IMG/VR virus record: IMGVR_UViG_3300037852_000225
Coordinates: 1-55,713 of that record
From: a virus
Strand: one strand, 5' to 3'
Length of the DNA: 55,713 nt
The notes beneath the pieces were generated by a model. It was not told the DNA's origin. It made no database searches and saw only the letters and a program-made list of their open reading frames with translations. The first letter of the stretch is position 1, and each line of letters starts with the position of its first letter. A program made the position numbers and the translations under genes. Below, one piece after another: positions 1 through 55,713 of this stretch.

Positions 1-127
1 TAGATGCTTCAATACCTCCAGCCCTCATTATTGAAGATTGTCTTGGATATACTGATATTTGTATCTTTTTGTCCGCAATGGGTTTGCGTCCGGATCCTTT
101 TCTTTTTCCACCTTGTTTTGATTTCAT
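1..127 (-). CDS. Small basic DNA-binding-like protein, N-terminal part (cut by window edge)
   Basis: An open minus-strand frame starts with ATG at 127 and runs off the left end of the window, giving about 42 residues. It begins MKSKQGGKRKGSGRKP, a Gly/Arg/Lys-rich head often seen in small phage DNA-binding proteins, followed by a strand-like stretch (KKIQISVY) and the start of a helix, as in ribbon-helix-helix proteins. It is divergent from the HNH gene at 196. The family assignment is inference because the helical half lies outside the window. A tiny regulator is the likeliest role. Confidence 0.55.
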   Translation of the reverse strand, partial: MKSKQGGKRKGSGRKPIADKKIQISVYPRQSSIMRAGGIEAS

Positions 128-195
128 CCCACAATATAGATAATATCTTTACTAAATCAAAATTTATTTTATACCTTTATTTAAAATATTTTTCT

Positions 196-936
196 ATGTG
201 GTCAGCAATTAAAGGCTATCAAACAGTAGACCCAATTTCAGGACAGCCCGTATTCTTAATTGAATATGATAAAACTGAATTTAAGCCAATCCCAGGCCAC
301 AGGCAATATGTTATCAACTGTGATGGCTCTATCGTTAAGCGAATTATGAGCGAAAAACTATTGCGTAAATCAGAATTGAAGCAATCTTTCCACAAGGATA
401 AAGGCAAAGAGTATCCGCATGGGTATTGGTATGTTACGCTTTTGACCAAAGATGGAATTAATAGTCATCACGAAGTCATTGACCTTTCAGATAAGCTAAC
501 CCTTATTTCTATTCATCGACTTGTTGCAAAAACATGGTGCATCAATCCGGATCCAATTAATAATATCTGGGTCAACCATGAAGATGGCAATAAAATAAAT
601 AATCATTTCTCTAACCTTAAATGGGGAAGTATCTCATACAATATTCAGCATGCGCATGATACAGGCTTATCTAAAGTGCCTTCCGGATCCGATCATTGGA
701 ATTATGGCAAAACCTTAAGCAAAGAAACTAAATCACTGCAATCTATTGCCAAGCTTGGCGCCAAGCATCCTAAATTTAAAGGCTGGTATGTCGTTAATGG
801 AGTTGAATATGAAAGTTCTTATCTCGCTGCCAAAGCTATTGGCACATATCCTAAATGGGTTTGGGTCCATTGCATCCAACAACCACTGCAAGCAAATTAT
901 TTCAAATATATTGATGGATCGAATAATCTAAGGTGA
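196..936 (+). CDS. HNH homing endonuclease
   Basis: A 246-residue protein of the HNH_3/NUMOD type found in free-standing phage homing endonucleases, which cut a target site so that repair copies their own gene. The HNH core is visible as SIHRLVAKTW (His107) followed by WVNHEDGNKINNHFSNLKW (Asn127-His128, Asn132/Asn136). The N-terminus (VINCDGSIVKR) fits the NUMOD4-like lead-in and the C-terminus (NGVEYESSYLAAKAIG) looks like a NUMOD1/IENR1 DNA-recognition helix. The frame is open back to base 4, but the residues before MWSAIKGYQT are hydrophobic and unrelated to the family, so I chose the ATG at 196. It is not operonic with its convergent neighbour. Confidence 0.85.
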   Translation: MWSAIKGYQTVDPISGQPVFLIEYDKTEFKPIPGHRQYVINCDGSIVKRIMSEKLLRKSELKQSFHKDKGKEYPHGYWYVTLLTKDGINSHHEVIDLSDKLTLISIHRLVAKTWCINPDPINNIWVNHEDGNKINNHFSNLKWGSISYNIQHAHDTGLSKVPSGSDHWNYGKTLSKETKSLQSIAKLGAKHPKFKGWYVVNGVEYESSYLAAKAIGTYPKWVWVHCIQQPLQANYFKYIDGSNNLR

Positions 937-946
937 TAATGCTGTA

Positions 947-1339
947 TCAGCCGGCAATCCTTGTTTGTATTATTTGGTTTGCCTCATCGTAAGCAGCTCG
1001 TAAATCTCGTTCTATTTCAATCAATAACCTTTTACCTGGTACTGTTACACTCCAATTACTGCGCCTAAAATTTGGATTATTTACAATATATCCATCTCTT
1101 TGGAGCCTATGCAGAGCCCTTGTAATTCCTTCATCATGTGTAAAATATCCACTATTAATTAAAATATTTTTAATTCTCCTGTATGAACATGGGGTTTTTT
1201 CCTTCTGCAATTTTTGTATTACCACAAGATCAAATTCTCCAAAATATTTATCTTTCTTATCCTTTATTCTATTAAAAATCGCTAAAGAATAAAGCATATT
1301 TTCAATATGTGATAATCCATTTGCTTGCGTGTCTTGCAT
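947..1339 (-). CDS. Winged-helix DNA-binding protein (MarR-like fold)
   Basis: A 130-residue protein whose residues about 35-110 read as a winged helix-turn-helix: a first helix (FDLVVIQKLQ), a second (SYRRIKNILI), a recognition helix rich in Arg (EGITRALHRLQRDGYI) and a wing (WSVTVPGKRLL). MarR/PadR-type regulators have this order. It is the last gene of the leftward replication module and lies beyond the iterated AT-rich region, so it may be a regulator or a protein acting on that region. No enzyme motif is visible. The 1340-1486 stretch upstream is AT-rich and holds nothing I recognise. Confidence 0.7.
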   Translation of the reverse strand: MQDTQANGLSHIENMLYSLAIFNRIKDKKDKYFGEFDLVVIQKLQKEKTPCSYRRIKNILINSGYFTHDEGITRALHRLQRDGYIVNNPNFRRSNWSVTVPGKRLLIEIERDLRAAYDEANQIIQTRIAG

Positions 1340-1486
1340 AGCTGGGAAGGTATAATCAGTCTTTCAGACTTGTTTGTGTAGTATTTCTGTATTTTCTTAT
1401 AATTTATGTCTGTATAACAACATAATAACCATTATAATGTTATTTACATTTATTATAAGAATTATATTTATTTAAGTATCAATTAA

Positions 1487-1702
1487 TTATAAAAATTTTG
1501 CGTGGAACGTTTTTAATTTGACATTTTGTCTTGGTTTTATCCTTTGCTTTTTCACTTTCCTGCCTGGCTGCCTGCAAAATCCATAATCCACCCAACGCAT
1601 TGAAATTGAAATATTTGCACCCACCCGGTCGATAAAAATCCATTTCCCATTTCCAACTGCCACCCCTGTCAAGTAGGTATCATCCCATAAATGAAGGTGC
1701 AC
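1487..1702 (-). CDS. Small hypothetical protein, GTG start
   Basis: A 71-residue frame beginning at GTG (1702) and ending in a very basic tail (KVKKQRIKPRQNVKLK). The body (GVAVGNGKWIFIDRVGANISISMRW) alternates like beta strands and is clearly less AT-rich than the DNA on both sides, which is why I list it. I do not recognise the family. It could be a small nucleic-acid-binding protein because of its basic tail. It lies directly downstream of the GACAAAA repeat region and in the same direction as the primase-helicase. Confidence 0.45.
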   Translation of the reverse strand: MHLHLWDDTYLTGVAVGNGKWIFIDRVGANISISMRWVDYGFCRQPGRKVKKQRIKPRQNVKLKTFHAKFL

Positions 1703-1939
1703 AATATAAAATTATTAAACTCCGATGATATTGCAAAATATTTTATTTAGTAGGATAGCCGGTTCAATATCCGAGCATTAAGACATCAAAAAGTATAATA
1801 AAATAATTAAAAACAACAAAAAATCATGCGACAAAAAGATAATGAACGGGGAGAAATACATCATAAAAGTCGTCAAATCATAAAAAATATCACTATTATC
1901 GTGAGACAAAAAGACAAAATCCAAAAAAGTTTTGTCTCA

Positions 1940-2182
1940 TTTTTTGTCGCGTATGGTTAATTGATTATAAGACACTTATATACAAAAAGACAAAAAGACA
2001 AAATATTTTCTATTAAACTATACGCAGGAGATAATAATAGTAATAGTAGTAATAGTAGTATACACTTTATGTAATTAATTATTTTTTTTTATTTATATAT
2101 ATGTATTATAGCGTTTTTTTTTGTCTTTTTGTCTCAAACGCTATAGTAAAATGGTAATCAATGTATTATACGCGACAAAAAA
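1940..2182. repeat. Inverted 15-bp repeat ATACGCGACAAAAAA
   Basis: The 15-mer ATACGCGACAAAAAA is present on the plus strand at 2168-2182 and on the minus strand at 1940-1954. The two copies face away from each other at roughly the ends of the iterated tract and extend the GACAAAA iteron by the GC-containing ATACGC head. They would be natural high-affinity sites for a replication initiator, or could pair as the arms of a large cruciform. Confidence 0.6.
2107..2145. repeat. Perfect 10-bp inverted repeat enclosing two iterons
   Basis: TATAGCGTTT (2107-2116) and AAACGCTATA (2136-2145) are exact reverse complements separated by 19 bases. The loop carries two inverted GACAAAA copies 8 bases apart. 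As DNA it could extrude a hairpin of the sort used as a primase or initiator site; as RNA it would form a stable stem with a U-rich loop. Confidence 0.65.
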
Positions 2183-2397
2183 AAGACAAACTCCGACAAA
2201 ATATTCGATTTGAGACAAAAAATGGCCATTTTCAGCCCATATACCTAAAAATATAGTTATTTCGGTTTGATATAAAACCACAAAAATTAGAATGTATATT
2301 GATAAATAAAGCAATACAATTCTTATAACAGGGGAGTATTATTTGGATATTTAGTGTCGAGGATGGTGCCGGATGTATTGGACCGTATTGGTAAAAT

Positions 2398-4875
2398 TCA
2401 AAAAGGAGATATCTCAATAAATTCCCGGCCACGTTCTTCGAGAGCAAATGTGTTTCTTCCTTTTGCGTCCTTATCAAAAATGAACCCATGGTGTGTTGCC
2501 CATTCGGACAGGGCTTTATTGATCCGGAAGGAAGTGAGCCTGAATTGATGGTTTATGCCGTTTTCGTTGCAGAATTTTTCGTAGAGGACTTTAAAAGTAT
2601 CATTGGAGATAAAGTTATTTTTCCAGTTATGCCAGTTTTCCTGTATAAATTCCCTCGTTGCCTGCATGTGGGACTGATCGAATTGTTTGGTCCAGCCGCC
2701 GTCTGTCAGGACTTTATCTGGTAATTTACCTTTAACGACCAGGTAGGATTGTATAGATTTAATGCAAATATTATCATATGCAAGCCATTCATACTGGTTC
2801 CAGTCTGATGGGAACATAGCGCCGAAGTGCTCGTTGACGCCTCCGCAGCGGGTGAAAAAATCAGTGAACTCGATTGGTCGGATCCTTCGGCGGATGCCGC
2901 CATCTGAAACTTCGTAAGAGAAGTTGGTGGATATTATGAACTTAGGCATTTTTTGAACAGGGACAGTTTGCTGATTTTGGAATAGTTTTTTAAGCATCCC
3001 GGATCCGGATGATAGTTCCTTAAGAAAGACAAAATCGAATTTTTTAGGGACATCGGATATCGACAATATCCGTTCGTAATTCCAGGATTGGAGGAATTTT
3101 TCATCAAACTGGACCTGTGTGCCAGGGATATTTTTAAAGGTAGTGCTGTGACCAAGTAGGGAGGCGAATATGTTTTTCCCTGATCCGCCGCCTTGTTTTG
3201 GGTCTTCACATTGCTCTGTAAGGACGATAATATACCCCATGTCTTCATCTTTATATTCATGGATCAGATACCCAATACATTGAAATACATAGATATTATG
3301 ACCAACACAGAGGTCAAGGAATTTATAATACATGGAGTCTTCAATTTCTTCCTGCGTTATAGTTTGGTAATCCCTTGGTGCAATCTGATGCTCGAAAATA
3401 AGCTGGCCAAGTGGTATTGGGTAAGGCTCAATCGATGGTGGTTGAAGTGATTTGATAGTGGCCCATCCGTTTTGGAAGAACTTATATGATATGTATTTAG
3501 TTGATTTTAAAAGCCTTGACTCATCGAGCTCTGGTAGTCTTGATATAGTGTAATCACCGCATGTTTGAACGAATGCTTCAAACGAGTTGGCTATTGCTTC
3601 ATATAAAAACAAATCTTCTTCCTGTATATAACTCTTCAAGGTATCCCATAAATACCTGGGAGTTCGCTGGATGACTTTAAATCCATCAATCTGATAAAGT
3701 TCCTGATTGTAGGTTACGAACTGGTAATGAGCAGCGCAATGGTATATGCCTTCACGGGAGATACTGATTTTTTTCTTATGCTCTCTCCAAAATACCCCAG
3801 CCGGGTATCGTTCATCGATGGATGCGCTGGCGATAATATAGGCATCTTGGGCCTCTGCACTGGCATTTTTTGGCAACGGGGTTCCATACATAGCGGCTTT
3901 TTCAACCAACCTAACCTCTACTTCCGCTTTTATTTTACCATATCCCTGTTCAACGAGATACCAAAAAGTTTTCTTTTTATCGCCGGCGAACTTAAGAATT
4001 GATAGTACGGATGCCGGTAAATACCCGCTATCAGGTTCAAATTCAGTGGATGAAGTGAAAATATAAAATACTCTTTTCAGTTTATTATAAGATGCAGATA
4101 CCCCAACTTCTTTTCCCGGGCGGGTGAAATACATGAAATTATTCGACTCATTAAGAAATTTCCACCCCCCATAGTCTACTAAAACCGTCGGCGCTTGGTC
4201 TGAATTATTGAAATGGTCCCATGGGTTCTCTGAATAATACTGGTTATCTGATTTAGAAGGAACGAATGGTTTCTGTATTTTAATTACCTCGTTATATGAA
4301 CGGCAAATGGTAATTAAACTATCACGCTCGGCTTTGGTTATTAACGGGATAGGGTTATTAAAATGAATGGAATACCCAAGTGATGGCGGCGCTACCACAT
4401 ACCCCCCCTCCCCCCTTGTTTCAATTCCTGCACGTTTCTGTCCTTCTTTGGTGGCAAGTTTGAGGTTACCTTCCGGGCCGCTGTCCGATATCCGGTAAAG
4501 AATATGAAAACCACCAGACGGGGTCTTGTGGATTCGTAGGGAATTAAACAGATCCGGATAAATTGCATTCAAGTCAGAGAATAATCTCCCGTCAATTCCA
4601 CTCCAGTGCTTTACATCAATATCAATAACCTCAAGATTACCAGACACTTTGCCGCAGATGATGGCTACCGCATTGGTTTTGGCTTTTTCAATATCTTTCC
4701 AAAGCTGGTCTTTGGTTATTATTTCAGACTGATATTTTTTCCACCCGAAGTATGGCTCTTTTTTTAAATGATTCCGGCCCGATATTTCCTCATCTTTATC
4801 CCTTACCGGGATCAGGGATATGCCATCGGATAATAAGGTTTCCACCTCGCTCCAGACTTCGGATAGAGAATCCAT
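2398..4875 (-). CDS. Primase-helicase: PrimPol domain plus superfamily 3 helicase
   Basis: An 825-residue replicative protein that should make primers and unwind DNA at the fork. The N-terminal archaeo-eukaryotic primase (PrimPol, bifunctional primase/polymerase type) shows the metal-binding VIDID (residues 83-87), then TPSGGFH (118-124) and ETRGEGGYVVAPPS (152-165). The C-terminal D5/SF3 helicase has Walker A GGGSGKN (562-568), a Walker B-like strand ending ISD (606-608) and the sensor strand FIISTN (646-651), followed by Arg-rich GGIRRRIRP and a C-terminal winged-helix region. Length and order match plasmid and phage primase-helicases. It is the largest gene of the leftward module and ends next to the iteron region, as expected for a protein acting at that origin. 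Confidence 0.9.
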   Translation of the reverse strand: MDSLSEVWSEVETLLSDGISLIPVRDKDEEISGRNHLKKEPYFGWKKYQSEIITKDQLWKDIEKAKTNAVAIICGKVSGNLEVIDIDVKHWSGIDGRLFSDLNAIYPDLFNSLRIHKTPSGGFHILYRISDSGPEGNLKLATKEGQKRAGIETRGEGGYVVAPPSLGYSIHFNNPIPLITKAERDSLITICRSYNEVIKIQKPFVPSKSDNQYYSENPWDHFNNSDQAPTVLVDYGGWKFLNESNNFMYFTRPGKEVGVSASYNKLKRVFYIFTSSTEFEPDSGYLPASVLSILKFAGDKKKTFWYLVEQGYGKIKAEVEVRLVEKAAMYGTPLPKNASAEAQDAYIIASASIDERYPAGVFWREHKKKISISREGIYHCAAHYQFVTYNQELYQIDGFKVIQRTPRYLWDTLKSYIQEEDLFLYEAIANSFEAFVQTCGDYTISRLPELDESRLLKSTKYISYKFFQNGWATIKSLQPPSIEPYPIPLGQLIFEHQIAPRDYQTITQEEIEDSMYYKFLDLCVGHNIYVFQCIGYLIHEYKDEDMGYIIVLTEQCEDPKQGGGSGKNIFASLLGHSTTFKNIPGTQVQFDEKFLQSWNYERILSISDVPKKFDFVFLKELSSGSGMLKKLFQNQQTVPVQKMPKFIISTNFSYEVSDGGIRRRIRPIEFTDFFTRCGGVNEHFGAMFPSDWNQYEWLAYDNICIKSIQSYLVVKGKLPDKVLTDGGWTKQFDQSHMQATREFIQENWHNWKNNFISNDTFKVLYEKFCNENGINHQFRLTSFRINKALSEWATHHGFIFDKDAKGRNTFALEERGREFIEISPF

Positions 4876-4896
4876 AAAATGTTGGGGTTGTGAGTA

Positions 4897-5061
4897 TTAA
4901 ATAGAATAAAAACCCGGCATCAGGTAGTAGAGTACCGTCAGCCAGGCTTTTGTAAGTAAGAGAAATTCATTCGGAACCTCTACGTTCTGGATGAACTATT
5001 TATAGGGTAAGGTACAGATTGAATCGTATATTTCAAAAAATTCGTCAATAGACTTTGTCAC
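4897..5061 (-). pseudogene. Possible small gene split by an in-frame TAG
   Basis: The frame starts at GTG (5061-5059), overlapping the nuclease stop codon in a coupled GTGA. It codes for 21 residues (MTKSIDEFFEIYDSICTLPY...), meets TAG, then stays open for 32 more residues (FIQNVEVPNEFLLLTKAWLT...) to a TAA at 4897. The translational coupling and protein-like content on both sides suggest either a real 21-residue peptide or a gene of about 54 codons broken by a nonsense mutation. Other phage genes end in TAG (for example at 46326, 48680 and 55169), so TAG is not reassigned here. Confidence 0.3.
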
Positions 5062-5522
5062 ACAATATTTGCCGTTATCTGATCGAATAGAGTTAAAAAT
5101 TCTTCGGGCGTGTGGACAAATTCATAAATACCGCCAGCTCTGCGTTCCTTAGCCTGCTCTGCAAGTTGTCCATCAGATGGTTTGTCCAAGCCGACCTTGA
5201 CCTCCCACTGGCAACTTCGTCCTTTGATTGTTGAAGAAACATCTGCCGAATACCTGTTCCCCGCTTTAATCCAGAATTTATCACGAAATTTAGCCCCAGA
5301 TTCCCCTGTCGTTACCTTATCTATAAGTCTCCCTTGAACGTTAATTCGCTTGGCTCTGTACCCAGACCAGTTTATAAAATTTATAATAAACATCTGAAGC
5401 CCATTGCTTTTAGCTACTTTTGGATATACTACCGGAGGATAATGCCCATCTTTGTAGGCAATAGGGTACTCCCGCTTAAAATACTCAAGGTGAGCTTTGG
5501 AATATCGCTCTTTCCAGGTCAA
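5058..5522 (-). CDS. PD-(D/E)XK-like nuclease (VRR-NUC or resolvase type)
   Basis: A 154-residue protein with the core of a restriction-fold nuclease: Asp94 in SADVSS, Glu107-Val-Lys109 in QWEVKVG, and a trailing Gln helix (DGQLAEQAKERRAGG) typical of VRR-NUC and Holliday-junction-resolvase-like phage enzymes. It would cut branched or double-stranded DNA with a metal cofactor during replication or recombination. Its ATG overlaps the ssb stop in ATGA, so it is probably co-translated with SSB. An exonuclease partner for the annealing protein upstream is an alternative. Confidence 0.7.
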   Translation of the reverse strand: MTWKERYSKAHLEYFKREYPIAYKDGHYPPVVYPKVAKSNGLQMFIINFINWSGYRAKRINVQGRLIDKVTTGESGAKFRDKFWIKAGNRYSADVSSTIKGRSCQWEVKVGLDKPSDGQLAEQAKERRAGGIYEFVHTPEEFLTLFDQITANIV

Positions 5523-5866
5523 AACGGAAGATCGTTAATAGGTTCAGGTGTAACAGGTTGCGAGATTGTTGTGCCACCAACAGATTCAACAGCCGAGTAG
5601 TCAATATCAGACTGTACAGGTGCCGTTGCTTCTATTTCTCTGGCATTGCCGATATACGGGCGTCCGTCCTGCTGTGAGAGATCCTTTTTTGGGTTTAGCT
5701 GAATAGAAATAATATTTCCATACTGATCTTTGGTTTCATTAAGCCAGATATTCAGCGAAGCATATACCTTCCCATTATTTGCCTTGGTGAAAGATGAGTG
5801 CTGTTTGCGGGCGTTTTCTAAAATATCCGTTATGCAGAGTGAACCTACATATAATTTATTTGGCAT
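5519..5866 (-). CDS. ssb: Single-stranded DNA-binding protein
   Basis: A 115-residue protein with an OB-fold-like first half (LYVGSLCITDIL, VYASLNIWLNE, ISIQLNPKKDL) and the hallmark SSB tail: a flexible, Pro/Thr-rich linker ending in EPINDLPF. The acidic-hydrophobic tip of bacterial SSBs (DDLPF or DDDIPF) recruits replication and repair partners. It is shorter than host SSBs (about 170 residues), as is usual for phage versions. The gene sits between a DnaA-domain-IV protein and a nuclease, and its stop overlaps the nuclease start. Confidence 0.8.
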   Translation of the reverse strand: MPNKLYVGSLCITDILENARKQHSSFTKANNGKVYASLNIWLNETKDQYGNIISIQLNPKKDLSQQDGRPYIGNAREIEATAPVQSDIDYSAVESVGGTTISQPVTPEPINDLPF

Positions 5867-5888
5867 ACGTTATAAATTGAATGTTACT

Positions 5889-5948
5889 GAAATATTATTA
5901 ATTGAATAGTAAAGAAATATTATTAATTGAATAGTAAAGAAATATTAT
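5889..5948. repeat. 25-bp tandem repeat, 2.4 copies
   Basis: A 25-base unit starting GAAATATTATTAATTG is repeated exactly at 5889-5913 and 5914-5938, with a third copy broken off at 5948. The gene-distal copies lie in the gap before ssb, while the third copy encodes the last residues of the DnaA-like protein. It is probably slipped-strand duplication of the gene end, but the array is also AT-rich and sits beside a DNA-binding replication protein, so a binding role is possible. Confidence 0.85.
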
Positions 5949-6294
5949 TCTGAAGATTTGTTATTTGGTTTTTAATACTTGGGTCACTATCCATAAGATC
6001 CAGAATTGCATGTTTTGAATGAATAATACTGGTATGGTCCATGCCCATAAATATTTTACCTATCTGTGAAAGGGACAAGTTAGTGAATTTATACAGCATG
6101 AACATGGTGACCTGGCGAGCAAAGACTATTTCACGTTTTCTGTTTCTCTGCTTCATATCATCAAAAGAAATATTAAAAAAATTAGTGCAGTAGTCAATTA
6201 CCTTTTCTTCAGGGAATTTATCATCGATAACCGGAACAAGCCTGTACCTTTTGCCATCAATAATCACAATCATATTTAACGGGTCATTTTTCAT
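5923..6294 (-). CDS. Stand-alone DnaA domain IV (DnaA-box-binding) protein
   Basis: A 123-residue protein whose second half matches the C-terminal DNA-binding domain of DnaA: REIVFARQVTMFML (residues 54-67, the helix contacting the phosphate backbone), SLSQIGKIF (74-82) and the signature MDHTSIIHS (85-93), equivalent to GRDHTTVLHA in DnaA. There is no AAA+ ATPase domain, so it cannot melt DNA alone. It could load host DnaA or a phage helicase at an origin, block host initiation, or act as a regulator. Its ends overlap or abut neighbours in ATGA fashion (6291-6294), so it is expressed with the recombination genes. A perfect DnaA box lies at 7011-7019. Confidence 0.85.
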   Translation of the reverse strand: MKNDPLNMIVIIDGKRYRLVPVIDDKFPEEKVIDYCTNFFNISFDDMKQRNRKREIVFARQVTMFMLYKFTNLSLSQIGKIFMGMDHTSIIHSKHAILDLMDSDPSIKNQITNLQNNISLLFN

Positions 6295-6881
6295 TTGACC
6301 GTTACCTGGACTATAGTTGTGGATGATTTCGAAGGGGGATAAAGTGTAGCGAGTTCCCCTGTTTCAGGATCAAGAACTCCAATACCTGATTGGTCTACTG
6401 TTTTCAGAAATTCCTGCTGTTTTTTTATCACATCCCCGAGTTCTTTGTAATCTGCCATCAACTTAGTCAACCTATCATCCCCACATTTGGAGTAATCGTA
6501 TTTCACACCAGCCTCTTTTATCTGGAACTCTGAATTATGAAGGGTGAATTTCTTACCATATTTTTCAGCGGCAGCCAGTACCGCTGCTTTGTATTTGATG
6601 GCTGTATCAGGGTATTTATCAGCATCATTCAGCATACCAATCATCTGTTCCGTGCTCTTCAGTTGAAGGTGAATTTTAAGTGGGTCAACAACCCCTTCCT
6701 CGATTTGCCGGAGTATATCATGAGCGAACCGGATGCGCTCTTCTTTGATCGTATCGTACAGGAATTGTCTTTCCGGTCCTGTGGTTACTGATACTGATTG
6801 GGCTTCTGTGAGTGGGTACTGCCTGCTCTGGCGGTCTTCGTTCTCCCGCTCCTGCATGAATTGTTCGTTGCTTGATATCAT
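6291..6881 (-). CDS. Conserved-looking replication-module protein, unknown function
   Basis: A 196-residue, mostly helical, charged protein (DTIKEERIRFAHDILRQIEE, KYKAAVLAAAEKYGKKF, LTKLMADYKELGDVIKKQQEF) with an extended C-terminal tail. I recognise no catalytic motif. It overlaps the annealing-protein gene upstream and the DnaA-like gene downstream, each by ATGA, so it is almost certainly part of the same replication-recombination unit; an accessory or structural role there is the reasonable guess. The coiled, polar composition is compatible with a protein-protein adaptor. Confidence 0.65.
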   Translation of the reverse strand: MISSNEQFMQERENEDRQSRQYPLTEAQSVSVTTGPERQFLYDTIKEERIRFAHDILRQIEEGVVDPLKIHLQLKSTEQMIGMLNDADKYPDTAIKYKAAVLAAAEKYGKKFTLHNSEFQIKEAGVKYDYSKCGDDRLTKLMADYKELGDVIKKQQEFLKTVDQSGIGVLDPETGELATLYPPSKSSTTIVQVTVK

Positions 6882-7630
6882 GGCTTGGGCCCTCCTGCCT
6901 CTTGGAAGGCTTTTAAATTTTCCTGGGCTAATCCAGATTCAGCCGGCTCCCCATGAAGGGTTTGCTGTAGCAACTTACTCTGGGATTCAGAAAGTTCATA
7001 AGTTGCCAGTTTATCCACAATCGAAACCTCCCCAGCCAGGATCCGGTCAATGGCTTTTTTAAAGGCGGCATCTGTCATTGTTTGTTTTTGGATTGGTTTT
7101 GGAGCGTCCGGGTAAGGTTTCAGTTTGCTCCCAGTGGTAATATTTCCTTGGTCAGTATATTGAGCATCAACGGTTTCTATTTCCGTTTCATCCAAGGTCC
7201 CCATTCCGCAAATTGAAAGGGTAACCCTTCTTTTTGCTTTTGTTTCAGCCTTCATAAAAGCGTTTGCGAGGGCCTCCCCGGATAACCCCTGGATATTCAC
7301 AGCTCCCGTACTGGCATCTGCTTTGCCTTTAGAATCCTTAGCTTTGGCTGTTACGATGAATACCCCACGGATTTCTTCAGAGGTAATTTCGGTAATGGAA
7401 ATACCATGAATCTTACGAAGCTGTTCCGTAGCGTCCTTGGTGGCATATAGCATTTCCCGGCCCTGAAGTTTCAGGATTTTAAAAGGCTGTGTCAGAGGAT
7501 TTAAGCCAAGAGAATCACAGAATTGCTTGTAATAGGACACTTTCTGCTCTTCAGTCATCCCGGAAATATCCCCTTTAAGGACAAGGCTTGATAAAACCCC
7601 GTCTGGCTTGGTTGCGACTTGATTATTCAT
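6878..7630 (-). CDS. RecT/Red-beta-like single-strand annealing protein
   Basis: A 250-residue protein resembling phage annealing recombinases. Visible marks are QFCDSLGLNPLTQPFKIL (about 36-53, cf. the Cys...LNP...Q segment of Bet/RecT), MKAETKAKRRVTLSICGMG (126-144, cf. the KA-x-TKA-x-RRA helix) and DETEIETV. Such proteins pair complementary single strands during recombination and phage DNA repair and usually work with SSB and a nuclease, both encoded just downstream. The last third is low-complexity and charged. The exact family within the RecT/Erf/Rad52 set cannot be settled by eye. Confidence 0.75.
   Translation of the reverse strand: MNNQVATKPDGVLSSLVLKGDISGMTEEQKVSYYKQFCDSLGLNPLTQPFKILKLQGREMLYATKDATEQLRKIHGISITEITSEEIRGVFIVTAKAKDSKGKADASTGAVNIQGLSGEALANAFMKAETKAKRRVTLSICGMGTLDETEIETVDAQYTDQGNITTGSKLKPYPDAPKPIQKQTMTDAAFKKAIDRILAGEVSIVDKLATYELSESQSKLLQQTLHGEPAESGLAQENLKAFQEAGGPKP
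7011..7019 (+). promoter_or_regulatory. Perfect DnaA box TTATCCACA
   Basis: The consensus DnaA box occurs inside the annealing-protein gene. The coding constraint (VDKL) alone can create it, and I see no cluster around it, so it may be chance. It is noted because the neighbouring operon encodes a DnaA domain IV protein. Confidence 0.35.
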
Positions 7631-7648
7631 GATTTATAATTTACTGGT

Positions 7649-7864
7649 TTACAATACTGGTTTTTGCCCAGTGTGATTTACATTCAGACTGCCAATCAGG
7701 ACTTTTGATAATTGTTCGGTGTATTCTTTCCTAAGTTCTTCAAGAATAGTAGCTTCGCTTTGCAGTCCGAGGTCCGCTATTGCAGCGATGGCTTTATTGA
7801 ATTTTGCCCGGAGTGCGGACTCCTGTTTTCTGATTTCTTTGGTGTCAATAATTTTTTCTAACAT
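7649..7864 (-). CDS. Small helical protein, first gene of replication operon
   Basis: A 71-residue protein that is almost entirely predicted helix (MLEKIIDTKEIRKQESALRA..., ILEELRKEYTEQLSKVL) with a short polar tail. I recognise no family. It is the promoter-proximal gene of the leftward operon, about 33 nt downstream of the expected start site of the promoter at 7904-7935, so it is made early and in quantity. Candidates are a small regulator or a host-takeover protein. It is followed by a short gap and then the annealing protein. Confidence 0.6.
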   Translation of the reverse strand: MLEKIIDTKEIRKQESALRAKFNKAIAAIADLGLQSEATILEELRKEYTEQLSKVLIGSLNVNHTGQKPVL

Positions 7865-7903
7865 GGTTTACGTGTTTAACTGGTGATGACAAAGTGTGGG
7901 AAA

Positions 7904-7935
7904 CAAATATAAGCACCGATTTGGTACTATCCAAA
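7904..7935 (-). promoter_or_regulatory. Bacteroidota-type promoter for the replication operon
   Basis: On the minus strand: -33 box TTTG (7932-7935), 20-base spacer, -7 box TATATTTG (7904-7911), matching TTTG-N19-21-TAnnTTTG exactly. Transcription should start near 7897 and read the gene starting at 7864. It overlaps the divergent promoter by 16 bases. Confidence 0.8.
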
Positions 7936-7936
7936 T
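7919..7936. promoter_or_regulatory. Inverted repeat ATTTGG-N6-CCAAAT, candidate operator
   Basis: Perfect 6-bp arms (7919-7924 and 7931-7936) with spacer TACTAT. The left arm contains the -33 box of the rightward promoter and the right arm contains that of the leftward promoter. A dimeric regulator bound here would contact both -33 elements. The ribbon-helix-helix gene starting 31 bases further right is the obvious candidate. Confidence 0.6.
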
Positions 7937-7951
7937 AATTCTATAGTTTTG
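7920..7951 (+). promoter_or_regulatory. Bacteroidota-type promoter for the RHH regulator
   Basis: TTTG (7920-7923), 20-base spacer, TAGTTTTG (7944-7951), an exact match to TTTG-N20-TAnnTTTG. The start site should fall near 7958, leaving a leader of only about 9 nt before the ATG at 7967. The -33 box is embedded in ATTTGGTAC, a 9-mer found again at the second RHH promoter (19244-19252). Confidence 0.8.
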
Positions 7952-7966
7952 TTGAAATTATTTTTT

Positions 7967-8113
7967 ATGCCGTTAGCAGTAAACCTTAGAATTTTAAAAA
8001 AGGCACATTGGGAGAAGTTAAAAAAGGTGGCTAAGAAACGAAGGATGTCAGCCAATTCCCTACTCAATGAGCTGATTGAGAACTGTGTAAAAAATGGTAC
8101 CTTTAAATCTTAA
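7967..8113 (+). CDS. Ribbon-helix-helix transcription regulator (48 aa)
   Basis: A 48-residue protein with the Arc/CopG-type plan: a short beta strand (LAVNLRILKK), helix A (HWEKLKKVAKKRR), a turn (MSAN) and helix B (SLLNELIENCVKNG). Such proteins act as dimers that insert a two-stranded sheet into the major groove. It sits immediately downstream of two overlapping divergent promoters and an inverted repeat, so it most likely represses or switches the replication operon and itself. The ATG at 7967 lies about 9 nt behind the predicted transcription start. A second RHH gene occupies the same position at 19076-19204. Confidence 0.8.
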   Translation: MPLAVNLRILKKAHWEKLKKVAKKRRMSANSLLNELIENCVKNGTFKS

Positions 8114-8123
8114 AATAAAAGTT

Positions 8124-8351
8124 ATGAAGCGAATTATTTTGGCTGTCTGCCTTTTTTTCTTACTTTCCTCCGAAACCTGCAATGACCAGTCCGCAAGCAA
8201 GTCAGGTTCCGGCACCACAACGAATGGCAGTCATCCCCATTCCAACACCAGGGTTCCATTTACGGCCAAATGGGCTCTTTTGGTGGTAGGATCCGGCGCC
8301 GCCATATATTGGATGATAAAAAGGGAGAGCAGGCGCGTAAGTAATATATAA
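8124..8351 (+). CDS. Small membrane protein with signal-like N-terminus
   Basis: 75 residues starting at MKRIILAVCLFFLL: a hydrophobic N-terminal segment (4-14) followed by Cys19, a Ser/Thr/Gly/His-rich extracytoplasmic linker, a second hydrophobic segment (residues 50-65, WALLVVGSGAAIYWMI) and a basic tail. The residues before Cys19 (SET) are not a good lipobox. The frame is open from 8094, but MKR at 8124 gives the natural signal. Two membrane segments and position beside a peptidase gene make a holin- or spanin-like lysis role possible; nothing proves it. Confidence 0.55.
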   Translation: MKRIILAVCLFFLLSSETCNDQSASKSGSGTTTNGSHPHSNTRVPFTAKWALLVVGSGAAIYWMIKRESRRVSNI

Positions 8352-8422
8352 ATAATACAAGTTTACGCTCATTAAGATGTGAGTAATAGATAAATCACCT
8401 ATTTTTACCAAACAGAATTTTT

Positions 8423-8944
8423 ATGGACTTATTCGGGAAAGAAAAAAAGGAGTTGATAGATATTATTGACAACCTTTCGGTTACCGTGATGAAACAAGCG
8501 GGAGCGATTTCGGATATAGTAAGTTCAAAAAATCAGAATGTAAGATTAGTTCTAACAACATCCATTAATAATTCAATTTTTATTATTATGTCTATTAATT
8601 TAAGTGCAAAGCAATTTTCTATTGATTCTTTAGGATTGGTTGATACCGATACCGGACTTGCAGTAGTTGCAACCTTTGCTAATCAGACGTTTACAAGCGA
8701 TAACCCGGCCATCTTTACGTCTACGCAAGATCCTGCAAACCCGAATCAATCAAAGGATGTTGCTATAGCCGCTGGTAATGCAAATTTGCTTGCCACCGCT
8801 GATGCTACCTATACTGATTCGAAGACAGGATTATCAGTAACAAAGACTGGACTAAAAGTAAGCGTCCCTGTAATAATTTCCGCTGTAGTAGCTGGAGAAA
8901 ATGTTGCTTTGGTTATAAATCAGGGGACACCACAAGCGCAGTAG
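8423..8944 (+). CDS. Beta-rich small virion-like or adhesion-like protein
   Basis: A 173-residue frame with two unlike parts. Residues 1-40 are charged and helical (MDLFGKEKKELIDIIDNLSV). From MSINLSAKQF (ATG at 8588) the sequence is beta-rich and Ala/Thr/Asn-rich (GLAVVATFANQTFTSDNPAIFTS, AIAAGNANLLATADATYTDS, VPVIISAVVAGENVALVIN), like an Ig-like or small decoration domain. The stretch before 8588 is AT-rich like a leader, so the true protein may be only 118 residues, with a separate short peptide upstream. Bacteroidota phages commonly carry similar one-domain proteins. The function is unknown. Confidence 0.55.
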   Translation: MDLFGKEKKELIDIIDNLSVTVMKQAGAISDIVSSKNQNVRLVLTTSINNSIFIIMSINLSAKQFSIDSLGLVDTDTGLAVVATFANQTFTSDNPAIFTSTQDPANPNQSKDVAIAAGNANLLATADATYTDSKTGLSVTKTGLKVSVPVIISAVVAGENVALVINQGTPQAQ

Positions 8945-8963
8945 AAATTACCTAAGAATATTT

Positions 8964-8993
8964 AACCACCCTGCTTTTTTAGTGGGGTTTTCT
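8964..8993 (+). terminator. Weak intrinsic terminator-like hairpin
   Basis: CCAC (8966-8969) can pair with GTGG (8982-8985) across a T-rich loop, followed by GGTTTTCTTG. The stem is only 4 bp, so this is a weak call, but its position between two genes is right. Confidence 0.3.
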
Positions 8994-9012
8994 TGTTTGA
9001 AATAGTAAAATT

Positions 9013-9783
9013 ATGCAAATAAAAAAATTAGGATGGGTACCTGACCTACCAGACGGAAGGGATCATCACTATAAAGCAAGGAGACTTCAACCAATCCAAT
9101 CAGTAAGTTTATGGGGGAAATATAAATCTTGTCTTAGCTATGACCAGTTGAACTTAGGAGCTTGCACTGGTAACGCTGTTTCATATTTGGTTCAATTTGA
9201 TCTTCTGAATAATTATGTTCAACAATTTGGTCCTGTTTTCCGCCCTTCAAGATTGTTTAATTACTGGTGTGCAAGATTTATTGAAGGGACGACAGCGCAA
9301 GATGCAGGCGCTTCACTAAGAGACAATATCAAAGCATTATACACCTATGGCATACCATCAGAGGATATATGGCCTTACGATGTTACAAAATATGCAGACC
9401 AACCAAGTCAGGAAGCACTTGACCAGGCTTTAAACTTCAGGGCAGTAAATTTTGAAAGTCTTGATAATACAAATAAACAATTACTTGTTAACTGCTTACT
9501 TGAAGGATTCCCTATTGCTTTTGGATTTACGGTATATGATAGTTTTATGAGCGATCAGGTTGCGGCTACAGGAATTGTTCCGATGCCAAATTTGTCAACA
9601 GAATCCGTGCAAGGTGGTCATGCAAATGTAATAGAGGGATATAGTCTTCCGAAAGATTCTTTCCTTTGCAGAAATAGTTGGGGGAGACAATGGGGTTTTG
9701 AAGGGAGCTATCTTATGCCTGCGGCATATTTAACTAACTCAAATCTGGCAGCCGACTTCTGGAAATTAAGTTTAATATTATAA
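9013..9783 (+). CDS. Papain-like cysteine peptidase (C1A fold)
   Basis: A 256-residue protein with the full papain set: oxyanion Gln45 (YDQLNLG), nucleophile Cys51 (LGACTGNA), His203 (GGHANVIEGY) and Asn221 (RNSWGRQWGFEGSY, the NSWG motif). It has no signal peptide and a short propeptide-like N-terminus (DLPDGRDH, as in bacterial C1 peptidases). Papain-like enzymes cut peptide bonds; in a phage this one could cut cell-wall peptides, process virion proteins or disarm a host protein. Because no standard endolysin is visible, a role in lysis deserves thought. It is followed 2 bases later by an HNH gene. Confidence 0.88.
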   Translation: MQIKKLGWVPDLPDGRDHHYKARRLQPIQSVSLWGKYKSCLSYDQLNLGACTGNAVSYLVQFDLLNNYVQQFGPVFRPSRLFNYWCARFIEGTTAQDAGASLRDNIKALYTYGIPSEDIWPYDVTKYADQPSQEALDQALNFRAVNFESLDNTNKQLLVNCLLEGFPIAFGFTVYDSFMSDQVAATGIVPMPNLSTESVQGGHANVIEGYSLPKDSFLCRNSWGRQWGFEGSYLMPAAYLTNSNLAADFWKLSLIL

Positions 9784-9785
9784 AT

Positions 9786-10322
9786 ATGTCAACAATAGAA
9801 ATACCACTTACAAAGGGAAAGTTTGCTATTATTGATTTTGAAGATTTAGAGTTTGTTATGAGATATAAATGGCATCTTGGTAGTAGGATCCGATCACAAT
9901 ATGCAATAAAAGTTTTAGGTAAAGGAGACGGAAAGAAGTATTTAAGAATGCACAATTATATTATGAATTGTCCTAACGGCAAGGTTGTAGATCATATAGA
10001 TGGGGATGGTCTTAACAACAAGAAGGCTAACCTAAGAATCTGCGATGATGGACAAAATAAATGCAACAGAAAGAAAAGTAGCACAACTAAAAATAGGTTC
10101 AAGGGGGCTATTTTTAGGGAGCGTAATAACCGCTGGATATGCCAAATAACCCATAAGAAGAAAAGGTACTACGTAGGTGAATTTAAAACAGAAATAGAAG
10201 CTGCTCAAGCCTATAATAAAAAAGCGAAAGAATTATTTGGAGATTTTTCTAATTTAAATGATTTTGGCTGGTCAGACGGTTTTGGGTTTTCATACGGTAA
10301 ACCTCAAGCCCAAGCGATCTAA
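9786..10322 (+). CDS. HNH-AP2 homing endonuclease
   Basis: 178 residues: a N-terminal HNH nuclease (MHNYIMNCPNGKVVDHIDGDGLNNKKANLR; His56, Asp69-His70, Asn77) followed by an AP2/ERF-type DNA-binding domain (residues about 100-157; FKGAIFRERNNRWICQI, KKRYYVGEFKTEIEAAQAYN). This two-domain layout is common in free-standing phage homing endonucleases. It starts 2 bases after the peptidase stop and overlaps the converging gene at 10319 by 4 bases, which suggests insertion into a tight gene boundary. Confidence 0.88.
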   Translation: MSTIEIPLTKGKFAIIDFEDLEFVMRYKWHLGSRIRSQYAIKVLGKGDGKKYLRMHNYIMNCPNGKVVDHIDGDGLNNKKANLRICDDGQNKCNRKKSSTTKNRFKGAIFRERNNRWICQITHKKKRYYVGEFKTEIEAAQAYNKKAKELFGDFSNLNDFGWSDGFGFSYGKPQAQAI

Positions 10323-10879
10323 ATCTGATTGGTCGTTAACCCGCCATAAATATCCTCTTTCCTTAGTGATGTATTGTAGTCGCACTCCCTGTGATTGTTA
10401 GCTGAATATCCAGCCCGCTGCACCGCTGCCATCGGGTAGCAGCAGAAAAATCTCCCTCCGGTTTGTGCGGTATCGATATGAGTATTGTCAGCAGCAGAAA
10501 GAAACGAGTCATACCAGGAAGATCGGATTGTATACAGGTGCAAAGCTACAAATTCTTTCAGTGGGTTAATGATAGGCATCGGAACTCCGTAACAACCACC
10601 CAGATATATATCGAACTCTTGCGGCTTGTTGGATAAGTACCAGTTCCACCCATCTTTGGCCGGAAAGAAAAGATCATCTTCTCCTATACAAATTTCATCC
10701 ATCTGTTCTTCCTTCGCCCATTTAACGAGCATTTTGTGACTTGCATTTATCGACTCTTCGACTGTTTTTCTATCAATGATCCCAGTATGAACAGTAAACG
10801 GAACGCCACGCTCATTAAGATGCGACGAAAGAAGTTCAAGTTTTTCTGTTTGCCTGGGGTCATGGATAACGTGTATCAT
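10319..10879 (-). CDS. Glycosyltransferase-like protein (GT25-type EDD motif)
   Basis: 186 residues with an N-terminal Rossmann-like start (MIHVIHDPRQTEKLELLSSHLNERGVPFTVHTGI) and IGEDDLFFP (Glu67-Asp68-Asp69), the metal/nucleotide-sugar motif of LPS glycosyltransferase family 25. The enzyme should transfer a sugar from an activated donor. It is the last gene of the leftward glycosyltransferase operon, with its ATG overlapping the upstream stop in TAATG. The acceptor (phage protein, DNA or host glycan) cannot be read from sequence. Confidence 0.6.
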   Translation of the reverse strand: MIHVIHDPRQTEKLELLSSHLNERGVPFTVHTGIIDRKTVEESINASHKMLVKWAKEEQMDEICIGEDDLFFPAKDGWNWYLSNKPQEFDIYLGGCYGVPMPIINPLKEFVALHLYTIRSSWYDSFLSAADNTHIDTAQTGGRFFCCYPMAAVQRAGYSANNHRECDYNTSLRKEDIYGGLTTNQI

Positions 10880-11226
10880 TAGTATTGATAATTCTTATGC
10901 TCATCGACTATAATAAATAATGTATCCCGGTACGACCATACGGTTGTGGTTATTGGCGAGTCTTTGACTTTTGAACCCAAGCGTGCGATGGAATCTATAT
11001 GAATCATTGGCACATAGTATCTCGGTGCCCATGACTTATACGGGGAGTTTGTATCGTAGTCCAGCCTTATCACAATAGTGCCGGTATCTTTGCCAGAATT
11101 AGGATTCACCCACCAGCGGGCGTAAGTGTGAACAGCTCTGTGTGGCTTGGTTGGCGAAGGCCACAGAAAATATATTGCTGATATAATTACAAGAGTGCCG
11201 ATTACGCCGAGTGCTGCATTTTTCAT
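10879..11226 (-). CDS. Membrane-anchored small protein
   Basis: 115 residues with one N-terminal membrane segment (residues about 4-21, AALGVIGTLVIISAIYFLW) and a beta-like extracytoplasmic domain (GTIVIRLDYDTN, PITTTVWSYRDTLFIIVDEH). No enzyme motif is visible. It is joined by TAATG and ATGA overlaps to its neighbours, so it is expressed with the tiny membrane protein at 11223-11384. The pair could form a membrane complex serving the glycan operon or lysis. Confidence 0.6.
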   Translation of the reverse strand: MKNAALGVIGTLVIISAIYFLWPSPTKPHRAVHTYARWWVNPNSGKDTGTIVIRLDYDTNSPYKSWAPRYYVPMIHIDSIARLGSKVKDSPITTTVWSYRDTLFIIVDEHKNYQY

Positions 11227-11384
11227 TTTTCAAAAATTTTAGAGATTAAAAATCCGGTTATAAAAATTGGCCAGAACATTCCAAATATAAAAGCCCATCC
11301 TTTTCTCATCCCGCCAGGCTCTATCGCTGCATAAGTGCAGAAAACACTGATAATAAGATATTCTATGATGGCGATGGCGGTCAT
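11223..11384 (-). CDS. Tiny two-segment membrane protein (53 aa)
   Basis: 53 residues, beginning MTAIAIIEYLIISVFCTYAA and ending in ITGFLISKIFEK, with two hydrophobic segments separated by EPGGMRKGW. The stop overlaps the next ATG (ATGA at 11223-11226) and its ATG shares a base with the stop of the HNH gene (TAATG). A holin-like or bactoprenol-glucosyl-flippase-like helper is conceivable because of its size and company with glycosyltransferases, but the sequence alone does not decide. Confidence 0.65.
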   Translation of the reverse strand: MTAIAIIEYLIISVFCTYAAIEPGGMRKGWAFIFGMFWPIFITGFLISKIFEK

Positions 11385-11986
11385 TAAGATGGTTTGTATT
11401 TCCAGACGAATTGTTTTGGTTTTTTAGTCTGACCATAAAGACAAAGTTTAATTGCATTCTCAGACATTACAGAAGTAGCATCTGTAATACTTTCCCACTC
11501 TCGAATAAATTTTCCATTTAAATCGTATTGCAAAATAATTTTCTTTTTTCCAGTCATCAATAATATAGACTCTTGTGATTTAATAAGTAATCCTTTTTTA
11601 GAAGCATGATTCATATTATATTCTTGATTACACCATTCTAAATTAGTAACATTATTATTTAACTTATTCCCATCAATATGGTTTACTTGTTTTAGATTTA
11701 AATTATTTTCAATAAATGCTTCAGCTACCATTCTATGAATTTTTCTAACCCATGGTTTTTTATTTATTACTATAGCTGCCTGAACATATCCAGTTTTATG
11801 AATATGCTGTGATATTATTTTAGGCTCAAGCGATCTCCATCCGTGCCCCACACCTCCATAGTAATATTTATATTTTCTTTTTAACCTACTGAAATTGCTT
11901 ATTAAGTACATACTTTCAAGGCCAACAACATCTCTCCAAATTTCACCATCAATATCCACTATTGATAAATTTTTCCAGTGTTCCAT
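11384..11986 (-). CDS. HNH homing endonuclease (NUMOD4-HNH-NUMOD1 type)
   Basis: 200 residues: a NUMOD4-like start (GEIWRDVVGLESMYLISNFSR), the HNH core (VRKIHRMVAEAF, then VNHIDGNKLNNNVTNLEW) and a C-terminal NUMOD1-like recognition part (LNGKFIREWESITDATSV). It is noticeably more AT-rich than the surrounding operon, in line with recent insertion. Its start overlaps the end of a 40-codon frame (11959-12081), possibly part of the gene it displaced. Confidence 0.88.
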   Translation of the reverse strand: MEHWKNLSIVDIDGEIWRDVVGLESMYLISNFSRLKRKYKYYYGGVGHGWRSLEPKIISQHIHKTGYVQAAIVINKKPWVRKIHRMVAEAFIENNLNLKQVNHIDGNKLNNNVTNLEWCNQEYNMNHASKKGLLIKSQESILLMTGKKKIILQYDLNGKFIREWESITDATSVMSENAIKLCLYGQTKKPKQFVWKYKPS

Positions 11987-12081
11987 AAAAAAATTAAACC
12001 TCCGGACACAAAAGGTTGACCATCACTACCAAGAAGGTAAGATGCAGTTGTGCCGGAGATTATATCGTTAATGAATTGCAT
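11959..12081 (-). CDS. Short ORF, possibly a gene start cut off by the HNH insertion
   Basis: 40 codons (MQFINDIISGTTASYLLGSD...) whose last 28 bases overlap the HNH gene. The first 30 residues read like a genuine phage peptide (LGSDGQPFVSGGL), whereas the end merges into the HNH start. It may be a real small protein or the 5' piece of a gene interrupted by the endonuclease. There is otherwise no gene between 11987 and 12114. Confidence 0.35.
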   Translation of the reverse strand: MQFINDIISGTTASYLLGSDGQPFVSGGLIFLWNTGKIYQ

Positions 12082-12114
12082 GATAGTGTGGTCAACAGTA
12101 CTAAGATACGAAAG

Positions 12115-12681
12115 CTATTCTAAATAAAAAAGTGCTGTTTTCCATTTATTTATACCGTCATTATCAGTGTGATCTTTTTGTTCAAATACCAATGATTTAA
12201 ACGGCTTTAATATTTCTTCTGCCTCTGGACACATAAATACATAGCTTTGCTGCCAGTTATCAACTATTAAAAAAATTGGCCTGCCCAATGACATAGCTTT
12301 TTTTATACACTCCAATCTTAACACGCCATCGACGCATACTATATCCGGAGAACAATCTTGTGGCAATTCAGTATAATATTCAATTTTGCTTTGGTCTCCT
12401 TCATTACATGGTCTATAAATTAATTCAAGATTCTTCATATTGTACGAATCGGCATATTCCTGGATATCTTTAATCCATTTTTCATTTGTTTCAATAGTGA
12501 AAACCCGTCTTGCTCTTGATGCAAGCCAGATACTGCTCCATCCGCCCCCCCATTCTAATGCAACTTTGTCAGATAAGTCCCATTTTTCAATGCACGTTAA
12601 AAAATCATGCGTCCACCATGGGTAAACATGCCCATTTGGTGATTTTAATTGCCATTGAACTAAATTATTTATATCAAGCAT
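12115..12681 (-). CDS. SAM-dependent methyltransferase-like protein
   Basis: 188 residues with a class I methyltransferase fold: motif I ALEWGGGWSSIWLA (41-54), acidic end of strand 2 VFTIETNEKW (Glu64), DIVCVDGVLR (motif IV region) and a later strand FLIVDN. Motif I is GGGWSS rather than the classic GxGxG but fits the fold. It should move a methyl group from S-adenosylmethionine; within a glycosyltransferase operon, O-methylation of sugars is a plausible use. It is 1 base from the second methyltransferase gene. Confidence 0.65.
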   Translation of the reverse strand: MLDINNLVQWQLKSPNGHVYPWWTHDFLTCIEKWDLSDKVALEWGGGWSSIWLASRARRVFTIETNEKWIKDIQEYADSYNMKNLELIYRPCNEGDQSKIEYYTELPQDCSPDIVCVDGVLRLECIKKAMSLGRPIFLIVDNWQQSYVFMCPEAEEILKPFKSLVFEQKDHTDNDGINKWKTALFYLE

Positions 12682-12682
12682 T

Positions 12683-13255
12683 TCATTGTTTATTTATTAG
12701 CCAACAGGAATCCATAAATTCAAGTTTCAGTCCTTTATGTTCAGCAAATTCATCAACTGCCTGCTTCACCCCTGCATGCGGCTGGAAGTAATCGTGGCCG
12801 GCGAAGATGCCGCCTTGAGTTACCTTCGGCCACCAAGCAGCCAAATCGGATTTCACAGACTCGTAATCATGAGCGGCGTCGATGAAGACAAAGCAAAAAT
12901 TATGATTAATTTCTTTTGCAGCCTCGACGCTTGACATTTTTACTACTTTAATGTGATCCCATATTCCAAGGTCCTGCATATTCATTTTAAAAGAAGTGTA
13001 CAAATTCCCTCTGCCATACTCTTTTATTACATCTTCGTGATGGCTACATTCAGGCTCAAATGTATCAACAGCGTATAGTACAGGCTTTGCAATACCAGCT
13101 CTTTTTAAAGTATCATATAGAAATGCAAATGATTTTCCCATAAATACCCCTACCTCACAGCACCATGCGCCATTGTGTTTTGTTTTCTCCACTGCCATAT
13201 CATACAGCCCTTCCCATTCGAACCAACCAACGATATCTTTATACGATGCTATCAT
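12683..13255 (-). CDS. SAM-dependent methyltransferase (Methyltransf_24 type)
   Basis: 190 residues: motif I CCEVGVFMGKSFAFL (33-47), strand 2 YAVDTFEPE (Asp64), VFIDAAHDYESVKSDLAAWWPKVTQGGIFAGHDY, which is the diagnostic stretch of the Methyltransf_24 family of small-molecule and sugar methyltransferases. It overlaps the glycosyltransferase upstream by 17 bases. Methylation of a glycan built by the neighbouring enzymes is the natural reading, although the acceptor is unknown. Confidence 0.8.
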   Translation of the reverse strand: MIASYKDIVGWFEWEGLYDMAVEKTKHNGAWCCEVGVFMGKSFAFLYDTLKRAGIAKPVLYAVDTFEPECSHHEDVIKEYGRGNLYTSFKMNMQDLGIWDHIKVVKMSSVEAAKEINHNFCFVFIDAAHDYESVKSDLAAWWPKVTQGGIFAGHDYFQPHAGVKQAVDEFAEHKGLKLEFMDSCWLINKQ

Positions 13256-14048
13256 ACTGTTGACGGTAATTTACCAGCCATGAAAAATCTTCCTGTGGAT
13301 AGAAATATCTCAATACTCTCATTATTTTTGAGAAGTTTTCAGGTTCGTAACCTGGCCTCCAAAGATGACAATCGATGGTGTCAGGCTTCAGCATTGTCTC
13401 CCACATGCCATCGTCACGGTCCAAGCGACGAGAAGCAAACTGTGTATTTGGATATGCCCTAGGATGCGGAATGTAATAATGAGTCCCCATAATGGCATTA
13501 TGCAAAAGTTCCTGATCCCGGGCCCAAAAATCCGATCTCATGTGTTCGGAGTCCAACGGTCCCAAATCCTCATCCAACATTTCCTGAAATGATTTATTCC
13601 CACAATTAAACACTTCTTTCCACTTTGCCGCACTCATCGAGCAAAAACAGATTGGAAATTGCCCTTGCGGTACAAGATCATTTCCCCAAATATGAATATT
13701 GTGGTCAACTTCAGTCAAGTCCTTAGAAAATATCGCCATATCCGCGTCTGACGTAATTAAGATTTCATCACCATCAATAAAATCAAGGCATCCTCCAAAT
13801 AATCGAACGCATTGTGAATAAGTCGGCTCTTTGTGCTTTGGGCAATTAAAAAATAAAATGTAAGAACGAGCTACACCTTTTATTTTCAATTCAGTTAATG
13901 TTTCGAGTACCAATTTTGATTTGTCTGTCAGTGGTCCCATTGGCATGAATATAATAGTGTCCACTCCAAGTTTTGCCCAACAATATGCTGTTATTGGCAG
14001 GGAAAATAGATATTTGTCATCTGTAGTGCTTGAAATTATTGCTATCAT
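13239..14048 (-). CDS. Glycosyltransferase-like protein (GT-A fold, DxD)
   Basis: 269 residues with a Rossmann-like start (MIAIISSTTDDKYLFSLPITAYCW), the strand EILITSDADMAIFS with Asp101-x-Asp103, the metal-binding DxD motif of GT-A enzymes, and an Arg/His-rich substrate half (RLDRDDGMWETML). It overlaps the genes on both sides (ATGA at 14045-14048). It probably transfers one sugar of a glycan made by the cluster; donor and acceptor cannot be told. Confidence 0.7.
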   Translation of the reverse strand: MIAIISSTTDDKYLFSLPITAYCWAKLGVDTIIFMPMGPLTDKSKLVLETLTELKIKGVARSYILFFNCPKHKEPTYSQCVRLFGGCLDFIDGDEILITSDADMAIFSKDLTEVDHNIHIWGNDLVPQGQFPICFCSMSAAKWKEVFNCGNKSFQEMLDEDLGPLDSEHMRSDFWARDQELLHNAIMGTHYYIPHPRAYPNTQFASRRLDRDDGMWETMLKPDTIDCHLWRPGYEPENFSKIMRVLRYFYPQEDFSWLVNYRQQYDSIV

Positions 14049-14725
14049 AAGCCACCTATAAAGAAGTATACCCTCTCCGGGTCATAATTTGTACTATAAT
14101 AACTAACAAAATCGACATATTCGAATTTTATTCCGAGCCTGTGTATTGCAAGGCTAAAAATTGATTGATCCTGGCGCCCATGAAGAAATCTTGGATCGGA
14201 ACTATCCTTAAGATCATGTGACCTGTTTGTTTTAAACAGTCCCAGCTCATATCCTTCCTGCCAAAGTTTCCACACATTATCAGCATCTTTATTATGCTGC
14301 CTAAGTCCAACCATTCCAGTTGCAATTTCAGGAAGTTGTTCGGCATCATCCCTTGTAATACCAGCCCATTCGAGCGCTGCATCGCTGCAAGTCTGGGCAC
14401 AGTTGTATCCTGTTCTGAAAGCGAATATCCCTTCATGATTTATGATATCAAATATTGGCATTGGATTTTTCACGCACCAAAAGGATGAGTCCAGCCACAT
14501 CACAACGTCATGTTCTTTGAAAGCCTCACGAAATGCTGCAATCTTGAATCCGTATGGGTTGTGGTTATGATCTTCGGAATTTGGCGGGTACTCATCCTTC
14601 CACAACATTAATTCACCAGGGTAGCCATGGTACATTAGTGAACGCTCAAGGCGCTCGGTGCCTCTTTTGTACCAGTTGCCAATGCCGGCATTAATGATGA
14701 CCGGAAGTTTACCGTTCAGCTCCAT
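14045..14725 (-). CDS. Glycosyltransferase-like protein (DxS-type, GT-A)
   Basis: 226 residues. HDVVMWLDSSFWCVKNP (Asp79-Ser80-Ser81) is the strand-loop carrying the DxD-equivalent of GT-A transferases that build capsule and O-antigen-like sugars (cf. VMWLDADT in related proteins); GMVGLRQHNKDADNVW and DQSIFSLAIHRLG fit the acceptor side. It lies between two other transferase-like genes with overlaps at both ends. The function is inferred from this fold signature and the operon. Confidence 0.6.
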   Translation of the reverse strand: MELNGKLPVIINAGIGNWYKRGTERLERSLMYHGYPGELMLWKDEYPPNSEDHNHNPYGFKIAAFREAFKEHDVVMWLDSSFWCVKNPMPIFDIINHEGIFAFRTGYNCAQTCSDAALEWAGITRDDAEQLPEIATGMVGLRQHNKDADNVWKLWQEGYELGLFKTNRSHDLKDSSDPRFLHGRQDQSIFSLAIHRLGIKFEYVDFVSYYSTNYDPERVYFFIGGL

Positions 14726-14946
14726 ACCCTTTCGGATTTATATTTTCCTTTAATATTTTTTGCAAAGTAAGTACCTGTGCTGGCTGCATCTTTGAAACTT
14801 TCGAATACATCCGCTTGAACGGAATAAAAATCCCATACCTGACCATTCAGGAACCATACTCTCAATGTCTCTGTTGAAGTATTGTAGCCTATTGCATCTA
14901 TATTTGAAGATGCCACTTCTATTTTATCTAATCCCGTATCTTTCAT
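14716..14946 (-). CDS. KTSC-domain protein
   Basis: 76 residues from the ATG at 14946 (MKDTGLDKIEVASSNIDAIG). The sequence SSNIDAIGYNTSTETLRVWFLNGQVWDFYSV followed by GTYFAKNIKGKY matches the small KTSC domain, named for its lysine-tRNA-synthetase C-terminal-like occurrence and frequent in phages, with an unknown or RNA-related role. The frame is open to 14991, but that would overlap the upstream gene by 68 bases, and the domain starts just after the chosen Met. It overlaps the next gene by 10 bases. Confidence 0.75.
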   Translation of the reverse strand: MKDTGLDKIEVASSNIDAIGYNTSTETLRVWFLNGQVWDFYSVQADVFESFKDAASTGTYFAKNIKGKYKSERVWS

Positions 14947-15574
14947 TGAATGGAGTTGAAACGTGCTGGTAAAAATATATTTCTTCGTCAATATGAACTT
15001 CCTTTAACAGCATTGGTTTGATTAATCGTGCGAACTCATGGTCCTCCCCGAAGCGGCTATCAGACACTCCTATATGAACACAATAGTCTGTTCGAATAAC
15101 ATCTTTGAAAAATGGAGTACGGTGAAAGTTGAATCCATCCTCGAATATGCCATTACCTTCTCCTTCCCAGTCAGGATATTTTATGGAGTGATTTGATTTA
15201 TATTTCCTTCCATCGATAGTTACTTTTTCCATAAAGGTTACGCAATCGGGGTTTGTCTTAAGAGCCAGCATGACCAGTTGCAACCCATTTTCAGAAATCC
15301 AATCATCGGAATCCACCTGCCATGAATACTGCCCGGTACTCATTTTATACATCCGGTCACGCTTCTCTCCTATTGAAATTTCCTTATTATCCCGGTAATA
15401 CATAACCTCAATATCTTCTATTCTAAAGCCACCGCAATCTTCCACATCATGTATAAACCCAATTTCAGGAGATTCTGGATACATGAGTTGCGCCTGACGC
15501 AAAAATTCCAACATCAACCGTTCATCCTGCGGTTTTCTGTCATAAGTAGTTGGTATTTGTATTGACAACATCAT
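14924..15574 (-). CDS. Family 2-like glycosyltransferase
   Basis: 216 residues with an N-terminal strand LSIQIPTTYDRKP, the metal-binding SWQVDSDDWISENGL (Asp88, Asp90, Asp91) and FGEDHEFARLI, the equivalent of the ED catalytic-base region of GT2 enzymes. GT2 proteins transfer sugars with inversion onto glycans or lipids. It is the clearest glycosyltransferase of this cluster and is coupled by ATGA to the 82-residue protein upstream. Confidence 0.78.
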   Translation of the reverse strand: MMLSIQIPTTYDRKPQDERLMLEFLRQAQLMYPESPEIGFIHDVEDCGGFRIEDIEVMYYRDNKEISIGEKRDRMYKMSTGQYSWQVDSDDWISENGLQLVMLALKTNPDCVTFMEKVTIDGRKYKSNHSIKYPDWEGEGNGIFEDGFNFHRTPFFKDVIRTDYCVHIGVSDSRFGEDHEFARLIKPMLLKEVHIDEEIYFYQHVSTPFNERYGIR

Positions 15575-15819
15575 AATTTATTCGCCATTAACTCAATCAA
15601 TACTGTTTCGAAATGAAGTTCTTTTGATCTTTCATAGGTATTTGTCCCTACCATCTTCGGAGTTACGCACTCATATAGTAATTTTTCAGAATCACGGTAT
15701 TTTATTACCGTCTTGAAACATTCTCCATTTTGAATGGAAAATGAATGCCAGGATGTCTCGACGATAAAACGGTCACCGATTTTATGCGCCAGTTTTACGA
15801 TTAATTCGTCAGGGATCAT
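15571..15819 (-). CDS. Small hypothetical protein of the glycan operon
   Basis: 82 residues (MIPDELIVKLAHKIGDRFIV...), with alternating short strands and helices and a conserved-looking aromatic core (TSWHSFSIQNGECF). I do not recognise it. ATGA overlaps on both sides (15571-15574 and 15816-15819) place it firmly in the operon. Confidence 0.6.
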   Translation of the reverse strand: MIPDELIVKLAHKIGDRFIVETSWHSFSIQNGECFKTVIKYRDSEKLLYECVTPKMVGTNTYERSKELHFETVLIELMANKL

Positions 15820-15932
15820 TTTAAAAGGTTTAGTGCCAGCATCATTACCGTTATTGCAAGCATAAATGCAACTAACTTTAGTAATAGGTTCATGTTTCTT
15901 GACATTCTGATTAATTCATCAATTTTATTCAT
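15816..15932 (-). CDS. Tiny single-span membrane protein (38 aa)
   Basis: 38 residues: a short charged N-terminus (MNKIDELIRMSRNM) and one long hydrophobic segment (residues 15-37, LLLKLVAFMLAITVMMLALNLL). Both ends overlap neighbours by ATGA (15816-15819 and 15929-15932), which is strong evidence that it is translated. Such N-in single-span peptides may anchor a partner, act as pinholins or modulate a membrane machine. Confidence 0.7.
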   Translation of the reverse strand: MNKIDELIRMSRNMNLLLKLVAFMLAITVMMLALNLLK

Positions 15933-16609
15933 AAGTCAAAGTTTCTTGCTTTACGTTGATTGAAGTTATCCTGATCGAAATTCCAGTCGTCTTGCTGTCT
16001 GTTGAACAAGGCGTCTTTTGGTAGATGTCCGTAAGCAGGATTCCAGTGATGCACGATTGGGATCCCTGCATAAAAATACTTTCCCTTTATTTGAGAAATA
16101 TTCATTATATCATTGTCACACCAAAGGGATTTGTACGATGGATGGTATATATATCCCATTTGTTTAATGAACGGTTTGCCTGCCACATAAAGCGTTGCCA
16201 GCATATCTTTGGCATCTTGGTCGGGCCAATGTCCAAGGGCGTCAAAGTCTGGAAAATTGCATCGGAATCCTTCCCTAATGATTTGATCCCATCCATAAGC
16301 GATAAACCGCATATCATCAGAAAAGCAGATAAGTATTTCAAAATCGATTGATAGTATTTCATCAAGATCCCTGTTAAAAGCATGGACCTTAGACTCTGAT
16401 TTTCCGAATATGGAACGGATGTTTCGGTAGCTGTTCAGTTGGCCAATTATATCAGGATTATTCATTGAATTGTCATCTTCATCCAAAGTACAAATGACAG
16501 CCATATAATCCGGGTTGGCGCATAGTCTATAAATTGTTTCCATTCCGTCAAAGAACCGTTTTGGCCTTTCCCGGGATACATATTTTATAAGGATGCGCGC
16601 CTCGCTCAT
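15929..16609 (-). CDS. Glycosyltransferase-like protein (SDD motif)
   Basis: 226 residues with an N-terminal strand-loop ILIKYVSRERPKRFFDGMETIYRL, then ILICFSDDMRFIAYGWDQII (Asp98-Asp99), a GT-A-type metal site, and PIVHHWNPAYG, where a His often serves as a late metal ligand. It resembles GT2-like phage transferases. Coupled by ATGA at both ends to small genes. Confidence 0.65.
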   Translation of the reverse strand: MSEARILIKYVSRERPKRFFDGMETIYRLCANPDYMAVICTLDEDDNSMNNPDIIGQLNSYRNIRSIFGKSESKVHAFNRDLDEILSIDFEILICFSDDMRFIAYGWDQIIREGFRCNFPDFDALGHWPDQDAKDMLATLYVAGKPFIKQMGYIYHPSYKSLWCDNDIMNISQIKGKYFYAGIPIVHHWNPAYGHLPKDALFNRQQDDWNFDQDNFNQRKARNFDL

Positions 16610-16800
16610 GTTTTAGGTTGGTATTTAGGAATGAGCTGTTTTTCAACACCCTCGTTATCATACCACAGGGCTTTTTTCATTTCTTTGGTATTGCGCTTGA
16701 AAATGATATCCATGGCAGCGTTCTCGGTTGTTATTTTCCGGAATCCCTCCCAGCTTCCGTTGGCCCACTGTATCCTAAGATTATTGCGCATTGAATACAC
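16606..16800 (-). CDS. Small hypothetical protein beside GldL-like gene
   Basis: 64 residues (MYSMRNNLRIQWANGSWEGF...), compact and charged with several Trp, and no membrane segment. An inner ATG (MRNN, 16791) would reduce the overlap with the GldL-like gene from 20 to 11 bases. It may be a partner of that membrane protein or a gene for the glycan cluster. No family recognised. Confidence 0.55.
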   Translation of the reverse strand: MYSMRNNLRIQWANGSWEGFRKITTENAAMDIIFKRNTKEMKKALWYDNEGVEKQLIPKYQPKT

Positions 16801-17068
16801 GTTTTAGGATGCTGTTCGTTTGCTTGATTGTTGAAGTCAGTTCGCTATTGTCGGAAGTTGATCCTCCCTGGATGGATGTCGTTCCGTTTTCTTCCCAGAA
16901 ACCGGCCACGCCATAAACTATAAAAATCACCACTTCTGTCATCAGGCCCACTGTAAGGAAAAAATTTGCACCTGGCTTATGTAGCAATTTCATCCATGCG
17001 CCAAATATCACAATGGAGGCTCCTATTGAATACGCGAAGTTCAGCACTGTTGTTTTGTTTATTTTCAT
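16781..17068 (-). CDS. GldL-like two-span membrane protein
   Basis: 95 residues. Residues 8-56 (VLNFAYSIGASIVIFGAWMK..., then GANFFLTVGLMTEVVIFIVYG) closely follow the N-terminal membrane hairpin of GldL, a proton-driven motor subunit of gliding and type 9 secretion in Bacteroidota, including the buried acidic residue of the second helix (Glu45 in GLMTEVVIF), corresponding to the essential Glu of GldL. The long cytoplasmic part of GldL is missing; after the hairpin comes a Ser/Thr/Asn-rich tail and a short helix. It could interfere with the host motor, borrow it, or act as a holin that leaks protons. First gene after a 254-base gap in the leftward operon. Confidence 0.75.
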   Translation of the reverse strand: MKINKTTVLNFAYSIGASIVIFGAWMKLLHKPGANFFLTVGLMTEVVIFIVYGVAGFWEENGTTSIQGGSTSDNSELTSTIKQTNSILKRVFNAQ

Positions 17069-17322
17069 ATTATTACTATTTTAAAAAATTAGGTACATCA
17101 TTTGGACTACTACCAGGGTATGCTTACACTTCTGGTACTTTTTATATTACTTGGGCAAAGAAATATACAGTTTTCGGGTATTTTCGACCACTGGTACTTG
17201 ATTTTTTGCTTTCTGGTTTGGATAGGTGCTTACCTGGCTTTGAGAAAAAACAAATATTTAAGCGATCTGTGAGGTCATACTATTTTCTCCGTCAATTTTT
17301 TAACTTCCTCCAGCATCCATAG
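17069..17322 (-). other. Non-coding gap with gene remnant and repeated GGTAC sites
   Basis: No full gene. At its right end the minus strand encodes LWMLEEVKKLTEKIV and then stops (TGA at 17275-17277), nearly identical to the C-terminus of the 54-residue protein at 18127 (LWMLEQIKKLINNLK), so this is the stub of a duplicated gene. The rest carries CTGGTACTT at 17132-17140 and 17191-17199 and a further GGTAC at 17092-17096. The same GGTAC core appears at both RHH promoters. I found no good -33/-7 pair for the GldL-like gene. Confidence 0.5.
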
Positions 17323-18175
17323 TTATTTTTTGTTAATATTAGTCCAATGTGTTAATTGAACATACCCGCCATCAACTTTGATAATAACTATTGGGTCTCT
17401 AAAAATGTTCCTTGGGACAATCCTGAAATTTCTTACATTTTTTCCAACGGTATCCATTAAAGATATTTCAGCAACTATTCTTAAAGGCATATCAACTTTT
17501 TCAATAAACACTTGGTCAAGATGTTTTAAGTCTTTGCAGCCGTACAACATTTTAATGTCTTTTACATATTTGTAAGCGTTATCTCCACGATTGCGTTCGC
17601 CAATGGAAAATACGCCATTTGTAGGAACTTCAGGTTTAAGTGACCCATCTGGATTTAATCTTTCTGGCTTTAAATCATCCCTTGTTATTTCCTTCTTCCA
17701 TCCATTTTCATGTGTAAGGATATATCTATCTTCAGGGTTCCCAAGTTTGTTTAACATTAATGTTATTTCATCAATATTAGCAGGAGGTATTTCTCCTTTA
17801 AAATCTGATATTTCACCAATAATTAGATAGTTTTCATTGCATATTTTTGTCAGCCCTTCATCCGAAATAAATACAAATCCTTTAGCCTCCCACTCATTGT
17901 ACAGCTTTGGATTTAGTATTTTGTCATAAGTCAAATCTTTGTCATTAAGGTTTGCAGATTTTAAAAACCCCAATTTATGAAGTGATTTTAATTGACCTGC
18001 CGTATAATTCCCTTTCAATTTTACAGGCTTAGTATCTGAAGCTGGATGGCTTGCAGCCAAAAATATACATCCAGATATAACAAGTAAACAAATGATTGTG
18101 GTTAAAATTTTCTTTTTCATAAACTATTATTTTAAATTGTTAATTAGTTTCTTAATCTGTTCCAGCATCCATAGT
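17309..18175. repeat. 15-bp direct repeats flanking the lipoprotein gene
   Basis: TCCAGCATCCATAGT occurs at 17309-17323 and 18161-18175. The copies are part of a longer, imperfect similarity: both lie in the 3' end of the same small coding sequence (intact at 18127-18291, stub at 17275-17322). The lipoprotein gene sits precisely between them, as if inserted together with a duplicated gene end. Confidence 0.6.
17323..18120 (-). CDS. Secreted lipoprotein, unknown function
   Basis: 265 residues. MKKKILTTIICLLVISGC is a type II signal peptide with lipobox ISGC, so the mature protein should carry lipid on the Cys (residue 18). The body is mixed alpha/beta (GEISDFKGEIPPANIDEITLML, ENGWKKEITRDDLKPERL, NFRIVPRNIFRDPIVIIKVDGG) without a motif I know. 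It is distinctly AT-rich and lies between duplicated ends of a small gene, which looks like an acquired cargo gene. Phage lipoproteins often block superinfection at the envelope; that role is a guess from type and position. Confidence 0.7.
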   Translation of the reverse strand: MKKKILTTIICLLVISGCIFLAASHPASDTKPVKLKGNYTAGQLKSLHKLGFLKSANLNDKDLTYDKILNPKLYNEWEAKGFVFISDEGLTKICNENYLIIGEISDFKGEIPPANIDEITLMLNKLGNPEDRYILTHENGWKKEITRDDLKPERLNPDGSLKPEVPTNGVFSIGERNRGDNAYKYVKDIKMLYGCKDLKHLDQVFIEKVDMPLRIVAEISLMDTVGKNVRNFRIVPRNIFRDPIVIIKVDGGYVQLTHWTNINKK

Positions 18176-18291
18176 CCTGATAAAGACCTGTCAATTTCAG
18201 TGTCCATTGATCCACTGACCAATGTTTTTTCCTTGGCTTCAAACTCGTCGGTTATCCTTTTCAGTTCGGTTTTTATTTCTTGCTTTTCCAT
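18127..18291 (-). CDS. Small coiled-coil protein (54 aa)
   Basis: 54 residues (MEKQEIKTELKRITDEFEAK...) ending LWMLEQIKKLINNLK; a charged helix, a short Ser/Gly break (VSGSMDTEIDRSLSG) and a second amphipathic helix. No family recognised. The C-terminal third has a close copy at 17275-17322, so this gene was once duplicated or was split by arrival of the lipoprotein gene. It lies in the leftward operon between the outer-membrane-like protein and the lipoprotein. Confidence 0.6.
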   Translation of the reverse strand: MEKQEIKTELKRITDEFEAKEKTLVSGSMDTEIDRSLSGLWMLEQIKKLINNLK

Positions 18292-18351
18292 ACGATTTGT
18301 TTTAAAAGCAGGATATAGAAATACCCCGCTAACGATTGCTTGTCAGAAAAA

Positions 18352-18789
18352 TTAGAAGTTTATGCCTACCCCTGTTAACAGGACAAATTGCTGTTGGGTG
18401 AAATCATACCCCGGACCTAATTGAATAATTCCAGCGGTTCCTGGTATACCAACAGCCAATCCGGCTGTTCCTGTAATTTGTTTTCCATTGGTGCCAATAA
18501 ACCCAAGTAAAGAAACCGAATATTGAATGACCCATGAATTACTTGGTGTATCGAACTTATCGTGAAGGAACGCGACGCCAAAACCTCCCGCAAGTGAAGC
18601 ACCTGTTGAAACGGTAGCGGTTACATCAACAATCGGTTTAAAGAAGTTTTTAGTGAGTGCTGTCGGTGCCGCAGTCCCTAATCGATGGGTTGCCTTCTCG
18701 GATTCAGTTGGCAATGCAGCTTTCTTAAAAAACTGCGCATTAACAGATAACGATCCCGCGATTGCCAATAGGAAAAATAATACTTTCAT
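18352..18789 (-). CDS. Outer-membrane-type protein with signal peptide
   Basis: 145 residues. MKVLFFLLAIAGSLSVNAQF is a clear type I signal peptide (cleavage after NAQ or nearby). The mature part is rich in Gly and alternating hydrophobics (VDVTATVSTGASLAGGFGVAFL, WVIQYSVSLLGFIG, GTAGLAVGIPGTAGIIQLGPGYDF) and ends with aromatic Phe (VGINF), the pattern of an outer-membrane beta-barrel recognised by BAM. A phage could use it to change the host surface, block receptors or help lysis. The operon context (GroES before it, lipoprotein after it) suggests an envelope role. Confidence 0.7.
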   Translation of the reverse strand: MKVLFFLLAIAGSLSVNAQFFKKAALPTESEKATHRLGTAAPTALTKNFFKPIVDVTATVSTGASLAGGFGVAFLHDKFDTPSNSWVIQYSVSLLGFIGTNGKQITGTAGLAVGIPGTAGIIQLGPGYDFTQQQFVLLTGVGINF

Positions 18790-18812
18790 GATATAGTTTT
18801 TATGGTGAATAA

Positions 18813-19079
18813 TTATTTGGCTTCTTCAACTACTAAATAAATTTCAGATGCGTTCATGAGTTTGTATTTTTCATCATCATACCACTGAACGACACCCAAG
18901 TGTGACGGATAACTTACAATTTCGCCTTTTTTAATGACATCTGACGCAGATGCCATTACTATTGCATCCTCCATGATCTCTGTTACTGTACCTGGAATTA
19001 AAATTCCTCCTTTTGACCTTTCAGGCATCGGTAGTGGCTTTACGATTACCCTATCAAAGACTGGGCGGGGTATGCTCAT
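18813..19079 (-). CDS. GroES-type co-chaperonin
   Basis: 88 residues with the GroES plan: FDRVIVKPLPMPERSKGGILIPGT (start strand, mobile loop and IPG), VMASASDVIKKGEIVSYPSHLG (central strands; KGE in place of the usual VGD) and YKLMNASEIYLVVEE (the usual final strands). It should cap the GroEL ring, as gp31 does in T4, to help fold bulky phage proteins. Coupled by ATGA to the RHH regulator upstream, so it is made early under that promoter. Slightly shorter than host GroES (about 95 residues). Confidence 0.85.
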   Translation of the reverse strand: MSIPRPVFDRVIVKPLPMPERSKGGILIPGTVTEIMEDAIVMASASDVIKKGEIVSYPSHLGVVQWYDDEKYKLMNASEIYLVVEEAK

Positions 19080-19204
19080 TTTGAAAAGAATTTTATTATG
19101 ATAAACCGAATGAAAGCGGCTACAGTATTGAATCCATATTTCTCCTTGTTTCTGTTTAATTTTTCTATTAATTTTTGGTCAATAAAAAAATTAAACCGCC
19201 TCAT
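19076..19204 (-). CDS. Ribbon-helix-helix transcription regulator (42 aa)
   Basis: 42 residues with a start strand (MRRFNFFID), helix A (QKLIEKLNRNKEKYG), turn (FNTVA) and helix B (AFIRFIIIKFF): a minimal RHH fold. The stop overlaps the groES start (ATGA). Its ATG lies about 9 nt behind the predicted start site of the promoter at 19220-19251, exactly the arrangement of the RHH gene at 7967. It probably controls its own operon and perhaps the rightward virion genes that begin on the other side of this gap. Confidence 0.75.
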   Translation of the reverse strand: MRRFNFFIDQKLIEKLNRNKEKYGFNTVAAFIRFIIIKFFSK

Positions 19205-19219
19205 TAAGTTATTTTTTTA

Positions 19220-19251
19220 TAAATGTATGTAGTTTGTGCGTAGGTACCAAA
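19220..19251 (-). promoter_or_regulatory. Promoter of the RHH-groES-glycan operon
   Basis: Minus strand: TTTG (19248-19251), 20-base spacer, TACATTTA (19220-19227), one mismatch from TAnnTTTG. The -33 box is inside ATTTGGTAC (19244-19252), the same 9-mer at the same place as in the promoter of the first RHH gene (7919-7927). Confidence 0.65.
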
Positions 19252-19259
19252 TTTATTTT

Positions 19260-19267
19260 TATATTTG
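19260..19267 (+). promoter_or_regulatory. Possible -7 box for rightward virion transcription
   Basis: TATATTTG is a perfect -7 element, but the nearest upstream TTTG (19233-19236) is 23 bases away rather than 19-21, and the ATG of the first gene follows 3 bases later. Either the mRNA is nearly leaderless, or this promoter needs a phage factor, or the match is chance. Confidence 0.3.
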
Positions 19268-19270
19268 CTT

Positions 19271-19597
19271 ATGGCGCACCCTATCTATATAACCTTCAAA
19301 TTTGAGGAAGATTTGTTTATATGCCAGTGCAAATGGCCACATTACATCTGCAAAGTGGAGCATAAGCCAAATCAAAAAATCCACTCTATTCAGGTGGCAG
19401 GCTATGAAATTTACTGCAACTTCGCTGGAACTCTGGCCGGGTATTATGTTCCAATGGATAAAGCTAAGGTTGCCGAGATTCCAAAGGTATTTGAAGAAAT
19501 GGCGATATTTTATTTAATAGAAAGGATAGGTAAATTCCCAAAAAGGTATGAAAAGTATAAAATCCCCAGTGCAAGAAGTACCGGTAGCACCGCGTAA
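19271..19597 (+). CDS. Hypothetical protein opening the virion operon
   Basis: 108 residues (MAHPIYITFKFEEDLFICQCKW...), beta-rich at first and helical later (KAKVAEIPKVFEEMAIFYLI). I chose ATG 19271 rather than the TTG at 19265. No family recognised. Five cysteines (one CQC pair), without a standard zinc motif. It overlaps the tandem GroES-like gene by 50 bases and is the first gene right of the divergent regulatory region, so it may have a regulatory or chaperone-related task. Confidence 0.55.
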   Translation: MAHPIYITFKFEEDLFICQCKWPHYICKVEHKPNQKIHSIQVAGYEIYCNFAGTLAGYYVPMDKAKVAEIPKVFEEMAIFYLIERIGKFPKRYEKYKIPSARSTGSTA

Positions 19598-20228
19598 CAA
19601 CGTGATTGTCAAAATTTCGCAGCGTTTTTACGATTCCGTGAAGTTTGATTCAGGCGTCGTCCTTTATTTCGATCCGTCCTGGGATCCGTCAGAATATGCG
19701 ATGCTTGAAGGGGTCGTTGAATCTGTGCCAAGATCAATCATGAAACGAAAGGACTATGAAGGATTTTCGGCAGATGGCATCAAGCGTGGCGACAGGATAC
19801 TTTTCAGGTATGATGTAATTTTTTCATATTTATCGCAACCGGACCGTGATTCAGTGAGGTTTAAGAATGAAATATGGTGGCATGAAACATCCTACTGGAA
19901 AGTTGATATTCAGAAAATATTCTGTACCGTTCACGGCGATGCCAAAAGTTTCAGCGGCCTAAAATATTCTATGCTTAACGGGTACGTCCTGTGCGACCTG
20001 ATTACAGAATACAAGTCAGACCTGTATTCCGACAACATTATCCGACCGGAATCTGAAAAAATGGTGGTAAGGCTGGACCGTGCAAAAGTGAAAGCTATTG
20101 GTGAAAACAACCTTGAAGTTCAGCCGGGAGATACGATCTGGTTTTCTCCAAAAATACCGCAGGTGTACTCCCTTAACCGTAAAAAATTCATCATCGTCAG
20201 CCAAAGGCATATATTGGCTGTAACATAA
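19548..20228 (+). CDS. Tandem GroES-like (double co-chaperonin-like) protein
   Basis: 226 residues that read as two GroES-like halves. First half: PRNNVIVKISQRFYDSVKFDSGVVL, then EGVVESVPRS, IKRGDRILFRYDVI and YWKVDIQKIFCTV. Second half: LNGYVLCDLITEYKSDLYSDNI, KAKVKAIGENNLEVQPGDTIWFSP and KKFIIVSQRHILAVT. Each has the start strand, a long mobile-loop-like insert, a GD turn (RGD, PGD) and the final I/V-rich strands of co-chaperonins. With the single-domain GroES divergent from it, the phage carries two co-chaperonin-type genes. It may cap GroEL in a modified way or may be a structural protein that reuses the fold. Confidence 0.6.
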   Translation: MKSIKSPVQEVPVAPRNNVIVKISQRFYDSVKFDSGVVLYFDPSWDPSEYAMLEGVVESVPRSIMKRKDYEGFSADGIKRGDRILFRYDVIFSYLSQPDRDSVRFKNEIWWHETSYWKVDIQKIFCTVHGDAKSFSGLKYSMLNGYVLCDLITEYKSDLYSDNIIRPESEKMVVRLDRAKVKAIGENNLEVQPGDTIWFSPKIPQVYSLNRKKFIIVSQRHILAVT

Positions 20229-20280
20229 TTTCTTCAAAACTCCTAAAAAATGTTTAATTTGCGGGAACTCACCCCATTAA

Positions 20281-20961
20281 ATGACATTAGACGATATTCA
20301 CAAATTTTATTTTTACTGCCTTGGTAAATCTCAAGGAGTCGAGTTCCCTCCGGAAGATGTAGACGCAACACTTGACTTCGCCCAGATGGGGTTGTTCAAT
20401 GATTATTACGATGAGTTTGGTAAATCTCAAAGACTAAATGACGCGCTGGCCCCTTTCAAGGGGCAGTTTCAGTTTACCAATGTTACAAGTCCAACCGGGC
20501 TAATCACCATGCCGGGAGATTACGCTCACCTTCTTTCGGTGGTCCCTACGGTGTTTGATTCAGTCCGGCAGGTCCCAAAAAACCTACCTTGCCCTATCAT
20601 TAATGAAGACGAGAAGGCAGCCAGGGATGCAAGCCAGATATACCCTCCAACGCCAAACAGGCCATACGGGATGATTGTTCAAAACTGGAATGTGCAGCTT
20701 TACCCACAGGTGGCACAGGCCGGGACAGTATTTTACCTGAAACGACCACCAAAGCCTAAATTCGCGTACGGTGTTGTCTCTGGAAGGGTGATTGTTTATG
20801 ATCCAAGCAATTCTGTTCAACTTGCCTGGGCGGAAAAAGATGTTGCTTCTATCTTGGTCAAAGCATTGTCCTACGCCGGTCTGAATATGCTTACAAATGA
20901 CGTTTTGATGTGGGCACAGGGCAAAGACACTTCTAATATAAACACTAAAGACAAATTGTAA
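20281..20961 (+). CDS. Neck/ring-type virion protein (candidate)
   Basis: 226 residues: a helical first third (LDDIHKFYFYCLGKSQGVEFPPEDVDATLDFAQMGLFNDYYDEF) followed by beta-rich sequence and LAWAEKDVASILVKALSYAGLNM. Size, layout and place as the first of three similar-sized genes before the 1123-residue tail protein suit a head-tail adaptor or ring protein of Bacteroidota podoviruses. No diagnostic motif is known to me. ATG of the next gene overlaps the stop (TAATG). Confidence 0.55.
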   Translation: MTLDDIHKFYFYCLGKSQGVEFPPEDVDATLDFAQMGLFNDYYDEFGKSQRLNDALAPFKGQFQFTNVTSPTGLITMPGDYAHLLSVVPTVFDSVRQVPKNLPCPIINEDEKAARDASQIYPPTPNRPYGMIVQNWNVQLYPQVAQAGTVFYLKRPPKPKFAYGVVSGRVIVYDPSNSVQLAWAEKDVASILVKALSYAGLNMLTNDVLMWAQGKDTSNINTKDKL

Positions 20962-21626
20962 TGGTCACATTGGGCCGGCTATCCGAAGAAATTTTACTAC
21001 TGCTATCAGGCGGAAGGATAGGCGCTGGGACAAAGTTTTCGATAGAAGAGGTGCGGATATCAATTTGCCAGGTTGCAAATCAACTTTTGAAAATAGAAAT
21101 GCTTACAGCGGATATCCCAATGGGCAATGTCATCCCGTCGGGAGCCGCTATAGGAACATACGAGAAAAATCTCGTCGTACAATACAAAACAAAGTCTAAG
21201 ACAACTCTTCCATGCTTCCCGCTAAAACTTCCAAGGAATATGGGAGTGTTTCAGATTTTTGATCCCGCAAACCCGTATAATGAATTTATCCCGGTCGAAC
21301 TTGGTCAGGCATCCATGATACAGGGCAACCCAATATTGTCAAACCTGTCAGGATTTACAGGGTATGAATGTGCAGGGATGGACGTACTCTTTACAAAAGA
21401 TATTACGACACCCAACACTCCCGTATATGTGACAATGCGGTTGGTGGTTCTTGATTTCAGTTTGTATGGCGACTGGGATATTTTGCCTCTGGCACCTGAT
21501 ATGGAGTTTCAGATTAAAAATGAAGTAGTGAAATTATATTCCAGCGAGCCGATTGCAGATAAAACTATCGATTCCGGAACAAAAGAACAAAAAGGTATTC
21601 CGCTTAAAGTACAAGAACAGCCGTGA
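20961..21626 (+). CDS. Neck/tail connector protein (candidate)
   Basis: 221 residues. A N-terminal helix pair (LSEEILLLLSGG, IEEVRISICQVANQLLKIEML) precedes a beta domain (NLVVQYKTKSKTTLPCFPLKL, VYVTMRLVVLDFSLYGDWDILPL), which resembles the layout of ring proteins under the portal. It is coupled to its neighbours by 1- and 4-base overlaps. The assignment is from gene order and general shape only. Confidence 0.5.
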   Translation: MVTLGRLSEEILLLLSGGRIGAGTKFSIEEVRISICQVANQLLKIEMLTADIPMGNVIPSGAAIGTYEKNLVVQYKTKSKTTLPCFPLKLPRNMGVFQIFDPANPYNEFIPVELGQASMIQGNPILSNLSGFTGYECAGMDVLFTKDITTPNTPVYVTMRLVVLDFSLYGDWDILPLAPDMEFQIKNEVVKLYSSEPIADKTIDSGTKEQKGIPLKVQEQP

Positions 21627-22387
21627 AAATACAAAGTCTCGACTATATGACCCGTTCGCTTCTTAGGCAGAAAGGCTATCCATTGCATTTTTACATGCAG
21701 TTCCTGGGTTACATGGCTGACTGCCTTCGTGAACTCACTTTTGATACTCTTCGTGTAGTCAATACCGTTCAGTTAACAGTCAGTCAACAGGACTTCACGG
21801 CACCACTCCCATGCGATTATGTTGACTATACAAAAGTGGGAACAATGATGGGGCAGTTTGTAAGGCCAATTCCTGAAATAGAAACGATAAACAGGTTGCC
21901 GGCAAAACTTCCGAACGGTCAGAATACAACTTATGGGAATGCGGGTGGAGTCGTAGTTGATGATTTTCCCATTTGGCCAGGTATGTGGATATGGAGCAAC
22001 ATCGATGACTTGGGTGAAAACATAGGTCGGATGTATGGTTGGCCGGCAGACTACCGGACGGATGGGTTTAAAATAATTCCAGAGCGAAATATCATTCAAT
22101 TTACAGAGACTTTCGATATGCCAACCTGCGTATTGGAATATATTTCGGATGGCCAGACTATTGACAACGCCAGCGCAGTTGACGCCCGCGCACAGAAAAC
22201 TATCGAAACTTATTGCGACTGGCAATGGAGATGGCATACTGGCAAAAGGTCACCGGCAGAAATTGATATGGCATACAGGATGTACGTAAAAGAATGGAAG
22301 AAACTTAGAGCAAGGCTTTCATCTCTCACTATCAGCGATATCAAACAGGCATTACACAGAAACTTTAAACTTTCTATCAAAACATGA
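21623..22387 (+). CDS. Tail tubular/ring protein (candidate)
   Basis: 254 residues with a helical start (YMQFLGYMADCLRELTFDTLRVVNTV), a DFTAPLPCDYVDYTKVG turn and a Gly/Pro/Trp-rich middle (DDFPIWPGMWIWSN), then helices ending WKKLRARLSSL. The DY-x-DYT...R-P-x-P pattern occurs in gp11-like and ring-type tail proteins of podoviruses. It is directly followed by the large nozzle-like protein, as expected for the tail gatekeeper set. Confidence 0.55.
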   Translation: MKIQSLDYMTRSLLRQKGYPLHFYMQFLGYMADCLRELTFDTLRVVNTVQLTVSQQDFTAPLPCDYVDYTKVGTMMGQFVRPIPEIETINRLPAKLPNGQNTTYGNAGGVVVDDFPIWPGMWIWSNIDDLGENIGRMYGWPADYRTDGFKIIPERNIIQFTETFDMPTCVLEYISDGQTIDNASAVDARAQKTIETYCDWQWRWHTGKRSPAEIDMAYRMYVKEWKKLRARLSSLTISDIKQALHRNFKLSIKT

Positions 22388-22404
22388 CTTAACGCAATAC
22401 ATCC

Positions 22405-25400
22405 ATGCAATACGAAAAAAAATATATGGGTCGTGTGGCGCTCGATGCGGATAGCGATGTATTTGCACTGGGAGAGAACTCTATTGTAAATTCAGAAAAT
22501 TTCCGTACGCTGTCAACAGATACAGGCGTGGTAGAAACACTCGAATCGGTAGGCGGGACACTTCTTATTCCAAATAGCGATCTTTCGGCAACAGGCGTGA
22601 ACTGGTGCATAGGCGGTGGAACAGACTGGTCTAACAGGAGACAGATATTTGCTATATGGAACTCACTCGGTAACCATGGGATTTTCTGTTTTGACTATAT
22701 AGCGGATAAAATTTTTACCGTCCTTTTAAATGCCGATGTGATTGGCGGGCTAAACTTTGACAAATACCATTTCATCCACAGTATGCGCATTGAAAATGGG
22801 TGCGCTTATTGGACGGATAATTTCAATGAGCCGCGCAGAGTTGACATAAATGCCGGGATCAATCTTCATCAACCGAATACATTCCCTGGATACCTACCTT
22901 ACCAGTCACCAATGAATCCATGGGTTATCGCATGGATAAGAAGGCAACCTGGACAGGATCCAACAAGCATAAGGCTTACCGACACAACTTATATAAACAA
23001 TTTCATAAAATATGAGGCTTTTAAATTTTCTTATCGGTATCAGTACAGAAATTTTGAATTAAGCACTCTTTCCGGATTATCTGCCCTGTCTAATTACAAC
23101 CGTGAATTAATTGATACATATAACAGGATCGATGTTTCCCTTCCGGTTGGGGAGAAAATAGATCAGGACATCATTCAGATTGACTTGGTTGCTTATTATG
23201 TTAATTCAAATACCTATTTCATCATCAAATCGTGGACAACTTCGACCGATGCAGCAGCTATTGCTGCGCATAATGCCGGAACCACTCCGCTTACCTTTCA
23301 GTTTTTTAATGATTTCACCGGAATAGCCATCGATCCACTTTATGCAGTGAAACCATTCGATAGCCTCCCGATTTATTGCCAGACTATTGAAATTGCAAGA
23401 TTGAGAGGGTTTATGGCCAATTACACTATTGGGTATACAGCACCGACCACTACTTCGCTTGGTCTTGCACCGCGTCAGGGAGGGAACGGGAGCCAGGTCA
23501 TAGGAAAATGGTTCTTTTTTAAATGGAAGTCAATTTGCGGTGGTTTTCCATCAGAAACATCTTTTTATATCATAGATATCAGTGATATACCGCAAAGCAG
23601 CAATCCTGGCTATTATATTTATGTTCCTGGAGGATACCCGCCATTTGCACCGAGTATCGACTGGTCCTATTTTGCATTCAGGGGAGCTTCACTTTTTGAT
23701 ATTATGAATTATTACGGCAGTGGTTGTACTAATTATATAGAGGAATTTACTTATCAGAATGCGACTTCCATAATTTTAAACCCTCCATCGGCACCATTTC
23801 TTATCGGCCAGAGGGCGATGAAATCTGATGCGTCTTACGCTGCAACAATAACTTTTTTTGATTACGCCGGACGTAAAGCGGGGATTGTCAATTCTCCAGT
23901 TAAAGTATATATCCCCGACAGAATATATGGTCAGGTCCAGTGGGTAACTGGTATTGACTGGGTACTTAGTAACCTTAATGCGCTGGTTGAAATACCTCCA
24001 TGGGCCGCCTCCTATTCTATAAACATAACGCAATGTCTAAGGACTCGGTTCTTCCTGCAAATGCACGGGAAGGCTGCTGCTTATGCAACTAAAGATGCGT
24101 CTGGAAATTATGTTTTTACTACAAATAGCTTTGCTCCGAATCTTAATGGATGCGCATTTGACATCACTCTTCTTGATTCTTATCAGATGGGGTATGTATG
24201 GCAACCAGGATCAGGAGACGTAATAAAAATATATTTCATAACAGGGACATCTGCTTCATTGCAGATAATTGGGCAGGTCGGAAACTGGCTTATTACTGAA
24301 CTTCGCCCATTGGGTACTTTTGATGCTTTTACCAAATTCTTGTTTGAAATATATACGCCTTATAAAGCGACAGCAACAGAACCTTATTTTGAAGTTGGGC
24401 AGCAATTCCCAATTATTAACCCGGGAACAGTCAACAGACAATATAGTGTGACAGCCGGTACGATAAAGGGAGACATTACCCTTCTTGACAGAAATGATGG
24501 GATTGACTACCTGACAGAAGCTATGAGTCCAAACGATAAACTGTATAAAAATTGGAATACAGATATCGGAAGGCCGAATTTCATTGATCCGATAGGGCAG
24601 GTCGTCAGGCAGAACAGTATTGCTTATTCCAACACTTTTATACAGGGAAGTCATATCAACGGGCTTTCGACATTTGATCCACTCGACGTCAAGGATATTT
24701 CAGCCGATTATGGGCCAATCAACAAATTGCAGTTGGCAAGCAAAGTGCAGAAAACAGGGTCTATTATGCTGGCCATTTGTGGAGGTGGCGAAACAGCATC
24801 GCTGTACCTTGGTGAGCGAACACTTATGGATACCGCAGGCGGAAATACTCTCATGCAATCCATAGATGTTATCGGAACAGTAAACACACTGAAAGGAGAA
24901 CGAGGTACTCTTAATCCTGAATCCGTTTTCGAGCATCGCGGGAATGTTTATTGGTTTGATGTGCAAAATGGAAAATGGGTCCAGTATGCTGATAACGGGC
25001 TCTTTGATGTATCGAATTATAAAATGAACCGTTTTTGGAAGTTGTTTGCAGACCAGTATAAATCAATGACTCCGCAGCAGATAGAGGCATTCGGAAACCG
25101 CCCGTTTGTAGTATCATGCGTGGACCCGCATCATGGTGAACTTCTATGCTCTATTCCTAAAACACTCGCTGATCCGCCCAAAGGATATTTGCCAGACTAT
25201 CCATCTATGCCATATCCTTTCGATATTTTCGATGGCTTAGGAAAAACGCTGATTTACAAATTATTTGCCGAACCTAATAAATGGCAAGGAGCTATCAGAA
25301 TGACACCTGATTTTATGTTTTATATTGAAGACAACCTGTTTGCCTTTAACCAAGGGCAATTATACAGATGCAATAATACTGCGACACCAGCGAACTTCTT

Positions 25401-25776
25401 TGGAGTTCAGTATAAAGCAAGGGTAATGACAGCTTCTAATCACATGCCTAACAAGCCAAAAGTGTATAAAAATGTAGCTATCGAAGGAAACATGACACCT
25501 TCATTAAGCTATTATTATACCAAATACCCGTGGCTTATGGCAACTGACCTGTTGAGTTGGAATTACTCACTAAGGGAGGGCATACCATACAGTACATTAT
25601 TCAGAAATAAACTCGATCCAAAATGGTGGCCGGATATGCAAACATCATTATTGAGAGGGGAGGAAATGAGAACGGTTGCACTTCTGGCACTCTATGAATT
25701 TGATGTCAGCCAAGGTCCATGTGAATTAAAATTTGTAAATTTTGGCTTCAGCATATCGCTTGGCCACACAGTATAA
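22405..25776 (+). CDS. Large tail nozzle/muzzle-like protein
   Basis: 1123 residues, beta-rich throughout, with repeated WD-like strands (IFAIWNSLGNHGIFCFDYIADKIFTVLL, CAYWTDNFNEPRRVDINAG) typical of the nozzle proteins that close podovirus tails (gp12 of T7, muzzle of crAss-like phages). The C-terminal part contains SVFEHRGNVYWFDVQNGKWVQYADNG, again a propeller-like element. There is no signal peptide or membrane segment. Position right after three connector genes and before the ejection-protein genes supports the assignment; a tail-spike role is less likely. Confidence 0.65.
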   Translation: MQYEKKYMGRVALDADSDVFALGENSIVNSENFRTLSTDTGVVETLESVGGTLLIPNSDLSATGVNWCIGGGTDWSNRRQIFAIWNSLGNHGIFCFDYIADKIFTVLLNADVIGGLNFDKYHFIHSMRIENGCAYWTDNFNEPRRVDINAGINLHQPNTFPGYLPYQSPMNPWVIAWIRRQPGQDPTSIRLTDTTYINNFIKYEAFKFSYRYQYRNFELSTLSGLSALSNYNRELIDTYNRIDVSLPVGEKIDQDIIQIDLVAYYVNSNTYFIIKSWTTSTDAAAIAAHNAGTTPLTFQFFNDFTGIAIDPLYAVKPFDSLPIYCQTIEIARLRGFMANYTIGYTAPTTTSLGLAPRQGGNGSQVIGKWFFFKWKSICGGFPSETSFYIIDISDIPQSSNPGYYIYVPGGYPPFAPSIDWSYFAFRGASLFDIMNYYGSGCTNYIEEFTYQNATSIILNPPSAPFLIGQRAMKSDASYAATITFFDYAGRKAGIVNSPVKVYIPDRIYGQVQWVTGIDWVLSNLNALVEIPPWAASYSINITQCLRTRFFLQMHGKAAAYATKDASGNYVFTTNSFAPNLNGCAFDITLLDSYQMGYVWQPGSGDVIKIYFITGTSASLQIIGQVGNWLITELRPLGTFDAFTKFLFEIYTPYKATATEPYFEVGQQFPIINPGTVNRQYSVTAGTIKGDITLLDRNDGIDYLTEAMSPNDKLYKNWNTDIGRPNFIDPIGQVVRQNSIAYSNTFIQGSHINGLSTFDPLDVKDISADYGPINKLQLASKVQKTGSIMLAICGGGETASLYLGERTLMDTAGGNTLMQSIDVIGTVNTLKGERGTLNPESVFEHRGNVYWFDVQNGKWVQYADNGLFDVSNYKMNRFWKLFADQYKSMTPQQIEAFGNRPFVVSCVDPHHGELLCSIPKTLADPPKGYLPDYPSMPYPFDIFDGLGKTLIYKLFAEPNKWQGAIRMTPDFMFYIEDNLFAFNQGQLYRCNNTATPANFFGVQYKARVMTASNHMPNKPKVYKNVAIEGNMTPSLSYYYTKYPWLMATDLLSWNYSLREGIPYSTLFRNKLDPKWWPDMQTSLLRGEEMRTVALLALYEFDVSQGPCELKFVNFGFSISLGHTV

Positions 25777-25787
25777 ATATTAAAGTT

Positions 25788-26378
25788 ATGGGAGCCGCCG
25801 GTGGAATCATGCAAGGGGTTGGTGCCATACTGGGGACAGTAGGAGGCATCGCAGCAAATATATCTGGGGATCAGTTGCGGCAAAATCTTTTACGTCTGGG
25901 AGGAACCGATCCTCAATATCAGGCCAATCCGCTTGCCGGCCAGAGACTTTCTCTTGCCCAAACATTACTCAATGCCCGTATGCCAGGAGCACAGAATATG
26001 GAGCGGAATATCCAATCCAATCAGGCAACGAGCATGAACAATATCCAGCGGGGCGCTACCGATGGATCACAGGTTCTTAGCATGGGCGCTCAATCCCAGG
26101 GGCAGACAAATCAGGCTAATGCCAATCTTGGAACCCAAGAACAACAGGATTATTACAACAGATTAGGAAATCTTTCATCTGCCCAGCAAGGATCTATAAA
26201 TGAAGGCGACAAAGTGTATATGGACCAGATTCGACGCTGGCAGGATTCAGTGAATCTTGCTATGGCCAGAAATAATGTCCGTCAGCAGCAGGGTCAGACG
26301 ATGACCAATATGGGAAGCATGTGGGCTGGAATGGGCGCATCCATGGGCGGCGGCGGTGGGGCACCAGGAGGTAAATAA
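25788..26378 (+). CDS. Small ejection (internal virion) protein candidate
   Basis: 196 residues with a Gly/Ala-rich hydrophobic N-terminus (AAGGIMQGVGAILGTVGGIAANI), a long Gln/Asn/Ala-rich helical middle and a Met/Gly-rich tail ending in GGGGGAPGGK. Membrane-active N-terminus plus low-complexity helix resembles gp14-like ejection proteins that form the channel across the outer membrane. It is the first of three consecutive genes of that kind. Confidence 0.6.
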   Translation: MGAAGGIMQGVGAILGTVGGIAANISGDQLRQNLLRLGGTDPQYQANPLAGQRLSLAQTLLNARMPGAQNMERNIQSNQATSMNNIQRGATDGSQVLSMGAQSQGQTNQANANLGTQEQQDYYNRLGNLSSAQQGSINEGDKVYMDQIRRWQDSVNLAMARNNVRQQQGQTMTNMGSMWAGMGASMGGGGGAPGGK

Positions 26379-26386
26379 TAATTTAT

Positions 26387-28198
26387 ATGTCAGATGCGGT
26401 ATTACAAGGACAGGGAATAGGACCGGGTATTGACTACAGCGGGTTTCAACATGCAGTTCAGGCTGGTGTTCAGAATCGTTATCGCCGTGAGCAAATGGCA
26501 CTCCGCCAACAGGGACGCAAGGATTTGAATCAGGAATTTGAAGAAAGACAACTTGACCCATCCAAAAGAATAACCGGGACTATATATGATGGATATATCA
26601 GCGACGGGTATAACCAGTTAATAAATCAGTCGTCACAACTTGCACAGGAAGGAAAAAGTATACCTGAAATTCAAGGAGTCATTGGCCCGAAACTTACTCA
26701 AATGAGTAACCAATACAACACCATCAAGCAGATGAATAAGCAGATTGAGGAATATGGTGCCAGGTTTAAAGGACAACCTGGATATAATGCAGAGGCGCTT
26801 ATCAGTCACGCAAAAGGGATGGCTTTCCAGAATTACGATGCTGATAAAAAAATGTATACAGGGATGAAAGATGTGAACTCCCTTGATCCGAATACTAACT
26901 GGGTGGAAGAGGCTATAAAGCAGCACCCGGAAGATATTTCAAATGAAGAAGGGATACAGAAAGCAATTAATTCATCAAAACAGGACGTTTATAATCCAAG
27001 GACTGTCACCTCAGTTGCAGGGAAAAAATATGAAACAGGCTATGATGCTAAAATGTACCCATGGCAGCAATTCAGTAAAGAAACCGATGAGTATAAGAAT
27101 CCAAAATCCGTTGAAACACATGGAGATATTATCCATACTGCTGATGGCCAGGATGTTCATATTGCGACCGATCCAGTGTTTCATGATTTCATGGGCCGGG
27201 TAGGTGTGGCTCCATATATTAATGCGGAGACTAAAAAAGCATTTCAGGCGGCTGGAGGGGAAGCGCCAAGGCAGGATAGCCCACAGTGGGAGACGATGCA
27301 AAAGCATATTCTCTACGATATACTGGATAGAAATTCAGCCAAAACATATTCTCCCGTTTCCAAAAGTACGGAAACCGGAGCTGCGGCCAAGATTGAGATT
27401 AGGCAGGCCGACCCAGCAGCATATTATAAGAATATCCACGATGAAGCCGAAGCTCATGCTGAAGGAACGGCAGCCGGGAAACCTGCTACCGAAGCATCCA
27501 AGAAAACAAATGTTGCTGGCGCAATAGGCGGGGTGTTTAACAACGACCCGAATTATACCAGCGGTGATATGACAGAACTGCCAGACGGCAGAAAAGTGAT
27601 TGATGTGACTTCAAAAATGCCAACGGGAGCCTTGAAATTTGGGAAAGATAAGAATCAGGAATATACCGGCGTGTATTTTGACCCTCTGAAACGCTCTTTA
27701 ATCGTGAATAAAGGTAAGCAGCAGGAAGAAATCCCTGAATCCCAGGCGGGACAGTTTATTACCCGTGTGGCTGAAGCAAACGGACTTCCTATGTCAAAAG
27801 TCCGTGGTGAACTGGCAAAAATGGGATTTCAAAATGGTAAGTTTCAAAATGCCGGGCAAAGTGATTTTACCGAACGAATCGCGCAAGCAGGTCAGGCCGC
27901 GCAGGAAAAACACAATTCGCATGTGGATGATTTAATTGATAAAGAGAAGTATAGTTCTATCAAAGGAATGAAAACCGCTGATGGCGAGGCTGTTGAAGGT
28001 GGTGAACGAAACTTTGTTTCAAAACTGTTTGGCGATAAGTATTATGTTACCGTGAAAGGCAAAGATGGTAAAACCAAAGATGTAACCTTTGCCGATAAAG
28101 AAAAAATGGCAGATTACCTGAAAGGTGGAGCACAAGCGCCTAAGCCAGTAAGCCAAGCAGCTCCATCCGCTACCGTAAAAAAAGGAGTTCTTGATTAA
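26387..28198 (+). CDS. Ejection (internal virion) protein candidate, 603 aa
   Basis: Highly charged, Gln-rich and mostly helical (RREQMALRQQGRKDLNQEFEERQ, AQEGKSIPEIQGVIGPKLTQM), soluble, with Lys-rich C-terminal segments (YYVTVKGKDGKTKDVTFADKEKM). Virion proteins that leave the capsid with the DNA, such as gp15 of T7 or crAss cargo proteins, share this look. No catalytic motif is seen. Stop overlaps the start of the next gene (TAATG). Confidence 0.55.
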   Translation: MSDAVLQGQGIGPGIDYSGFQHAVQAGVQNRYRREQMALRQQGRKDLNQEFEERQLDPSKRITGTIYDGYISDGYNQLINQSSQLAQEGKSIPEIQGVIGPKLTQMSNQYNTIKQMNKQIEEYGARFKGQPGYNAEALISHAKGMAFQNYDADKKMYTGMKDVNSLDPNTNWVEEAIKQHPEDISNEEGIQKAINSSKQDVYNPRTVTSVAGKKYETGYDAKMYPWQQFSKETDEYKNPKSVETHGDIIHTADGQDVHIATDPVFHDFMGRVGVAPYINAETKKAFQAAGGEAPRQDSPQWETMQKHILYDILDRNSAKTYSPVSKSTETGAAAKIEIRQADPAAYYKNIHDEAEAHAEGTAAGKPATEASKKTNVAGAIGGVFNNDPNYTSGDMTELPDGRKVIDVTSKMPTGALKFGKDKNQEYTGVYFDPLKRSLIVNKGKQQEEIPESQAGQFITRVAEANGLPMSKVRGELAKMGFQNGKFQNAGQSDFTERIAQAGQAAQEKHNSHVDDLIDKEKYSSIKGMKTADGEAVEGGERNFVSKLFGDKYYVTVKGKDGKTKDVTFADKEKMADYLKGGAQAPKPVSQAAPSATVKKGVLD

Positions 28199-30261
28199 TG
28201 GATGAAGAACAACAAATAGCGCCTCCGCCTACCGATCCGGTAGAGAAATTGTATAATGCTGTACATGATAATGGATTATACACTAAATCATTGGAAGAAT
28301 TTAAGGATAAATATTCCACGCCAGAAGCACAGCAAAAATTATATTCTGTTGTTAAAGAACATGGACTTTACACCAAATCGGCAGATGAATTTACAGGTAA
28401 ATATTTTGGTACAGCACCTCAAAAAGCAGATGCGGCAGCATCCGCTCCTTACAGGCCAGACCTTGGTATCCGTAATCCATCTGAATCTACGCAAGGGCCG
28501 AAGATATCGCTTCAAAAACCGCCGAACACAACAAATGCAGATCAGTTTCCAATAGAAAAGCAGAAAGCTGCCGACACCTTAAAGGCGCTCACCGATAAAC
28601 ATGCAGATCAGGCTATCGACCACCTGAATGCAAACGATATGCGTGACCGGATGACACAGATACAAAATGCGGCGCAATCAGGTGCCATGACCCCAGAAGC
28701 CGCTGATAAAGCGCAACAGCAACTCATGGCGGAGACTTTTAACTTTAGCCAGAGAAAAGATCAGGTAAAATCTTCTCTTCCTGATAATCCGGTATTACAG
28801 AAAAAAATAGAAAACACTATTGCTGGTATACACCCCGAACTTGCTCCCGCTATTCAGAAAGCTCAATATCTTGAAGCCGGCGACGACCAAAACCAGAATA
28901 AAAAACTTGCAAATGCAAAAGCTATTGAGAAAGGAGAACTTACTTTCCAGCATGGGCAGTTATATAGACCCCTTGGCACGTTAGAGTCTATTGCGGAGGC
29001 AGTAAAACAAAATAAGCAGGCTATTGACGCGCATGATAAGGAGGTCACCCAGTCTGATACGCAAAACATGAATGCACTGTTGAATAAACGCCTTTCATAT
29101 AATCCTGATGATCCAATCAATCTTCCGTCTGGTGTGGGGAATTTGATAGGGGGCCAAATACCCATAACCATCAAAGGCGGAGCAATAGCAGCGGTGACTT
29201 CACTATTGCCGGAAAGTAAGGTTTTGGCGCCTATGTTCTCCGCACTTGGAGTTGCTGCGGATATGGCAAAAGCTACACATCATAACTCCCTCGAACAGCA
29301 TTTTAACAGCAACATGGATAAAGGGATGTCGGCTGAAGAGGCTTACAAAGATGCAAAAGATAAAGCCGGTTTTGATTCCATGGCTGATTATATGCAAGGC
29401 TTGGTGATGGGTGGTGCCGGTGCTCATGTCGGAATGGGTGAATTAAATCTTGAAAAACTTACTCCCGGGTTTAAGAATATTGCGAAAACACTCGCTAACA
29501 ATACCGGACGGATCCTTGAGCATGGCACTCCAGAAAGCATCGTTTCCGGACTTACATCTGGAGGCGCCCAGGTTGCAAAAAATGTGCAGGAGGGAAAAGA
29601 TTATTCCGAAGGAGTGCCAGAAGCACTTCTGATAGGTGCCGCACTTCCTCACATGATTGGGATTGCTGCCAGAGGGGCCGGAGGACTTGTTGACCCTAAA
29701 ACATATAGCACGGTCATGTCCGGATTGGGTAAAATTCCTGATGTCGGTGCAAAAGTGGATGAAATTGTAGCTTCCGGTCACATGACACCACAGGCCGGCG
29801 TGGAAGTAAAGAAAAATATTCAGGATAATGCAAAAATTGATGACCAGATTCCGCCAAACATAACGGACGAGGATACGAGGTTAAAACTGAAAGATGCTCT
29901 TACCCAGCGCGATGAACTGGTGGCGCAGGAAGCAAAAACGCATCCCGCATTGAAGGCCGATGTAAAGTCGCAGATTTCAGAGGTTGATAAAAGCATTAAG
30001 GAGATGCTCAAGCCAGCAGAAGAGCCAAAACCGACCGAAGGGCAGGCAGCACCTACTGGTAAACCGGAAGCGATAACACCGCGATCACCGGAAGAAGTCA
30101 GTAAAATGCTCAAACAGGAACTGCCTAATAAATATCAGAAGGTGACATTAAAAAATGAAGCGACAGGCGAGGAAGATGAAATGTCTGCAAGCCTGGCGCA
30201 AAAGAAAACAGCGAAAAAAGTTGATATTTTAAATAAACTTATAGATTGTATCGGTGCATAA
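28198..30261 (+). CDS. Ejection protein candidate with N-terminal 31-residue repeats
   Basis: 687 residues. The N-terminus holds two near-identical units: KLYNAVHDNGLYTKSLEEF and KLYSVVKEHGLYTKSADEF, each followed by a K/GKY turn, likely small helical domains. The centre is helical and contains a hydrophobic, Gly-rich stretch (GGQIPITIKGGAIAAVTSLLP... through SALGVAADMAKA) able to enter membranes, and the end is Lys/Glu/Pro-rich. Large proteins at the end of an ejection cassette often carry a lytic transglycosylase; I do not see its motif here. Confidence 0.55.
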   Translation: MDEEQQIAPPPTDPVEKLYNAVHDNGLYTKSLEEFKDKYSTPEAQQKLYSVVKEHGLYTKSADEFTGKYFGTAPQKADAAASAPYRPDLGIRNPSESTQGPKISLQKPPNTTNADQFPIEKQKAADTLKALTDKHADQAIDHLNANDMRDRMTQIQNAAQSGAMTPEAADKAQQQLMAETFNFSQRKDQVKSSLPDNPVLQKKIENTIAGIHPELAPAIQKAQYLEAGDDQNQNKKLANAKAIEKGELTFQHGQLYRPLGTLESIAEAVKQNKQAIDAHDKEVTQSDTQNMNALLNKRLSYNPDDPINLPSGVGNLIGGQIPITIKGGAIAAVTSLLPESKVLAPMFSALGVAADMAKATHHNSLEQHFNSNMDKGMSAEEAYKDAKDKAGFDSMADYMQGLVMGGAGAHVGMGELNLEKLTPGFKNIAKTLANNTGRILEHGTPESIVSGLTSGGAQVAKNVQEGKDYSEGVPEALLIGAALPHMIGIAARGAGGLVDPKTYSTVMSGLGKIPDVGAKVDEIVASGHMTPQAGVEVKKNIQDNAKIDDQIPPNITDEDTRLKLKDALTQRDELVAQEAKTHPALKADVKSQISEVDKSIKEMLKPAEEPKPTEGQAAPTGKPEAITPRSPEEVSKMLKQELPNKYQKVTLKNEATGEEDEMSASLAQKKTAKKVDILNKLIDCIGA

Positions 30262-30751
30262 CGATGTAGAACTGGACGAGATAAATGAACTGCTCTCTGA
30301 AGTGAGGATAGATTATTCCGCTTCGGCAATAGCGCAGTTGCTCGAAACTCTTAATGAAGTGTCAGGGAAGTTGAGTTCAAAGTCTTTTTATGACGAGAAG
30401 CTGGGGCAGGAGATATGTGCTGCTATGGCAGGAATTGTAAAGTCACTGTTAGCACTCAAACCTGTCCAAGTTGATCTGTCACCATTAATTGCTGAAATGG
30501 TGAAGCAAAATAAGGCTATCTTGGATATAATAAGCCGAAAGGAAGCGAAGCATGATGACAGCAAATACCAGGAACTTCTAAAAATGACGCTCGATGTGAT
30601 TGCAAGGAACAATTCATTTATGCAGCGGATGATAGATGTTCCTCGTCCTGAAGTGGCCGCAACAGTAGTTGATAAGCGACCAACGGAATGGGAACTGGAA
30701 ACCACAAAAGATATGTACGGAAATTTCAAAACTAAAGCTAAAGCAAAATGA
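30254..30751 (+). CDS. Helical minor virion protein (candidate)
   Basis: 165 residues from GTG 30254 (8-base overlap with the previous gene). Amphipathic helices with heptad spacing (IDYSASAIAQLLETLNEVSGKL, VDLSPLIAEMVKQNKAILDII) and a conserved-looking end EWELETTKDMYGNFKTKAKAK. Similar short helical proteins with this type of tail occur near fibre or capsid genes in Bacteroidota phages. Function unknown; it is probably a trimeric or dimeric linker. Confidence 0.5.
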   Translation: MHNDVELDEINELLSEVRIDYSASAIAQLLETLNEVSGKLSSKSFYDEKLGQEICAAMAGIVKSLLALKPVQVDLSPLIAEMVKQNKAILDIISRKEAKHDDSKYQELLKMTLDVIARNNSFMQRMIDVPRPEVAATVVDKRPTEWELETTKDMYGNFKTKAKAK

Positions 30752-31239
30752 ATAACGAAAATACAGTAGCGACGGATAGAATGTCGTTCACGCTCGGTAA
30801 GGGATGTCCAGAGTCATTGCTACTTGAGGCAAATGTACTTATCGAACTGTTCGATAAGTACGGAAATAAAAAAGATGAACGCCAGTTACATAACACCGTT
30901 ACTGCTGCTGGCAAAGCAGGGTTGCTGGATCAGTCGCTTGCTGCGCCAACGCTTGCAAAAGCAGGATGGATGGCGATAGGAACCGGAAGTCCTGCGGCTA
31001 CTCTACTTGGCGCAGAAATAGCCCGTGTGGTATTTGACTCAAAAACGAGGTCTACAAATGTGCTCACTATGATTACTACTTTTCCGGCAGGAACGGGAAC
31101 AGGAGCTTTGACTGAGGAAGGTCTTTTCGATGTGGTAACAGCAAATACGGTGAATATGTGGTGTTCCAGTTCATTTTCTGTGGTGAATAAAGGTGCATCA
31201 GACATACTCGTGATAACACATACGTTAAGTGTGAATTAA
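30748..31239 (+). CDS. Conserved phage structural protein (AGTGTG...EEGLFD type)
   Basis: 163 residues. The second half reads WMAIGTGSPAATLLGAEIARV, NVLTMITTFPAGTGTGALTE EGLFD and SSSFSVVNKGASDILVITHTLSV. This is a widespread phage virion protein family found near fibre and capsid genes in unrelated phages; its exact position in the particle is uncertain to me. It overlaps the gene before it by ATGA. Confidence 0.65.
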   Translation: MNNENTVATDRMSFTLGKGCPESLLLEANVLIELFDKYGNKKDERQLHNTVTAAGKAGLLDQSLAAPTLAKAGWMAIGTGSPAATLLGAEIARVVFDSKTRSTNVLTMITTFPAGTGTGALTEEGLFDVVTANTVNMWCSSSFSVVNKGASDILVITHTLSVN

Positions 31240-31279
31240 CGTTTAACAGTAAACCACAAAATAATGCTATATTTGATTT

Positions 31280-32020
31280 ATGAGAAAAATAAAATATAAT
31301 CATAAACATTGCATCGCTTGTGGAAAAGAGATGATTAATGAAGGTCCTGCAAGAGTAAGTCAAAAAGTATGGGCCAATAAAAAATATTGTTCTCGCAAAT
31401 GTAGAAGAACCGAATCTCAGCCTGGATATGTTGAGAGTAAAATTTGCCCAACATGTGGAATTATTTTTCGCAGAAAAAAAAATCATAGAGGCATTCTGTG
31501 GACAGATAAGGTATATTGTTCTTCAAAATGTTGCAATTCACGTAAAGAGAGAAAAAGAGTGATGCAAAATTGTGTGATATGTGGTAAATCGTATAATCCA
31601 CGAGGAGTTATAGCGAATAGTAAAACTTGCTCGCATATTTGTGCCGGTAAACTTCATTCTAAAAATACTATGGGTGCTCGCCATAATTTATGGAATGGTG
31701 GTAGAGTTAAAACAAGACAGGGTTATATTAGAATCTGGATATCAGAAGATCATCAGTTGGCTTCTATGAAACCAAAAGGAAGTAATCATATATTGGAACA
31801 CAGATTAGTTATGGCAGAAATTTTAGGTAGGCCGCTATTTGATTGGGAAACTGTCCATCATAAAAATGGTAAAAAGGACGACAATAGAAAAGAGAATCTT
31901 GAATTAAGGACCGGGCATCACGGACAAGGAGCAACCCACCATTGTCAAACATGCACTTGTGGACAACGACTTGAATTAACAGAGAATCCTATTTTTCAAA
32001 TTTGGAGTAAAGCAGTTTAA
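31280..32020 (+). CDS. HNH homing endonuclease with zinc ribbons
   Basis: 246 residues: three Cys-rich zinc ribbons (HCIACGKEM...YCSRKC; ICPTCGIIF...YCSSKC; NCVICGKSY...TCSHIC) in the first 120 residues, a hinge with MGARHNLWNGG, then an HNH nuclease (HILEHRLVMAEILGRPLFDWETVHHKNGKKDDNRKENLEL). Fused arrays of treble-clef fingers and HNH are typical of phage homing enzymes. It is clearly more AT-rich than its neighbours and lies between two short structural genes. A TATATTTG sequence 5 bases upstream of the ATG may be its own -7 element. Confidence 0.85.
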   Translation: MRKIKYNHKHCIACGKEMINEGPARVSQKVWANKKYCSRKCRRTESQPGYVESKICPTCGIIFRRKKNHRGILWTDKVYCSSKCCNSRKERKRVMQNCVICGKSYNPRGVIANSKTCSHICAGKLHSKNTMGARHNLWNGGRVKTRQGYIRIWISEDHQLASMKPKGSNHILEHRLVMAEILGRPLFDWETVHHKNGKKDDNRKENLELRTGHHGQGATHHCQTCTCGQRLELTENPIFQIWSKAV

Positions 32021-32314
32021 ATGGCAACGGACAATACACAACTGAATGCAGCCAGTACAACCGGAGATTTAATTTCAACCGATTTACTTCCTGATGGGTC
32101 TAAGGTTCAGAATGTAAAAGAAGGATTCGGTGGAAAGGATTCTATGACGCAGGTATCGTTATCTAATCCATTACCAGTTCAGGAACAACCAGATATTTTA
32201 AATCAGATATTGGTTCAACTCAGGGTTATGAATAAAATATTAATAATTATAGCTAATACCACTGATGATTTAGATAGGATGACTTCTGAAGAATCACTAA
32301 TTATAAACATTTAA
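32021..32314 (+). CDS. Small structural or fibre-linked protein
   Basis: 97 residues: NTQLNAASTTGDLISTDLLPDGSKVQNVKEGFGG followed by VSLSNPLPVQEQP and one amphipathic helix (ILNQILVQLRVMNKILIII). The VSxxNPLPV segment is a common element of short virion proteins that sit beside head-fibre genes. ATG follows the HNH stop without a gap (taaATG). Confidence 0.5.
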   Translation: MATDNTQLNAASTTGDLISTDLLPDGSKVQNVKEGFGGKDSMTQVSLSNPLPVQEQPDILNQILVQLRVMNKILIIIANTTDDLDRMTSEESLIINI

Positions 32315-32324
32315 AAAATAAAAT

Positions 32325-32957
32325 ATGCCACTTATTAATCTAAGTTCACTGGCTCTCCCGGTAAAAGCATTTGTCAATAACGGTAATGCTGGTGCGCCTG
32401 GAGGTGTAGCAAACGAGTTAATGATTTCTGAATTAGTGGGCAAATATGCCACATTGGTCAAGTTGGGAGTTGTATTCAGCGCTTATGCCACGCTTACGGC
32501 CCCTGTTATTTTTTCAACTGCTGCTGGTACTGGTGGGCCGCTTTTATGGAACAAGCCAAGTTCCAATATTGATGCTCATATATTGGGAGTAGGGTTCAGT
32601 TCGAGCGTTGTGACTACGGTTGCAGGGGGTTTGGGATTGACTGGTAACGGCGGTCAATCCGTTGCTCCGGGAACCACGACCGCAATAGATGCTAGTGGCA
32701 ATATGCTAATTGGAGGTAAAACATCCGGCTGTAATGTGTATAGAATTGGAACGCCGGCTAACGCAGGCGCTCAACTGTTTCCGTTTGCACAGTTTCACAC
32801 AGGCGCATTGACAGTTGATACAACGCTGTTGACATGGATTGATTTAGGTGGTGCAATGATAGTACCTCCAGGTTGTTGGGCATCACCGGCAGGAACGGCA
32901 ACACTCACAACATTACAGGTACAGATTGGTCTGTTATGGGCTGAACTTCCAGATTAA
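32325..32957 (+). CDS. Beta-rich virion surface protein (candidate)
   Basis: 210 residues rich in Gly, Ala, Thr and short strands (GTGGPLLWNKPSSNIDAHILGVGFSSS, GLTGNGGQSVAPGTTTAIDASG). No Cys clusters, signal or membrane segment. The composition is that of capsid decoration or fibre domains. Its neighbours, a short fibre-type protein and the 18-residue-repeat protein, suggest a place on the virion surface. Confidence 0.5.
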   Translation: MPLINLSSLALPVKAFVNNGNAGAPGGVANELMISELVGKYATLVKLGVVFSAYATLTAPVIFSTAAGTGGPLLWNKPSSNIDAHILGVGFSSSVVTTVAGGLGLTGNGGQSVAPGTTTAIDASGNMLIGGKTSGCNVYRIGTPANAGAQLFPFAQFHTGALTVDTTLLTWIDLGGAMIVPPGCWASPAGTATLTTLQVQIGLLWAELPD

Positions 32958-32968
32958 TCCTATGATAC

Positions 32969-33835
32969 ATGCTGTTACCATTACAATTAAACAATCTGAT
33001 GGGGGCAACCCTAACGCTGGCCCTTTCAGATTCGGTTACTACTTCGGATGCTGTGGTAAAAAAGATTCAACCGGCAGCGTTTGCGGATTCGGCAACCAGT
33101 AGTGACACGGTTGTAAAGAATATACAGCCTTTAAAGGCAGATTCAGTCACTTCAAGTGATTCGGTAGTAAAAAATATCCAGCCGTTAAAATCTGACAGCG
33201 TAACATCTTCAGACACGGTTGTGAAGACGATAAAACCTGTAAAGGCTGATTCGCTCACAAGTTCTGATGCGGTTACGAAAAGCAGTCAGCCCCTAAAGGC
33301 AGATTCGGTCACAAGTTCCGATGCTGTCATTAAAACAATCGAACCTGTTAAGAGTGACTCGGTAACAAGTTCTGACTCGGTAATTAAGTCGGTTAGACAA
33401 ACAAAATCAGACTCTGTAACAAGTTCCGACGCTCTTTCAAAGACTGATGCTCTTTTAAAAACTGATTCCGTTTCGACCCAAGATTTGCTTACCACTTCCG
33501 AAAGATTTGCATTGGGATTGTCAGATATTGTAGTTGGTTCGGATGGGGTTATTAAGCAACAGGTTACAAGTAAATCGGATGCGGTCGTTTCGGGTGATGG
33601 AATTCAATTACAGACACAACTTATTAAATCTGATGCCGTTACGGTATCAGATGCGCTTGTTGAAGGAATTACGCATTTGGTTTCTGTTAGCGATTCGGTG
33701 ATTGCCAATGATAATGTAACATTTACAATCACTGGTAGTGGCGATGGCAGGAAACGAAAATCAAGGAAATGGGAAGATGAGGAAGCATTGCATCAAATTT
33801 TGCAAACATTTCTATTATGCCAGGAGGATTTATAG
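32969..33835 (+). CDS. 18-residue tandem repeat protein (fibre-like)
   Basis: 288 residues. From about residue 20 the protein is built of about 13 units of 18 residues with consensus DSVTSSDxVxKxIQPLKA: near-perfect in the middle (units with TSSD), degenerate later (DAVVSGDGIQ, DAVTVSDALV). A basic end (GRKRKSRKWEDEE) follows. Such S/D/V repeats form stacked beta strands in phage head or tail fibres and in adhesins. The start may also be the inner Met (MGATLTLAL). It overlaps the 1658-residue gene by 19 bases. Confidence 0.7.
   Translation: MLLPLQLNNLMGATLTLALSDSVTTSDAVVKKIQPAAFADSATSSDTVVKNIQPLKADSVTSSDSVVKNIQPLKSDSVTSSDTVVKTIKPVKADSLTSSDAVTKSSQPLKADSVTSSDAVIKTIEPVKSDSVTSSDSVIKSVRQTKSDSVTSSDALSKTDALLKTDSVSTQDLLTTSERFALGLSDIVVGSDGVIKQQVTSKSDAVVSGDGIQLQTQLIKSDAVTVSDALVEGITHLVSVSDSVIANDNVTFTITGSGDGRKRKSRKWEDEEALHQILQTFLLCQEDL
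33019..33735 (+). repeat. 54-bp coding tandem repeats
   Basis: About 13 consecutive 54-base units encode the DSVTSSD repeats. The core units between about 33,120 and 33,440 are most alike at the DNA level (GATTCGGT-ACAAGTTC-GA type), so copy number is prone to change by slippage or recombination, which would lengthen or shorten the fibre. Confidence 0.7.
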
Positions 33836-36800
33836 ATTGTTTAGGTAAAAGTGGACTATCTCCAGCGGAGAGGAACTATGTTCTGGCTCAACAGCAACTT
33901 CATATCAAATCAGGACTTGGCGAAGATGAAGCTGCCATCGAATCTGTAAAAAACCTGCATCATAAAACACTCGATTCACTAAACCAAGTTTATTCAGACC
34001 TTAAAATTAAAGGATATGCCGTTCCAAAGCGAAGCGCAACGAAGGATGATGTGGTTAAAGCACCCGGCGATAGCAGCAAGGTGGGCAAAGGAGATGAAGG
34101 CCAAGGGGCAAAGCCAGAAGAACCTGCCATACCACAAACACCAGGCACAACAGTCGTCCGCCATGGCACATCGGTAGAAGACACCCAGAATGTGCTTAGT
34201 GGCCAGAGTCAGACACCAATTACAGAAAAATCCAAAGCAGAAGAGATTCCGAAGCTAATACAAGACCTGCAAGACAAGGGAATTTCTCCTACAAAAGTAT
34301 ATTCTTCTGACCTCATGCGGGGAGCACAGACCGCTGCCGAGGTAGCAAAAGCGTTTGGCGCAGAGCATATTCAGGACCCTAATCTTCGCTCATGGGATCT
34401 TGGTGAGTTCTCTAAAACCGGGGATGAAGCGTTTAAACCAGCGCAGAGGTTCTTCGTTGACAACCCTGATGCTAAAGAATTTGAAGGTAAGAAACTGGGA
34501 GAATCATTCAATGAGTATAAGAACCGTGTTATCAAGGCCAGGAAAAATATCCCTGATGATCCGGCAAACTTGGTTGTGGACCATTCCAACAATATGGCAG
34601 TGAACGATGCCTATGAAAAAAATGGTAAGCAGTGGAACGACCAGGCTAAGGAAGACTACATGAGCACAAAAAATGCCGCTCCGGCTGAACTTCCAGACAA
34701 AACACTCATAAAAGATCAGCCGCAGGCTTTTAAAGATTTCTACGATACATTCAAAAATGAGATAAATTCGGTTAAAAATAGCGAGTACGATTGGCGGGTT
34801 AACATTCCGGATATGACGCAATCCGAAAGAGAAGCCGCTGTAAGGGATATAGATGCCGGCAAACAGACAAAACGAGCAGAAAAATTCCTTACCGCACTAA
34901 AAGAGCAGCATGACGACGGGAATATTCAGTATACAAGAGGCCGTGGAGCCAATGTTGAAAAAATGTCTATTCCTACCGCAAAATGGAATGAGGCGGAAGA
35001 ATATGTTGTAAGGGATATCGGTTCCGGTTTCATCCCAATGAAAGATATTGGAGATTTATTTGAACAAGAAATTAAACGCAATGATTATGGCAAAGAAAAA
35101 CTTCCAGATGTTTCAGAGTCACGTTCAGCAGACACCGGGCATAATGAAACTGATGCAAAGGCTGGACCGTCCACAGCAGGTGCAGGCGATGAAAAACGTG
35201 TACCACCGGATGGTAAAGGCAAAGGCAATGAGTCTAAGCAACAAGATAGAGGAAACGAACCCGTATCCACCAATTTCCGCACCAAAGACGAGTTTGAGTT
35301 AGGACTTAAAAAAGCCCTCAAAGGACCACCCTCCGATCCTGTTGTACCAAAGCTGGATGTCTCTGATGAGCAGATAAGGTATGCCCGGCGCAACAGTTAC
35401 CCAGAGTATAAGAAAAAATATGGTGGCACCCAGGACGAGTATAATATCGTCCGTGCCCAGAAGGCACTGGCTAAAGTTGGTGACCGTGGCCAAGGGGTAA
35501 CTCCTCCGCAATATGCCGATCCTGTTAAAGCACTTCAAACTATTCGTGCAGAGCATGACGACCCACTTATGAACCGGGCGGCTAACTTCTTGGAACCCAT
35601 AATGAAGGCCAACCCGAATATCCATATCGAAGACGCTGACCTTGGCGGGCGGGTGTTGGGTCTCTCTCATCCTGATGGCCGTATACAGGTTGATTTCTCG
35701 GCACACGGGAGCATGGAAGATGCTCACCGGACCATCCTGCACGAACTCTTTCACGCCGCTACGAGAAACGAAATTGAAAAGAATCCTGCTTTTCGTGGAG
35801 AAGTGAGGTCCATGCTTGAAGAAATAAGGAAACAGATGGGGCTCCCAAAAGGTAATGTTGGTGACGTGCTTATACCGGAACTGGTAAGGCGTGACATTAT
35901 CCCGGCTGATAAATATGGCACGTCTAATGAACATGAACTGATTGCAGAGGTGTTCTCCAATCAGAAGTTTCGTGATATGCTGGCTGATATGAAAGTTCCT
36001 GATGAACATAAAAAAAATATGCTCCAAAGGGTTTATGAAGGAATAGTCCGTTATTTCAACCGCCAGTATGATGCTCTTAAAAACCTGAAAGATAAGATTT
36101 CCGCTCCCAATATGGCTGAACACCTGATGCAACTTACCGAAGGAACAGTGAAGGGAGGAAAGACTGAAGGGGAGGCATTTCCAAAGCTGAAAGGTGCAGA
36201 TGAAGAAGACGCTATTGCAAATATGGTGAAGCGGGCACCTGATTCCATGACGGATCAGGAACTAAAAGAGTCAATAATGAAACATTCGTCTCTGGATGAG
36301 GCAAAAGTGGATGAGTTGATTAAGGCAAGAGGTCTTACGCCAGAGGTCAAATTGAGCCATGCAATTCAGGATATTGCAAAGAATAAAAAGACACTCGATG
36401 CAAAAATAGATGCTGCAAACAAATTGACAGCACAAGAAAAATCTGACATAGCAGGTTCAAAAGTAAGTTCTGCTATTTCACCAATTAAGAAAGTATTTGA
36501 TAAACTAAAATCGACAGCGATAGCAGTAAAAGACGCTTATGTAAACAAACCTGAATGGAAAAGCATGGATAAGGCTATTGGTGAATACAGTTACTCAAAG
36601 CAAAAAAATGATAAGGAAGTAATGGATATGGTAAATCATTTGACTAAAATGATTCCAGACAAAGGCAAAAGAGAAGCAATTTCTAACTGGATAGAAGCTG
36701 GTGGTGATATGAATATGTTAAAAGAAAGGGCTGAAAAATCGGATGCTAAACACAAGGGTGGTTACATATTGGCACAGCATTTAACACCATCTGAAATAGA

Positions 36801-38793
36801 GGTAGCTAAATCTGTAAACGATTATTTTGATTCCATGTTCAAGACAGGAAATGATGCTGGTATTCTAAAAAGTCAATTAGAGGATTATATGACTCATATA
36901 GGAGTTAAAAAAGACAACCCTGTAGCTAATCAATTATTGACTGATATTATGTCTGGTAAAATAAATACATCTTTTAAATATGCAAAAGAGAGGACATATC
37001 AGACGTTTTTCGATTTGGAGCAAGCTGGGTATAGCGCCAGAACAAAAGATTTTGCCAATATCCTTGGGGTATATTCTCAATCGTTTAATAAAGCTCTTTA
37101 TTCAAGAGCATTTATAAAAAATGCAACCGATGGTAAGGCTTCTGATGGTCGTCCATTACTGGTTCAGGCAGGAATGGGTAAACAAATAGCCAATAAAGAC
37201 TACCCACTTGTGGGCGAACCGACAGAAGCTATGATGGTGAACCCATTTACTGCACCAGAAAAATATTCTGATTATAGACCGATAAATCATTTTGCATTGA
37301 GAGATTGGTATTGGGCAACGAAAGATGATGCAGGTAACCCTGTTTTTGCAAAAGGAGACTTACTTGTTCATCCAGAGGAGTATAAAAGGCTTGGTAATAT
37401 TCTTGGGCATTCAGCACTTAAGGATTATGCTGTAGGCAGGGCCGCAATGTGGGGCTCTAATATCGTTAAGCGTACAATATTTTCAGTATCTCCATTTTTC
37501 CATTACGTACAGGAAGGAACACATGCTATAGGTCACACAATAAACCCAATATCGGGACTGAAAGATGTAAATTTTAATGATGAAACGCAAGCTAACTTAC
37601 TTAAACATGGGCTGAAGTTGTATGATTATGATTCGCAATCATCTTTTACCGAAGGGCTATCTGCAAACAATTTATTAAAAAATCTTCCTATTTATAATAA
37701 AACGATTCTTCCAATCCAAGAACATTTGTTTAATAGCTACATTCCAAGACTTAAGATGCAGACAGCATTACATGCTTTGGATAGAAATATGAAAAGAAAT
37801 CAAAATGCTTTGGTAAATGATAAAATATCCGAAGATGCTATTTATAGGCAGACAGGAGAGCAAATTAATGCTGCTTATGGTCACCTTAATTATGATATGA
37901 TTGGAAGAAATAAAACGGCACAAGATGTATTCAGTATGCTTGCTCTTGCACCTGATTTTCTTGAAGCAAGAGCAAGATTTGTAGGTCAGGCATTTACAAA
38001 GCATGGAACAGAGCAGGCAAGGGCGTTGATGGTTCTCGCTGCTACAATGTATGTTACAGCCAGGATACTTAATAAATCTATCGACGGTGATTATCATTTT
38101 GAAGAACCATTTGCCGTTATTCATGGAGGACAGAAATACCGACTTAGGAGTGTTCCTGAAGATATTTGGGAAATGATACATGACCCCGGAAGATTTATGT
38201 ATAACAGAATTTCACCTTACTCACAGATTTTATTTGAAGGTGCAACAAAATTCGATCCTGTTCGTGGCAGACAGATTGATTACAGCGAATGGCTTAAAGA
38301 TGCAGCTACAACGCCTTTGCCGACCGCAGGTAAAGAATTTCTTCCAGATTCATGGAATAAATTCCCTTCAAAAGAGGGGCATGAAAAATTATGGAACACT
38401 TTTATAAATACTATTGGAGTCAGAGAAAGCAAAGCCTACACCCCTACCGAACATGATATTATAGATAAATTTTATAAAAGATTTCCAAAGGGAGAACCAA
38501 CTGAAAGCGCAGTTACAGAGAGTAAAATTTATAAAGCAAATGAGGCTGGGAATGATGATAAGGTTGATGAATTGATGCAGAAGTTATCTCCAGAACAGCA
38601 AAAGTCAGTTAAGAAAAATCTTGAATCAGGTAAATCTGTTTATGAATCCATGTTTCAAAGGCTTCCAAAAGAAGATAAAATAAAATTATTTCAAAATATG
38701 ACTGACGAAGAAAAGGAAAAGTATGATCCTAAAGGTAAAATTCAGAAACTAATTGATGAAGGTGATGATAATTCAGAGAAGGGTACACCATGA
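33817..38793 (+). CDS. Polyvalent virion/ejected protein: histidine phosphatase, zincin, LPD38-like end
   Basis: 1658 residues, several domains in series. Residues 111-265 are a histidine phosphatase: Arg115-His116-Gly117 (VVRHGT), Arg168 (LMRGAQTA), Glu197 (LGEF) and His256 (VVDHSNN). A charged linker follows; then a zincin-type metallopeptidase domain with HELFHAATRNE (His642, Glu643, His646) and an acidic third-ligand region NEHELIAEVF (about 705-712). The last 500 residues (IVKRTIFSVSPFFHYVQEGTHAIG, RARFVGQAFTKHG) look like LPD38-type large polyvalent protein domains. Such proteins are packed in virions and sent into the host. Base composition turns AT-rich from about 36.35 kb, so the C-terminal third may have a different origin. 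Confidence 0.7.
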   Translation: MPGGFIDCLGKSGLSPAERNYVLAQQQLHIKSGLGEDEAAIESVKNLHHKTLDSLNQVYSDLKIKGYAVPKRSATKDDVVKAPGDSSKVGKGDEGQGAKPEEPAIPQTPGTTVVRHGTSVEDTQNVLSGQSQTPITEKSKAEEIPKLIQDLQDKGISPTKVYSSDLMRGAQTAAEVAKAFGAEHIQDPNLRSWDLGEFSKTGDEAFKPAQRFFVDNPDAKEFEGKKLGESFNEYKNRVIKARKNIPDDPANLVVDHSNNMAVNDAYEKNGKQWNDQAKEDYMSTKNAAPAELPDKTLIKDQPQAFKDFYDTFKNEINSVKNSEYDWRVNIPDMTQSEREAAVRDIDAGKQTKRAEKFLTALKEQHDDGNIQYTRGRGANVEKMSIPTAKWNEAEEYVVRDIGSGFIPMKDIGDLFEQEIKRNDYGKEKLPDVSESRSADTGHNETDAKAGPSTAGAGDEKRVPPDGKGKGNESKQQDRGNEPVSTNFRTKDEFELGLKKALKGPPSDPVVPKLDVSDEQIRYARRNSYPEYKKKYGGTQDEYNIVRAQKALAKVGDRGQGVTPPQYADPVKALQTIRAEHDDPLMNRAANFLEPIMKANPNIHIEDADLGGRVLGLSHPDGRIQVDFSAHGSMEDAHRTILHELFHAATRNEIEKNPAFRGEVRSMLEEIRKQMGLPKGNVGDVLIPELVRRDIIPADKYGTSNEHELIAEVFSNQKFRDMLADMKVPDEHKKNMLQRVYEGIVRYFNRQYDALKNLKDKISAPNMAEHLMQLTEGTVKGGKTEGEAFPKLKGADEEDAIANMVKRAPDSMTDQELKESIMKHSSLDEAKVDELIKARGLTPEVKLSHAIQDIAKNKKTLDAKIDAANKLTAQEKSDIAGSKVSSAISPIKKVFDKLKSTAIAVKDAYVNKPEWKSMDKAIGEYSYSKQKNDKEVMDMVNHLTKMIPDKGKREAISNWIEAGGDMNMLKERAEKSDAKHKGGYILAQHLTPSEIEVAKSVNDYFDSMFKTGNDAGILKSQLEDYMTHIGVKKDNPVANQLLTDIMSGKINTSFKYAKERTYQTFFDLEQAGYSARTKDFANILGVYSQSFNKALYSRAFIKNATDGKASDGRPLLVQAGMGKQIANKDYPLVGEPTEAMMVNPFTAPEKYSDYRPINHFALRDWYWATKDDAGNPVFAKGDLLVHPEEYKRLGNILGHSALKDYAVGRAAMWGSNIVKRTIFSVSPFFHYVQEGTHAIGHTINPISGLKDVNFNDETQANLLKHGLKLYDYDSQSSFTEGLSANNLLKNLPIYNKTILPIQEHLFNSYIPRLKMQTALHALDRNMKRNQNALVNDKISEDAIYRQTGEQINAAYGHLNYDMIGRNKTAQDVFSMLALAPDFLEARARFVGQAFTKHGTEQARALMVLAATMYVTARILNKSIDGDYHFEEPFAVIHGGQKYRLRSVPEDIWEMIHDPGRFMYNRISPYSQILFEGATKFDPVRGRQIDYSEWLKDAATTPLPTAGKEFLPDSWNKFPSKEGHEKLWNTFINTIGVRESKAYTPTEHDIIDKFYKRFPKGEPTESAVTESKIYKANEAGNDDKVDELMQKLSPEQQKSVKKNLESGKSVYESMFQRLPKEDKIKLFQNMTDEEKEKYDPKGKIQKLIDEGDDNSEKGTP

Positions 38794-39377
38794 GCTACCC
38801 AAAAAAAATGTTCAACGCCTGTGTCTTCAACCCGCTGACGGAGAACCCGATGCTACAGGAGTATCCAAGGCTGTCTGAAATAGTGGCTCCGGAATGGGCT
38901 GACGATCCTTATCTGGATAATCTTTTGCGTTTTGTTGTTATGGTATACGACCCTAAATCACCGCTTGTAATAAACGAGCGTGACCTTAATTACCGCAAAG
39001 GAATAGCCGCTGAACTGGCAATGTTTAATATGGAAGAAGAAGAGGTGTTGCAGTCGATTTATAACCAAAACCATCCATTTATTGCAGATTTAATAACTAA
39101 ATATTTAATGAGATTTGCTAAAAGTAAAGAATTTGCAGCTATTTGCGCAATAGATTTTAAATATTGGGAATCAATAAAAAGATTAATGATCCCAATTTCT
39201 GAAGGAAAAGACAAAGATGTGTTAAGTGCAGTTCAAATTAAAGCAGCTATTTCAGAAGAACTTGATAAAGATATTCAACGGTTGGATTCTTATACAAACA
39301 AATTTTTTGGAGAGGATACTGAATTAGTAAAGAAAAAAGGTAAGTTAACACCGGAATTAATGAGTAATATTAAATAA
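38790..39377 (+). CDS. TerL-preceding protein, candidate small terminase
   Basis: 195 residues; overlaps the polyvalent gene by ATGA. The N-terminal part (PRLSEIVAPEWADDPYLDNLLRFVVMVYDPKSPLV) is well conserved-looking; the rest is helical and charged and ends in KKKGKLTPELMSNIK. It precedes the large terminase, apart from an HNH insertion, the usual place of a DNA-recognition subunit, but I see no clear helix-turn-helix. From about 39.06 kb the gene becomes AT-rich, matching the inserted HNH region. Confidence 0.5.
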   Translation: MSYPKKMFNACVFNPLTENPMLQEYPRLSEIVAPEWADDPYLDNLLRFVVMVYDPKSPLVINERDLNYRKGIAAELAMFNMEEEEVLQSIYNQNHPFIADLITKYLMRFAKSKEFAAICAIDFKYWESIKRLMIPISEGKDKDVLSAVQIKAAISEELDKDIQRLDSYTNKFFGEDTELVKKKGKLTPELMSNIK

Positions 39378-39379
39378 TT

Positions 39380-40201
39380 ATGATAACCAAGGTATGCAAG
39401 ATATGTAAAGTTGAAAAAGATATATCTGAATTTCATAAACAATCTAACCGACCATGGTATGAACCATATTGCAGACCTTGCGATAAGGAACGTAGAAGAG
39501 AATATAGGCTTAAAAATAAGGTAAAAATAGCAGCTGTACTAAAAAAGTGGCATGAGGATAACCGAGATATACAAAATGCTAAAAATAAAGCCAATTATCA
39601 TAAAAATAAAGAAGCAATTTGTGCAAAAAATAGAGAAGATAAGAAAGATAAATGGCCTGAAATATATAAAAGTAGAGCAGGATACCGAGAACGTACAAAA
39701 GAATACGCATCTGCATGGCAAAAGGAATATAGAAAAAAGAATAAGCAAAAACTCTCTGAATTAAATAAAAAATACAGAATTGAAAATGCAGAAATTTTAA
39801 AAATTAAAAGTAGAAGTTGGCTTGATAAAAATAAAGTTTTGGTTAGAGAAAGTAAAAAGAAGTATAAAAAAATGAAGATTGCTACAGATCCTGGTTATAA
39901 AATTAAATGTTTATTGCGAGGGCGTATATATAAAGCAATCAGAGGCTTAGATAAAAGGGAATCTACTTTAACTTTATTAGGGTGTTCTGTTGATTATTTC
40001 AAATCTTATTTCGAGTCTTTATTTACAGAAGGCATGAATTGGGATAAATTTATGAACGGAGAAATTCATATGGATCACATTAGACCGTGTGCTTCATTTG
40101 ATTTAACGATAGAGGAAGAGCAAAGGAAATGTTTTAATTATACTAATATTCAACCTTTGTGGGCTATGGATAATTTCATAAAAAGTAAAAAAATAGTTTA
40201 A
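39380..40201 (+). CDS. HNH homing endonuclease with CxxC finger, inserted before TerL
   Basis: 273 residues: a N-terminal zinc finger (KVCKICKVEKDISEFHKQSNRPWYEPYCRPCDK), a long Lys/Glu/Asn-rich linker helix and a C-terminal HNH domain (GEIHMDHIRPCASFDL, FNYTNIQPLW). Very AT-rich compared with TerL. It is wedged between the small-terminase candidate (2-base gap) and TerL (TAATG overlap), i.e. at a gene boundary in a highly conserved region, a favourite target of homing enzymes. Confidence 0.85.
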   Translation: MITKVCKICKVEKDISEFHKQSNRPWYEPYCRPCDKERRREYRLKNKVKIAAVLKKWHEDNRDIQNAKNKANYHKNKEAICAKNREDKKDKWPEIYKSRAGYRERTKEYASAWQKEYRKKNKQKLSELNKKYRIENAEILKIKSRSWLDKNKVLVRESKKKYKKMKIATDPGYKIKCLLRGRIYKAIRGLDKRESTLTLLGCSVDYFKSYFESLFTEGMNWDKFMNGEIHMDHIRPCASFDLTIEEEQRKCFNYTNIQPLWAMDNFIKSKKIV

Positions 40202-42246
40202 TGTTTTATCCGATTAAAGATGGCTCTGTTGAGCATGTGAACGAGTACAAATGTCAATTACCCACTGTTGGGTACGGGAAAAACCGGCTTACAGGTGAAC
40301 TTGAATATGTTGGCGTTATCAAGCGGTCTAATAAAAAAGAAGAACAATACTGGGAACGAATTGCACTTCCGAAAGATTGGGATAAAAAAGAGAAACTGGA
40401 AATGGAAATGCAGAAAGGTGATGCCAATTATTACGATCCAGAACTTGAAAAAATTCGTGAAAAGCATTGGAGATATAGGTTGTGCGGGTTATGGGTTATG
40501 ATTAACGGAGTTGCTACTTATATTCCATGCTCATTTTACTTTTACCTTAACTGGTGTCCGCTGGATATTGGCTATCCTGATTACTGGGAGAGTGACAGAA
40601 GGTTTTTTTATGTATGGGAATATTGCGTTGAAGATCCATATTGCGGCGGAATGATTGATATCGAAGGTCGTCGTTCAGGTAAGACGTTTAAAGCCGGGTC
40701 AATACTGCTTGATAGAGCTTCACTGTTTAAAAATCATCATGCAGGTATTCAGTCGAAAACGACCGTAGATTGTAAAGGTATATTTCAAAAGACAATAATT
40801 TCTTTCTTTAAAAAACTACCTTCTTTTTTCCGCCCTGTTTTCGATGAATCTCAAGGAGTGACCCCAAAATCTGAATTAAGATTTTTCAAAACAAATATTA
40901 AAGGAAGAAAAGCATTAAATATTTTAGGAGGTGTTGAGCTTGAATCTTGGATTGATTTCGGATCACATGAACCTTTATATTATGATGGTACAAAACTTAA
41001 TACCTATTTCATGGATGAGTATGGTAAAACAGAAGAATCTTCTGTCTGGGATAGATGGGAGTGTGTAAAATTTTGTTTAATGGATAAAGGGAAGTGGATT
41101 GGTAAAGCAATCCTTACCAGTACGATTGAGGAACAGGATAACCGGATGGATGACCCGAAAAAACTTTGGGAATATTCCGATCCTGAAGATAAAAATGCTA
41201 ATGGAAGAACAAAATCAGGATTATATAGATATTTTGTCCCATCGTATGAAAGGCCAATGATGAATGGAGATGAAAAGCTATACGATAATTTTGGCAAGCC
41301 TGATAAAGAAAAAACAATTCAATATATTTTGAATGAAAGAGAGGGCGTTCGGGACGATCCGCGTTCTTTATCAGCGTTAATCCGTAAGATGCCTATGAGC
41401 ATTGTTGAAGCCTTCAGAATAAATGCTGCCACCTGTTTATATGACGATATCAAACTAAATGACCAACTTGACCGAATTTCATGGAAAGATAATCTAACTG
41501 AAAAAGGATCATTTGCTTGGAAAGATGGTGAGCCATTTACTGAAATAGTATGGGAAAAATCAAAAACAGGTAGATTTGAGATGTGTAGTGCCTTTGTAAT
41601 GAAGGATGCAAACAAAGTGCTTAAGCAAAATGAACGGTATACTCCTAATAATAATTTAGCATTTGCAGCCGGCGTTGACCCTTTCAAGTATGATAAAGTG
41701 GCTGATAATCGTAGATCAGATTGCGCAGCTTTCATTTATAAAAAAAGAGACAGCGGAGATCCGAATAATATTTTTAATGATGCTTTTGTATGTAAGTACA
41801 CATACCGTGCACCTACAACGGCTATTCAATATGATGATATTATCAAAATGCTTTGGTTCTTCGGATGTCAGGCACTTTTTGAGCGCAACGTGGATTCATT
41901 TAAAGAATATTTTAAAGCTAAAAATTGCCAGAATTTTTTAATGTGGCTCCCCGGAGAGACAGAGCCGGGTCTGTACTCTGATGGTCATGGGAACATGATT
42001 CAATCATTAAGTGATTACACAGAAGCATATATCAATGAGTTTATTGAAAAAGTTTTTTTTAAAGACCTGATTAAAGATTGGCTCGAATTTGATGTTGGTA
42101 AGACTACCAAATTTGACCGGGCTATTGGGGCTGGTATGGCCCTTATTGCAACCAAAAGGCATCAACCGAAACAATATCAGAAAAAATCCAATGAAGTCAC
42201 CGATTACTTTAAAGTATACCGTTTAATAGGAGGGAATGCCGTATGA
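40201..42246 (+). CDS. Terminase large subunit
   Basis: 681 residues. ATPase: Walker A GRRSGKT (156-162) and Walker B NTYFMDEYG (Asp272-Glu273) with the coupling segment AILTSTIEE downstream. Nuclease: AAGVDPFKYD (Asp493) opening the RNase-H-like domain, SDCAAFIYKK, and the late acid in KTTKFDRAIGAG. The protein pumps DNA into the prohead and cuts it, acting at the portal encoded next. It starts in overlap with the HNH gene and ends overlapping the portal gene by ATGA. Its length is in the usual upper range for Bacteroidota phages. Confidence 0.9.
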   Translation: MFYPIKDGSVEHVNEYKCQLPTVGYGKNRLTGELEYVGVIKRSNKKEEQYWERIALPKDWDKKEKLEMEMQKGDANYYDPELEKIREKHWRYRLCGLWVMINGVATYIPCSFYFYLNWCPLDIGYPDYWESDRRFFYVWEYCVEDPYCGGMIDIEGRRSGKTFKAGSILLDRASLFKNHHAGIQSKTTVDCKGIFQKTIISFFKKLPSFFRPVFDESQGVTPKSELRFFKTNIKGRKALNILGGVELESWIDFGSHEPLYYDGTKLNTYFMDEYGKTEESSVWDRWECVKFCLMDKGKWIGKAILTSTIEEQDNRMDDPKKLWEYSDPEDKNANGRTKSGLYRYFVPSYERPMMNGDEKLYDNFGKPDKEKTIQYILNEREGVRDDPRSLSALIRKMPMSIVEAFRINAATCLYDDIKLNDQLDRISWKDNLTEKGSFAWKDGEPFTEIVWEKSKTGRFEMCSAFVMKDANKVLKQNERYTPNNNLAFAAGVDPFKYDKVADNRRSDCAAFIYKKRDSGDPNNIFNDAFVCKYTYRAPTTAIQYDDIIKMLWFFGCQALFERNVDSFKEYFKAKNCQNFLMWLPGETEPGLYSDGHGNMIQSLSDYTEAYINEFIEKVFFKDLIKDWLEFDVGKTTKFDRAIGAGMALIATKRHQPKQYQKKSNEVTDYFKVYRLIGGNAV

Positions 42247-44561
42247 CATCAACGCAAAATAACTATGACGAACAGGGGCCGTGGTTTTTCCCACGGCATG
42301 ATATCGATCCAAAAGACAAGGACGAAGCATGGGCCCGGTCCTATGCCTGGGCGGCATGGCATGATTTTACGGCGGCGGTTCCAAAGTCGGTATTCTATAA
42401 TTCGTATGACAAATATGAGCAGTACAGGCTGTATGCTTTAAGTAAGCAGCCGATCAATGTTTACAGGGAACTGATGGGAATTGACGAGGAGCAGAAAGAT
42501 ACGTTTATGCCGATAGACTGGACGGCGCCAGCTTTTGTAAGTAAATATAGGAGTATTGCTATTTCAAGGTTGGTACAGCAGGAATATGGAATTGTCTGCA
42601 CACCCATTGATCCCACTGCCAAAGGAGAACTGGCTAAACTGTATGCAAAACTGAAAGCTAAAATTGCTGTGCGCCAGATGATGCAGCAGCAGAATCCTGA
42701 ACTGGCGCAGCATCCGGCAGTGCAACCCGCTGGTAATGAGCCATGGGATGAAGAGGAACTGCAAATGCGAATAGATTTTGGGGAACAGTTTAACCGGGCA
42801 AAGGATGCGGAAGAAGCTATTGCATTGGCATTTTACGAGAATGGTGTCAAAGAGGTTAGAAAAAAATGGTTTGAAGATTTCTTCGACTGCGGAGTAGCTG
42901 GGTATTATGAAGGACTGGACGATCACAGTAGGCCATACTTCCGGTTTATAGACCCAGAATGTATTGTCACCAATTACTGCAAGTTCAAAGACTTCCGTGA
43001 CTTGCAACATGCGGGAGAAGTGATTGACGTTTCGATAACTGACCTTGCCACCAAAACAAAGTCAGACGGGACGCCTATCTTCACAGACGAACAATTACTC
43101 GACCTTGGGACAAATGTAGCCGGCAAATGGAATAATCCTTCATTTGTCAGTCGGAGCACATCTTACTATAAAGGCTATGACCATTTTAAATGCAAGGTGC
43201 TGCAACTTGAATTTTTCTCATACAATGATATCGTATGGAAGGATTCTACCAACTGGAATGGGAATATCACTTTTAAAGAGTCAAAGTATAGCAATCTAAA
43301 CAGAGATGTGCCAAATACTGAAAAAAATACAAAATATACCAGTAAAAAAATAAAGGTCGTATACAAAATAAACTGGGTAGTGGGAACTAATTATTCCTAT
43401 GGATTCGAGCTTAAAAAGAATCAAAAAAGGTCAGTCAACCCAAAGAAAATGGGGGAAACGGAGTTGTCATACCGCTTTTATGCCCCTAATTTCTACCAGA
43501 TGAGAGCCCAGGGACAGATGGAGAAACTGATTCCATTTATCGACCAGTGCTGCCTTACCTGGTACAGGATACAGAATTTCAAAGCCAGAATGGTCCCTTC
43601 AGGATGGTGGATAGACCTCGCTGCATTGGAGCAGGTGGCTCTAAGCAAAGGAGGAGAGAACATGACATCCAAACAGCTTATTAATATGTTCTTCCAGTCC
43701 GGGATTTTGGCTGGCCGTTCGGATCTCATGGGAGACATTAATAATCCGAATTACAAACCTATTATCCCAATAGAAAACAGTGTTGCACAGGAACTTGCCG
43801 GACTATATCAAGATTTGGAGATGAATATCAATAAGATTGAAGGGATATGCGGTTTTAATGCTGTGACCATGGGGGGTGACACCAGAAGGACGCCTGTGCC
43901 AGGGGTTGAAAGCGCCAATGTATCGACCGACAACGCGCTATTCGAGATGGCAAATGGAGAGAGGTTTTTGCTTGAAAAACTTGCCGAAGATATGGTAAAA
44001 CGCATACAGCAGTCTGTTAAACTGACTGGGTATGAAGGATACGCGCCTGCCTTGAATAAGAGCACATTGCAATTTATATCCGTTTCAAAAGACCTTCCAC
44101 TTCGGGATTATGGAATAATGACTGAAGAGCGTCCGACTGATAATGAAAGACAATTCCTGATTCAAAATTCCCAGCAGGACCGGGCAGCGGGGTTCCTTGA
44201 TACATCGGATATGATGATACTGCTTAATACGTATAATTTCAAGCAGGCCCAGGAAATGATAGCCCTAAAGGTTAAGAAAAATAAGCAGGCCCAGGCAGCG
44301 GAAAAACAGGCAATTACCGCCCAGACCATTCAAGGGCAACAGCAATCGGCGCAGGTATCCGGTCAGATTCAAATGCAGCTTGAGCAAATGAAAGAACAAT
44401 CCGCCATGGAACTGGCGAATGTTACTGGTAGGTTTAACACCATCATAGCCGAGATAAAAGCGAAACAACTCGCCCAAGCAGCGGAATGGAAAACACAGAT
44501 GGAGCTTATTCAGCATATTATTCCACCGGCACAACAGTCTGAACAGGCGGCAGCACAATGA
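42243..44561 (+). CDS. Portal protein
   Basis: 772 residues after TerL. Wing/stem features: an early Trp-rich segment (ARSYAWAAWHDFTAAV), the DRCSP-like middle with RFIDPECIVTNY and a long C-terminal helix rich in Gln/Ala (KKNKQAQAAEKQAITAQTIQGQ...), as in portals of large Bacteroidota podoviruses. Twelve copies would form the entry ring for the DNA. The assignment rests mainly on size, gene order and composition. Stop overlaps the next ATG (ATGA). Confidence 0.75.
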   Translation: MTSTQNNYDEQGPWFFPRHDIDPKDKDEAWARSYAWAAWHDFTAAVPKSVFYNSYDKYEQYRLYALSKQPINVYRELMGIDEEQKDTFMPIDWTAPAFVSKYRSIAISRLVQQEYGIVCTPIDPTAKGELAKLYAKLKAKIAVRQMMQQQNPELAQHPAVQPAGNEPWDEEELQMRIDFGEQFNRAKDAEEAIALAFYENGVKEVRKKWFEDFFDCGVAGYYEGLDDHSRPYFRFIDPECIVTNYCKFKDFRDLQHAGEVIDVSITDLATKTKSDGTPIFTDEQLLDLGTNVAGKWNNPSFVSRSTSYYKGYDHFKCKVLQLEFFSYNDIVWKDSTNWNGNITFKESKYSNLNRDVPNTEKNTKYTSKKIKVVYKINWVVGTNYSYGFELKKNQKRSVNPKKMGETELSYRFYAPNFYQMRAQGQMEKLIPFIDQCCLTWYRIQNFKARMVPSGWWIDLAALEQVALSKGGENMTSKQLINMFFQSGILAGRSDLMGDINNPNYKPIIPIENSVAQELAGLYQDLEMNINKIEGICGFNAVTMGGDTRRTPVPGVESANVSTDNALFEMANGERFLLEKLAEDMVKRIQQSVKLTGYEGYAPALNKSTLQFISVSKDLPLRDYGIMTEERPTDNERQFLIQNSQQDRAAGFLDTSDMMILLNTYNFKQAQEMIALKVKKNKQAQAAEKQAITAQTIQGQQQSAQVSGQIQMQLEQMKEQSAMELANVTGRFNTIIAEIKAKQLAQAAEWKTQMELIQHIIPPAQQSEQAAAQ

Positions 44562-44782
44562 TAACACATCCAGCCATATCAAGAAGCAAAAAACCAACTT
44601 ATCCGGCGGACCATAAACCAGCAATGGAGGTCCCGAGGGGAGGTTCCTGCTGCGCGAACTGCCGCTTCTGGGACGGGGAAGATTGCGAGAACGGACACTA
44701 TAGAAAATGGAATAATGGAAGTGGCGATATACCAACCGATCCAGATAAATTTTGTTCTGACTGGTACGAACCTAAAAAATAA
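44558..44782 (+). CDS. Small Cys-rich (HiPIP-like) protein after portal
   Basis: 74 residues with GGSCCANCRFWDGEDCENGHY and PDKFCSDWYEP: five or more cysteines with the spacing of small phage proteins that resemble high-potential iron-sulfur or zinc-knuckle proteins. Similar short proteins occur next to portals in Bacteroidota phages. It overlaps the portal gene by ATGA. The role is unknown; it may bind a metal and stabilise a head component. Confidence 0.6.
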   Translation: MITHPAISRSKKPTYPADHKPAMEVPRGGSCCANCRFWDGEDCENGHYRKWNNGSGDIPTDPDKFCSDWYEPKK

Positions 44783-44794
44783 ATTTTTAAAAAA

Positions 44795-44813
44795 AGCCCA
44801 GTGTCCCTGGGCT
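44795..44813 (-). terminator. Strong hairpin oriented as a leftward terminator
   Basis: AGCCCAG (44795-44801) and CTGGGCT (44807-44813) pair perfectly across TGTCC. Read on the minus strand the stem is followed by seven T residues (44788-44794), i.e. a textbook intrinsic terminator for leftward transcripts. On the plus strand there is no T run after the stem. Confidence 0.65.
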
Positions 44814-44823
44814 ATGGCCCGAA

Positions 44824-44892
44824 TTAACGGGTAAAAGTCCAGGTTCCCGCTGGAGCGTCGGTAAAGTGAATATAAAGAATTTTATTTTTTAT
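44824..44892 (-). pseudogene. Tail of a decayed minus-strand gene
   Basis: Upstream of the terminator the minus strand reads IKNKILYIHFTDAPAGTWTFTR and then stops (TAA near 44824), with a stop and no start codon before it. The FTDAPAGTWTFTR segment is convincingly protein-like (beta-domain end). It looks like the surviving 3' end of a gene from another phage, brought in with its terminator. The rest of the 44783-44918 gap holds nothing else. Confidence 0.4.
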
Positions 44893-44918
44893 TCAAAATA
44901 TTATTTAACTTTACTTCT

Positions 44919-45206
44919 GTGCCATGTTATTACAAAAGAGTTGATGCCGAACAATTTGTACTCACAAGTGCGAATAAACAAGGTATCCTCCGTGGAGAAA
45001 ATATACAATTTCAATCGACCCCGGTAAAGCATGACAGCGGAAGATTTTTTGTAATGATACACCATAAAGAGGCGTTTGTGAAAGTGGAAGAAGGACAATG
45101 GCTTGTAAAACATGATAACGGTATTTGGGAGACAGTTTATCCCGACAGGTTTAAAGATAAATTCGTTTCCGAAGACGTTGTAAACCAAAACATCGAAGAT
45201 GCCTGA
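44919..45206 (+). CDS. Small beta-rich head-region protein
   Basis: 95 residues (MPCYYKRVDAEQFVLTSANK...) rich in strands and aromatic residues (RFFVMIHHKEAFVKVEEGQWLVKHDNGIWETVYP). Short proteins of this appearance often lie between portal and scaffold genes. No known motif. Overlaps the scaffold candidate by 8 bases. Confidence 0.55.
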   Translation: MPCYYKRVDAEQFVLTSANKQGILRGENIQFQSTPVKHDSGRFFVMIHHKEAFVKVEEGQWLVKHDNGIWETVYPDRFKDKFVSEDVVNQNIEDA

Positions 45207-46326
45207 AGACGTAGCAACATTAGAAGCCCCAGCCAAAGAGACAGCAGAGCAAGAACAGCCGAATATAGCGGCTATTATTGCAAAACAAGGGGTTCAGACA
45301 ACAAAGGATAATACGGTAGATATACCGGATATTAAGATAAAAAAAGAGGAACCGGCAACGGCCCAAAAGCAAGAGGAACCTAAGACTGAGGCAGTCCCAA
45401 AAGAAACTCCTGCTCCCGAGCAAAAACCGATCTCTCAAGCACAGCCAGAGCAGCCGAAGCAGGCCGTACAACCTGAAGAAGCCAACTGGCAAGAAGTTCT
45501 CAAAAAACAACCGGAAATCGAAATTCTGAAGGCAATAGGGCTGGATGAGAAGATGGCCGGGTTGATTCAAAAGTGGAAATCAGGAGGGGATGTAACAGCT
45601 TATTTAAAAGAAGCCGCTACAGATTATTCAAAGATGACAGGTGAACAGTTGATGAGGCATCAGCTTAAATCTGATTATCCGGAGTTATCTGACGAAGACT
45701 TCGAGGAGCTTTACGAATCCAAGGTGACCGACACCTACAAACTCGACCCCAACATGTATTCTGAAAAAGATGTTAAAAGGGGTAAGATTTTGCTGAATGC
45801 GGATACCAAAAAGATTCGTGATGCACTTGTAGAAAAACAGAAGCAGTACATTCTTGATTCGAAGCCTCCTGAAGTAAAACCTGACCCTGCCATTGCGCAG
45901 GCAGAAGCCGCCTTGAAGCAATCCATTGAGAATTATCAAAAAGAGATTAAGGGGAGCAGTATATATAATGGTATCACAAAGGATAAAAAGCTGTCCATTG
46001 AAATCGAAGGTCAGAAGTTTAACTGGGAGATACCAGATATTAATAAGTATGAAGGGGTTATGTTTGACACCAAGAAATGGGGTGAAGCTATGCTGACAGA
46101 AAAGGGGGAATGGGACCATGAGCAGCAGGCAGTCCTTGGTGCAGTAGCCACAGATTGGAAAGGATTCCTTAATTCACTTGCGAAATTCTACATCGATATT
46201 GGCAAAAAACAGACCGCAGATTTAATTGAAAATGCCAAGCTGCCAGGAGACACAACAGCGAAACCTGAAGCAAAATCTACACCAGTAGCAGCCCTCGCCA
46301 AATCAGGAAACATCGTTTCCGGTTAG
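45199..46326 (+). CDS. Scaffold-like protein preceding capsid gene
   Basis: 375 residues, strongly acidic and helical: Pro/Glu/Ala/Gln-rich first third (KEETPAPEQ-type), a middle with ADTKKIRDALVEKQKQYILD, and a helical end (GEAMLTEKGEWDHEQQAVLGAV). It lacks enzyme motifs. Scaffold proteins, which shape the prohead and then leave, have this composition and usually precede the capsid gene, as here. The stop is TAG, 36 bases before the capsid ATG. Confidence 0.65.
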   Translation: MPEDVATLEAPAKETAEQEQPNIAAIIAKQGVQTTKDNTVDIPDIKIKKEEPATAQKQEEPKTEAVPKETPAPEQKPISQAQPEQPKQAVQPEEANWQEVLKKQPEIEILKAIGLDEKMAGLIQKWKSGGDVTAYLKEAATDYSKMTGEQLMRHQLKSDYPELSDEDFEELYESKVTDTYKLDPNMYSEKDVKRGKILLNADTKKIRDALVEKQKQYILDSKPPEVKPDPAIAQAEAALKQSIENYQKEIKGSSIYNGITKDKKLSIEIEGQKFNWEIPDINKYEGVMFDTKKWGEAMLTEKGEWDHEQQAVLGAVATDWKGFLNSLAKFYIDIGKKQTADLIENAKLPGDTTAKPEAKSTPVAALAKSGNIVSG

Positions 46327-46362
46327 TAAACATATATTACTAACCCGTTAAATTCTTACAAA

Positions 46363-47700
46363 ATGGCGATCACGCAAGGGACGCTGAACAAACAGTTCGT
46401 GTCCGCAATCAGCTTCCTCGACCAGAGGGAAATAAATCCCAATTTAATTGACCAGTCCAGAGATGCCACTTTCGTAAATATTATGAAACTGGTAGGGCGC
46501 ACAAAGCCCACCTCCGTTCCGATATACAACTACTTTGTTAACAACGATGTATTTGCAACCGGCGTGGTAAACTCTGTATCCTCTGGCTATGGTACTTCTA
46601 TCATAGTATTGGTCCTTACCGCAGCTTCAGGTGGCTATTCCAGACAGGGAGACTGCGTTCGGTTTTCAAATGCCAACGATATTGGCCGCATGGGCCTTAT
46701 CACGAATGTATCCAGCGCATCAAGCGTTGATACCATTACAGTACAGGCTGTTGACGGAAGCCCACTGTATGCTGTTGGAAACGATACGATTGGCTTCATA
46801 AGCAATGCGAATGAAGAACAGTCCGATAAAAAGGCCAACCGCAAAATCGGGGTTACCCGGTTTATTAACCAAGTTCAAATTTTCAAAGAAATAGATGAAA
46901 TTTCTGACGTACAGAAAGTGTCAAAAGTTGAGGTGACCGTTGAAGGCCAGCCTTATTACACCCCTGTAAGTCACATATACAAGGTGAATACCTTAAACGG
47001 AATGATAAGTTCCGCATGTATCCAGGGTGTTCAGTCCGTAACCTTGTTCAGTGATACAAACCCTGTTTTAACGCTTAACAACCGCCCAGTCCAGACTACC
47101 ATGGGCATGGATCAGTATATCAGCACTTTTGGTGCCACTGACCAGGTTGCAACGCTCGGCACCGTCCTTTTGGGGGATGTGGCCAAGATGATTGACAACT
47201 TCATCGCAAACAAGGCCCCGCTTCAGCAAATGGGATTCTCCGGCACGAAAGCGAAGCGTCCATGGTCAAACCTGATGAAAAATTTAGGGTCTTCTGGTAT
47301 TACCTCCGTTCGGTTGGTTATCGATGGAAGGGATGCGGACCTTGAAATAATGAAATGGGAATATTCCAATGCCGAAATGGAATTTGTTCACCTGCCTATT
47401 TTCGATCACCCACAACTGTTCTCACCAACTGTTGTTCCTGATATCGTTGGCAGCATTTACTGGATACCAAAAGACAAGGTAAATGTCGTCGGCGGAGGCA
47501 TGGAAGGACGGCTGCAACTGCGGTATCTTCCAAAGGCCATGGCTGGTGGAACAAGCAACGGTCTTATCACAGAATGGTATACCGGCGCACTGGCTCCTAC
47601 GCCTACATCTTCCGAACAGGTATTCCGCACAGAGTGGATTGCCAATGTCGGTCTTGAAATGTACGGTGTCAAGCACATGCAGAAATACCGTTCAGCATAA
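46363..47700 (+). CDS. Major capsid protein
   Basis: 445 residues, beta-rich and evenly composed, after a scaffold candidate and before an intrinsic terminator, with regular use of common codons as expected for the most abundant virion protein. A N-terminal arm (ISFLDQREINPNLIDQSRDATFVNIMKLVG), a long helix-like stretch (LGTVLLGDVAKMIDNFIANK) and a C-terminal YRSA end are compatible with an HK97 fold. The fold itself cannot be proven by eye. Confidence 0.75.
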   Translation: MAITQGTLNKQFVSAISFLDQREINPNLIDQSRDATFVNIMKLVGRTKPTSVPIYNYFVNNDVFATGVVNSVSSGYGTSIIVLVLTAASGGYSRQGDCVRFSNANDIGRMGLITNVSSASSVDTITVQAVDGSPLYAVGNDTIGFISNANEEQSDKKANRKIGVTRFINQVQIFKEIDEISDVQKVSKVEVTVEGQPYYTPVSHIYKVNTLNGMISSACIQGVQSVTLFSDTNPVLTLNNRPVQTTMGMDQYISTFGATDQVATLGTVLLGDVAKMIDNFIANKAPLQQMGFSGTKAKRPWSNLMKNLGSSGITSVRLVIDGRDADLEIMKWEYSNAEMEFVHLPIFDHPQLFSPTVVPDIVGSIYWIPKDKVNVVGGGMEGRLQLRYLPKAMAGGTSNGLITEWYTGALAPTPTSSEQVFRTEWIANVGLEMYGVKHMQKYRSA

Positions 47701-47708
47701 AAAAATAA

Positions 47709-47734
47709 AGGCGGCGTAACTGCCGCCTCTTTTT
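47709..47734 (+). terminator. Intrinsic terminator after the capsid gene
   Basis: AGGCGGC (47709-47715) pairs with GCCGCCT (47722-47728) around GTAACT and is followed by CTTTTT. A strong rho-independent terminator just after the capsid stop codon, which may adjust capsid versus tail gene expression. Confidence 0.85.
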
Positions 47735-47756
47735 CGTAAACCAAAAAATTATAGCC

Positions 47757-48680
47757 ATGTTAGAAGCAATCGGGAGATATAACCATATCTCCGAAAAAAC
47801 ACGCGAAGAATTACAGGCCCGACTACAGAAGGCCGGTAAATTAGTCGAATACAGATTCGACATTTCCCATTTTCTTCCAGATATAGCCCATGATGGTGAA
47901 AATGAAGTGATTGTCAGGTCAGATAAAAAGGTATACCCAAGGCTGTATACCCTCCGGCCTGTGACATTCAATATCATTGATAAGCATTCCAAACAGTCGG
48001 TACTTATCGGGTTGCCCAATGGATCCGATGAATCGGATGCGAATTTCAGCGTAGCCAGGGTATCTGTACCTGAATACATGAGGGGACTTTTGAGTCTTGA
48101 CCTTACAAATACCGATAACTGGGATATGTTTGCTCTGCTTGAATTGCACCCGGAACATGAGAACGGTATGTACCAGAACAAGAATATGAAAGCCACTTTC
48201 CGCAGGGTCGATAAACTACAAGATGCTCAACAGTCATATAGCAAAAGGGAGCAAAGGGCTGACGCTGTTGCCGTTGCCAGAAATAAAAACCAGCAGGAAG
48301 TTCGTGATTTTGCAGCCGCAATGGGATGGGATGAAACCGAAGATTATACCCTATTGAAAGATCAGGTATTGCAGATGGCAGAGGAAGATACGGCTGCTTT
48401 TGCAAAAGTGGAACAGTCAAACATATCTTACGCAGCCGCTATCAAAAGAGCGATGAACAGGCAGGTCATTGAATTTGTGCCACTGGAGAATAAATTCGTG
48501 TGGGGCTCTAATAAGCAGACGATAGCCGCCCTTGAGCGTTCGGATGGAACCATGAAAGGCATTATCGACAGGTTTAAAGACTGGCTTGAAACATCCAAAA
48601 ATGGTGAGGAAATTTATAACCGGATGCTAAGTTTGATGAAGCCGGAGAAAGCTACAGCAGCAAAGGCGGAAGTGAAATAG
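47757..48680 (+). CDS. Head-associated protein downstream of capsid
   Basis: 307 residues: N-terminal helix with coupling to beta strands (YRFDISHFLPDIAHDGENEVIVRS), then a helical half (DKLQDAQQSYSKREQRADAVAVARNKNQQEV, MAEEDTAAFAKVEQS). Probably a virion protein because of its position, perhaps an accessory capsid or vertex protein. No motif recognised. A 98-base inverted-repeat element follows. Confidence 0.55.
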   Translation: MLEAIGRYNHISEKTREELQARLQKAGKLVEYRFDISHFLPDIAHDGENEVIVRSDKKVYPRLYTLRPVTFNIIDKHSKQSVLIGLPNGSDESDANFSVARVSVPEYMRGLLSLDLTNTDNWDMFALLELHPEHENGMYQNKNMKATFRRVDKLQDAQQSYSKREQRADAVAVARNKNQQEVRDFAAAMGWDETEDYTLLKDQVLQMAEEDTAAFAKVEQSNISYAAAIKRAMNRQVIEFVPLENKFVWGSNKQTIAALERSDGTMKGIIDRFKDWLETSKNGEEIYNRMLSLMKPEKATAAKAEVK

Positions 48681-48695
48681 AAGTCTGCATTAAGA

Positions 48696-48793
48696 GCAGC
48701 CACATTGAGTAACAACATTAAGATATCCATATAAATTAGCAGTTTTCCATTGATTTTGGTTTACGGCGGCCCTGCATTTTTCAATGTGGCTGC
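48696..48793. repeat. 98-bp element bounded by 13-bp terminal inverted repeats
   Basis: GCAGCCACATTGA (48696-48708) and TCAATGTGGCTGC (48781-48793) are exact reverse complements 72 bases apart, in a 140-base gap. The inside contains no gene and no TTTG/TAnnTTTG pair. It may be a structured RNA, an invertible segment or the footprint of a small mobile element; the outer bases show no target-site duplication. Confidence 0.6.
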
Positions 48794-48820
48794 ATTTGTT
48801 AACAAAAAAAAATAAGTTTT

Positions 48821-49327
48821 ATGGAAGAGCAACAAGCAGCCTGGGATCCGTTCGGCAAACCTGACCAGACCCAGCCAAATGAGGAAATAAAAATATCTGG
48901 GCATGTTATCCCTGCTCCCATGGAAGGGTCGGCGTTGCCGAAAATTCCAGATGACACTCCGCAAAATGTTGCCCAAAGCGAAGATCAGCCGCCGCCTGTA
49001 TTAAAAGAAGCTACCATATCCGGCAGACCAATTTCCACAACGCCGGCCAAAGTAGCAACTGGCCCAGGAGCCAGGATATTAACCTTTCTCAAGGCTTCGG
49101 AGAAGTCCGGATTATGGGAGAATATTACCCCCATCCTTAAAGTAATGCTGTCTGAACACATGACTATAGCCGACATCAAAACAGTCGTCCGTGATCTTTG
49201 GCAAAGCGGCCAGATTTCACTTCCTTCAGCAAATTTTGAACTTTTCGGGACAATCAAATCCGGAGGTGCCCATGCAACTGAATATTACGGCATCGATGAC
49301 ATTAATATTTACGCTAAAATAATTTAG
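48821..49327 (+). CDS. Small virion protein with winged-helix-like end
   Basis: 168 residues. The first 90 are disordered and Pro/Glu/Ala-rich (WDPFGKPDQTQPNEEIKISG), the rest is compact: HMTIADIKTVVRDLWQSGQISL then FELFGTIKSGGAHATEYYGI. The last part is similar to the following gene product (MQQVLDQLVKSGQILV...LGTIDSR...KYYDF), so they share a domain. It follows the inverted-repeat element. Probably structural. Confidence 0.55.
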   Translation: MEEQQAAWDPFGKPDQTQPNEEIKISGHVIPAPMEGSALPKIPDDTPQNVAQSEDQPPPVLKEATISGRPISTTPAKVATGPGARILTFLKASEKSGLWENITPILKVMLSEHMTIADIKTVVRDLWQSGQISLPSANFELFGTIKSGGAHATEYYGIDDINIYAKII

Positions 49328-49329
49328 TT

Positions 49330-49623
49330 ATGGCAGCAATAATTCTTGCATTCCTTTTTGGGAAAGATTGGACAGATATATCCAGTTTCTTAAAAAATAA
49401 CTTCGCTCCCAACACGCAAAATCATCCTATCCTTCATAACAATGATGTGGTAAATATGCAACAGGTATTGGATCAACTTGTAAAAAGTGGGCAGATATTG
49501 GTACAGAATAATCAGCATTTGCAACTTGGGACGATTGATTCAAGAGCTAATTTCGGATCTGATTTAAAAACAAAATACTATGATTTTTCAAACCATAGTA
49601 TAGTTGTCAAAAGAATCAAATGA
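49330..49623 (+). CDS. Small virion protein, paralogue of preceding C-terminus
   Basis: 97 residues: hydrophobic start (MAAIILAFLFGKDW), then VVNMQQVLDQLVKSGQILVQNNQHLQLGTIDSR and KTKYYDFSNHSIVVKRIK. The central helix-wing pattern repeats that of the preceding protein, indicating duplication. Its stop overlaps the next ATG (ATGA at 49620-49623). Confidence 0.5.
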   Translation: MAAIILAFLFGKDWTDISSFLKNNFAPNTQNHPILHNNDVVNMQQVLDQLVKSGQILVQNNQHLQLGTIDSRANFGSDLKTKYYDFSNHSIVVKRIK

Positions 49624-50843
49624 GTGACCTGTCTGGTGTCATATCGTTCTCGATTGTGATGGACAAATCACAATCTCCCAGTAAATTAAAATTTATCGAC
49701 AACTCGTCATACCCAATTGGAGTTTCTACTACTGTTACAGGAATAATTTCAATCACGCAGCCGGACGGTGTTACCATCAACGGAAATTTTGCGACCCCTG
49801 ATGTATTTTGGTCTGGTAGTAGTCTCACGCAACCTTTAAAAGAACTAAGACTCGATACAGCAGGAAACTTCCAAAATGGCGCCTACACAATCGTCTATAC
49901 TGTAAGAGCGCCAGGGTATTCCGATACTGTGCTTACGAAATCATTTTCACTTCAGTATACACCTCCCATCCCGATTGTAACACAAGGATTCGATTTATTC
50001 ACCCCCCGTTTAGTCGTCACAGATAGCACCAGTTACGGACAATCAGGATTCAATTTCCTGTCTACAACATGGCAATGGGCGTCTACAATATATTCAGTAA
50101 ATGGAACTCCTCAAACTATTGCCGGAAGTTTACAGACTTTCGATTTGAATTATCAGGGAAGTTATTATGACGCTAAATATACTGTCAACCTAACGGTTAT
50201 CCCAAGCTGGCAGATGGCAGGATTGAACTCATGGGTGACATTAATTGATTCACTGGCTATTCCACAACAAATTTATTACGCTGAAATTCCACCTTCTTAT
50301 ACTGTATTGCTTCAGGGACTCGATGCAATGAAAACGGCTCTTGACGCTGCCAGTTGTAATAACAATGAAGTGTTGACAGAAAATTATTTGCTGGCAGAAG
50401 CGATTTTTTCTCATTATGCGGCCCGTGGGTGCGCCGGAGATTTGGCAGGTCTTAGCTATTATGTTTACCAACTTCAGAAATTATTTAATGGAGGTACAAT
50501 TCCTCCTTATGTAAATACCAATGCTGTTATTCCGGCTTATGTATGGAGTAATTGCAGCGGCGGAAGTTCATCTTGGTCAGGGATTACAGGCAAACCTTCA
50601 ACGGCTGTTATTGAATGGGTGGTAGGAACGGGTGGGTTCCCCGGAAATGGAGCCACAACTCTTACAGATGCAAGGCTGGCTAATGCAAATGTAAGAGTGT
50701 TCAGGAGTGGGCTTAAACAGCTTGGTTCAAATCCTGGAGACGGGACATCTTACTATACTAAAGTTTTCGGAAGTTATGTAGTGTTTTTCTTCCCCGCGCT
50801 GTCAACGGGAGAGGTTTTAAGCGTGGAAAATATCCCCTTGTAA
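49620..50843 (+). CDS. Fibre/receptor-binding protein candidate
   Basis: 407 residues, beta-rich with Ig-like strands in the first 200 (VISITQPDGVTI, AYTIVYTVRAPGYSDTVLTKSFSL) and a helical middle (LDAMKTALDAASCNNNEVLTENYLLAEAIFSHYA). The C-terminus (SGLKQLGSNPGDGTSYYTKVFGSYVVFFFPALSTGEVLSVENI) is a known terminal module of phage fibre and tip proteins. It sits directly before the large fibre gene and probably joins fibre to tail or head. Confidence 0.6.
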   Translation: MSDLSGVISFSIVMDKSQSPSKLKFIDNSSYPIGVSTTVTGIISITQPDGVTINGNFATPDVFWSGSSLTQPLKELRLDTAGNFQNGAYTIVYTVRAPGYSDTVLTKSFSLQYTPPIPIVTQGFDLFTPRLVVTDSTSYGQSGFNFLSTTWQWASTIYSVNGTPQTIAGSLQTFDLNYQGSYYDAKYTVNLTVIPSWQMAGLNSWVTLIDSLAIPQQIYYAEIPPSYTVLLQGLDAMKTALDAASCNNNEVLTENYLLAEAIFSHYAARGCAGDLAGLSYYVYQLQKLFNGGTIPPYVNTNAVIPAYVWSNCSGGSSSWSGITGKPSTAVIEWVVGTGGFPGNGATTLTDARLANANVRVFRSGLKQLGSNPGDGTSYYTKVFGSYVVFFFPALSTGEVLSVENIPL

Positions 50844-53800
50844 ATGAAAAAATTAATCATCATATTACTTCTCTTTGGTTCTGCATACGGTCAGAACATT
50901 TCTGTCATTCAAGGGTTGGGCGGTCCAACGACTGAAATTTGGGTAAAAGGGGTTCTCAAGATAGATACAGCGATGGTATGGCCATCTAAAGACACCTTGT
51001 TTACACCTTCTCAGATATTCACAGTTGTCGTGCGTCCACAGGATAAGACGCCTTATATGTGGATCGGCGTCAGATGGGTAGCTTTTGCGCTAACAGGTGG
51101 CACTTATGTGAACTCATTCAACGGAAGGGTCGGCGTTGTGATTCCTTCAAATGGAGACTATACGGCCGCAATGGTAACAAATGCAGTTGACCAGACACAG
51201 GTTTATAACGATCCAACCTGGCTAAACTCACTTTCATATAGCAAACTTATAGCGGTTCCGGCAACACAGACTTTTCTATCCGGATATGGAGTTAATGTGA
51301 CTGGCGGTCCTGCATTCAGCTTCAAATTTGATTCGGCGACCGTACACCCTGTAACTAATATTATTAAGGTCAATGACTCCACCATTGGGTTTACAATAAA
51401 TAATAGACCTACCCAAACGATTCTGATACGGGGAAATGGTGGTGGGACCGGAGGAATAGGAACAGTCACTAATTTTATTTTTACACAGGCAAATGGCATT
51501 TCAGGGTCAGTAACGACCAGCACCAGCACTCCCAATTTGACACTCGGAACATCCGTGAATGGGCTTGTATCAGGCAATGGTGTGGCTTTTTTGCCGACAG
51601 TCATTGGCGCTGGCCTTAGTTATGTTGGAACGACCCTTACCAATACAATCATAAATAATAATCAACTTGCCAATGGATCAAACTTCATAAGCAATATTTC
51701 TGGACTTGTTCAGCCTGGCACCGGACCAATTACACTGACGGGAGCCGGCACACAAGGCAATCCTTATGTTATAAGCGTGGGTGCTTCAGTCGGAGGCGGT
51801 GGCAGTTCAGACTCATTGAAACATTTATTTGTTGACACATCTGCTGCGCCAAGGAATGGATTTGTACTGACATTCGACAGTGTAAACCATAAATGGTATC
51901 TTTCTTCAAAGGGGGGCGGTGCCGGTGGGTCAGTGACACAGTTTGCTTTTACCAATGGAGCTGGGTTTACCGGATCAGTCTCAAATCCTACCACTACCCC
52001 AACTCTTTCGCTTACCATGCAAAATGCAGTTGCCGATGGTGCCACAAAGGGGATAGCTGCGTTTACGACAAATGATTTCCTTTCAGCAAGCGGCGTCATT
52101 TCACTAAACTATGCAGCGGGGCAGAAAGCCACTGGGTCGGTCCCTGGATTCCTGTCGGCGACAGACTGGACGACATTTAATAATAAATTTTCAGGGACAC
52201 TCGCAAACGGAAGTATATTTATTGGAAATATATCAAATTTGGCTACCGCCCAAGTCATGAGCGGCGATGCTACCTTGTCAAATACCGGGGTTATTACCAT
52301 ATCTAACAGTGCTGTGACTTATGCCAAAATGCAGAATGAGACTTCTGCAACAATGCTGGGAAGATATGCCGGGACCAATGGCGTCGTGCAGGAAATAACT
52401 ATTGGAAATGGTATTGCGCTTAATTCAGGAACCGGGGTGCTGTCAGTCAGAATAAATGCGCCGCTTATATTTTCGTCTGGCATTATTACAGCCGATACTA
52501 CCATGACAAATACCTCGCTGGTGACCTATTATCAGCTTACTCATGGTGTGAGGGACTCTATTTTCGTATTAAATGCGGGATCGGCTATCACAAGAATAGG
52601 ATGGGCTTCTGGAAGCGATACTATTTATCTTGGCGGTCTGAAGAACTCGTCAAATATAAATTGGAGTAAAGGAACCGATTCCACTGAAACCGCACAGTTG
52701 ACAACTACCGGAGTGACAGCAGGTTCTTATGTAAACGTATCGGCAACCGTGGATGCGTTCGGAAGAATAACTGCCATGAGCAATGGATCCGGAGGGACTG
52801 TTGTGTCGTCTGTTTCCAGCACTCTTAGTTCGATAACATTCTCACCAACCACTGGAGCAGTATTGGGGGATATCAATCTTGGCCATGCCAATTCATGGAC
52901 GGCAGCACAGAGTTTTGCCGTATTAAACGCATCCAATACAGTCACTTTTACAGGAACGACTTTCAATGCAGGAGGGACGAAGTTCGATGTGATGATTCAG
53001 GATACAACGACAGGTATCTTGTATAGGGAACCTTACTGGCAGACGGATACAACTGGATATGCAGCAGGAAATTTATTTGTAAAATTCAATGGTACAAAAT
53101 TTATTTTAAGTGCTGGTAGTGGAGGTGGAACTCAAAACTTTGAATCCGTTTTAAGTCAGGCTCCAACGAGACTTCTCCAAGACCATTCCAATACATGGAA
53201 TAACCACATCTGGACTAATGATAGTCTGGGGTCATGGAAATACCCTCATCCGGTAGCATCTTTGAGTAGCCCTGTTTTTTATATTGCACCCGATTCAAAT
53301 ACAAACCCAAATAATATAGTTATTTTAAGGGTAGACCAGATTCATAAAAAAAATAACTATGCTCCATTTATGATGGAAATGCTCCCTACGGGAAACGGGG
53401 ACGGAACGGACGATTACGTTTACGCTTACGGGTTTAATATAGATCAGATTTATGATGCGAATGCACTTTCTTTTTCCCGAAGGATGGAATATCGTTATTT
53501 GAATACTCTAATGGAAGAACACCTTCAGCTTAGCTTACCGGGGCGTGAAATATGGAGGGAACAATCTGTTACGGTTAGTACATCAGACTCAATCAAGCGA
53601 AGTACAGGTCTTGAGGCTCATCAAATCAATGCTATTGAGTTCAGGAGTTTAGCCGGTCAGGGAGCAGGAGCTTATGTAGCTTTTAATGACAACCTTGCAG
53701 CTACAACTGCTAATGTTACAATAAGTGAGGCTACTGCGGCTAACTTCAATTTACAAACAGGTTCATCAGGTCAATATACCGGAAGTATAGTAATGCTTGC

Positions 53801-54839
53801 TGCGAGTAGTGGTTTGATGGCTTTTCAAACTGCAACAGGATATACTTTTGATAATCTCGTTCAGCATCTTAATGTAGGCGGCGCTAATGGAGCTTCTGAA
53901 TTTGATTTAATGAGAAGCGATAATACCCCTTTGATGTTTAAACAATACGGAGCCACTTTTACAAACTATAACAACAGATTCAGACTGGCTTATAATGACG
54001 GTACTAATGACATAATGGTTATCCTTCCAAAAAATACCACTACTAATAATCACGATATTCAGCTAGGAGCCATATCAGGAGGAAACTATGCAGATCAGGG
54101 CGGGTCAATGCTTCAGGTATATGGCGGCCTTTACACACAGGCTGATTTTTATTCCGCAGCCGTTCAGGGAACTTCTTATCTCGTAGATAATACGACAATT
54201 TCCGATCCGGTAACAGCTAATAGCGGAACAAGGCCTAGAGTTTCAAATGTGGCTTTTCTTCAGTCCACACTAACAGCTACGCATACGGCAGTTGTATATA
54301 CTGTTGGCAGTAGCTTGTTCGTTCAGGGTCCGCCGATAGCAAGTACAAACGTAACGATAACAAATCCTTACGCTATTGAAATAGGATCAGGATCGCTTTC
54401 AATAGATTTCGATGCTACGCATAACACAACTTTTTCTACAAATTCAACTGGCAATTTAGTAATCACTCCTTCTTCAACGGCTATTATGCCAAACGCAAAT
54501 ATCTCTTACGATTTAGGAACGTCTGCTGCTAACTGGAGAAATGTATATGTAGGCGCTGTCATAGGGGCAAATAATAACGGAGGCGATGCTAATACTTCTA
54601 TTGGTGCTGCTTCTACGACACAGAAACTTCCAACTGTAACTGCTAACCGGACAGTTACGCTTCCGACGATGATACAAGGTCAATGGATTGATATTCTTGT
54701 AACCAATACATCAGGAACATTCCATTGGAGTTTCACTAATACGGTTATTGATATGAGTGGCAACACAATCACAAATCTGGTTAATGGTACAGCCTACAGA
54801 ATTTATTGGGACGGAACAAATTATATAAAAGGAAATTAA
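50844..54839 (+). CDS. Large tail fibre protein with signal-peptide-like start
   Basis: 1331 residues, Gly/Ser/Thr/Asn-rich, made of many short strands (GNGGGTGGIGTVTNFIFTQANG, ILPNANISYDLGTSAANWRNVYV), with the fibre-specific NGRVGVV segment (residues 93-99) and a C-terminus like other fibre tips (TVTLPTMIQGQWIDILVTN). The N-terminus MKKLIIILLLFGSAYGQ reads as a type I signal peptide, rare in virion proteins and so either secretion of the protein or mimicry of one; an internal start at a later Met is the alternative. The 3' third (from about 53.27 kb) is more AT-rich. Confidence 0.65.
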   Translation: MKKLIIILLLFGSAYGQNISVIQGLGGPTTEIWVKGVLKIDTAMVWPSKDTLFTPSQIFTVVVRPQDKTPYMWIGVRWVAFALTGGTYVNSFNGRVGVVIPSNGDYTAAMVTNAVDQTQVYNDPTWLNSLSYSKLIAVPATQTFLSGYGVNVTGGPAFSFKFDSATVHPVTNIIKVNDSTIGFTINNRPTQTILIRGNGGGTGGIGTVTNFIFTQANGISGSVTTSTSTPNLTLGTSVNGLVSGNGVAFLPTVIGAGLSYVGTTLTNTIINNNQLANGSNFISNISGLVQPGTGPITLTGAGTQGNPYVISVGASVGGGGSSDSLKHLFVDTSAAPRNGFVLTFDSVNHKWYLSSKGGGAGGSVTQFAFTNGAGFTGSVSNPTTTPTLSLTMQNAVADGATKGIAAFTTNDFLSASGVISLNYAAGQKATGSVPGFLSATDWTTFNNKFSGTLANGSIFIGNISNLATAQVMSGDATLSNTGVITISNSAVTYAKMQNETSATMLGRYAGTNGVVQEITIGNGIALNSGTGVLSVRINAPLIFSSGIITADTTMTNTSLVTYYQLTHGVRDSIFVLNAGSAITRIGWASGSDTIYLGGLKNSSNINWSKGTDSTETAQLTTTGVTAGSYVNVSATVDAFGRITAMSNGSGGTVVSSVSSTLSSITFSPTTGAVLGDINLGHANSWTAAQSFAVLNASNTVTFTGTTFNAGGTKFDVMIQDTTTGILYREPYWQTDTTGYAAGNLFVKFNGTKFILSAGSGGGTQNFESVLSQAPTRLLQDHSNTWNNHIWTNDSLGSWKYPHPVASLSSPVFYIAPDSNTNPNNIVILRVDQIHKKNNYAPFMMEMLPTGNGDGTDDYVYAYGFNIDQIYDANALSFSRRMEYRYLNTLMEEHLQLSLPGREIWREQSVTVSTSDSIKRSTGLEAHQINAIEFRSLAGQGAGAYVAFNDNLAATTANVTISEATAANFNLQTGSSGQYTGSIVMLAASSGLMAFQTATGYTFDNLVQHLNVGGANGASEFDLMRSDNTPLMFKQYGATFTNYNNRFRLAYNDGTNDIMVILPKNTTTNNHDIQLGAISGGNYADQGGSMLQVYGGLYTQADFYSAAVQGTSYLVDNTTISDPVTANSGTRPRVSNVAFLQSTLTATHTAVVYTVGSSLFVQGPPIASTNVTITNPYAIEIGSGSLSIDFDATHNTTFSTNSTGNLVITPSSTAIMPNANISYDLGTSAANWRNVYVGAVIGANNNGGDANTSIGAASTTQKLPTVTANRTVTLPTMIQGQWIDILVTNTSGTFHWSFTNTVIDMSGNTITNLVNGTAYRIYWDGTNYIKGN

Positions 54840-54845
54840 TAAGCC

Positions 54846-55169
54846 ATGAGCAATATAGAAGGAGTGCAGTTAATCACAGCAGCAGGGTCGGTTACGATAA
54901 GTAACGGAGTGAAAATTGTTTATGTAAACCCTGCTTCACTACTCGCAACGCTTGTGCCTACTTTTCCGGCAAATGCTAATGACCTTGACGAATTGTGGTT
55001 TCATTACGGAGGAACAATACTGACAGGGGTAGCCGTTGTAACAGCGCAGACGCTTACTCCAAATTCCGGACAGTCAATCGTTGGAACATTGCTTACCGCA
55101 CCACTCGGAGGAAGCTGTACTGCGTTCAGGTATAGGGGCGCAAATACAACATGGTATAAAATAGTATAG
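54846..55169 (+). CDS. Small fibre-associated protein
   Basis: 107 residues, beta-rich (GVQLITAAGSVTISNGVKIVYVN, ELWFHYGGTILTGVAVVTAQTLTPN) without signal peptide. Starts six bases after the fibre gene and has the size and composition of tail fibre assembly or tip proteins. No specific family recognised. Confidence 0.5.
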   Translation: MSNIEGVQLITAAGSVTISNGVKIVYVNPASLLATLVPTFPANANDLDELWFHYGGTILTGVAVVTAQTLTPNSGQSIVGTLLTAPLGGSCTAFRYRGANTTWYKIV

Positions 55170-55203
55170 AGTCACAAATAAACAATAGAAAATCAATAGA
55201 AAA

Positions 55204-55296
55204 ATGTATAAAGTTACCTTAACGATAGGCCAATGGTTAGATTTTTTGAAGAACTTTATGAAAACAAACAAATTATGTGGAAAAAACGTGAAATAA
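55204..55296 (+). CDS. Short ORF, possibly a gene start cut by the HNH insertion
   Basis: 30 codons (MYKVTLTIGQWLDFLKNFMK...). The first 20 residues resemble the start of a genuine small virion protein, and the frame is then lost within the HNH coding sequence. May be the 5' piece of a displaced gene. Confidence 0.35.
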   Translation: MYKVTLTIGQWLDFLKNFMKTNKLCGKNVK

Positions 55297-55713
55297 TAGA
55301 CATTAAAGGAATGGTATTTGGAAAATTAACTGTATTGGAATTTTCTAAAATGACAGTTCAAGGGGCTGCTGTATGGAAATGTCAATGTGAATGCGGTAAA
55401 ATTGTAGATAAGGTTGGTGTACTTCTAAGAGCTGGGAAGATTAAAAGTTGCGGGTGTTCCAGAATGGAAAATATGTTAAAGGCAATTACTAAGCATGGTG
55501 AAGCAAGAAAAGGACTAATGACAAAGGAACGAATATCTTGGGGGTCAATGAGAGCGAGATGCTTTAATTCTAATAATATCGCTTACAGCAATTACGGAGG
55601 CAGAGGCATAACTGTTTGTCAAAGATGGGCTAATTCATTTGAAAATTTCTTAAAAGATATGGGTAGAGCACCTTCAAGTAAACATTCACTTGATAGATAC
55701 CCAAATAATGATG
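55275..55713 (+). CDS. HNH-type homing endonuclease, cut by right window edge
   Basis: 146 residues visible: N-terminal GMVFGKLTVLEF, a Cys-rich finger (WKCQCECGKIVDK..., KSCGCSRM), then RISWGSMRARCFNSNNIAYSNYGGRGITVCQRWANSFENFLKDMG and PSSKHSLDRYPNN, the diagnostic YGGRGI...CxRW...SFxxFLxDMG...SLDR layout of a widespread phage HNH-like family. The frame remains open at the end. The first Met of the frame would be 55233; I prefer 55275, where family-like sequence begins. More AT-rich than the fibre genes. Confidence 0.75.
   Translation, partial: MWKKREIIDIKGMVFGKLTVLEFSKMTVQGAAVWKCQCECGKIVDKVGVLLRAGKIKSCGCSRMENMLKAITKHGEARKGLMTKERISWGSMRARCFNSNNIAYSNYGGRGITVCQRWANSFENFLKDMGRAPSSKHSLDRYPNND

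Follow-up and report, generated by a model that had tools for sequence, protein, structure and literature searches.

Interlocked divergent promoters of Bacteroidetes type between the replication-side operon and a short rightward operon of a phage: a candidate switch

How might a phage apportion transcription between two operons that lead away from a single short junction? This question is raised by IMG/VR virus record IMGVR_UViG_3300037852_000225, whose 55,713 nucleotides were analyzed as a whole (hereafter the window), and in which a 102-bp divergent junction (7865-7966) holds two promoter sequences facing outward. The 48 bp at 7904-7951 read CAAATATA-AGCACCGA-TTTG-GTACTATC-CAAA-TAATTCTA-TAGTTTTG, with the general form CAAATATA-N8-TTTG-N8-CAAA-N8-TAGTTTTG, all three gaps being 8 bp long. 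The leftward and rightward promoters overlap by 16 bp (7920-7935), and each -33 box lies in the middle of the spacer of the partner promoter.

7911-7904, minus strand: -7 box of the leftward promoter, TATATTTG, exact TAnnTTTG consensus
7935-7932, minus strand: -33 box of the leftward promoter, TTTG, 20 bp from the leftward -7 box
7920-7923, plus strand: -33 box of the rightward promoter, TTTG, 20 bp from the rightward -7 box
7944-7951, plus strand: -7 box of the rightward promoter, TAGTTTTG, exact TAnnTTTG consensus
7899, minus strand: predicted leftward transcription start, from a box at -12 to -5; leader 35 nt
7956, plus strand: predicted rightward transcription start, from a box at -12 to -5; leader 11 nt

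Both promoters carry the two Bacteroidetes sigma-A features, TAnnTTTG at -7 and TTTG near -33, at a spacing of about 20 bp. The -33 TTTG consensus of Bacteroidetes promoters has been described (PMC7366714), and TAnnTTTG has been reported at -12 to -5 in Flavobacterium (PMC9723704). A distance of 57 bp separates the predicted starts, and the predicted leaders are plausible in view of the median leader lengths of 24-32 in the phylum (PMC9723704, PMC7366714). A sequence-only reading of this DNA had described the leftward and rightward TTTG-N20 promoters, their 16-bp overlap and their outward orientation between the replication-side and rightward operons, all of which are present as described, and the starts that it placed at 7897 and 7958 differ from those predicted here by at most 2 nt. 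From the promoter type and the relatives of the phage, the host is taken as a member of the Bacteroidetes.

The genes on the two sides of the junction are listed below.

7649-7864, minus strand: 71-aa ORF, no function given, first leftward gene
6878-7630, minus strand: 250-aa conserved phage protein, 45-60% identity in many phages
5923-6294, minus strand: DnaA C-terminal-domain protein (PF08299, E 2e-20)
2398-4875, minus strand: primase/polymerase with helicase-like C-terminal region (PF09250, E 5e-14; phrog_19930, E 5e-48)
7967-8113, plus strand: 48-aa ORF, Arc-type ribbon-helix-helix (RHH)-like, first rightward gene, with an ATG start 31 bases past the inverted repeat at 7919-7936
8124-8351, plus strand: 75-aa small membrane-type protein, as read from the sequence, second gene
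8423-8944, plus strand: 173-aa ORF, no function given, third gene
8968-8988, plus strand: terminator-like hairpin ending the rightward operon

The primase is probably part of the leftward operon, and the 250-aa protein, encoded beside replication genes and without significant Pfam, PHROG or NCBIfam matches, is possibly a recombination protein. Downstream of the hairpin lie genes for a papain-family peptidase and then an HNH/AP2 endonuclease. The 48-aa ORF had been read from the sequence as an RHH regulator gene; its position is as stated, and it matches an Arc-like repressor profile (phrog_3180, E 1.1e-5; also phrog_582, E 0.002), but the match to Pfam RHH_4 (E 0.005, 17.2 bits) falls under the cut-off of 25. 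A single-sequence structure model was uninformative (pTM 0.31, one long helix), no RHH match was found among solved structures, and no relatives were found in viral contigs. The only genome match, L099, was rejected as a relative, being 20 residues inside an unrelated 258-aa protein. The RHH-like 48-aa protein is probably a tuner of the promoter pair.

Apart from these two promoters, the window has no exact TTTG-N19-21-TAnnTTTG match on either strand. Since a second-order Markov model gives about 1.3 exact matches per window, either promoter singly could be due to chance. Their co-occurrence in the junction is beyond chance: when the 102-nt junction was shuffled 200,000 times, a promoter on both strands came up once (5e-6), and no interlocked pair of any kind appeared in 400 simulated Markov windows. 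By the strands of the ORFs, divergent junctions occur at two places in the window, near 7865-7966 and 19080-19270. The latter also contains an interlocked promoter pair (19220-19267) with one mismatch in each promoter, which is near chance; a GroES-like gene leads leftward from it and a structural operon rightward, and two GroES-like co-chaperonin genes (18813-19079 and 19548-20228; phrog_3188 and phrog_13932) flank it.

Symmetry in the junction could suggest an operator, and two inverted repeats were considered.

7919-7936: inverted repeat ATTTGG-TACTAT-CCAAAT, mostly the two opposed -33 boxes; putative operator, unsupported beyond chance
7933-7963: inverted repeat AAATAATT/AATTATTT, flanking the rightward -7 box; near chance (8% of shuffles)

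The repeat at 7919-7936 had been proposed earlier from the letters alone; it exists, with the -33 boxes in its arms, but the operator role given to it was not borne out, because any two opposed TTTG boxes with 8 bp between them yield it once two base pairs are added. With both -33 boxes fixed, 6-bp arms appeared in 8% of random fills, and when the boxes were not fixed, arms of at least 6 bp (gap up to 10) appeared in 39% of shuffled junctions. Symmetry extends to 3 of the 14 pairs outside the boxes, equal to the random expectation, the center of the repeat is asymmetric, and no further copy was found elsewhere in the window. The inverted repeat was thus dropped as operator evidence, as shuffles give comparable symmetry and none is left outside the boxes. 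A phage-wide operator ATTTGGTAC was likewise rejected: its two exact copies (7919 and 19244) both lie in divergent junctions, but a shared 9-mer is near chance, and copies with one mismatch occur in the window at a chance number. RHH repressors usually bind as pairs of dimers, with half-sites about one turn apart, so that control of both directions by one bound dimer, as had been suggested, is unlikely.

The interlocked layout recurs in unrelated viruses. With an 8-bp center it was found at no fewer than 80 loci in viral contigs; among the matches listed, 44 have gaps of 8/8, 14 have 9/9 and 22 are scattered over other combinations. As most loci fall in two families, loci were merged into families by common proteins (single-linkage BLAST), and at this level the 8/8 gaps are present in 5 families and other gap combinations in 1-2 (among the matches listed). 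Of the 78 family-level counts, 34 have both spacers at 19-21 bp, where uniform spacing would give 14 (P 2.5e-7, among the matches listed); working promoters would give such an excess, and it suggests that many of the matched promoters are real. Selection on pairing itself could not be retained for the viral contigs, since independent spacers predict 33 counts with both in range for the 34 observed (among the matches listed). The 8-8-8 spacing is not unique either, as scans with 6- and 10-bp centers likewise favored 19-21-bp spacers (for 6 bp, among the matches listed). Divergent placement showed no clear difference between families with both spacers in range (11/34) and other families (9/42), among the matches listed. 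In 396 genomes of the phylum Bacteroidota, to which the Bacteroidales genome G008 (source of L099) belongs, the broad pattern gave 1 match and the backward control pattern also 1. A second family, with 9/9 gaps (L119, L120 and others; 16 contigs, among the matches listed), has two divergent ORFs, one of 77 aa and HTH-like, the other of 58 aa and with its ATG 5 nt past a -7-like box.

The largest family among the matches listed, family A (L116-L195), is unrelated to the window phage, and its symmetric 48-mer lies between a UvrD-like helicase gene (phrog_1967) and a divergent ORF of 184-191 aa. Family A and the window pair have the same 48-bp layout, CAAAnnTA-N8-TTTG-N8-CAAA-N8-TAnnTTTG, but differ in the genes served, in the palindromic center of family A and in the ATGs, which in most members of family A are close to the -7 boxes. 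In the 18 distinct sequences listed, the boxes are invariant, as fixed by the search design, and the center tends to a palindrome (positions 22/27, 89%; positions 24/25, 78%). In the 26 listed family A loci with both ORFs, most ATGs are 5-7 nt past the -7 box on both sides, so that the mRNAs would apparently be leaderless in both directions.

Among phage records no DNA match to the window was found. The closest phage found, G003, has identities of 57% in the terminase, 49% in the primase and 52% in the 250-aa protein, and carries two divergent ORFs just upstream of the 250-aa gene and primase.

54166-54582, minus strand: leftward ORF of G003, weak HTH matches
54751-54990, plus strand: rightward ORF of G003, without family

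A palindrome, GATCACATGTGATC, lies in the junction between these ORFs; with the divergent arrangement it gives the equivalent place in both phages the look of a control junction, the proteins being different. The exact interlocked pair was absent from G001-G005, of which G001 and G002 have essentially only the primase in common with the window, and no close relative that conserves the junction was found. Another 15 loci with the 250-aa protein were rejected for junction alignment, being too distant and arranged differently. G003 contains a phage integrase (41996-43363, L102:3996-5363; PF00589, E 8e-10), which suggests a temperate relative; no integrase was found among the window proteins tested. 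At L102:5472-7750 and L102:7920-9014 (record about 43472-47014) it also has a CRISPR array and, adjoining it, a Cas12f gene (PADLOC, E 9e-46); the array has degenerate repeats of about 36 nt, GTTGTGACTTCCTTTCAAAATTAAGCTTCCTACAAC, at a 66-nt period, two of its spacers match G003 itself at 93-96%, and the array is either phage-borne or in flanking host DNA.

Given the geometry and the neighboring genes, we lean towards the view that the junction holds a mutually exclusive promoter pair, which by polymerase occlusion would set the replication operon against the short rightward operon, with the RHH-like protein as autoregulator. Two interlocked host-type (Bacteroidetes sigma-A) promoters would occupy 7904-7951. 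RNA polymerase bound in one direction should cover the opposite promoter, and two polymerases could hardly bind together, so that the pair would share out initiation between left and right. Leftward transcription would serve the 71-aa ORF, the 250-aa protein, the DnaA C-terminal-domain protein and probably the primase, and the right arm of the switch would comprise the RHH-like protein, the small membrane protein, the 173-aa protein and the terminator. The RHH-like protein would most likely act as an autoregulator at or near the junction and shift the balance, probably by reducing rightward starts as its level rises. Such a switch needs no repressor, since competition for RNA polymerase can be enough to make the promoters mutually exclusive; of the compact switch envisaged earlier, the overlapping outward promoters between the two operons stand, but the repeat as the binding site of a regulator is not supported.

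Three other explanations were weighed. Polymerase competition may be all that operates; the overlap would then reflect mere compaction or a balance that is constitutive, and the RHH-like protein would act elsewhere or bind no DNA. We regard this as possible without expecting it: the shuffle tests gave no operator signal and the RHH evidence (profile scores, structure model) is modest, but a phage junction with replication genes on one side and a small gene of DNA-binding type on the other is usually under regulation, and G003 has an HTH-like ORF at the equivalent place. In E. coli, competition for polymerase alone can couple divergent promoters if one is strong (PMC12825309), which is consistent with this explanation. 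That one promoter is active and its partner a chance match, as the roughly 1.3 exact matches expected per window would allow, is quite improbable, since both are perfect, both have 20-bp spacers, both are aimed at an adjacent gene and their joint frequency is 5e-6.

Alternatively, the RHH protein might bind ATTTGG-N6-CCAAAT, cover both -33 boxes and repress both directions, like P22 immI. The arms beyond the boxes are at chance level (8%), the center is asymmetric, there is no second copy in the window and no homologue with a conserved site was found, all of which make this account unlikely, even though the RHH-like ORF begins at a distance of 31 bp and would head the rightward transcript. The arms are 12 bp apart from center to center, which fits two RHH dimers, and the unrelated family A has a more palindromic center at the same place (TTTGGTTATAACCAAA-like, for example), which also speaks for a repressor. 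Beyond the occlusion-based pair that we favor for this locus, a tentative generalization, which we would not count as probable, is that interlocked symmetric divergent promoters might be a recurrent, selected control element of Bacteroidetes phages, whose constant spacing would turn polymerase into the switch between two gene blocks, with different small regulators (RHH-like here, HTH-like in G003) as tuners.

Control of gene expression in Bacteroidetes phages appears little studied in the literature searched, in which no transcription maps of these phages were found. If our reading is true, a mutually exclusive pair within 48 bp would let the phage switch in a simple way between its replication genes and other genes, and would offer Bacteroidetes genetics a compact building block; the start sites gain in interest because the layout turns up again in unrelated phages, one version of it conserved and apparently leaderless. 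In phage P22, the immI region (Arc/Mnt) has the divergent promoters Pant and Pmnt, one of whose operons begins with a small gene of Arc type. The window resembles it in its divergent phage promoters and in the small Arc-like gene leading one operon, but a second repressor gene or antirepressor was not seen here and operator binding is putative.

Experiments on overlapping or bidirectional promoters show that strength or regulation in one direction can turn such a pair into a switch (PMC4207663, PMC12825309). The Pc/Pr promoters of the Bacillus plasmid pLS20 are overlapping and divergent as here, polymerase cannot occupy both, and a regulator gene adjoins them, as does, as a candidate only, the RHH-like ORF in the right arm (PMC4207663). 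In pLS20, however, each promoter is presumed to have its -10 and -35 boxes at the same positions as its partner, and regulation is by an Xre protein that acts with looping, whereas here the boxes are unshared and interlocked with 8-bp gaps, and the candidate regulator is RHH-like (PMC4207663). The bidirectional promoters of E. coli likewise consist of symmetric DNA that takes polymerase either way, one binding excluding the other, but they share a -10 element and their starts are mostly 18 (also 10 or 23) bp apart (PMC12825309); the window pair has no shared element and predicted starts 57 bp apart. With these likenesses and differences, the window pair joins the known class of overlapping divergent promoters.
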